IMG/VR virus record: IMGVR_UViG_3300043438_000255
Span: 1-28,006 of that record
Origin: a virus
DNA: 28,006 bases
Strand: one strand, 5' to 3'
In this document: positions 1 through 28,006 of the stretch, one piece after another
Layout: each line of letters starts with the position of its first letter
Numbering within the stretch: the stretch's first letter is position 1
Translations under genes and position numbers: made by a program
The notes under the pieces: generated by a model
What the model was told of the DNA's origin: nothing
Database searches by the model: none
What the model saw: only the letters and a program-made list of their open reading frames with translations

Positions 1-117
1 GTACATATCTTGTGCGGTCTTAATCTCAGGCAATACAAGTTTCTCGTCTACGTTAGCGTGTAAGCCAGACCTGTCTTTAATATTCTGTACGCTTATGAAT
101 AATGTGTTTAAGCTCAT
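1..117 (-). CDS. Head-tail adaptor-like protein, N-terminal part (cut by window edge)
   Basis: The ATG is at 115-117 and the frame stays open for 39 codons to the window edge, so only the N-terminus is seen (begins MSLNTLFISVQNIKDR, later DEKLVLPEIKTAQDMY). It starts four bases after the portal stop codon, so it is the next gene of the head operon. From memory the opening resembles small proteins that follow the portal in Bacteroidota phages and are thought to act as head-tail connectors. That role is an inference from position and a short stretch of sequence. Confidence 0.65.
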   Translation of the reverse strand, partial: MSLNTLFISVQNIKDRSGLHANVDEKLVLPEIKTAQDMY

Positions 118-120
118 TTC

Positions 121-2100
121 TTATTTTTTTCTCGTTACTACGTTTGTTTTCCACTCGTGCCTACAACTTGGAGAATGGGTATTAGTTCCAGGCTTTGTGT
201 ACCAACCGCCACCTCTATTCCAAACACTATAACCAAGCCTTGCACTCATTGATTCAATTTCGCTACGGCTATACATCTTCTTAGCTTCTAATAAGTGTAC
301 GCAGAATGGTCTGCTTGTACCTTTGTTAGCATCGCTAAAGCCTGACTTCCACTCGTAAGAATAACGAATTAATATTTCTGTTGTTGTAGGTTTTACTGCA
401 CCAACTGTTACACCTAATGGCTTTACTAATTCTCTCTCTATAATTACATTTGAATTATCGCCTTTGCCTATTGTCTTAGAAATAGTTTTAATGATGTTTC
501 TTTCTTCTAAGCTTTTTAGGATAGCAACAATTTCAGGTATAGTAACCTTTAAAACTTCGGCTAAAACATCGGTTGTAATATTCTTTTGTTTGCTGATTTG
601 GTCTAATACGTTTGCTTCTAATTGATTTACATCGGCAAATGTTTGGTAGTCGTCATCATCACTAAATCTTGTCTTACTTTTAAAGATTTCGAATTGCTCT
701 CTATCTTCTCCAAACTCATAGAATATCTTGTAGTCATCTTCGCTAAACTCTAATTCTTCCGAACCTAACCAAGTAGCTACTTCTTCATCGCTTAAAGCAT
801 ATCCACCCTTTAACATAGAACTTGCTTGTTCTCTTGTTATTTTGCCCTTGTTAAAATCTCTAATGATACGCTGCATATTTTGCCACTCACGACCTTTTAA
901 GCCTTTGATATGCTCGTTCACACTTAAAGGACTTGCTGCCATCGGTTGTTCACTTTCAATAGGCAATCCGTATTTAGTAGGGTCAATACCTAACTTCTCT
1001 AATATCCATTCTTTAGGTGCTACTTCTTTAATTACGCTTTCGCTAAAGTCAATACCGATTGGGTCTACGGGTTGAAGTTTTAACTCCTCGGTAACTCCTG
1101 CATATTGACCTAACATATTAAATACGCCTTCAATTTGCATTTGCTTATAGCGTACATAAGTGTTGTTAAATATCTCGTAGCTATCTCGCATCTGTTGGCG
1201 GTTGCCTAATTGACCAGGCATAGCAATACCGAACAAGTCAGGACTTGTAATCTGGTGTCCGCTAAATATGTTAGTTTGTATTAACTCGTCTACACGGCTA
1301 AAATCTTCTTTAGTTAAATCACTCGCACCCAAATCGTCTACAATAGGCTTACGGGTTAAATCGTTTACAAACGCAAGTAAATACTTCTTTCCGTCTGCAC
1401 CCGTATACATATTATCGAACTGCTTACTAACAAGGCGTTTTTCTTCAGGACTTGGTTCCCCGTTTGGTAAGGTAATAAGTTTACTTGCACTAAAGCCTGT
1501 TTGAGCATTACCCAAAACGTGCTTACTTACTTCTACATCACTTTCGATGTAATTCAAAGCACCGAAATAACCAGGAAGGCTATAAACGTTCATACCAGGT
1601 CGGTACTCCTTTACATAAAGTATCTGCACACCTTGTGGGTTAGCAGGGTTAAACGCATTGTATATCTCGGCTTGTTCTTGGTTGCGTGTAGCTTTCCAAT
1701 CTTCTTTGTACCAAAACTGCGTATTGTCTTTGTTGGTTCTAATCTTTGTATAATCACAATGCCACAACTCCGCAACTTGACCGCCCATTACACTCCAAAT
1801 AACTTGGATATAAGCACCGCCAAATAGTTCTAAATCTAAAGCAACCTTTTTAGTTAAGTCGTTAAGGGTTTCTTCTCTATTGACTTTCTTAACCATATCT
1901 TGCTCCCCTGCCCAACCATTGCCGACAATGTAATTAACTTTGCCTCTAATGATAGCGTTGTGCTTTGCAGATTTGTTAAATAGGTCTAATAGGTATTGCG
2001 GATAGTCATTGTTTTGACCATACTGCATATACCCTTCGCCTTTTTTCTCTTTATATTCAGGCTGCTTTGCTTCCGCAAATGTCAATACTTTTATTTCCAT
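121..2100 (-). CDS. Phage portal protein with internal winged-helix segment and Mu-F-like C-terminus
   Basis: A 659-residue protein whose first 400 or so residues fit a portal, the dodecameric ring at the capsid vertex through which DNA is packaged and released. Supporting stretches are the N-terminal NDYPQYLLDLFNKSAKHNAI, the central FSGHQITSPDLFGIAMPGQL and the YEIFNNTYVRYKQMQIEGVF helix (residues about 308-327). Residues about 494-560 look like a winged-helix DNA-binding fold (VLDQISKQKNITTDVLAEVL, then a recognition-helix and wing pattern), which is unusual in a portal. Residues 596-650 end in GGWYT and CRHEW, as in Mu gpF-like minor head proteins. The ATG at 2100 overlaps the stop of the upstream gene (ATAATG). 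It lies downstream of the capsid gene, the reverse of the common order. Confidence 0.9.
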   Translation of the reverse strand: MEIKVLTFAEAKQPEYKEKKGEGYMQYGQNNDYPQYLLDLFNKSAKHNAIIRGKVNYIVGNGWAGEQDMVKKVNREETLNDLTKKVALDLELFGGAYIQVIWSVMGGQVAELWHCDYTKIRTNKDNTQFWYKEDWKATRNQEQAEIYNAFNPANPQGVQILYVKEYRPGMNVYSLPGYFGALNYIESDVEVSKHVLGNAQTGFSASKLITLPNGEPSPEEKRLVSKQFDNMYTGADGKKYLLAFVNDLTRKPIVDDLGASDLTKEDFSRVDELIQTNIFSGHQITSPDLFGIAMPGQLGNRQQMRDSYEIFNNTYVRYKQMQIEGVFNMLGQYAGVTEELKLQPVDPIGIDFSESVIKEVAPKEWILEKLGIDPTKYGLPIESEQPMAASPLSVNEHIKGLKGREWQNMQRIIRDFNKGKITREQASSMLKGGYALSDEEVATWLGSEELEFSEDDYKIFYEFGEDREQFEIFKSKTRFSDDDDYQTFADVNQLEANVLDQISKQKNITTDVLAEVLKVTIPEIVAILKSLEERNIIKTISKTIGKGDNSNVIIERELVKPLGVTVGAVKPTTTEILIRYSYEWKSGFSDANKGTSRPFCVHLLEAKKMYSRSEIESMSARLGYSVWNRGGGWYTKPGTNTHSPSCRHEWKTNVVTRKK

Positions 2101-2474
2101 TATTGTCTAATTGTGAATGTGCTTGTTGTTTCGTATTCCGTAAATGATATAGTTGTTCCCGATAACTCCATAATGCCACTTTCAAGCAAGTTTAAGCCTG
2201 TCGGGTTTGTATTGGTAGTACTTGTTTGCTCGTAGATTGTATAGGTGTATTGCCCGTTTAAAGCCGTATTAAAGTAGTTATTAACTACAATGCTAAACTC
2301 GTTGTAACGTTCCTTGTAAGGACTTATATCCGTGTTGTTTAGCTTTACGAATTTGATGTCCGTATTTGTGCTTCTATTCTCGAAAATAAATAGATAATTA
2401 GGACTTGTAAGCGTTTGCTTCTCAGTCAAGGTAAGTATTATATTTTGGGTTTGCCCCTTAGTTAATCTTATCAC
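2100..2474 (-). CDS. Beta-rich phage structural protein of unknown role
   Basis: A 124-residue protein rich in T, N and beta-branched residues (MIRLTKGQTQNIILTLTEKQ at the start, ISFTEYETTSTFTIRQ at the end). The pattern suggests an all-beta fold with no catalytic motif. It sits between the tail-tube-like gene and the portal, and its stop overlaps the portal start, so the two are probably translationally coupled. I recall similar small proteins beside portal genes in Bacteroidota phages, but none with a proven function. The start appears to be GTG at 2472-2474, just after a strong terminator, with a weak promoter-like TATATTTA between. A decoration or head-completion role is possible but not shown. 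Confidence 0.7.
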   Translation of the reverse strand: MIRLTKGQTQNIILTLTEKQTLTSPNYLFIFENRSTNTDIKFVKLNNTDISPYKERYNEFSIVVNNYFNTALNGQYTYTIYEQTSTTNTNPTGLNLLESGIMELSGTTISFTEYETTSTFTIRQ

Positions 2475-2511
2475 AACTATAAATATAAACTATTGCGATT
2501 GTTTGCAAAAT

Positions 2512-2541
2512 AAAAAACCCCCGCCTAATTAAAGACGAGGG
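2512..2541 (-). terminator. Intrinsic terminator after the tail-tube-like gene
   Basis: Read on the minus strand, CCCTCGTC is followed by a short AT loop and then GGCGGGGG, a nine-pair stem with some G-U pairs, and directly by TTTTTTATTTT. It lies 26 bases after the stop of the gene at 2567-3088. It should end or attenuate the head transcript before the portal. Confidence 0.88.
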
Positions 2542-2566
2542 CATCTATATACAAAACCAAAACAAC

Positions 2567-3088
2567 CTAAGAACCTGCGGTGGTTAATTGACCTGCCACA
2601 GTTGAGTTTACTTCTGGAGCAAGGGCTGGCTCTGCACCTGTGAAGGTAAGAGTATAGCCGCTTCTGTCTCCTTCAGCCGTACCTGTACCTGCGCTACCGC
2701 CTGTAAGGTCTAAGCCTCTTTGTTTTCCTAAGTACCAGTATTTGCCATTGTTATCTTTGGCAACTGCTACTAAAGTGTTTTGAGCTAATAACAAGATTTC
2801 GTTTCTTGTGTTCGCTTGTAATTTGTTTAATACTATGGTTAATTCTGGAGCATAAAAGATAGTTCCGTTTTGTACGTTTGCATTAACATTCTCAACTAAT
2901 TGAGAAGTGCCTTTTACAAGTTCGTACTTATAGAACTTCTTACCAGATGCTTTTACTAAAGCGGTAATTACACCACTTGCCTCTGTTGTAGAGGTAACAT
3001 CTCCTGCCGCCATAAAATAAACTTCGGTTATACCGCCTAAACTGTCTTTGCAGTCAAGAGTATAATTTTGAGTTAAAGCACAAGGCAT
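2567..3088 (-). CDS. Structural protein, candidate tail tube or capsid decoration protein
   Basis: A 173-residue protein starting MPCALTQNYTLDCKDSLGGI and containing NEILLLAQNTLVAVAKDNNG and a glycine-rich GGSAGTGTAEGDRSGYTLTF segment. The composition is soluble and beta-rich, without a signal or membrane segment. It is the first gene after the major capsid gene and is bracketed by intrinsic terminators on both sides, which fits a separately controlled, abundant structural protein. I recognise the family as conserved in Bacteroidota phages and prophages, but its role is not settled. Its size, and the lack of any other tube candidate in the window, favour a major tail protein, with a capsid decoration protein as the alternative. 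Confidence 0.7.
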   Translation of the reverse strand: MPCALTQNYTLDCKDSLGGITEVYFMAAGDVTSTTEASGVITALVKASGKKFYKYELVKGTSQLVENVNANVQNGTIFYAPELTIVLNKLQANTRNEILLLAQNTLVAVAKDNNGKYWYLGKQRGLDLTGGSAGTGTAEGDRSGYTLTFTGAEPALAPEVNSTVAGQLTTAGS

Positions 3089-3110
3089 ATTGTTGAATTT
3101 AATTAGTTTG

Positions 3111-3141
3111 AAAAAATGGGTAGGTGTATTTCAACCTACCC
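3111..3141 (-). terminator. Intrinsic terminator directly after the major capsid gene
   Basis: On the minus strand, GGGTAGGT and ACCTACCC form a perfect eight-pair stem around an eight-base loop, followed by A and then TTTTTT. The stem begins seven bases after the capsid stop codon. It can both end the capsid transcript and protect its 3' end, which suits a highly expressed gene. Confidence 0.92.
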
Positions 3142-3147
3142 TATAAA

Positions 3148-4101
3148 TTATGCAAGAACGAAAGCAGCAACTTCGTCAGGGAACGCAATGTTTACGCCCA
3201 TCTTAAATTCGCTTACGAAACGTACTTGGTCAGCTTCTTTAGCATAGAAAATTTCAAACTTCTCTTCTTCGTTCAATAAGTCAGTACCTAAGAACAAGTT
3301 GCTTAAACGCATAGCGTAAACTTTATTAGTTCCGTTAAGACCTGCAACTGCTACAACTTTGATTGTAGTACCAGGAAGTACGAATTCGCTATCAGCTTTA
3401 ACATCAATTTGGTAATTGAAAGAACCGCTATTTTTTAGAGCAATAGTGTAAGTACGGAATAAATCTTGACCACAGAAGATAGTCATATCGTCAGCAGCTA
3501 CAACTTTTGCAGGGATTGCACGATAAACGCCATCAAAGATGCTAATTACGTTAGCAGCAGTAATGCTTGATAAAGGAGCGCCACTAATAAAAGTAGAAGC
3601 GTTTGCAGCAACAACACCTGAAGCAGCACCGATTAACTTAACAAGACCATCGAACTTGTTTAAGTTTACGTTCACACTTGAAGTGTCTCCTTGCCATAAA
3701 GCAGTTTCTAATTGTGCAGCGATAGTTTTAGCTTTCTTATCAGCAAATTCTTGCTCGAAAGGAATGCTATCGTACATAGAACCAGTAGGTAAAGCTTTTT
3801 GTAAATACTTTGCTTCAAGGTCTTTAGGACATAAAGCTTCGTTTACTTTAATTTTACCAGGAGTTACAGTACGTTGAGTGAAAGTTGTAGAGCCAGAAGC
3901 ATTGAAACCACAAGTGCCACCAGCTTGGAAGATAGCGTCAGTTTCCATAATGTTAATCTTCTCGCTTGACTTTACGCCAACCATAACGTTACCTGCACTC
4001 TTAATAAGAGCAGCAGTTTTTGCACCCAATACAGATGAAGTTACAAGTAGAGCTTCGTTTTCTTTTGTATAGTTTGCTAATGCAGATACATCAAATCCCA
4101 T
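3148..4101 (-). CDS. Major capsid protein
   Basis: A 317-residue protein with the size and layout of a HK97-fold capsid subunit. It has an N-terminal arm (MGFDVSALANYTKENEALLV), a central domain around FEQEFADKKAKTIAAQLETALWQGD with a long helix, and a C-terminal beta section ending RFVSEFKMGVNIAFPDEVAAFVLA. No separate long N-terminal delta domain is visible, consistent with the distinct scaffold-like gene just upstream. Codon choice looks more uniform than in neighbouring genes (for example repeated GCA and GTA), as expected for strong expression. It follows protease and scaffold genes and is closed by a strong terminator. The identification rests on this context plus the fold-like pattern. 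Confidence 0.88.
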   Translation of the reverse strand: MGFDVSALANYTKENEALLVTSSVLGAKTAALIKSAGNVMVGVKSSEKINIMETDAIFQAGGTCGFNASGSTTFTQRTVTPGKIKVNEALCPKDLEAKYLQKALPTGSMYDSIPFEQEFADKKAKTIAAQLETALWQGDTSSVNVNLNKFDGLVKLIGAASGVVAANASTFISGAPLSSITAANVISIFDGVYRAIPAKVVAADDMTIFCGQDLFRTYTIALKNSGSFNYQIDVKADSEFVLPGTTIKVVAVAGLNGTNKVYAMRLSNLFLGTDLLNEEEKFEIFYAKEADQVRFVSEFKMGVNIAFPDEVAAFVLA

Positions 4102-4113
4102 TTTATTTTATTT

Positions 4114-4704
4114 TTATTTGTTTAATAAAGCGTTTCTAAATTTCGCAATTCTTTCGTACTTCATATCTTTTGTAGTTACGTTAGAACCGAATGTTTGTTT
4201 TGGTTGCGCAATAGGTTCAGCGTTAGGTGTCTTAGTAAGTGCTTCTATTAACTCAGCTACTTGACTAAAGCCATTCTTAACTTTTGCCTCTAATTGTGCT
4301 ACTTGTGTTTTAAGATTTTCGTTTTCGGAAACTAAAGCAGCGATTTCTTCTGCCATCTTTTCTTCCATCTTCTTACCCATTTCAGCAGGTACTTCTTCAG
4401 CGATTTCCGCTTCTGCTTCTGGAGTTTCGATAGAAATGATTTTAGAATTTTCGTCTAACTCAATTTGAGTTCCGTCTGCTAATTGGTGTTCTCCCATTGG
4501 TGCAGGACTTCCATCTTCCAATGTAACTTGACCACCGATAGCAAGTTCGCTAATCATAACCTTAGTTCCGTCTATAAGGCTATATTCTGCGAATGTAACA
4601 GGTACTTCTTCGATAGGTGCAGGAGCAGGTGCAGGTGCATCTACCATTGGCATATCTTCGAATAAAGCCCTAATTTGCATAATTGCATCTTTTGCGTTCA
4701 TCAT
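4114..4704 (-). CDS. Scaffold-like head assembly protein
   Basis: A 196-residue acidic protein. Residues 20-32 are a proline-alanine stretch (APAPAPAPIEEVP), residues 35-95 have short repeated beta segments (DGTKVMISELAIGG, then DGTQIELDENSKI), and residues about 110-160 form a clear coiled coil (EEKMAEEIAALVSENENLKT onward). The C-terminus is basic (KYERIAKFRNALLNK). A protease-scaffold-capsid order is standard in long-tailed phages, and a coiled coil with a basic end that binds capsid subunits is a usual scaffold design. Two tandem ATG codons (4704 and 4701) give an uncertain start. The function is inferred from position and shape, not from a catalytic motif. Confidence 0.75.
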   Translation of the reverse strand: MMNAKDAIMQIRALFEDMPMVDAPAPAPAPIEEVPVTFAEYSLIDGTKVMISELAIGGQVTLEDGSPAPMGEHQLADGTQIELDENSKIISIETPEAEAEIAEEVPAEMGKKMEEKMAEEIAALVSENENLKTQVAQLEAKVKNGFSQVAELIEALTKTPNAEPIAQPKQTFGSNVTTKDMKYERIAKFRNALLNK

Positions 4705-4740
4705 TCTTTTTGTTTAAATATTAATAAAAGATTTTGTTTA

Positions 4741-5325
4741 TCATTTAACCCGTTGCAATATTTCCTTTATTGCATTCATAAGTTCTTGTTCTTTGCTTGG
4801 CTTTGTCTTATAGGTAAATAATCCCTCTACACTAAAGCCTTTAAATTTGCCCTCTTTAACATCGTTCCACACGCCTTCGTTGTCTACTTTGAAAGAGCCA
4901 AACCAAGACCCGTCAGGTGCATCTTCAAAACCCTTCATTGGTTGTATGCCACGGCTTTCGTCTGTAATAAAGCTTTCAAACATAGTAACGCCTTCTACTT
5001 GTTGGTCAGGAGAGTGCATTAAGTTTACGTTTGATTGGTAGCCTCTTTTGAAAAACTTTTGAGCAATCTTAAAAATAGTATCCTTAGAGAACACCACATA
5101 GTAATCGCCGTAAGTAGCATCGCTGCGAAAAATAGGTACGTCAGCAAGCATAAGAGGTCCAGAAATAATACGCTTATCTTCGCTAACCACTTCAAAGCGT
5201 TGTTGGTTTTTAAAGGCATTCCAATTCTTTTGTATAGCAGGTCTGTCTACGAGTGCCACATAATCCACCTCGGCATCGTCATTCATATCCTCGCTAATGT
5301 CTAATAAATAAATAGGTAAGTCCAT
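4741..5325 (-). CDS. XkdF-like prohead protease (S78-type serine peptidase)
   Basis: A 194-residue protein fitting the XkdF-like Peptidase_S78_2 family, which matures the head by cutting the scaffold and sometimes the capsid. Visible marks are the N-terminal VDRPAIQKNW segment (residues 26-35), a probable catalytic histidine H104 in NLMHSPDQQVEG, and a probable catalytic serine S165 in FKGFSVEGLF. The third catalytic residue cannot be assigned by eye. It is directly upstream of the scaffold-like and capsid genes, as expected. It starts at the ATG of 5323-5325, 36 bases after the tape measure stop. No fusion to the scaffold is seen, so the enzyme is expected to act in trans or to be packaged in the prohead. 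Confidence 0.85.
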   Translation of the reverse strand: MDLPIYLLDISEDMNDDAEVDYVALVDRPAIQKNWNAFKNQQRFEVVSEDKRIISGPLMLADVPIFRSDATYGDYYVVFSKDTIFKIAQKFFKRGYQSNVNLMHSPDQQVEGVTMFESFITDESRGIQPMKGFEDAPDGSWFGSFKVDNEGVWNDVKEGKFKGFSVEGLFTYKTKPSKEQELMNAIKEILQRVK

Positions 5326-5360
5326 ATTCGTAAATATTAAGTGTTTTAAATTGTTATCAT

Positions 5361-7355
5361 TTAACCGAACCTTGCTCTTTGCTTGATAGCTGCAATACGT
5401 TGCTGATTGTTTGTAACATCGCTTTCTACAACGTAGCTTCTCACGGCTTGGTTACCAAGTGCATTAATAGATTGGCTATCTAATGTAGTTGTTTGTGCTT
5501 GTGGTTGTGGTGGTGCAACGGGTGCAGAAGCATTTAAGCTTGGAGTACTTCCGCTACTTCCACCAGGAACTCCTGGCAATGGCGTACTAATAATCTTCTT
5601 TACGCTTAGTAAACCTTGTGCGATTGTACTACCTGCCGCCACAAAGTTAAAAGGGAATGGAACATCTTTTAAGGCTCTTGTCGCACCCGTGTAAGTATTC
5701 ATTACGGCTTGTGCAATACTAAGTGCCTTACCTGCTGCCGATTCTTTACCTACTATCTCAATGGCAGTGTTAATACCCGTGTTAAGTATTGCTAACTTTT
5801 GGTCTTGTACTGCCCTTTCTATTGCAATTCTACCCGTTGCGGTTTGCTTATCAAACGCTTCTAATTCGGCAGCCGTTGCCTTTCTTGCCACCATTTCTTT
5901 TCTTTCTAATTCCCTTCTTCTATCGTATAGGTCGAATTGGTCTTGGAATGTCGCCTCTCCTAAAGCCTTATTTAATTCATAATCGGCTTGTGCTAATGCA
6001 ATAGTGTCTGCTCTAAACTTAGATTCTTTATCTAATTTAGCTTGTAAGATAGCAGCATCTAATGCAACAATTTGATTATTTATTTCTGCTTTCTTTTCAG
6101 CAAAAGCTATCTCTGCATCTGCTCTTGCTTGTGTACCTGCTTTAGTATTGTTAATGTTATCTTGTAGCCTTTTTAATTCTAATGCAGCTTCTTCTTCGGC
6201 TATTTGTTTTTTAGTAGTTTGCTTTAATACTTCGTCTTTAATTAAGTCGGCATTAACTTTCCTTTGGTCGAGTGCTATCTTGTTCGCACTTGCTGCAAGT
6301 GAAGAATCTATTGCTATTTTTTCTTTTGTTAATGCAACGGCATTGGCTAATTGCTCCGACCTTAAACCTGCTACCTGTGCTTCTACCGCAGCTACTTCGT
6401 TTTGTGCTTCAATCAATGCTGCTTGTAATTCTACACTTGATTTGTTTTGTGCAAGTTCGGCAGCAGCGGCAGCTACTCTTGTTTGAGCAAGTTTCTTTTG
6501 TGCTTTCTCTTGTTCGTCTAAAACTTTAGCTAATTGATTATTGGCTGCAATCCTTTCGTCTACGCTTTTAAATTCGTCATCTCTAATTTGTCTTAACTGC
6601 TCGGCTTGTCTATCGTACTTTTCTACAAGACCTGCTAATTGCGCAGCAGCAATCTTTGCGCTATTTTGTAAAGCGATAGTCGCCTTTGCTTGTTCGTATA
6701 CCGCAGCTACGTTAATCTTAGATGCCTTTTCTACTACACCAGTTACAACCGCACCTACCGACTTTGCCGCTTCTCCAAAGTTGTTGTAAATATCCTTACC
6801 TGCTTCTACCGCATTCTTCCCTGTATCTTTTAAACTATCCTTAGTTTTATTAATGTTCTCGGTAAGTTCCTTAATAACCTTTTGGTCTTTGTCTCCTAAT
6901 GGCGACTTCTCCCAAGCAAGTTGTATCTCATTAATAACTAATTTAAGTCCGTCAAATGCTAACTTTAAAGGAGTAACGGCAAGAGTAAATACTCCACTTA
7001 ATACTTTACCAAGTGCAGCAAAGCCATTTGTATTCTTACCTACTTCCGAGGTTACATCAATAAAGATGTCTATAAGCGTAGATATAATTGTAGAAATAGT
7101 ATTGAATACCGCAGCTACACTATCGGCAACCTTTTGGTTCTTACTAAGTGTTTCTTTGAAGAAATTAAAAGCACCTGCAATAACACTAACTACACCTAAC
7201 GACTTAATGGTATTACCTAAAGTCGAAAACGCACCTTGTCCTTGTTTAGCCGACTTGGTAGCATCTTGGGTTTTGTCCGATAATTTATCTATATTCTTTT
7301 CCCCGTCTTTAGTATTAACATTTATCTCGAGGTTAAATTTTTGAGTTTCTGCCAT
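5361..7355 (-). CDS. Tail tape measure-like protein
   Basis: A 664-residue protein with tape measure features. The N-terminus has alternating polar and non-polar residues followed by a hydrophobic segment (SLGVVSVIAGAFNFFKETL, about residues 52-70) and another at about 80-100. Residues about 230-560 are a very long alanine- and glutamine-rich coiled coil (KAQKKLAQTRVAAAAAELAQ and similar). A proline- and serine-rich linker precedes the conserved end NALGNQAVRSYVVESDVTNN. Tape measures set tail length and help DNA exit through the host membrane. A length of 664 residues would predict a tail of about 100 nm by the usual 0.15 nm per residue rule, if the assignment holds. The ATG overlaps the stop of the preceding tail gene. 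Confidence 0.82.
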   Translation of the reverse strand: MAETQKFNLEINVNTKDGEKNIDKLSDKTQDATKSAKQGQGAFSTLGNTIKSLGVVSVIAGAFNFFKETLSKNQKVADSVAAVFNTISTIISTLIDIFIDVTSEVGKNTNGFAALGKVLSGVFTLAVTPLKLAFDGLKLVINEIQLAWEKSPLGDKDQKVIKELTENINKTKDSLKDTGKNAVEAGKDIYNNFGEAAKSVGAVVTGVVEKASKINVAAVYEQAKATIALQNSAKIAAAQLAGLVEKYDRQAEQLRQIRDDEFKSVDERIAANNQLAKVLDEQEKAQKKLAQTRVAAAAAELAQNKSSVELQAALIEAQNEVAAVEAQVAGLRSEQLANAVALTKEKIAIDSSLAASANKIALDQRKVNADLIKDEVLKQTTKKQIAEEEAALELKRLQDNINNTKAGTQARADAEIAFAEKKAEINNQIVALDAAILQAKLDKESKFRADTIALAQADYELNKALGEATFQDQFDLYDRRRELERKEMVARKATAAELEAFDKQTATGRIAIERAVQDQKLAILNTGINTAIEIVGKESAAGKALSIAQAVMNTYTGATRALKDVPFPFNFVAAGSTIAQGLLSVKKIISTPLPGVPGGSSGSTPSLNASAPVAPPQPQAQTTTLDSQSINALGNQAVRSYVVESDVTNNQQRIAAIKQRARFG

Positions 7356-9409
7356 TAGTATTCTGTTTCTATTACTTTAAGGAATGATAGTTTAGTAGTA
7401 TTGTATTCCATTGGGTTAAAGTTTTCGACCTTGTTAAGCCTAAACAGTACCCCGTCTATCCAGATGTACTTACTAAAATCTAAGTTAAAAATGTCTACAA
7501 TATCCAATAAACCAAAGCACGTTAATAGCTTACTATCTTTGCTTGTTATCTCGGCAAGATATGGACTATGGTAAGCGTTAAATATATTTGTTGTAGGGTA
7601 TCTATTAGGACTAAATTGTAGTTCTTTAGGTGCGCCAAAGTTTATATCGTTAGTAGGGTTAATAGGGTCGTCTAAGTGCCCTGCATAACCATAGCTTGTG
7701 TAAGATGCTAAAGTAGTAGAACCATTCATTATTGCCCAACTACCTACACCCGTAATCTTCTTTGTTTGCATTATTCGTATAATGCTATCCATTCTATCTT
7801 CTGCGTTATTACTATTTGACTTTTTATAGATAGCAGGAAATACTTTGTCTTGTCCTGTTTGTTGAAACAATACAGACGATGCAAATATAACTTCTAAAGT
7901 ATCGGTTTCTTTTACGAAATCAAACTCGGTATCGTATATAAAATCGCCATAACCTTCGGTGTACTTTTTACGATAGTTTTCGTTATAGAAGTCATTGTCT
8001 GATGTAAACTTATAGTTATAGTAACGGGCGTTAATTTCACTCATTGGCTTTATGCTCAAAGGCTTTGACCTATCTATTTTGTTAGTCCAATCTTCTGCAT
8101 TAGCCGACACATTAGGATAGAAGTCCACAAACGGACTAATAACAAGTTCCTTGTCGTTAAACTTATTCTCATAAACGTAAAGGTTAAACATTTTGACAAT
8201 GCTTAAAAAGAAATCTCTTTGGAATATACCTTTAGGGATTGTATCGTTTACTGTTATTGTTTCGCCTAAGTTAATTTGTACTTGCGTAGGTGTACTTGTA
8301 GTAAGTTTAACCTCGCCCATAATTACGCCTATAATAATTCCGTTACCTAATACCTCTACCTGCATTGTGTCGTTAGTAGCAAAATTGACACCGCTAATTG
8401 TAAAGTTACAATCCATAAAGTCGTTAATACTTGCATCAAAGTCCTGTCTGCCTATTTCATTACCATTCTTTTTTAGTATTACTGAATAGCTTGGTAAACT
8501 TGGATTGAAAAAAGTAACATCTCCACGAAGCGTTAATTCTAAATTCGTTGTTATTGTAGGAGTACCCGTATAAGTAAATAACTGCCCTAATGTATCAAGT
8601 GTAAAGCTACCTGCCGTTACCATTGTAAACTCGGCATAAGGACTTAGGTTAGTATTAATAGTTATTACTTTAGCGGCTGCGTTTAAACTCGTATTATTTA
8701 AAGCCGTAATAGTTGTTTGGTTATGTGGTATTATTAGCCTATTAAATAAAGCACTATTAAAGAACGGGCAAGTAAAAGTATAATCTGTACCTGCAAATAT
8801 CTTTTGAATATACTCTTTAACATATAAAGCAGGTCGAAACGTTGTATATTGGAAGTCCTTTTTAAGTGTTCCGTATGTACCAGTACTAACGTTTCCGTAA
8901 TCTATAAGTGGATAGTAATAACCCGAACCACCTACGTTATCCCAACTCGAACTAATATTGGCTACGCTATAAGTATGGTTGTAAGCACTAAAATCTAAAT
9001 CTTCTAAACGCTTATTGCCTAACTGGTTAATAAACCCACCAAGTTCTCCAAATACGCTACATTGATACTCGATAGTTTCTTTGTCTATAACTATCTCTAA
9101 TATTCGTAAAGTGCCTTTGAATATTTGCACCTTATCAATAAATATTTTACAATTAGCTTGTTTAGTTACGTTGTAGTTATACCCTACGTTTGGTAATGTG
9201 TTATCTGTAAAGTTAGCGTTGTTAAGTTCGAAGATGTAACCAAACACCAAGTTATTAGTTGCCGTTCCTGGTATGCTTATTGTTTTGCTAAAGGAAGTAT
9301 TGCGACTACCGAACTCACTTACATCATCAATGGCATAAGTAAACTCGGTAGATATATCTTGCAATAAATCAATCTTCCTATCTTCTACGTATATCTCGGT
9401 ACTAATCAT
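7355..9409 (-). CDS. Large tail protein, hub or distal tail candidate
   Basis: A 684-residue beta-rich protein with no visible catalytic motif. The N-terminal segment EIYVEDRKIDLLQDISTEFTYAIDD and FSKTISIPGTATNNLVFGYI (residues about 5-60) resembles the opening of large tail proteins in Bacteroidota phages. The C-terminus DGVLFRLNKVENFNPMEYNTTKLSFLKV matches the same family from memory. It overlaps its neighbours by one base on each side (ATG sharing with stop), so it is part of a tightly coupled block with the 404-residue gene and the tape measure. In classical order a gene next to the tape measure codes for a distal tail or baseplate hub component; that is the inference here. Confidence 0.7.
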   Translation of the reverse strand: MISTEIYVEDRKIDLLQDISTEFTYAIDDVSEFGSRNTSFSKTISIPGTATNNLVFGYIFELNNANFTDNTLPNVGYNYNVTKQANCKIFIDKVQIFKGTLRILEIVIDKETIEYQCSVFGELGGFINQLGNKRLEDLDFSAYNHTYSVANISSSWDNVGGSGYYYPLIDYGNVSTGTYGTLKKDFQYTTFRPALYVKEYIQKIFAGTDYTFTCPFFNSALFNRLIIPHNQTTITALNNTSLNAAAKVITINTNLSPYAEFTMVTAGSFTLDTLGQLFTYTGTPTITTNLELTLRGDVTFFNPSLPSYSVILKKNGNEIGRQDFDASINDFMDCNFTISGVNFATNDTMQVEVLGNGIIIGVIMGEVKLTTSTPTQVQINLGETITVNDTIPKGIFQRDFFLSIVKMFNLYVYENKFNDKELVISPFVDFYPNVSANAEDWTNKIDRSKPLSIKPMSEINARYYNYKFTSDNDFYNENYRKKYTEGYGDFIYDTEFDFVKETDTLEVIFASSVLFQQTGQDKVFPAIYKKSNSNNAEDRMDSIIRIMQTKKITGVGSWAIMNGSTTLASYTSYGYAGHLDDPINPTNDINFGAPKELQFSPNRYPTTNIFNAYHSPYLAEITSKDSKLLTCFGLLDIVDIFNLDFSKYIWIDGVLFRLNKVENFNPMEYNTTKLSFLKVIETEY

Positions 9410-10623
9410 TATCTAAATTGGCTTGTTAAGTATTTTCCTACTTCTACTTCAATCTCAAAGTTAAATAGTTTGTCCGCACTCTCTAACTTGTACTCATAGT
9501 TAGTTGTGGTTATGGTAACAGGGAAGTATGCACCAAGAACTTCCATATATACAATAGGACTTGATACAAGTTGAGCCAACCAAGAATAATCTTGTTCGCT
9601 AACCCAATCAGAAGTAAGCTTATATCTATCCTTATGCTGAATAGCATAGTTGAAAGTCGTTTCGTTATACCTGTTATATCCATCGATGTTTGTCATTTGT
9701 CCACCTACAAGCTGCCAATCGCTTCGCCTGTATGATGCTCTTTGATATTCGCTCGACCTTCTATTTACAAGGGCAAACTTTTTTGTGTCCCAACCGCCTA
9801 ATCTATTTAAGAACTCTAAGTTAAATTGTTGGTATTTAGGATAGCACTTATGTCTTAGTTTTATTACCCTTGTTTGTGCGCCACCTCTTTTTAAATAGAA
9901 ATTATAGCCGTAAGTATTCTCGTCTATAATCGTGCCAGATGCCCAATCGTTTATGTGTCCTGCTTGTAAGTTAAACATATTAAATTGTCCGCTTAAGGTA
10001 ATGTTACCGCTTACTGTATTAGTAACTACATCTCCAGGAGCTAAAACCTCAACCCACGCAGAATAACCGCCCGTTGCTATGCGTAAGAACGTAATGTAAA
10101 AGTTATCTCCGTATTCAAGCGTAATGTCATCTGTATCACGCTCAGTCAAGAAGTCATCAGTAAAATTTTCTAATAGTAAATTGTCGTAATAGTCCGATAG
10201 CACCAAAGGTGTGTTATTCTTAGTTAAGAATATATCTGCAAATAATGGTGGTACAAAGTTGTAAGCTGAGAAGTTACCAGATGCTAAGTTAGTAGTTGTA
10301 ACACCGCTTACCTCTTCGCCTACTCTTATTTGGTAATCTACTTTAATCTTGTCGTTTGAAGCTACAAGTATTGAGTTGCCCGAAGGCTCGAAGTAGTTAG
10401 TAACAAAACTCCTAACCATTGGCGATGCGTTAAACACCCCGTAGCTACCTTCTGCACTTGGCGAAGGGAATACTTTAGAACGTATTACTTGGCTTCCATT
10501 GATGTATACGTCATACACAAACTTAAAGTTTGTAGTTCCGCTATTGGTAGAACTTGAAACAAACCAAAGGTTATCGTGCATTGACGAATATGGTGCAGGA
10601 CTACTTGTTATTGTAATTGCCAT
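9409..10623 (-). CDS. Tail structural protein of unknown role
   Basis: A 404-residue soluble beta-rich protein (opens MAITITSSPAPYSSMHDNLW, includes FKFVYDVYINGSQVIRSKVF and GVFNASPMVRSFVTNYFEPS). No enzyme motif or signal sequence is visible. The N-terminal pattern recurs in Bacteroidota phage tail modules as far as I recall, always beside the large tail protein. It shares one base with both neighbouring genes. Its aromatic residues and repeated beta strands would fit a baseplate or receptor-facing component, but this cannot be told from the sequence alone. Confidence 0.65.
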   Translation of the reverse strand: MAITITSSPAPYSSMHDNLWFVSSSTNSGTTNFKFVYDVYINGSQVIRSKVFPSPSAEGSYGVFNASPMVRSFVTNYFEPSGNSILVASNDKIKVDYQIRVGEEVSGVTTTNLASGNFSAYNFVPPLFADIFLTKNNTPLVLSDYYDNLLLENFTDDFLTERDTDDITLEYGDNFYITFLRIATGGYSAWVEVLAPGDVVTNTVSGNITLSGQFNMFNLQAGHINDWASGTIIDENTYGYNFYLKRGGAQTRVIKLRHKCYPKYQQFNLEFLNRLGGWDTKKFALVNRRSSEYQRASYRRSDWQLVGGQMTNIDGYNRYNETTFNYAIQHKDRYKLTSDWVSEQDYSWLAQLVSSPIVYMEVLGAYFPVTITTTNYEYKLESADKLFNFEIEVEVGKYLTSQFR

Positions 10624-11336
10624 TATTTGTTATCTTTTATTTCTTTTGATATTTTAGCAGATGCCTTAACTGCGTAATCGCCCAATAAAGCATAGGCTAC
10701 ATCTTGCGTAAATTTATTATTGAATACCTGTGCAATAGCATTGTCAAAGTATTTAGTTTGCTCAATACCCTTCTTTTTAATAGACGAAGATATTGCATAG
10801 GCTAACCTTTTCTTATTGGTAGCATCGCTTACTACCTTTTTTAATGATTGCCTTTTGGTTTCCGTCTTGTCTATTTCCCCTTTTTTGTTAGTAGCTACGC
10901 TATCAGTCCTAACGCTTTTCCTTGCCTTATTAAGCCAAGTAAATATATTAGCAGCCATTTTCCTATTAGGGTAAGGACTTTTAAAAGAGTAAGGAGTATT
11001 GCTTGGACTTCCGCTATCGTAACCCTTAACCCCTTGGTTAATAAAATCAAAGTACTCCATTTGTTTGCTCCCTAAAGGGTAGCCTAAATTCAAAGTATAT
11101 TGATTGCCAAACTTAGTGATAACGGGTTGCGAAGGCTCGGCTAATAAACCAGAACTTATAGAGCCTGACTTTTCGAGGTTCTCTTGGATAGCATCGTTAA
11201 AGGCTATGCCGTATTCGTAAAGTACCTTTTCAAGTAATGGCAGTTCGTCTTTCTTAACAACGTTATAGTCGCCCCCTTTAATCTTGTTAAAGAAGCCTTC
11301 CCTTAAAGCCTGTAATTGATTTCTACTAATACTCAC
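10623..11336 (-). CDS. Candidate tail-completion or head-closure protein (HK97 gp10-like)
   Basis: A 237-residue basic protein. The middle holds NLGYPLGSKQMEYFDFINQG and YSFKSPYPNRKMAANIFTWL, and the C-terminal part AYAISSSIKKKGIEQTKYFD is a pattern seen in gp10-like tail-completion proteins, where a residue string of the form A-x-A-I-x-x-x-I-x-x-x-G-I precedes a beta strand. It lies between the tail chaperone pair and the large tail proteins. The start is GTG at 11334-11336, as no ATG fits. An intrinsic terminator lies just upstream, so expression may depend on read-through or a weak internal promoter. The family assignment is tentative. Confidence 0.6.
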   Translation of the reverse strand: MSISRNQLQALREGFFNKIKGGDYNVVKKDELPLLEKVLYEYGIAFNDAIQENLEKSGSISSGLLAEPSQPVITKFGNQYTLNLGYPLGSKQMEYFDFINQGVKGYDSGSPSNTPYSFKSPYPNRKMAANIFTWLNKARKSVRTDSVATNKKGEIDKTETKRQSLKKVVSDATNKKRLAYAISSSIKKKGIEQTKYFDNAIAQVFNNKFTQDVAYALLGDYAVKASAKISKEIKDNK

Positions 11337-11359
11337 GCTAATAAATATAAGGAAGGTCT

Positions 11360-11392
11360 AAAAATAACTAACCCCACCAAAATTGGCAGGGT
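11360..11392 (-). terminator. Intrinsic terminator after the tail chaperone pair
   Basis: On the minus strand ACCCTGCCAA and TTGGTGGGGT form a stem of up to ten pairs with two G-U pairs and a tiny loop. It is followed by TAG and then TTATTTTT. It lies 23 bases after the stop of the -1 frame gene and 24 bases before the next start. Confidence 0.72.
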
Positions 11393-11414
11393 GTGTCTGG
11401 GGGTATTGGGGGTC

Positions 11415-11669
11415 TTATTTTATCTTCCTAATGGCTTCGGCATCAAAGTCCGACTTGGCTTTTAAGTACGATAAGCTATTTAAGTAATGTATTATTTTAA
11501 GTTCGTAAGCATCTTGCAAAGGTATGGCTTCGTACTCCGATACTATTTTGGTACAGTATTGCCACCCAAAATATTCCATAAAATTGCTGCCACCTTTTGT
11601 GCCTTGTCCTGTTCCATATTCTCCTTTATTAGGCTCTTCTCCAAAAAGTCCTGGGTAATTGGAGTCCAA
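11415..11669 (-). CDS. Tail assembly chaperone extension, read by -1 frameshift (T-part candidate)
   Basis: This frame is -1 relative to the upstream 208-residue gene and overlaps its last 127 bases. The first possible start is a TTG at 11669, but the frame is open back to about 11742, past a run of nine T. If ribosomes slip at T-TTT-TTT (11693-11687), the product is a fusion of 161 upstream residues plus 90 residues of this frame, about 251 in total. The extension runs from LDSNYPGLFGEEPNKG to DAEAIRKIK. Such G/G-T pairs are typical of long-tailed phages, where the fused form guides tail tube assembly on the tape measure. It could instead be an independent TTG-started gene. Confidence 0.7.
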   Translation of the reverse strand: MDSNYPGLFGEEPNKGEYGTGQGTKGGSNFMEYFGWQYCTKIVSEYEAIPLQDAYELKIIHYLNSLSYLKAKSDFDAEAIRKIK

Positions 11670-12169
11670 TCGTTGAATACTTGATAAAAAAAAACAACCG
11701 AATAATAAACCTCTTTGAAATTGGCAAACAAAAAGTCATTTGCGTAATCTTGGTGCTTGTCCGAATCGTAAGGAAGGTCTATGTATTTAAGCCATTTTCT
11801 TTGTTGTGGGATAGTAATAGATGCAGCTATCTTGTGTAGGTTAGGTATAAGTTCCTTACAAAAGTATTTGCTTTCAATGTAGCGTGAAGCGTTAATGTCC
11901 TTTGCATCTTGTATAAACCTATACATTTTGCCATTGGCTCTTACTCTATTTACGGGTGTACCTTCGTAGTTGTCTTTAAGGAATATTATCTCCGACCTAT
12001 ATTTATTTAGCTTGTCTTTAGGTAGGTTAAGAACTTGATTGTCCGTAAGGTTATTGACTATGCCTACTAACTTGCACTCTAATTCAAACTCCGTTAAGTG
12101 TTCTGGTGGGTTTGTAATGATAGGGTGCATTTGTTGGTATTGCCATACCGATATTTTATTCCAACTCAT
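11543..12169 (-). CDS. Tail assembly chaperone G-like protein
   Basis: A 208-residue soluble protein (starts MSWNKISVWQYQQMHPIITN, has FELECKLVGIVNNLTDNQVL and RKWLKYIDLPYDSDKHQDYA). It resembles phage tail assembly chaperones in general build: an alpha-helical protein made upstream of the tape measure, with a second overlapping frame that would extend it. A T9 run at codons 159-161 provides a slippery site. Residues after the shift point in the unshifted frame include TPITQDFLEKSLIKENMEQD. It starts four bases before the end of the upstream 66-residue gene (ATGA-type overlap). Three genes separate it from the tape measure, more than in lambda or HK97. Confidence 0.7.
   Translation of the reverse strand: MSWNKISVWQYQQMHPIITNPPEHLTEFELECKLVGIVNNLTDNQVLNLPKDKLNKYRSEIIFLKDNYEGTPVNRVRANGKMYRFIQDAKDINASRYIESKYFCKELIPNLHKIAASITIPQQRKWLKYIDLPYDSDKHQDYANDFLFANFKEVYYSVVFFYQVFNDWTPITQDFLEKSLIKENMEQDKAQKVAAILWNILGGNTVPK
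11687..11693 (-). promoter_or_regulatory. Candidate -1 ribosomal frameshift site (T TTT TTT)
   Basis: Within a run of nine T on the minus strand (plus-strand A9 at 11686-11694) the zero-frame codons are GTT TTT TTT TAT, which makes a perfect X-XXY-YYZ heptamer. Possible stimulatory stems lie downstream: ATTGG-ACT-CCAAT 16 bases on, or CTCCAA with TTGGAG further down. Confidence 0.65.
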
Positions 12170-12366
12170 AATTTTTCTATTTCTATTTTAACTTCTTGCC
12201 ACCATTGTTTTGCTATGCAGTTATCCTGTTCGTCAAATGCAATCGGGTTAGAAGCGATTATTTCGTCTACTGCTATTACGGCGCATTGATAGGCTTCTGC
12301 TCTTTGTTGCAATCCTACAACATTAAACTTATCTACTAATTCCTTTGCCTTTTCTTTTGGTGTCAT
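12166..12366 (-). CDS. Conserved small phage protein, unknown function
   Basis: A 66-residue helical protein (MTPKEKAKELVDKFNVVGLQ to EYQ-type middle AYQCAVIAVDEIIASNP, ending WQEVKIEIEKL). I recognise the pattern TPKEKAKELVDKF...AVDEII...WQEVK.EIEKL as widespread in Bacteroidota phages and prophages, always small and without a known function. Its stop overlaps the start of the tail chaperone gene by four bases. Its start overlaps the stop of a small membrane peptide (ATGA). The chain of overlaps indicates one transcript with coupled translation. Confidence 0.75.
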   Translation of the reverse strand: MTPKEKAKELVDKFNVVGLQQRAEAYQCAVIAVDEIIASNPIAFDEQDNCIAKQWWQEVKIEIEKL

Positions 12367-12455
12367 TTACGAAGTTTTAACATTATCTCATAAGCAAGAT
12401 GCCCACCTATGTAGCATAACGCTGCCAAAGGTAAGCAAATTGCAAAGAAGTACAA
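12363..12455 (-). CDS. Small membrane peptide, 30 residues (TTG start)
   Basis: A short open frame from a TTG at 12453-12455 to a TGA that overlaps the next ATG. The product LYFFAICLPLAALCYIGGHLAYEIMLKLRK (split here: LYFFAICLPLAALCY, then IGGHLAYEIMLKLRK) has one membrane segment and a basic tail. No ATG fits; an earlier ATT at 12470 in the same frame would add a basic lead. The ATGA junction with the downstream gene is the main support. There is no recognisable family, and it may be a membrane-active phage peptide. Confidence 0.45.
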   Translation of the reverse strand: MYFFAICLPLAALCYIGGHLAYEIMLKLRK

Positions 12456-12463
12456 TATTTTTA

Positions 12464-12928
12464 TTACTTTAATGATACGGCTACACTTGTTGTGCTACTC
12501 TTAGCAGGTGGGTAAACTTTCGTAACCTCGCCAGTAACTCCGTTAATAATGTCAAGTCCTTGATGCGGAACTTTTTTAAGGAACTCTTCCATATCCTTTT
12601 TGGCTTTAGCTGCGCTATTGTACTCGGTCATTATTTCCTCGTAAGCAGGACTTTCGCATTTGCTAAAGTCATACTTAACCCCTACTTCTCTAATGTTAAA
12701 CTTTGCGCTCATATACTCAAAGTCCTTACCATTAAGTACGGCTGCTTGTAATACCGCATCTTTGTAGTCCTTATTTGCCTTTAGTGTTTCGAGCATATCC
12801 TCTAAGGCTTTAACCTGGAGATGTGTTTTTAACGGGTCTAACTCCCCTGCGTTTAAGCGTTCAATTACTTGATGTGTAAACTCTATGCGTTGTTCTTTTG
12901 TTGTTTCGAAGATTTGTTGAAGTTCCAT
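12464..12928 (-). CDS. Conserved phage protein, unknown function
   Basis: A 154-residue protein using the ATG at 12926-12928; a longer reading frame from a TTG at 12958 would overlap the upstream gene and is less likely. The sequence is helical at first (LKTHLQVKALEDMLETLKAN, about residues 34-53), then contains REVGVKYDFSKCESPAYEEI and ends TGEVTKVYPPAKSSTTSVAV. I recall this layout (a helical start, then a VREGGxxYD-like segment, then a TGE-V and P-x-x-K end) in many Bacteroidota phages next to early or tail genes, with no proven role. The ATG lies one base after the stop of the upstream gene. Confidence 0.75.
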   Translation of the reverse strand: MELQQIFETTKEQRIEFTHQVIERLNAGELDPLKTHLQVKALEDMLETLKANKDYKDAVLQAAVLNGKDFEYMSAKFNIREVGVKYDFSKCESPAYEEIMTEYNSAAKAKKDMEEFLKKVPHQGLDIINGVTGEVTKVYPPAKSSTTSVAVSLK

Positions 12929-12929
12929 T

Positions 12930-13142
12930 TTATATTGTTTCGGGTTTGTAGTTATCAATATCGAAGTATCCTATTTTAGCTGCATCTTCAGGCTTACGCA
13001 TTTTGCGTTTAGAAGGCTCGTAGCCTTTTTCTTTGCAGTAAGTAAGTATCTCTAAGTAAGTAGCATCAATGTTAGACATCATTATACTAATCGGCTCACT
13101 TGCGTAATATTTGTCTATATATTCTTTTGTGCTTTGGGTCAT
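12930..13142 (-). CDS. Hypothetical phage protein
   Basis: A 70-residue soluble protein (MTQSTKEYIDKYYASEPISI, then CKEKGYEPSKRKMRKPEDAA, ending YKPETI). It has no known motif; the C-terminal half is lysine-rich. It starts inside the end of a small membrane peptide frame and ends one base before the next ATG, so it is in the same operon. Confidence 0.6.
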   Translation of the reverse strand: MTQSTKEYIDKYYASEPISIMMSNIDATYLEILTYCKEKGYEPSKRKMRKPEDAAKIGYFDIDNYKPETI

Positions 13143-13221
13143 AGTTTTTAATTGTGTAGTCAGTTAAAGCTGCCATTACAAAACCTGTTGCAATTAGCAG
13201 AAGGCAAATAGCGTAAATCAT
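13096..13221 (-). CDS. Small single-pass membrane protein, 41 residues
   Basis: The ATG at 13219-13221 overlaps the stop of the preceding 28-residue peptide (ATGA). Residues 1-20 (MIYAICLLLIATGFVMAALT) are a clear membrane segment; the rest is basic (YDPKHKRIYRQILRK). The last 47 bases overlap the next gene in another frame. The start overlap and the hydrophobic segment support it, but it is below usual gene-calling length and its function is unknown. Confidence 0.5.
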   Translation of the reverse strand: MIYAICLLLIATGFVMAALTDYTIKNYDPKHKRIYRQILRK

Positions 13222-13304
13222 TTTGAGTAGATGTCTTGAAGTTGCCCAATAAGGTAACAAGCTACTAAAAATACGGCTAAAAGTTGTGCGGTTTCTTTTT
13301 TCAT
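13218..13304 (-). CDS. Small membrane peptide, 28 residues
   Basis: Starts at the ATG of 13302-13304, directly after a leader ending CTAAACACA that is shared with other genes of this block. The product (MKKETAQLLAVFLVACYLIG, then QLQDIYSK) is lysine-led with one membrane segment and an acidic-polar end. Its TGA overlaps the ATG of the next peptide. The pair may be a membrane-acting set, but no family is recognised. Confidence 0.5.
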   Translation of the reverse strand: MKKETAQLLAVFLVACYLIGQLQDIYSK

Positions 13305-13442
13305 TGTGTTTAGTTGAGTTAAAAAAAATATGGGTAAGGCGCTCCCCATCTACGGCATTGGTTCATATTTTAGTGCCTTTACCTATGCTACATCACTATG
13401 TTAAATATGTGCGTTGAATAGCCGCACCCCTATTTTCGATTG
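13305..13442 (-). ncRNA. Gene-free structured spacer, candidate leader RNA or small RNA
   Basis: No gene fits these 138 bases. On the minus strand GTGCG and CGCAC (13427-13409) can form a small hairpin. Further on GGTAAAGGC (13383-13375) pairs with GCCTTACC (13340-13333) with one bulged A, closing a 34-base loop, and is soon followed by eight T (13328-13321). An alternative pairing GGCA with TGCC inside that loop excludes the long stem. The layout is that of an attenuator or a terminated small RNA ahead of the small membrane peptides. No known riboswitch class was recognised. Confidence 0.45.
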
Positions 13443-13730
13443 CTATATAAAGTTAATGATTTTTGGAGTTGAAAGGTAATCTCCACCTGTGCTTGTATGA
13501 AATTGAGAAGAAACTGCTAAATCGTGAATAATACCAGTTTCCATATTGTAGTGAATATCTACAACTTCTCCGTTAAAAACACCTTTTGTGCAAGTATAAA
13601 TATCGTGCAATATATTACGTTGCTCGTGTTTTCTTGATTTTGTAGATAGGTATAAATCAAAACCTTTGGTTTCTAATACCTGAGAAACATTGTTAATTTT
13701 TTTGCTTAATGAAAGGGTAGCGTTTTTCAT
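13443..13730 (-). CDS. Hypothetical protein
   Basis: A 95-residue protein from the ATG at 13728-13730, preceded by a leader ending AAACACAAACACA. A longer frame from a TTG at 13772 exists but overlaps the upstream gene and lacks the leader. The sequence starts MKNATLSLSKKINNVSQVLE and includes YLSTKSRKHEQRNILHDIYT and GEVVDIHYNMETG. It has no membrane segment and no motif I recognise. It is the second gene of the transcript that begins near 13978. Confidence 0.6.
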   Translation of the reverse strand: MKNATLSLSKKINNVSQVLETKGFDLYLSTKSRKHEQRNILHDIYTCTKGVFNGEVVDIHYNMETGIIHDLAVSSQFHTSTGGDYLSTPKIINFI

Positions 13731-13752
13731 TGTGTTTGTGTTTATGATTAAA

Positions 13753-13953
13753 TTATTTACGATTAGAAACAAATAAAGAAACTTTATTTAAATATTCGAA
13801 AGTAACATTAATTCTTATATCGCCATGTGCCATTACTAAATCTTTAACTATGTTTAAAAAATGTTGACCTTCTGCAATATTGCCTTGCTCAAACTCATAT
13901 TGAGCATCATTAATGTAATTTGTAATTGCTTGGCTTAGTACGATAGTTCCCAT
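13753..13953 (-). CDS. Hypothetical protein, first gene of the late operon
   Basis: A 66-residue helical protein (MGTIVLSQAITNYINDAQYE, then GQHFLNIVKDLVMAHGDIRI). It has the position of the first gene after the promoter at 13985-14017 and carries the leader ACAAAAACAAAACACA directly before its ATG. No family is recognised. The middle (EFEQGNIAEGQHFLNIVKDL) resembles a TPR-like helical hairpin only in a general way. Confidence 0.6.
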   Translation of the reverse strand: MGTIVLSQAITNYINDAQYEFEQGNIAEGQHFLNIVKDLVMAHGDIRINVTFEYLNKVSLFVSNRK

Positions 13954-13984
13954 TGTGTTTTGTTTTTGTGGTTAATTGATATAT

Positions 13985-14017
13985 CAAATATACAACCTTT
14001 TCACATTCCACAACAAA
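13985..14017 (-). promoter_or_regulatory. Bacteroidota-type promoter for the structural operon
   Basis: On the minus strand TTTG (14017-14014) is followed by a 21-base gap and TATATTTG (13992-13985), matching -33 TTTG / -7 TAnnTTTG of Bacteroidota. The start of transcription would be near 13978, about 25 bases before the ATG of the first gene. Confidence 0.75.
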
Positions 14018-14043
14018 ATGAGCAAACTTTTTTTTAAAATTGT

Positions 14044-14077
14044 GATGAGCGGTAAATATTAAGGATAAGCGGTAAAT
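14044..14077. repeat. 14-bp direct repeat upstream of the late promoter
   Basis: GATGAGCGGTAAAT (14044-14057) and GATAAGCGGTAAAT (14064-14077) match at 13 of 14 bases with a 20-base period. They lie 27 to 60 bases upstream of the -33 box and begin at the terminase stop codon. Two sites about two helical turns apart suggest a dimeric activator or a phage regulator. Confidence 0.7.
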
Positions 14078-15243
14078 TATAGGAAGTTGTACCTACCAGT
14101 GCCACGTTTAAGGCTAAAGTTCTGCCAAGCCAAAGCCAAAGCCATTACGGCGTCATCGTGAAAGCCTGAAGGTGCGGAGTACTTTACCCCCGTTGCCGTG
14201 TACATATATTCAAATACTTCTAACTCTTGGCTTATTATCCCTTCAGGGTAGCCAATCTTACCTTGATGAATGGCAGCCTGTAAGCCTTCCATAAGTTGTT
14301 GCTTACTTGAACTTGTAAACTTTAAGCCTTGTATCATTACCCCTTCACGTTGTAAGTCCTCGAGGATAGGGTCGCCAACCCCCGTAGAATCGACAAGGAT
14401 AGGGCATTTTGGCAATCTAAGGATAGTTTGCTTGGTATTGTGCCAATCCATTTGAAAGCGGTCAAAATAAGCCACGTTTCCATCTTCGTCTAACCCTACT
14501 ATTACAGTCCAATCGACTGACTTGGCAAGGTCAATTCCATAAGCTACAATCGGCATTGTTGTTACTGGGTGTATGCACTTTCGAATATGTTGGCTACCAA
14601 ATGGGTTAGCTGCGTTTTCGGCAGGGTTTGCCATATACTCCTGCTCAAACACAACCTCTGGGAGTTGCTTCCTTGCATCGTCTATTTCGTTGGGGTCAAT
14701 ATATGGGTTATCGTATGTAGTGAATTTAAAGCTTTGCCAATCGGGTTCTGCTTTGCTAAACAAACTAAAGAAGTAGTTTTTACCTTTAGGGGTGCTAAGG
14801 AATATAGCTTTACCCTTATAGTCAGTTAAGGTAGGTCTTATTGAGTTTAGCCACCCATCTTCAAGGTTAGGTATAAAGGAAGCCTCGTCTATTACGGCTA
14901 AGTGGAACTTTAAACCACGAAGATTGTCCAACCTTTCGCCAGTAAAAAAGCGTATGCTCCCACCCGTTATGAATGTAATAACTAAGTCGCTTTCGTTTTT
15001 AGAGTATATCTCTAATGGTAATAGGTCTACTATCTCCTTAAAAAATATCTTGCCTAATTGGTAAGTAGGTGTTATGTAAGCTACTCGCTTTTTATTCACC
15101 GCAGTTTCTATGCTTATGGTTTGGCTAATCAAGGACTTACCAAATCTTCTACCTGCCATCATTACAATAAACCTCTTATCGCAGTCAAGTACTTGCTTTT
15201 GCGCTGGGTGTGGGTTATGTAACTTCAAGCCTATTGTCTGCAT
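14077..15243 (-). CDS. terL: Terminase large subunit
   Basis: The 388-residue motor and nuclease that packages DNA into the prohead through the portal. The ATPase part shows Walker A GRRFGKS (31-37), Walker B HLAVIDEAS (114-122, with D119 and E120) and the coupling motif STPKG (150-154). The nuclease part shows D238 in YGIDLAKS, D285 in VDSTGVGD and D363/D364 in HDDAVMALAL. All key residues are present. It is somewhat short for the family, with a compact N-terminus. The ATG at 15243 overlaps the stop of the small subunit gene, so the two are coupled. The stop is followed at once by the direct repeats of the late promoter region. Confidence 0.97.
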   Translation of the reverse strand: MQTIGLKLHNPHPAQKQVLDCDKRFIVMMAGRRFGKSLISQTISIETAVNKKRVAYITPTYQLGKIFFKEIVDLLPLEIYSKNESDLVITFITGGSIRFFTGERLDNLRGLKFHLAVIDEASFIPNLEDGWLNSIRPTLTDYKGKAIFLSTPKGKNYFFSLFSKAEPDWQSFKFTTYDNPYIDPNEIDDARKQLPEVVFEQEYMANPAENAANPFGSQHIRKCIHPVTTMPIVAYGIDLAKSVDWTVIVGLDEDGNVAYFDRFQMDWHNTKQTILRLPKCPILVDSTGVGDPILEDLQREGVMIQGLKFTSSSKQQLMEGLQAAIHQGKIGYPEGIISQELEVFEYMYTATGVKYSAPSGFHDDAVMALALAWQNFSLKRGTGRYNFL

Positions 15244-15653
15244 TATCTATCGTAAGTTATTTTAATCTCACTTACTTCGTGTTTGTTCTCGGACTTCTCT
15301 ACTAAGCTATTCAAACGCTGAGTAATGCTTGGATTGTAAACCCCTGCCATACCCCCTTCGATTTGGTCTTGCCTAATTTTTTTCCTAATATGCGAACAGA
15401 TAGTTAAAAAATCTGCGTAAGCATTATTTGTGTTAGCAAAGTAATGGCTTAAATCTCCTATAATTCCTTTGTCTGCGCAATAGTTTTCAAAGCCTTCTAT
15501 TGTTAAAGGTCGCTCTCTTAATCTATAAACTTCATCTCCGTCTTTACCTACGAAATCGTGTACTTTAATAGGATTGCTTTTGCAGTATTCTGCGTACTCG
15601 TTAAAGTATTGAAGCATTAGTTCTGGTGTCTCTATAAGTTTAAACCTACCCAT
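15243..15653 (-). CDS. terS: Terminase small subunit
   Basis: A 136-residue protein directly upstream of the large terminase and overlapping it by one base. It has the pattern of DNA-packaging small subunits: ELMLQYFNEYAEYCKSNPIK at the start, then YRLRERPLTIEGFENYCADK with a helix-turn-helix-like stretch, and a basic helix (SHIRKKIRQDQIEGG) before the end. Small terminases bind the packaging start site as a ring and hand the DNA to the large subunit. I recognise the family from the LTIEGFENYCADKGI segment common in Bacteroidota phages. The packaging site itself was not found. Confidence 0.85.
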   Translation of the reverse strand: MGRFKLIETPELMLQYFNEYAEYCKSNPIKVHDFVGKDGDEVYRLRERPLTIEGFENYCADKGIIGDLSHYFANTNNAYADFLTICSHIRKKIRQDQIEGGMAGVYNPSITQRLNSLVEKSENKHEVSEIKITYDR

Positions 15654-15999
15654 CTATCTTGTTTTTATAGTGTTGGCATATCCTATCCATTACGGAAAGG
15701 TAATATGTGTTAAAATCTTTGTAACCTTCGTTGTCTTGTTCGTATGTCTTGTATAAGATGCCCCTTAATCTTTGGCTCGGTGTTTTGAAGGTGTCAGGGT
15801 CAGCCTTTAGGTTTTCTATTACGTCTTGCTCTTCTTTACTAAACGGCTCTTCTTTAATTGCTAAGTAACAAAACTGTTGGTTAAGCTGAAACAAAGAAGC
15901 TGCATCTTTAGGACTAAGTTCTTGGGTTGCTAAGGTAAGCTTGATTGTTTTGTCTTTGCGTGAGGCAATGCTTTCTATTTGGCTTGATAATAATATCAT
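15646..15999 (-). CDS. Conserved phage protein beside terminase
   Basis: A 117-residue helical, soluble protein (SSQIESIASRKDKTIKLTLA, then SPKDAASLFQLNQQFCYLAI, then TPSQRLRGILYKTYEQDN). I recall relatives just before terminase in Bacteroidota phages, with no proven function. The ATG at 15997-15999 overlaps the stop of the upstream gene and its own end overlaps terS by eight bases. The segment PSQRLRGILYKTYEQ is the best conserved part in memory. Role unknown; DNA packaging is a guess from position. Confidence 0.72.
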   Translation of the reverse strand: MILLSSQIESIASRKDKTIKLTLATQELSPKDAASLFQLNQQFCYLAIKEEPFSKEEQDVIENLKADPDTFKTPSQRLRGILYKTYEQDNEGYKDFNTYYLSVMDRICQHYKNKIDG

Positions 16000-16217
16000 A
16001 GTATTCCATTAATTATGTCGTTTGCTTCGTCTAAAGCATCTTCTTGGTCGAGGTATGTATCTACGTCTGCTATATGTTTGTTGATTAAAGTTTCTGCCAT
16101 TGCGTAGGTGTAATGTCCTATCGTGGTCATATCGTCTCCATTTTTACCCGTCTTACATACCGCAAGGAAGTAAGCTTTGTGCGTAAGGAGTAACCATATA
16201 GCGTTTAGTTTTCTCAT
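15996..16217 (-). CDS. Hypothetical protein
   Basis: A 73-residue protein (MRKLNAIWLLLTHKAYFLAV, then MTTIGHYTYAMAETLINKHI, acidic end). The first 20 residues are partly hydrophobic but hold basic residues, so a signal or membrane anchor is uncertain. It starts with an ATGA overlap with the 40-residue basic gene and ends overlapping the next start. Confidence 0.6.
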   Translation of the reverse strand: MRKLNAIWLLLTHKAYFLAVCKTGKNGDDMTTIGHYTYAMAETLINKHIADVDTYLDQEDALDEANDIINGIL

Positions 16218-16336
16218 CTACCTTGTCCTCTATAAGCTTTTTCCCTTGGCGTGTGCTTATTAAAGGACTTCTTTGCAGAACCTCTTTTGCGTTTGCCAAA
16301 GCTAATTTTGTTTTTATTCTCGTTACCTTTTGCCAT
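16214..16336 (-). CDS. Tiny basic protein, 40 residues
   Basis: The frame from ATG 16334-16336 to TGA 16214-16216 codes for MAKGNENKNKISFGKRKRGS followed by AKKSFNKHTPREKAYRGQGR. It is very rich in K and R, has no hydrophobic segment and would bind nucleic acid or an acidic partner. It overlaps the HNH gene by 14 bases and the next gene by ATGA. I recall short proteins with SFGKR-K-G and KYRGQGR-like ends beside terminase in Bacteroidota phages. It is shorter than typical gene-calling cut-offs. Confidence 0.72.
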   Translation of the reverse strand: MAKGNENKNKISFGKRKRGSAKKSFNKHTPREKAYRGQGR

Positions 16337-16577
16337 AATTCTTTGCGTGTATGTCTTTTAAAAACTCTTTATATTGTTTTTTGTCTCCGTATTCTATGTG
16401 GCACTTCCTACACAATCCCATTAGGTTCTCAATCGTGTCTTTGTCTTTGCTTCCACCCATACCCCTCGCTTCTATGTGGTGGCAATCTACTGCCTGTGCG
16501 CCACACACTTCGCAAGGAATGAAGTCCGTTTTTTTATACCCCATTCCCTGCAAATAAATTTGTGTGTGTTTCTGCAT
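16323..16577 (-). CDS. HNH endonuclease of the packaging region
   Basis: An 84-residue single-domain HNH nuclease. It has zinc ligands C22/C25 (PCEVCG), the HNH core DCHHIEARGMGGS (31-43, with H33/H34), N51 and the closing LCRKCH (C56, C59, H60). HNH proteins of this size next to terminase are known to assist packaging cleavage in other long-tailed phages. The ATG at 16575-16577 follows a 50-base AT-rich gap after the GIY-YIG gene. All metal and catalytic residues appear intact, so it should be active. Confidence 0.9.
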   Translation of the reverse strand: MQKHTQIYLQGMGYKKTDFIPCEVCGAQAVDCHHIEARGMGGSKDKDTIENLMGLCRKCHIEYGDKKQYKEFLKDIHAKNYGKR

Positions 16578-16627
16578 AGTTTCCCCATTAATTTTCTTCG
16601 TTGATTAATAATAATTGTTTAAAAAAA

Positions 16628-17101
16628 TTAACTATGCAAATTATATTTCAAGTACCTATCTACTGAACTTTTAGATATATTATATTTCAAAGATAAGTCC
16701 TTTTGTGAATATTTTTTTGTACTATAATCTTCTTTTAATTTGCTTATCATATCGTAAGATACTTTATAGATGCCTTTAGTTTTAGATACCTTCCCTTTAT
16801 TGTAACAATAATCTCCGCCATCTGTTGCATTAATTAAATTGCAGCCAATAGTTTTAAATACTTGTATATAATAAATTTCTTTTTCTTTTGCTTCCTGAAG
16901 TGTATTTATTCCATCTTCTATAAGCATTATTTTTATCTCATTACTATATTTTTTAACCCAATTAACTTTATGAAAATTGTGCCTATAATCTTTTAAATGT
17001 TGTTTTAATCTATAATTTAAATCTTTTGCAGTCAAGCCAATATATCTTACACCTAAAAAATTATCGGCTAAAGCATATATTTTGTAATTATTCACTGTCA
17101 A
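16628..17101 (-). CDS. GIY-YIG homing-type endonuclease
   Basis: A 157-residue protein with a GIY-YIG nuclease domain: KIYAL (7-11) and RYIG (19-22) form the signature in a variant spelling, R31 in YRLKQH and E75 in KEIYYIQVF are the likely catalytic residues, and CNLINATDGGD closes the domain. Residues 132-152 (SQKDLSLKYNISKSSVDRYL) are a helix-turn-helix for target binding. There is no ATG; a TTG at 17101 or a GTG at 17095 must serve. It overlaps the upstream conserved gene by 14 bases. Its DNA is noticeably more AT-rich than its neighbours, as expected for a selfish gene gained recently. Confidence 0.85.
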   Translation of the reverse strand: MTVNNYKIYALADNFLGVRYIGLTAKDLNYRLKQHLKDYRHNFHKVNWVKKYSNEIKIMLIEDGINTLQEAKEKEIYYIQVFKTIGCNLINATDGGDYCYNKGKVSKTKGIYKVSYDMISKLKEDYSTKKYSQKDLSLKYNISKSSVDRYLKYNLHS

Positions 17102-17513
17102 TTTGTTTTAACTTTCTACTTGCCCATTCAATGCCCTCATCTCCGCCCCAGGCTAACCAAGCTAATCGACCGCACCCGTCTCCTAATTTTCTATCGCTAT
17201 GTTGTTTATGCCTTGCAAAAGATGCCATTCTTGAAATCGTGTCTCTACTAATTGGTTCTCTATTAGCTAACTGCCTTGCCCTTGCCTTTCCTGTTGCCTC
17301 TAAGCAACTTCCCCAACCATTCTCTTCTGCATAGTTAATAGCTATTTGTGCGTTCTCACTTGCTGCCTTTGGGTAATCAGTATAGCTTTCGGCAAACTTG
17401 CCACCTGCAAGGATAGCCTTCCAAACTTGCATAGCTTTTTCCTCGGTATCGTAGATGCAAGACCCGTTTCCAATCCGATATTTGCCATTAGAGGCGCATT
17501 TATATATTGGCAT
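17088..17513 (-). CDS. Conserved phage protein flanked by two endonucleases
   Basis: A 141-residue protein in two parts. The N-terminus MPIYKCASNGKYRIGNGSCI with DTEEKAMQVWKAILAGGKF is a short module I have seen on other phage proteins. The second part, ENAQIAINYAEENGWGSCLE through ARQLANREPISRDTISRMAS to CGRLAWLAWGGDEGIEWASR, recurs in phage head-maturation proteins and portal- or protease-associated proteins. No catalytic residues can be named. It overlaps the HNH gene upstream by 14 bases and the GIY-YIG gene downstream by 14 bases, so it appears to be the native gene between two invaders, or a marker of the invaded site. Confidence 0.75.
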   Translation of the reverse strand: MPIYKCASNGKYRIGNGSCIYDTEEKAMQVWKAILAGGKFAESYTDYPKAASENAQIAINYAEENGWGSCLEATGKARARQLANREPISRDTISRMASFARHKQHSDRKLGDGCGRLAWLAWGGDEGIEWASRKLKQIDSE

Positions 17514-18042
17514 TTCTTATGTGATTATATATTTTTGTGATGTGGTTAATAAATTCTTTATAGTCCATATCCATTTTTGCTACATTACAAGTTTTGCAAC
17601 AAGTAACTACATTACCTTGAATATATCCTTTTGAACTATCTATTCTGTCAATACCATTATAGATAAAGTTATACTTAAAATTAGGTTGATTATAGAGCAT
17701 ATTATTGCTATGTTCTGTGCCACAATAATGGCATTTATCTTTAACTAATTTAAGTATCTCTTCTCCTGATAATGTGCAAGTTAAACCTCTTTTTATGTAT
17801 CTCTTATTTAACCTGCTTTTTAATACATTTGCACAAGTAAGTTCTAAATTTTTATTACTAAACTCGTTTGTAAAATTTTGTGTTAGTTTACACTTTTTAC
17901 ATAAAGTACCTCTCCTTCTTATTTCGTCTGCTCTTTGGGTACATTCTATGCCACATTTATCACAAGCATAAGTACCAACAGACCTTAATCTGCCTGACTT
18001 ATCTACCTTTGTGTGATAAAATATTTTACTTATTACTGGCAT
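17500..18042 (-). CDS. HNH homing-type endonuclease with N-terminal zinc finger
   Basis: A 180-residue protein. Residues 27-51 hold a CxxC...CxxC zinc finger (CDKCG, LCKKCK). The nuclease domain has C104/C107 (CHYCG), the segment NGIDRIDSSKGYIQGNVVTC (129-148) and C149/C152 (CKTC), followed by the usual MDYKEFINHI helix. This matches free-standing HNH homing enzymes of phages, which spread by cutting alleles that lack them. It overlaps the glycosyltransferase gene by ten bases and the conserved 141-residue gene by 14. The coding sequence is AT-rich compared with the tail genes. Confidence 0.88.
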   Translation of the reverse strand: MPVISKIFYHTKVDKSGRLRSVGTYACDKCGIECTQRADEIRRRGTLCKKCKLTQNFTNEFSNKNLELTCANVLKSRLNKRYIKRGLTCTLSGEEILKLVKDKCHYCGTEHSNNMLYNQPNFKYNFIYNGIDRIDSSKGYIQGNVVTCCKTCNVAKMDMDYKEFINHITKIYNHIRNANI

Positions 18043-19028
18043 AGTTTACTATAAATATACTTTCGGTCTAAATTTATCTCGTCAAAGTTATACTTCTTTT
18101 GGCAGAACTCAAAAAGCTTTTGTCCGCTTTCCTTACGCATATCCGCATCGCTTACTAAATCTCTTATATGTTTATACCAATCCTTCTGGCTTTTAACGTA
18201 ATGCACGGGCATATCTAAGTAAGGATTGACGTGGCTAACTATGGCAGGGTTCTTTTTAGAAGCCGTTTCTAATACCTTTAAATTTGACTTCATAGCGTTG
18301 AACTTATTATCTACTAAAGGAATAATTGAAATGTCGCTATCCGTATAAGCACCCATATATTCCGTAACCTTTGCATAGTTGTATATAGTAGGGTTAAGCT
18401 TTAATCCGCAAGTAAAAGCATCTATCATTTTATCCCATATAGGCTTCTCCCCGTCATTGTAACCTGCAATAACAGTTCTTATATTCATACCTTGTAGGCG
18501 TTTAAACGGCTGCCTTAGTATTTCTAAATCTCGCTCGTGCGTTCCGCTACCGCTCCAAAATAATCTAACCTTGTAATCTTCGGTCTTGTTATCCTGGAAC
18601 TGCTCTTTGCCGTAAGGTAATGCGTTTGGTAATATGTGTACGTTCTTATTGTATTTACTTATTTCGTCTGCTAACCTTTCGTGTGTGCAAGTGCAAAGGT
18701 CTGCAACTTCTAAATAATCAGTAATTAGTTTACCTATGTTATTGTACTTATATCTTAAATACAACAAATGGCTTTCGCTAAGTTCCCAGTAATCGTCATT
18801 ATCGACTACTAATTTAAAGCCGTACTTAGTGCGCCAAATGTCCATTTGCTTTGCATCTATCTCGTTAAGCATTCTATTCATAAGCACAATATCCCAACCT
18901 TGCTCTAATAGTTCGTCATTAAGTACATCGGTAATAAGTGCGTACTCTTTTTCCATATTAACTATTGGCATCATAATTCTATGATAGCCGACACCCGAGT
19001 TGGCAGAAGTTATACAAAGTATTTTCAT
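18033..19028 (-). CDS. Glycosyltransferase, GT-B fold (GT4-like)
   Basis: A 331-residue cytoplasmic sugar transferase. The N-terminal domain begins MKILCITSANSGVGYHRIMM, the glycine-rich acceptor loop of GT-B enzymes. After a linker (NVHILPNALPYG, about 129-140) the donor domain starts with VRLFWSGSGTHERDLEILRQ and ends with EYMGAYTDSDISIIPLVDNK and SNLKVLETASKKNPAIVSHV, where the acidic donor-sugar contact normally lies. It overlaps the next-upstream GT2-like gene by four bases. Glycosyltransferases of phages decorate DNA, virions or the host surface; which applies here is not shown. A direct acceptor cannot be predicted from sequence. Confidence 0.85.
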   Translation of the reverse strand: MKILCITSANSGVGYHRIMMPIVNMEKEYALITDVLNDELLEQGWDIVLMNRMLNEIDAKQMDIWRTKYGFKLVVDNDDYWELSESHLLYLRYKYNNIGKLITDYLEVADLCTCTHERLADEISKYNKNVHILPNALPYGKEQFQDNKTEDYKVRLFWSGSGTHERDLEILRQPFKRLQGMNIRTVIAGYNDGEKPIWDKMIDAFTCGLKLNPTIYNYAKVTEYMGAYTDSDISIIPLVDNKFNAMKSNLKVLETASKKNPAIVSHVNPYLDMPVHYVKSQKDWYKHIRDLVSDADMRKESGQKLFEFCQKKYNFDEINLDRKYIYSKLCQ

Positions 19029-19612
19029 AAGTTTATATAATAAGTTTTATTTCCATTTGTATAACCAGATACATTATTACTATGCAAACACCAGGTCTTT
19101 TGTACTAATTCATTTTTATTGTAACCATAAGCATCAATGCTATTTTGCTCAATATGATTAGCAGTATATTCTTTAATGAATTTCGTATGCAAACCTGCTG
19201 CCCTACATCTTGTACAATAATCTAAATCTATTGCTCCATAAGGGTCAAGTTCTTGATTAAATGCACCAACTCTTTTTATAGTTTCTTTTGTGATAGTAAA
19301 GTTGCCAATTAAATCAGCCGTGTCATTACATGTACTATGTAAAGGAATAGAACAAATACCAATAGTTTTATCTTGTAAAAAGTCATTTCTTATTTGCAAC
19401 CAATTATCAGGTTCTAATATATCGTTACCCATAATAGTTACATAATCTATATTATCAAAGTTTAAATTCCTTAAGCCTTTATTAGTTGCAAATGCTATAC
19501 CTTCTTCATTAATGATAGTAACTATATCAATATGCTTACCTGCATTTTTGATATTCTCAAACAATGTATTGATGTTCCTATCTTTATAGTTTAAGTATAC
19601 TATTGCATTCAT
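19025..19612 (-). CDS. Glycosyltransferase, GT-A fold (GT2-like)
   Basis: A 195-residue protein with a compact GT2 build: a Rossmann-like start (MNAIVYLNYKDRNINTLFEN), the loop GIAFATNKGLRNL, and GND (62-64, in TIMGNDILEPDNW) where DXD or its like usually sits. The later YGAIDLDYCTRCRAAGLHTK (125-144) carries the acidic catalytic-base region common to the family (D129, D131). No membrane segment is present, so it acts in the cytoplasm on a soluble or DNA/protein acceptor, or peripherally. It shares one base with the beta-helix gene and four bases with the GT-B gene. The substrate is unknown. Confidence 0.8.
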   Translation of the reverse strand: MNAIVYLNYKDRNINTLFENIKNAGKHIDIVTIINEEGIAFATNKGLRNLNFDNIDYVTIMGNDILEPDNWLQIRNDFLQDKTIGICSIPLHSTCNDTADLIGNFTITKETIKRVGAFNQELDPYGAIDLDYCTRCRAAGLHTKFIKEYTANHIEQNSIDAYGYNKNELVQKTWCLHSNNVSGYTNGNKTYYINL

Positions 19613-20091
19613 TATCTTATGTTTGAGCCGATTTCTCGTGCAGGTACTCCTGCGTATTTAGTATTGGGTTTTGCATCTCCTTTTACAAAAGCACTTGCAC
19701 CAATCATACAATTTTCTCCTACGTTTGCAAACTGATGTAGAACTGCGTTAAGTCCTATATTAGCACCATTGTCTACAATAGAATGCCCACCTATTTTTGC
19801 TCCGCAGCTTATTGTAACATTGTCTAAAATTGTGCAGTCGTGTCCAATGTGTGCGTGTTTCATTATGAAACAATTATTACCAATGAAGGTGTCAATCTCC
19901 GTACCTGCGTCTATTGTTACAAGTCCTGTAATAACATTGTTATCGCCTATGTATACTTTGCCTTTTTCTTTTTGCCAAAACTTTTTATGCTCGGCTTTGT
20001 CGCCTATAATACAATAAGCACCAATGTAGTTGCCATCTCCGATAATTACGTTATCGCCAATGATAGCGGTAGGGTGGATAAAGTTAGCCAT
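19612..20091 (-). CDS. Left-handed beta-helix acyltransferase, LpxA-like
   Basis: A 159-residue protein with about ten hexapeptide turns (for example IIGDNVIIGDGNYIGAYCII and IGDNNVITGLVTIDAGTEID). The segment KHAHIGHDCTILDN (78-91) matches the LpxA catalytic site, with H84 aligned to the general-base histidine of HIAHD. The end KYAGVPAREIG is typical of sugar acyl- or acetyltransferases. It lacks the C-terminal helical domain of full LpxA (about 260 residues), so a sugar O- or N-acyltransferase is more likely than a lipid A enzyme. It leads the two glycosyltransferase genes, overlapping by one base, which indicates a joint sugar-modification role. Confidence 0.85.
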   Translation of the reverse strand: MANFIHPTAIIGDNVIIGDGNYIGAYCIIGDKAEHKKFWQKEKGKVYIGDNNVITGLVTIDAGTEIDTFIGNNCFIMKHAHIGHDCTILDNVTISCGAKIGGHSIVDNGANIGLNAVLHQFANVGENCMIGASAFVKGDAKPNTKYAGVPAREIGSNIR

Positions 20092-20329
20092 TCTTTTTTT
20101 TATTTTTAGGTTTAGGTTGTTCTTCGTACCAAGTATACAAGCGTTTAATCATATCAAAGATACAATTACCACACCATACTGTTAAGATAAAATCTGCGCT
20201 CATATACTTGCGGTAAATATGCTCGTACATTTTTAATATGTCTAAATCTATATTACGAACATAGCCATTTTGGACTGTATGCCAATTACCAACGTGGTCA
20301 TCTAAAAATTTGCGGTGTTCTATTTCCAT
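20084..20329 (-). CDS. Conserved small phage protein, unknown function
   Basis: An 81-residue protein taken from the ATG at 20327-20329. A frame extends further to 20461, but that part lies inside the preceding membrane protein gene in another frame. The end has SADFILTVWCGNCIFDMIKR and LYTWYEEQPKPKNKKKNG with a basic tail. The pattern WCG-x-C with a following helix is one I recall from Bacteroidota phages, where it is unassigned. It overlaps the membrane protein by ten bases and the beta-helix gene by eight. Confidence 0.65.
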   Translation of the reverse strand: MEIEHRKFLDDHVGNWHTVQNGYVRNIDLDILKMYEHIYRKYMSADFILTVWCGNCIFDMIKRLYTWYEEQPKPKNKKKNG

Positions 20330-20559
20330 AAGTTCCACATTAGTTTTGAAAGTAAAGGTGCTAACACTCCTGGTATAAATACAAACGAAATTATGTCGGT
20401 ACATATTGCAGGTAGTAAATATAAAACTAAACCTGTCCAAGCTGCTAAACAACTCGTACAACTAAAAGGCTTAAAATCTAATTTCCACTTCCTATGAAAT
20501 TGGTGTATCTCTACAAAGAATATTGCAAAGCATATCGCTGCTATAATTATCATAAACAT
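20320..20559 (-). CDS. Small two-pass membrane protein with CxxC
   Basis: A 79-residue protein with a membrane segment at about 2-17 (FMIIIAAICFAIFFVE) and another at about 39-62 (AAWTGLVLYLLPAICTDIIS). Between them lies FKPFSCTSCLAAW, a CxxC motif next to the second segment. I recall small phage membrane proteins with a PF-x-C-x-x-C-L-x-x-W motif and unknown function. The start could be M1 at 20559 or M3 at 20553. It lies in the run of small genes between the sigma-like factor and the sugar cassette. Confidence 0.65.
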   Translation of the reverse strand: MFMIIIAAICFAIFFVEIHQFHRKWKLDFKPFSCTSCLAAWTGLVLYLLPAICTDIISFVFIPGVLAPLLSKLMWNLWK

Positions 20560-20562
20560 ATT

Positions 20563-20784
20563 CTATTTAATTAAAGATAAAATCTTTTGTTTAAATTCAT
20601 TAAATTCAATTTCAGTATGTGGTGAATTATAGCATTCAAATTTAATATCAGTGTTTAAATTAACATCTTTAATTATTATAGTATGATAATCTTTTAAATT
20701 ATTATCTAATATTTTTTGAGCATTATATACATCATCATCTGATGAAAAATTAGGATACCTAACAATAAAAATTGGCTTTGTCAT
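20563..20784 (-). CDS. Hypothetical protein
   Basis: A 73-residue protein (MTKPIFIVRYPNFSSDDDVY, then LDNNLKDYHTIIIKDVNLNT) of mixed alpha/beta pattern, AT-rich. It overlaps the stop of the sigma-like gene by four bases (ATGA) and ends four bases before the membrane protein start. No family is recognised. Confidence 0.6.
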   Translation of the reverse strand: MTKPIFIVRYPNFSSDDDVYNAQKILDNNLKDYHTIIIKDVNLNTDIKFECYNSPHTEIEFNEFKQKILSLIK

Positions 20785-21257
20785 TTGCGTAGTTGTTTTT
20801 TAAGTTCTCGTTTAGTTAGTTTTAGTTCCCTATGTATTGACATATAAGGAATACCTGTAACCCTACTTAGTTCTTTAGCGTTGCAGTTATGCTTAATTGC
20901 ATAAACTCGCAATAGTTCCGCTTTATACCAGTGCATCTTTGATAGTTCATCTTCTACTTTGTTAAGTAAATCTTCGTCTCTATCGTGTACAATTAATTCT
21001 ACTTCTAAAGGTTTGCGGTATGTTCTATAAAATTGGCTTGTATTACTTTGCATCATATTTATCATTGTCCTAACCAAATAGAACTTTAAAACGTTGCGTG
21101 TGCGCATATCAATTAAACGCTCCTCATCCATTTCGCATAGCACCTTAAATAATTCGCTTCTTAAATCGTCTCTTAAATCTTCAGGCTGCATCTTGTCTAT
21201 TGCTTCCTTTAGTTCTCGGCTTTCCCAAAGTTCTAATATGATGCTATTCTTGTTCAT
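20781..21257 (-). CDS. Sigma-factor-like regulator
   Basis: A 158-residue protein with the two-domain plan of a small sigma factor. Residues about 24-80 (PEDLRDDLRSELFKVLCEMD, then RNVLKFYLVRTMINMMQSNT and FYRTYRK) fit sigma region 2, which contacts polymerase and the -10-like element. Residues about 112-155 (AELLRVYAIKHNCNAKELSR, VTGIPYMSIHRELKLTKREL) fit the region 4 helix-turn-helix that reads the -35-like element. Such proteins are known as late-gene sigma factors in several phages. The likely target here is a late promoter, but the one recognised promoter of the structural operon looks like the host housekeeping type. It overlaps the nuclease gene by 14 bases. Confidence 0.75.
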   Translation of the reverse strand: MNKNSIILELWESRELKEAIDKMQPEDLRDDLRSELFKVLCEMDEERLIDMRTRNVLKFYLVRTMINMMQSNTSQFYRTYRKPLEVELIVHDRDEDLLNKVEDELSKMHWYKAELLRVYAIKHNCNAKELSRVTGIPYMSIHRELKLTKRELKKQLRK

Positions 21258-21549
21258 ATTCTTTTAAGGTTAGTTTGCCGTTCTCTTCGGTTGCTATGTA
21301 ACAAAAGCAATTTGCCGTTTTTGCTAAGTTTAAAAATGCTATTTGGTAGCTGCTTAGTTTATCTCCTATTGCTTTTGTTTCGCAATATACCGCTACTCCT
21401 GTTTGAGTGTGAAAGCCTACAACATCTGGCACTCCTTTTAAACCTATGAAGGTTCGACCCCTAACCGCTAAGTTGTTATTGCGCCATACAAAACACCCGT
21501 TTTTATTCAGGGTCTTAATTGCTTCTTTGGTTAATTCGTTTGCGGTCAT
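21244..21549 (-). CDS. VRR-NUC family nuclease
   Basis: A 101-residue single-domain nuclease of the PD-(D/E)xK superfamily. The core is GVPDVVGF (39-46) followed by VAVYCETKAIGDKLSSYQIA (52-71), giving D42, E57 and K59 as metal and catalytic residues, plus Q69 in the conserved helix. The beta-strand NCFCYIATE closes the fold. VRR-NUC proteins act on branched DNA, for example as Holliday junction resolvases in phages. Its neighbours are an annealing protein and replication proteins, so resolving recombination intermediates before packaging is the likely job. All visible key residues are intact. Confidence 0.88.
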   Translation of the reverse strand: MTANELTKEAIKTLNKNGCFVWRNNNLAVRGRTFIGLKGVPDVVGFHTQTGVAVYCETKAIGDKLSSYQIAFLNLAKTANCFCYIATEENGKLTLKEYEQE

Positions 21550-21563
21550 ATTACAAAACTATA

Positions 21564-22322
21564 TTAAGAAAATGAAACTTTACCAAATTTTATTTGTTCC
21601 TCAAAAAATAATGCTACTGCAACTGCTCTTGCTTGGTTCTTAAGCCAACTATCAGTCCATTCGTCTCGGTATTGCTTTGCGCTTATGATGTCCATTTTAT
21701 TAGCTTTGTATGTAATAATCTCCATAAGTTTCTTTTTAGCAAGTGCGCCATCTTCTTTTGTCCATACCTTGATGCCAGTACTATTAAGCTTTGTAAATAC
21801 GCTTAATGGGTTAAACAATCTATCAAAAGTTCTATTTTCCAGAACCTTATATTCTTGGTAACTGTAATTAATTATCTCTAAATCGGTTAAGTGCGGGATT
21901 GCTTCTACTCGTTCCTGTGGCATCATTTTTCTAACTTCGTTTGCTTTTTTCTTGTACCTATCCATTACCTGACTAAAGTATGCAGGACTAAAGTTCTGGT
22001 AGTGGTCTATAAAGTCATTGGCTACCATTTGCTTAAACGCTACTTTAACTTCGTTTATTGTAAAGCCACCATACTCAGTTCTTATCCAATCCTCTAAAAT
22101 TGCTAACTTAACTTCTCCAGGATTGTTAATGCCAACAAGCTGCATAAGGTAAACAAGGTTTTGTTTAAATATGGTAGAGTTCAGATTGCGAACCCTCTCG
22201 CCCGAAAATGCGGTCATAATCTCTTGCTCCGTAGGAAGTAGAGTGGATAAAGTTGTAGTTTTTAAGGTTTTCAAGTTCGTGTTTATCAAGCTTTCGTTGA
22301 TTATCTGAAGTTCTTTTTGCAT
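21564..22322 (-). CDS. Replication-linked protein of unknown function
   Basis: A 252-residue helical protein (central stretch IRTEYGGFTINEVKVAFKQM, then DHYQNFSPAYFSQVMDRYKK, then KKLMEIITYKANKMDIISAK). From memory, similar proteins follow DUF4373 proteins in Bacteroidota phages; they lack Walker motifs, so they are not helicases. A loader- or primosome-like role is a guess. The ATG at 22322 makes a 158-base overlap with the preceding gene; a second ATG at 22217 would cut this to 53. Both frames look coding in the overlap, and LSTLLPTEQEIMTAFSGERV supports the longer form. Confidence 0.7.
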   Translation of the reverse strand: MQKELQIINESLINTNLKTLKTTTLSTLLPTEQEIMTAFSGERVRNLNSTIFKQNLVYLMQLVGINNPGEVKLAILEDWIRTEYGGFTINEVKVAFKQMVANDFIDHYQNFSPAYFSQVMDRYKKKANEVRKMMPQERVEAIPHLTDLEIINYSYQEYKVLENRTFDRLFNPLSVFTKLNSTGIKVWTKEDGALAKKKLMEIITYKANKMDIISAKQYRDEWTDSWLKNQARAVAVALFFEEQIKFGKVSFS

Positions 22323-22974
22323 CTTCTTTTAGGTTAAATAGACCTTTCCAACCATTTGCCATTGACTGATTGATAATTTTTATAGCAATGTCTTCTTGTC
22401 CGTTTGATAATTTTATTAATTCTTGTAAGGTAGCAAGTTCGCTTTGTGTTGTTCTATATGTAAACTTAAATTGTTTTTTCTTGTAATCCTTCCAATCAAA
22501 CCACATTTTTTCAAATTCCTTAGAAACAAAAGGAAGCTCTATTATTTCTTTTATTTCCTTTATTTCTTTTCCTTTCCTTTCCTTTATAGCATTGCGGTCG
22601 CTATGCGGTAGCAATGCGGTCGCATCATTTACATTAGAAACCCAACGTTTACGGGCGTTTTGACTTGCCTTCTTGCTCTTGCTATCCCTTTCGTCTATGC
22701 GTTTTTGTACAGACATACTACCAAAGTTTTCGCCTTCAAATACAAATAAACCAAAGTCGTGTAATACGCTATGCACAACTTCGCTATGCACTCGCAGGTC
22801 ATAAGCTATGCCATCGCAATCCGTTCGCAATGCGTTTGCATTATTGTATAGGTCTTCAATGATTGCCCAGAATACCCCATAACCGAGCATTCCGTGTTTC
22901 CTAATAAGGAATTTAATCTTCTCGTCATTACGGCTATTATAGTCGTGTGAGAAGTAAAAGGTATCTTTTGCCAT
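22165..22974 (-). CDS. DUF4373-type replication initiation protein
   Basis: A 269-residue protein from the ATG at 22972-22974; a TTG at 23010 would lie inside a terminator hairpin and is rejected. Residues 1-55 (AKDTFYFSHDYNSRNDEKIK, then RKHGMLGYGVFWAIIEDLYN) match the DUF4373 (Lin1244/Lin1753-like) N-terminal domain, a winged-helix fold found on phage and plasmid replication proteins. A low-complexity, basic middle (KERKGKEIKEIKEIIE) links to a C-terminal helical domain (FEKMWFDWKDYKKKQFKFTY). The middle is encoded by tandem 11-bp repeats and a pyrimidine-rich strand, as if the origin lies inside the gene. It follows the DnaA-like gene after a structured leader. Confidence 0.82.
   Translation of the reverse strand: MAKDTFYFSHDYNSRNDEKIKFLIRKHGMLGYGVFWAIIEDLYNNANALRTDCDGIAYDLRVHSEVVHSVLHDFGLFVFEGENFGSMSVQKRIDERDSKSKKASQNARKRWVSNVNDATALLPHSDRNAIKERKGKEIKEIKEIIELPFVSKEFEKMWFDWKDYKKKQFKFTYRTTQSELATLQELIKLSNGQEDIAIKIINQSMANGWKGLFNLKEDAKRTSDNQRKLDKHELENLKNYNFIHSTSYGARDYDRIFGREGSQSELYHI
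22541..22586. other. Pyrimidine-rich AT tract beside the iterons (possible unwinding element)
   Basis: The plus strand is almost all C and T with TTTCC and CTTT repeats and only a few A. It directly adjoins the tandem iterons at 22589-22621. AT-rich, asymmetric tracts next to iterons often melt first in phage and plasmid origins. Codons are largely lysine, glutamate and isoleucine. Confidence 0.5.
22589..22621. repeat. Three tandem 11-bp iterons inside the DUF4373 gene
   Basis: GCATTGCGGTC (22589), GCTATGCGGTA (22600) and GCAATGCGGTC (22611) are exactly contiguous, consensus GCWWTGCGGTM. A fourth degenerate unit (GCATC) follows. The 11-bp period puts each site on the same helix face. Confidence 0.75.
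22767..22842. repeat. Second cluster of GCWATGC-type repeats
   Basis: CGCTATGCAC occurs at 22767 and 22782. GCTATGC lies at 22805. TCGCAATCCGT (22814) and TCGCAATGCGT (22825) are contiguous with an 11-bp period, followed by TTGCATT. The core GCWATGC is shared with the iterons at 22589-22621. Confidence 0.6.
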
Positions 22975-23066
22975 AAAAAAAGAAAAGACCCAAGAAGGAG
23001 CGAACTTCAAGGGTCTTTATTATTTAACCACTAAACACATTATGGGTTCGCTCTTCCTTAATGTGT
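22975..23066 (-). promoter_or_regulatory. Two-hairpin leader with complementary loops and a terminator at the start codon
   Basis: On the minus-strand RNA an upstream hairpin (ACACATTA at 23066-23059, TAATGTGT at 23042-23035) shows GAGCGAAC in its loop. A second hairpin (AAAGACCC at 23018-23011, GGGTCTTT at 22991-22984) shows GTTCGCTC in its loop, a perfect eight-base complement. The second hairpin runs into TCTTTTTT and then the ATG of the DUF4373 gene, so it has the form of an intrinsic terminator used as an attenuator. Loop-loop pairing could change the outcome. Confidence 0.7.
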
Positions 23067-23091
23067 CTTATATTTATGTTGCGAATATATA

Positions 23092-23520
23092 CTAAATTTC
23101 TTTAAGTTCTAATTTTAAGCAAAGTTTTTTTAGCTTAGTTTTAAACCAGTCCTCAGTTTCTATTAAGTTATTCGCTTGTTTTATGTTATGGATAGCAGTA
23201 GTATGGTCGCTTGTTCCTGTGTACTGGCTTATCTCCTTAAGGCTTAATTTAGTATAACGCCTTAGTAAGTATGCCGCAGCTTTGCGCCCAAATGTTGTTT
23301 TTAAACTCCTATCCTTAATTAATACATCGCACTCAAACTCTTCGTCTACCAATTTGACAATAGTTCTCGCACCAATGTCTAACCCTAAAGGCTCGTTATC
23401 TTCTATGCCTAACAATCCAAGTTGCTGCATCATTTCGTGAAGTTGCAAGTGGGTGTTGCGTTGTGCGAAGTATAACTCCTTTAATTGTCTTATTGATATA
23501 TCCTTTTTCTTATTCAGCAT
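23092..23520 (-). CDS. DnaA domain IV-like DNA-binding protein
   Basis: A 142-residue protein. Residues about 50-125 match the C-terminal DNA-binding domain of DnaA: AAAYLLRRYTKLSLKEISQY (81-100) and the DnaA signature region TGTSDHTTAIHNIKQANNLI (101-120), where the DHTT residues contact DnaA boxes. The AAA+ ATPase part is absent, so it can bind but not melt DNA alone. The first 45 residues are helical and contain LHEMMQQLGLLGIEDNEPLG. It lies directly before the DUF4373 gene and its structured leader. It is probably an origin-binding protein that competes with or recruits host DnaA. A near-consensus DnaA box lies at 22242-22250. Confidence 0.88.
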   Translation of the reverse strand: MLNKKKDISIRQLKELYFAQRNTHLQLHEMMQQLGLLGIEDNEPLGLDIGARTIVKLVDEEFECDVLIKDRSLKTTFGRKAAAYLLRRYTKLSLKEISQYTGTSDHTTAIHNIKQANNLIETEDWFKTKLKKLCLKLELKEI

Positions 23521-23522
23521 AA

Positions 23523-23717
23523 TTAAAACGGCAATCCTTCCGTATCTTCTTTAGGTTTAAAATCATTTACATAAATCTTGTAATCTGGTTGTTTGTCCTC
23601 GGTCTTGTAAGCGTTTACCCACATTGAGTATTTAACATCATTGATTGTAAAATTAATTACTTCTCCTTTAGCGGTCTGCTTTTTCCAAGCACCTGCACTC
23701 CATTTTTTTTGTTCCAT
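23523..23717 (-). CDS. Small conserved protein, unknown function
   Basis: A 64-residue beta-rich protein (KKWSAGAWKKQTAKGEVINF, then YKTEDKQPDYKIYVNDFKPK). The segment DKQPDYKIYV recalls DUF736-type and other small phage proteins, but the match is weak. It sits between the DnaA-like gene (two bases downstream) and the HTH gene (two bases upstream). Confidence 0.6.
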   Translation of the reverse strand: MEQKKWSAGAWKKQTAKGEVINFTINDVKYSMWVNAYKTEDKQPDYKIYVNDFKPKEDTEGLPF

Positions 23718-23719
23718 TT

Positions 23720-23929
23720 TTATTTGTTTTTAATTGAATATTGAGCTACTAATTTACTTTGTTTTTTCGTACCTACGTTAATTAATTCCGTTTGTACTTT
23801 GTAGCCTTTGCGTTTTAATTCAAACACTACGGCTGCAAGTCGAAGACTATTGTACTTCGTTAGAGCCTGAATTGGTGTCAATGTTTTGCCCGAAAGCAAA
23901 TGTTTCAAGATTTGTTGTTGTTGTGTCAT
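23720..23929 (-). CDS. HTH_39-like winged-helix protein
   Basis: A 69-residue DNA-binding protein. Residues 1-45 (TQQQQILKHLLSGKTLTPIQ, ALTKYNSLRLAAVVFELKRK) are the typical HTH_39 pattern: a helix, a GKTLTPxxAL turn and a recognition helix ending before a G-Y-x-V strand. The C-terminal part is a basic wing. It overlaps the preceding gene by 83 bases in a different frame. It is the only clear small DNA-binding regulator in the early region besides the sigma-like protein, so it is a candidate to bind the palindromes at 25323-25392, though nothing proves this. Confidence 0.82.
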   Translation of the reverse strand: MTQQQQILKHLLSGKTLTPIQALTKYNSLRLAAVVFELKRKGYKVQTELINVGTKKQSKLVAQYSIKNK

Positions 23930-24086
23930 TGTTATTGATTGGGTTAAAAAATACAGGTTTGTCTAATTTGTTTTCATACTTTTTAATAAAGGCTAATAAG
24001 TCCTCGTATGCTTCTTCGTTATACCAAGCGTAGTGATATACTTCTGCAAGTAGCATCTGCCTTTCAAATGGTAATAGTTCCCTCAT
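23847..24086 (-). CDS. Hypothetical protein
   Basis: A 79-residue protein with a helical start (RELLPFERQMLLAEVYHYAW, then EDLLAFIKKYENKLDKPVFF) and a polar, low-complexity end (NNNDTTTTNLETFAFGQN). The end overlaps the HTH gene by 83 bases, so the low-complexity tail may reflect the other frame. It shares one base with the upstream 75-residue gene. No family is recognised. Confidence 0.55.
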   Translation of the reverse strand: MRELLPFERQMLLAEVYHYAWYNEEAYEDLLAFIKKYENKLDKPVFFNPINNNDTTTTNLETFAFGQNIDTNSGSNEVQ

Positions 24087-24313
24087 TAGATTTTGTTTTG
24101 GTTATATTTTTCGTTGTAATATTGTTCTGCATATTCGTAACGCTTTCCACCAATTAAAGAGTAGTTTTCATCTCCATCAATTCTTGCTTCTATTATCTGC
24201 TCTTTCTCTTTTTCAAGCATTTTATATGCCTTCAATACAACTTGGTTAGCAGAAATCATTTTCACTTCATATTGATTAGTCCATTCAATTAACTCTTGTA
24301 TAGCGGTTCTCAT
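24086..24313 (-). CDS. Conserved small phage protein, unknown function
   Basis: A 75-residue protein (RTAIQELIEWTNQYEVKMIS, then KMLEKEKEQIIEARIDGDEN, then AEQYYNEKYNQ). I recognise the pattern AIQELIEW...LLEKEKEQIIxA...G...AEQYYNETY as common in Bacteroidota phages and prophages, unassigned. It shares one base with ERF upstream and one with the next gene. Confidence 0.7.
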   Translation of the reverse strand: MRTAIQELIEWTNQYEVKMISANQVVLKAYKMLEKEKEQIIEARIDGDENYSLIGGKRYEYAEQYYNEKYNQNKI

Positions 24314-24846
24314 TAGCTTTTCTTTATTGTTTCTTTAATCTTGTTAAATTCGTCTAAACTCTTGATAGCTTTGATTTTCTCAATAGCTTTATACTTTTGT
24401 TCCTGAGTAAACTTTGTCTTATCTAACTGCTCAATTAAGAACGCCTTTTGCCCTTCGCTGACTTCGTCTTTATGCTCATTGGTAGCATCTGCGTCTTTGG
24501 TGTCGTCTATTGCAAAAAGTCCGTTAAGTGCGTACTTCCTGGCATAGCTACTTGCCGCTCCCGTAATCTGTGAGCAGTCCATTCCTTTTTTGTTTTCCTC
24601 TTCACGAGCAAGACCTGTGCAGGTAATGTTATCTTCGCCATTACTTAGACAAGCCGTAGCCTTTACATAAACTCTACCGCCTACTTCTATTACTTCATCG
24701 CTTAACATTAAAGCATAGCCGTACTTATGGCAGATAGGTTTTGCAGCTTCGATAATATCTTCTGCACTTCGGTACTTGTATTTAGCAAAAGCGTTAAATT
24801 GATTTTTAGGTGCTTTTAGTTCCTGTTGAATTTTAATTAGGCTCAT
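24313..24846 (-). CDS. erf: ERF family single-strand annealing protein
   Basis: A 177-residue recombination protein that pairs complementary single strands, for recombination-dependent replication, circularisation or repair. The ERF core is clear: KNQFNAFAKYKYRSAEDIIE at the start, then GGRVYVKATACLSNG and SQITGAASSYARKYALNGLF with AIDDTKDAD, the family's most conserved block (about residues 92-119). The C-terminal 60 residues are a polar, helical tail. The ATG at 24844-24846 is chosen over a TTG at 24870. It overlaps the upstream gene by 14 bases. The VRR-NUC nuclease and DnaA-like gene downstream make up the rest of the recombination and replication set. Confidence 0.93.
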   Translation of the reverse strand: MSLIKIQQELKAPKNQFNAFAKYKYRSAEDIIEAAKPICHKYGYALMLSDEVIEVGGRVYVKATACLSNGEDNITCTGLAREEENKKGMDCSQITGAASSYARKYALNGLFAIDDTKDADATNEHKDEVSEGQKAFLIEQLDKTKFTQEQKYKAIEKIKAIKSLDEFNKIKETIKKS

Positions 24847-25048
24847 TTGTTTCTGGTTTTGTTTCGTCAATAATATAATGTTCTAATACTTCGATAGTCG
24901 GCTCTTGTTTTTTTCTCATAGCTATAAATAATTCATAGGCTTGTGAGTAGTCCAAAGATATAGTGTCCTTTTGGTAGCGACCATCTACTGTTGTATAATA
25001 GTAAACATCGCCTCTATGGTTAGTTTCTTTTACAAATTCAATCTTCAT
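24833..25048 (-). CDS. Hypothetical early protein
   Basis: A 71-residue protein (MKIEFVKETNHRGDVYYYTT, then DTISLDYSQAYELFIAMRKK) with a beta-strand start and a helical middle, and an acidic end. It overlaps the first early gene by 11 bases and ERF by 14. No known motif. Confidence 0.6.
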   Translation of the reverse strand: MKIEFVKETNHRGDVYYYTTVDGRYQKDTISLDYSQAYELFIAMRKKQEPTIEVLEHYIIDETKPETNEPN

Positions 25049-25244
25049 ATACTTCGTTTTTTAAAAGTTCAAGTTCTGCATTATGTTCTACCCATCGAGT
25101 GAAGGTGTAATCGTCATCTTCGTAATCGTAGTTTTTAGGCAATAAGGCAGGGTCATAAGGGTTTGATGTAGTCCTGCTCCCGTCAATTAATATGTTCCCG
25201 TATCGCTGATATTGGAACATTTGGTAGTTGGTTAAATGTGTCAT
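25038..25244 (-). CDS. Hypothetical protein, first gene of the early operon
   Basis: A 68-residue acidic, tyrosine-rich protein (MTHLTNYQMFQYQRYGNILI, then DPALLPKNYDYEDDDYTFTR). It is the first gene after the promoter at 25262-25295 and has the leader AAACAAAACACAAA right before its ATG. No family is recognised. An acidic protein in first early position is often a host-takeover factor in phages, but that is conjecture here. Confidence 0.6.
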   Translation of the reverse strand: MTHLTNYQMFQYQRYGNILIDGSRTTSNPYDPALLPKNYDYEDDDYTFTRWVEHNAELELLKNEVYED

Positions 25245-25261
25245 TTTGTGTTTTGTTTACA

Positions 25262-25295
25262 CAAATATACAACAATACACAATACAAAGTGCAAA
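25262..25295 (-). promoter_or_regulatory. Bacteroidota-type promoter for the early operon
   Basis: On the minus strand TTTG (25295-25292), a 22-base gap and TATATTTG (25269-25262). The same -7 octamer is used at the late promoter. The ATG of the first gene is 17 bases downstream of the -7 box, and TTGTGT/ACACAA (25246-25264) forms a small inverted repeat over the start region. Confidence 0.72.
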
Positions 25296-25322
25296 ACTAT
25301 TAAAATATTTTAAAATTATTTT

Positions 25323-25392
25323 TGCAACATTGTTGCATTTGCATATCAAATTGTGCAGTTTATAGCACATTTTGTACATCAGAACGTACAAA
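25323..25392. promoter_or_regulatory. Array of four palindromes, probable operator sites
   Basis: TGCAACA-T-TGTTGCA (25323-25337), ATTTG-N5-CAAAT (25337-25351), TGTGC-N8-GCACA (25352-25369) and TTTGTAC-N8-GTACAAA (25371-25392). The last two share the form TGTRC-N8-GYACA and their centres lie 21 bp apart, two helical turns. All lie upstream of the early promoter. Confidence 0.65.
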
Positions 25393-25449
25393 GTAAAGCT
25401 AAAACTTAACTAAAATTGTAATAAAGTAAAGGTATTACTTGCCAAAGTC

Positions 25450-25502
25450 GGTAGTAAAATGCAGCCAAAAGTAGTAGTATTACTACCTATAATAGCTTTT
25501 GG
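25450..25502 (-). terminator. Interleaved inverted repeats at the end of the GNAT gene
   Basis: GGTAGTAA (25450-25457) pairs with TTACTACC (25480-25487), and CCAAAAG (25465-25471) pairs with CTTTTGG (25496-25502). The arms interleave, so either two exclusive hairpins or one pseudoknot can form. The GNAT stop codon lies in the element. There is no T-tract, so a simple intrinsic terminator is not proved. Confidence 0.45.
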
Positions 25503-25918
25503 AAGTAAAGTTTATCGTAACCCCCGTAAGAATATTCAGGTAAGTAAAGCCTAAACCCACACGAGATTAGGTTATTAGCTGAAGGAAAATTGTCTAAGGT
25601 AGTATAAGTAATAGCTATATGGCAAAAAGTAGAAGCTGCTTTTAGCCTTGTTTTAATCATTCGTCTTTGTATTCCTTGCCCTCTATAATCTTTATGTACC
25701 CACGCCCTGTTAAATATGCAAATGCCTTTAGAATAAATTGAGCCGCAATAAGCAACAATACGGCTCATATCGTCAAGCATAACCCACCATTCACGATTAA
25801 ACTGGAACTCGTCAGCGCAACCCTTAAAGTTAGGATTGGTGTAATCTAATTCCCTAAGTTGCTCGTAGGTATCTCGGTCTAATATGTTGCCGAAGCTAAA
25901 TATCTTTTTGAGGCGCAT
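25487..25918 (-). CDS. GNAT family N-acetyltransferase
   Basis: A 143-residue acetyltransferase from the ATG at 25916-25918; a TTG at 25933 is less likely. The acetyl-CoA loop is VHKDYRGQGIQRRMIKTRLK, giving the Q/R-x-x-G-x-G/A motif. NNLISCGFRLYLPE near the end is the usual motif-B strand-helix. GNAT enzymes transfer an acetyl group to an amine of a small molecule or protein; the substrate is not predictable. In phages they can modify host proteins or protect virion or phage components. The gene ends in the interleaved repeats that separate it from the early operon and overlaps the upstream small gene by 23 bases. Confidence 0.85.
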   Translation of the reverse strand: MRLKKIFSFGNILDRDTYEQLRELDYTNPNFKGCADEFQFNREWWVMLDDMSRIVAYCGSIYSKGICIFNRAWVHKDYRGQGIQRRMIKTRLKAASTFCHIAITYTTLDNFPSANNLISCGFRLYLPEYSYGGYDKLYFQKLL

Positions 25919-26099
25919 TGTGTATTTGTTCAAGTTTGGTTAAATAAAGTATGGCATCTTGTAGCTCCTGCTTCAAATGTGTTATCCATTCGCCTGTCGA
26001 TAAATCTTCCCTGTCCATTGTGCAGTTGTACTTCTTTTTACCTACTTGCTCACGGCTACGCATATCTTCTATTACTAAGCTAAGTATTTTACTATCCAT
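25896..26099 (-). CDS. Small MazG-like protein
   Basis: A 67-residue helical protein. The stretch EDMRSREQVGKKKYNCTMDR, then DLSTGEWITHLKQELQDAIL and YLTKLEQI, recalls the MazG-like and dATP/dGTP pyrophosphohydrolase-like phage proteins with a VGKxxYGxxMDREDL...EEAxD pattern. It keeps the E-L-Q-D acidic pattern that may bind metal. A full MazG domain is longer, so this is a short form or a partner subunit. It lies between the exonuclease gene (one base apart) and the GNAT gene. A nucleotide-pool role is an inference. Confidence 0.6.
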   Translation of the reverse strand: MDSKILSLVIEDMRSREQVGKKKYNCTMDREDLSTGEWITHLKQELQDAILYLTKLEQIHNAPQKDI

Positions 26100-26834
26100 T
26101 TATTTGTCGGTTTTGCTATGTATCTTAAAACAAGTTTTGCACTTGTATAATATTTTCTTTACCCCTGTTGCAGTTGTACGCCTCATTTGTATTACTATCT
26201 CATCGCTTCCACATTCAGGGCAAGAGCCTCTATCTTGTCCGAATATAACGCCATAGTGTGTTTTAGGTTCGATGTGGTTTTTAAGTGCGTTAAATACTTG
26301 CTCTAATAATACAACATCTTTTTGGCAATACTTAATCATTTTAGCCATAGCTACTTTGTCCTTATGCAGAACAATGTCCTTCCATAAACTATATTCAGTT
26401 TTAATCTTCTGACCGATGCCTAAATAATCAGCTATGTAATTAAGCTTGTTGCTATTAAATCTAAACTTTTGACGTGCTACCTTTAGCGTGTCTATTGTAA
26501 CGTATTTAGGAAACATCTCTATCCCGTGAAACAAGCAGCGTGTCCTTATCCACGCAAGGTCGAACTTGTCGCCATTATGCCCTACTAATTCCGAAGCCGT
26601 GTTTGCTACTTCGATAAAACTTTGTAGCATCTTTTTGTCGTTCTGTTTGCTATCCCATTGTAAATAGTAAACTTCTTTTTCATCTTCCCACTTGTAGCAT
26701 ATACAAATAATAGCACGTTCTTTAATGATGCTATCCGCAGTTACATTAAGCTTGTAACCTGCACTCCAGAAAAAGCCGACGTTTGGCGAGGTTTCGATGT
26801 CAAAGAATAGTCGTTTTCGTTTTGATTTTAGCAT
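26100..26834 (-). CDS. DEDDy-type 3'-5' exonuclease with C-terminal zinc ribbon
   Basis: A 244-residue RNase H-fold nuclease. Exo I is LFFDIETSP (D12, E14), Exo II is GHNGDKFDLAWI (N87, D92) and Exo III is YCQKDVVLL (Y169, D173), which gives the DEDDy set. The body also matches the polymerase B-type exonuclease without the polymerase. Residues 205-235 form a zinc ribbon (CPECGSD, then KCKTC) that would help DNA binding. It probably processes DNA ends for the annealing protein, proofreads or degrades host DNA. The start ATG is at 26832-26834, three bases after the holin candidate. All catalytic residues are present. Confidence 0.9.
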   Translation of the reverse strand: MLKSKRKRLFFDIETSPNVGFFWSAGYKLNVTADSIIKERAIICICYKWEDEKEVYYLQWDSKQNDKKMLQSFIEVANTASELVGHNGDKFDLAWIRTRCLFHGIEMFPKYVTIDTLKVARQKFRFNSNKLNYIADYLGIGQKIKTEYSLWKDIVLHKDKVAMAKMIKYCQKDVVLLEQVFNALKNHIEPKTHYGVIFGQDRGSCPECGSDEIVIQMRRTTATGVKKILYKCKTCFKIHSKTDK

Positions 26835-26837
26835 TAT

Positions 26838-27062
26838 TTATTTTTTGCTGAATTTATCTATTGTGGTGTAACCCATAGCAAATAGCGTGAGATACAATAC
26901 CGCATCTACCAACTTATCGCTTGGGTTAATTTTTAAGATTATGTTTAAGAACAAAGAGATAAAAAGACATAAGCTGCCAAGCAAAGCCACCACTCTTTTG
27001 TGGCTAATACTGTTGCTTTCGTCTGATAATAAATTTACTAATATAGTTCTAAAGTTGCTCAT
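26838..27062 (-). CDS. Two-TM holin candidate
   Basis: A 74-residue membrane protein with segments at about 24-44 (VVALLGSLCLFISLFLNIIL) and 52-67 (VDAVLYLTLFAMGYTT), a polar N-terminus and a lysine-rich end. Holins of this size form pores in the inner membrane to release the lysozyme. The ATG overlaps the lysozyme gene by 14 bases, so the pair is coupled. The assignment is by size, topology and position only, as holins have little sequence conservation. Confidence 0.7.
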   Translation of the reverse strand: MSNFRTILVNLLSDESNSISHKRVVALLGSLCLFISLFLNIILKINPSDKLVDAVLYLTLFAMGYTTIDKFSKK

Positions 27063-27495
27063 ATAGTTTAGCTTCAGCCTCTCTCCGCCTCACTAACCCT
27101 TTAAGCACAACATTGTTGGCTCTTGTCCACTTCATAAATTCTGCCCTAATGCTTGGGTCTTTAGGGTTTGCGTTTACCTTTCTAAGTAAAGTGCTTCTCC
27201 TAAAATTACCCATACCTACATTAAAAGCAAACGAAACAATCGCAGAAAAATTGTTTGCCGTTACATTTGATTTTACAAGCACATCTACGCCTTTTGCAAA
27301 GTCATCGACTATTGCGTTAAAGTAATCTTCTGCCTGTTGCTGCGTAATAACATCGCCCTCTTTTACTTTCGTTCCGTCAGGGTAAAAAGTTAAACCCCAG
27401 GATATTGTCCATAAACCCGCAGGGCATTTGTACGCCTTTAATTTGCAGCCTTCGAACTGCTTTATTAAATCTCTACCTGCTTTGTTTACTTCCAT
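27049..27495 (-). CDS. T4-type lysozyme endolysin (GH24)
   Basis: A 148-residue muramidase that cuts the glycan chains of peptidoglycan. The active-site region is LIKQFEGCKLKAYKCPAGLW followed by TISWGLT. E15 is the catalytic acid, T30 is the conserved threonine, and the middle residue, normally Asp at E+9, is Cys24. The later FSAIVSFAFNVG and RRSTLLRKVN pattern is the GH24 C-terminal lobe. There is no signal peptide or SAR-type helix, so it needs a holin for export, in line with the next gene. The ATG at 27495 overlaps the spanin gene by ten bases. Confidence 0.92.
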   Translation of the reverse strand: MEVNKAGRDLIKQFEGCKLKAYKCPAGLWTISWGLTFYPDGTKVKEGDVITQQQAEDYFNAIVDDFAKGVDVLVKSNVTANNFSAIVSFAFNVGMGNFRRSTLLRKVNANPKDPSIRAEFMKWTRANNVVLKGLVRRREAEAKLYEQL

Positions 27496-27923
27496 AATCT
27501 ATTCCAATATGCTAAAATTAACACAATCGCTATTATTAGACCGATTAAAGCCTTCCAAAAGTTATTTTGAGTAGTTACCTTATTTTTATCTACAATCGAA
27601 ATTTGAGCCGTTTCTGTGCGATTAAAAGCTATTGTGTCTTTTTTAACTAAGCTATTGTCGGTCTGCTTGTCTTTTGTCTGGTAAACCCACTTAGTTACTA
27701 TTTTGGGAACTACTATAATGCTATCCTTTGTTACACGGATAGTGTCGTAGATAGTAACCTCTTTTGTAAATACCTGCTCTTTTTCTATAATCTTAGTTAC
27801 ACTATCGTAAAAAGTAAGATGCACGGAATCAATCTTAGTTGTCCCCGTGCTATCATAACGTTTTTCAAACTTCTTAACCGAAGCGCAAGAAGTAAGTAAT
27901 AAGGCTAAAAGTATTAATCTCAT
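27486..27923 (-). CDS. One-piece spanin (u-spanin)
   Basis: A 145-residue protein with a lipoprotein signal and lipobox LTSC (residues 10-13, with C13 for lipidation) at the start, and a membrane helix (KALIGLIIAIVLILAYW, about 124-140) at the end with a basic tail. The middle is beta-strand rich (for example TKEVTIYDTIRVTKDSIIVV). An outer-membrane lipid anchor at one end and an inner-membrane helix at the other is the layout of unimolecular spanins such as T1 gp11, which fuse inner and outer membranes at the end of lysis. It stands beside lysozyme and a holin candidate. The ATG overlaps the partial gene upstream (ATGA). Confidence 0.88.
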   Translation of the reverse strand: MRLILLALLLTSCASVKKFEKRYDSTGTTKIDSVHLTFYDSVTKIIEKEQVFTKEVTIYDTIRVTKDSIIVVPKIVTKWVYQTKDKQTDNSLVKKDTIAFNRTETAQISIVDKNKVTTQNNFWKALIGLIIAIVLILAYWNRLWK

Positions 27924-28006
27924 TTAAGCTTTTTGGTCATTTTGTAATAGTATCGAATAGCCATAAGACCTGAAACGATAGCCACCAAACTTGCAATCAA
28001 TGTGAA
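27920..28006 (-). CDS. C-terminal end of a small membrane protein (cut by window edge)
   Basis: The last 28 residues are visible: FTLIASLVAIVSGLMAIRYY then YKMTKKLK, a membrane helix and a basic tail. The TGA overlaps the ATG of the spanin gene. It is a further holin-like or anti-holin candidate of the lysis set; its beginning lies outside the window. Confidence 0.6.
   Translation of the reverse strand, partial: FTLIASLVAIVSGLMAIRYYYKMTKKLK

Follow-up and report, generated by a model that had tools for sequence, protein, structure and literature searches.

A conserved two-hairpin leader with mutually complementary loops, probably a transcription attenuator, precedes the replication gene of a phage of Bacteroidota-type bacteria

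In the usual picture of a terminator, the hairpin is plain and its loop has no task. Loop-loop contacts are known from plasmid copy control, where the RNAI and RNAII molecules of ColE1, two separate RNAs, present fully complementary loops of ca. 7 nt in replication-primer control. In IncI/IncB/IncL-M plasmids, the repZ/repA leader pseudoknot is a long-range loop pairing in a replication-initiator mRNA leader (work cited in PMC10724649). It activates translation and is blocked by antisense RNA, and no terminator loop is known to take part. In case of pT181/pIP501-type attenuators, a terminator lies in the leader of the replication initiator and loop-loop contacts take part (PMC4878617); the leader kisses an antisense RNA, which controls an antiterminator in competition with the terminator stem. 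In phages, the closest case is the HK022 putRNA, a leader RNA with two stem-loops near the promoter that suppresses termination via the zinc-binding domain of the RNA polymerase beta' subunit and for which neither a T-tract nor kissing loops are described (PMC9378689).

We analysed a leader element within a 28-kb stretch of a virus record (28,006 nt, here called the window). Nearly all likely genes of the window lie on the minus strand, and the phage is one of Bacteroidota-type bacteria. Inside the phage gene run, ORF translations at 18033-20091 (minus strand) suggest a hexapeptide-repeat acyltransferase and glycosyltransferases. The element is flanked upstream by the gene of a DnaA domain-IV-like DNA-binding protein (DnaA-IV; 23092..23520, minus strand, 142 aa; Pfam PF08299, E=2.1e-11) and downstream by that of a Lin1244_N (DUF4373) phage replication protein (22165..22974, minus strand, 269 aa; Pfam PF14297, E=1.2e-9), whose homologues carry the annotation "replication initiation protein". 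Two 42-nt CGC/ATGC-rich repeat blocks that are 74% identical (22588-22629 and 22804-22845) lie within the DUF4373 coding sequence; their units are spaced at ca. 11 bp and look iteron-like, so that this gene may contain the origin of replication, an arrangement known from lambda O.

Just past the DnaA-IV gene, the minus strand carries a Bacteroidota-type -7 box, TATATTCG (23089-23082), which reads TATATTCG or TATATTTG in the listed relatives and gives a predicted RNA start at ca. 23077 on the same strand. In Flavobacterium johnsoniae and F. psychrophilum, the -7 element is located at -12 to -5 (PMC6847099, PMC9723704). The -33 element of the promoter is poor in the window, and sigma-70-type promoters showed no excess there over shuffled sequences. 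Further upstream, two tandem Bacteroidota-like -7 boxes precede the early genes (25261-25299, minus strand), one of them with TTG near -33. This is likely the main early promoter region, and read-through from there would reach the leader element.

Along the RNA, the minus strand presents the -7 box, hairpin H1 (the right-hand one in the window), a linker, hairpin H2, a T-tract and the ATG, so that gene, box and T-tract share one strand. H1 (23033..23068, minus strand) folds into a 10-bp stem, AGACACATTA/TAATGTGTTT, with an inner GG/CC and the loop AAGAGCGAAC (as DNA, AGACACATTA-a-GG-aaGAGCGAAC-CC-a-TAATGTGTTT). The linker AGTGGTTAAATAAT (23019..23032, minus strand) is unpaired in both hairpins. 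H2 (22984..23018, minus strand) resembles an intrinsic terminator and folds as AAAGACCC-UU-GAAG / CUUC-UU-GGGUCUUU around the 7-nt loop UUCGCUC (as DNA, AAAGACCC-TT-GAAG-TTCGCTC-CTTC-TT-GGGTCTTT); it is followed by the T-tract TCTTTTTTT (22975..22983, minus strand), which abuts the ATG at 22974. Both hairpins are present in the minimum free energy fold of either strand, with energy z-scores of -4.8 for the 92 nt on the plus strand as given and of -2.55 for a longer minus-strand stretch.

The loops contain the kissing partners GAGCGAAC (H1, 23053-23046, minus strand) and GTTCGCTC (H2, 23005-22998, minus strand), which match each other as perfect complements and have no further copy in the window. 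Since the first G of GTTCGCTC doubles as the closing base of the H2 apical stem, seven loop bases are available for pairing while the stem stays closed. A preliminary description had proposed such eight-base complementary loops in two hairpins upstream of the DUF4373 gene and had considered chance an unlikely cause. Sequence and folds bear out the arrangement, and dinucleotide-preserving shuffles of the 92 nt gave a loop-loop complement of 8 in only 3 of 10,000 cases and of at least 7 in 18 of 10,000. Its assignment of H2 and the T-tract as a terminator fits sequence, T-tract and strand: a GC-containing hairpin is directly followed by a U-rich tract on the strand predicted to be transcribed, and relatives keep hairpin, T-rich tract and adjoining ATG. 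A simple terminator scan missed H2, probably due to its internal U-U mismatches. The downstream gene named there as a replication gene encodes the Lin1244_N protein, for which other replication-type genes substitute in relatives.

Relatives were gathered from many contigs by scans with both flanking proteins and with the linker. The element was present directly 3' of the DnaA-IV gene in 78/78 distinct sequences, all of which also carried TTTAGTGGTTAA in the linker. An alignment of 44 distinct rows (A1) of this family, called family A, provided the compensatory changes by which the proposed structure could be judged, and these were abundant for both the hairpins and the loop-loop pairing. The 7-bp loop-loop helix was paired in 99.4% of cells, with two-sided changes in five of its seven pairs and the remaining two invariant. 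Its 8-bp version reached a covariation score of 0.676 compared with 0.171 for shuffles (0/500), and pairing fell to 23-32% once the partner was shifted by one to three columns. H1 was paired in 99.2% of cells with two-sided change in three pairs, and the apical stem of H2 covaried as well; the 86% pairing of the H2 base is an underestimate because this part aligns poorly between classes. Loop types comprise GAGCGAAC, CTGCGAAC, CTACGAAC, GTACGAAC, AGTCGAGC and AGTCCAGC together with minor variants; in all but two cases the opposite loop holds the matching complement, and the 7-bp complement is kept in 111/113 distinct copies. L131 and L008 combine loops of different types with one core pair broken in each; they may be natural hybrids or mutants, or chimeric assemblies. 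As expected of a kissing-loop RNA, the hairpin loops are mutually complementary and their pairing is held by compensatory change; both the RNA and its loop-loop contact are well supported.

The linker and the 3' arm of H1 (window 23019-23040, minus strand) also encode, in the majority of the family, MCLVVK and then stop codons. A leader-peptide attenuator was considered on this basis and rejected: the reading frame is reduced to MF in L026, has lost its stop in L012, L091 and L100 and shows no synonymous variation. Being broken in these relatives, it is probably incidental.

An alignment search with DUF4373 proteins uncovered leaders that cannot be aligned with that of the window and nevertheless share its plan, consisting of a 5' hairpin, a gap of ca. 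40 nt, a terminator with a nearly wholly complementary loop and the start codon. Family B (alignment A3, 12 rows) is unrelated in sequence to the window's family and lacks its linker type. Its H1 loops read GTAGGAT, GTCGGAT, GTCGCAT, GTCAGAT, GTAAGAG or ATAGCAG, and each has its exact complement in the respective terminator loop. All 249 of 249 cells of 21 pairs were paired, with two-sided changes in 15 of the 21; for the loop-loop helix, this applied to 84/84 cells over seven pairs, five of which changed on both sides. Further families are represented by L044 and L334/L357 (8 and 9 bp), L356, L318 and L039, and the leaders of L045 and L047 covary once more (GTGCAT vs GCGCAT). Two isolates carry the same architecture. 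Polaribacter phage P12002L (L366, 34375-34480, minus strand) has the element before its replication protein with the loops GGTCGTAG/CTACGACC, and Flavobacterium phage 11b (L362, 33640-33737) has it before PHG11b_62/63 with the loops CGGGCAGG/CCTGCCCG. That unrelated phages share the design with different matching loop letters indicates that the fit itself has been preserved by evolution. A leader of this kind is missing before many other DUF4373 genes.

Hairpins with a T-rich tract adjoining an ATG were collected by an automatic scan. Among the 25 candidates from outside the window's family whose hairpin reached at least -13 kcal/mol in strength, 19 had an upstream complement of at least 6 nt to the loop, compared with 3 when the loop was reversed and 1 when it was only complemented; the 19 positives are partly members of family B. 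The gap between the two complementary segments measured 38-46 nt in 18 of 23 hand-listed leaders. Leaders L030, L050, L058 and L062 have wider gaps and are less certain. In 16 leaders that were folded, the apical loop of the terminator comprised 6-9 nt and was nearly wholly complementary. The complementarity enters the terminator stem by a base or two at most (loop plus one base in the window), and the second loop lies between 11 nt (window) and ca. 22 nt upstream of the T-run.

Departures from Watson-Crick pairing indicate that the folded RNA is read in the direction of the gene. Family A, with the basal part of H2 left out, showed 111 G-U cells, 1 A-C cell and 13 others, and family B 12 G-U cells and nothing else, which amounts to 123 G-U cells vs 1 A-C cell on that strand for both families. 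These data bear on a DNA-level feature, i.e. an operator or origin with inverted repeats, which has in its favour the neighbouring gene for a DnaA-IV DNA-binding protein and a linker complement, TTAACCACT, that we take to resemble a DnaA box at 7/9 positions. Compensatory changes in both stems and between the loops, the bias toward G-U over A-C on one strand, and the order of promoter and T-tract are all hallmarks of RNA; together with a family B that does not share the linker, they make this reading highly improbable.

The genes behind these leaders vary. Nuclease genes often sit between a kissing-terminator leader and the replication gene, and in L003, L073, L032 and L186 genes of the HNH-like, GIY-YIG or HNH_3/NUMOD1 type follow the leader directly. 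In L032 this is an HNH-like gene; in L186 it is an HNH_3/NUMOD1 homing endonuclease gene (L186:9140-9661), and the same contig also has a window-type element. The leaders of L390 and L402 precede HTH_36 replication-type genes. The proteins of L101, L102, L111 and the window (22165-22974) have a common C-terminal end, N.RKLNKHEL..LRNYN.IHSTSYG..DY, and differ in their N-terminal parts (Lin1244_N, DUF1376-like and others), which amounts to swapping of the N-terminal domain among replication-type proteins that follow the same leader. Such variability could indicate a stand-alone phage sRNA of ca. 95 nt that is ended by H2, has its fold locked by kissing and acts on other host or phage targets, with the downstream gene only sharing its promoter through leaky read-through. 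In the window's family, the DnaA-IV gene is indeed the constant neighbour of the element, and the first gene on the other side changes between Lin1244_N, DUF1376-like, HNH-like and GIY-YIG types. We nevertheless consider an sRNA rather unlikely, as what unrelated families have in common is a T-tract near the ATG and a location immediately ahead of a replication or homing-nuclease gene, and neither 8-mer has a second copy in the window as an obvious target.

Loop types were mapped onto a tree of the neighbouring gene (116 rows; 440 bp lying upstream of the element). They require a minimum of 63 changes, compared with a mean of 72.8 for shuffled labels, and loop type is associated with the downstream gene without being fixed to it. 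Frequent recombination can explain the scatter, and by analogy with plasmid incompatibility, selection for different loop types is a possibility. The latter would fit copy or incompatibility control in trans, where a terminated leader would pair loop to loop with leaders still being transcribed from other copies or from co-infecting phages, thereby silencing their replication gene, the loop types acting as specificity groups. The occurrence of eight loop variants although the element is well conserved elsewhere, a near-random spread on the tree (63 vs 72.8) with a matched pair in nearly every genome, and the precedent of plasmid copy control, which gets such specificity from kissing loops, all speak for it. 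However, both complementary loops are in cis, so self-pairing would come first, no antisense transcript is predicted, and recombination of the flanks alone can account for the scatter, which leaves trans control quite unlikely. It is likewise doubtful that kissing terminators form a general control device of Bacteroidota phages, with many separate origins ahead of replication and homing-nuclease genes, and that their loop types are RNA specificity groups through which genome copies or co-infecting phages sense each other and limit replication.

We regard the element as a 5' leader RNA of ca. 103 nt in the phage replication operon that most likely, if by no means assuredly, acts as a transcription attenuator. 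Covariation in the RNA structure, selection on the loop-loop pairing, the strand, the order of promoter, terminator and ATG, and the recurrence are observed, whereas termination at H2, its regulation and the direction in which kissing acts are inferred. The leader RNA would start at the -7 box that follows the DnaA-IV gene, fold H1 and meet the H2 terminator against the start codon. With the box at the sigma-A position, the RNA should begin near 23077 and H1 would be ready before H2 is made; the 7-nt terminator loop could then pair with the H1 loop to form a kissing complex in cis. Given the usual footprint of RNA polymerase, the second loop emerges as the enzyme enters the U-tract, which would be the moment of the termination decision. 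The two stems and the kissing helix can exist side by side and are conserved jointly, and complementarity ceases where the terminator stem begins. We therefore see the contact as belonging more probably to the terminated structure, as a terminator stabilised or timed by kissing, than to a classical mutually exclusive antiterminator, and favour kissing-dependent formation or stability of the terminator. The opposite sign, with kissing first and the terminator hairpin thereby delayed, is possible.

The replication gene would thus be expressed via controlled read-through, and the attenuator would set the amount of replication-protein mRNA arising from its own promoter and from upstream early-gene read-through. 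In these bacteria, translation is reduced when RNA structure lies close to the start codon (PMC6847099), so that read-through mRNA, which would also have a structured start region, may be translated less, and the levels of transcription and translation may both be affected. The linker, which is nearly invariant in the window's family (alignment A1) and a possible contact for a protein or RNA polymerase, is together with the neighbouring DnaA-IV protein a candidate for setting read-through. Several points count against an attenuator: the poor -33 element, the wider gaps of some leaders and the DUF4373 genes that have no such leader, as well as the U-tract, which could double as the unstructured stretch preferred at Bacteroidota start sites, and the near-invariance of the linker, which goes beyond what a pure two-hairpin attenuator explains.

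To our knowledge, little is known about gene timing in Bacteroidota phages. The leaders described here would represent a whole class of phage terminators whose loop is paired with a second hairpin of the same RNA, found in many unrelated leaders before replication genes, and would mean that DNA replication of Bacteroidota phages is also under the control of RNA acting in cis. Kissing terminators would also give compact, reprogrammable parts for Bacteroidota hosts, and the cultured phages P12002L and 11b, which carry the element, could serve as laboratory models.

The window and ten related loci gave no Rfam match above gathering or at relaxed thresholds. Isolated phages searched by DNA and by DnaA-IV protein gave no match; DUF4373 matches in isolates were distant, with only short spaces before the gene in the annotated regions of Porphyromonas and Flavobacterium 1/32. 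In a search of genome contigs, a 20-mer match in Bartonella lacked the structure and was taken as chance. An integron attC site, an idea prompted by the P12002L paper, was also rejected, since according to that paper the attC sites of P12002L belong to an array of methyltransferase cassettes, and the element does not conserve the AAC/GTT boxes. In the open papers searched, the design was not described.

Among known systems, HK022 put raises the question of whether the RNA of H1 and H2 might ride on RNA polymerase past later terminators as an antiterminator. Like putL, the element has two stem-loops downstream of an early promoter, within ca. 100 nt of it and with a total of ca. 70-100 nt (PMC9378689). 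We consider this very unlikely: put has no terminator within the element, whereas H2 is terminator-like, has its own T-tract and abuts the ATG, stem sequences vary freely here while put acts by sequence-specific contacts, and the text of the HK022 paper contains neither 'pseudoknot' nor 'kissing' (PMC9378689). Leader RNA, two promoter-proximal stem-loops and an effect on termination are what the attenuator would have in common with put. The likeness to plasmid copy control drawn in the preliminary description holds as an analogy, but no antisense RNA promoter was found near the element (no TANNTT[TC]G box on the plus strand between 22047 and 24344, considering consensus boxes only), and the leader is therefore not of the pT181 type. 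It shares with pT181/pIP501-type attenuators the terminator in a replication-initiator leader and the loop-loop contacts and differs in that the partner lies in the same RNA and the complementarity ends at the terminator stem; pairing with the 5' arm of that stem, as an antiterminator would need, was not seen, the complement covering the loop and one base. With the IncI/IncB/IncL-M leaders it shares long-range loop pairing, and with ColE1 complementary loops of ca. 7 nt, here within one RNA and with one loop in a terminator. The phage leader is best placed among leader attenuators with RNA loop contacts, as a variant that is broad in distribution and differs from each of the systems compared here.
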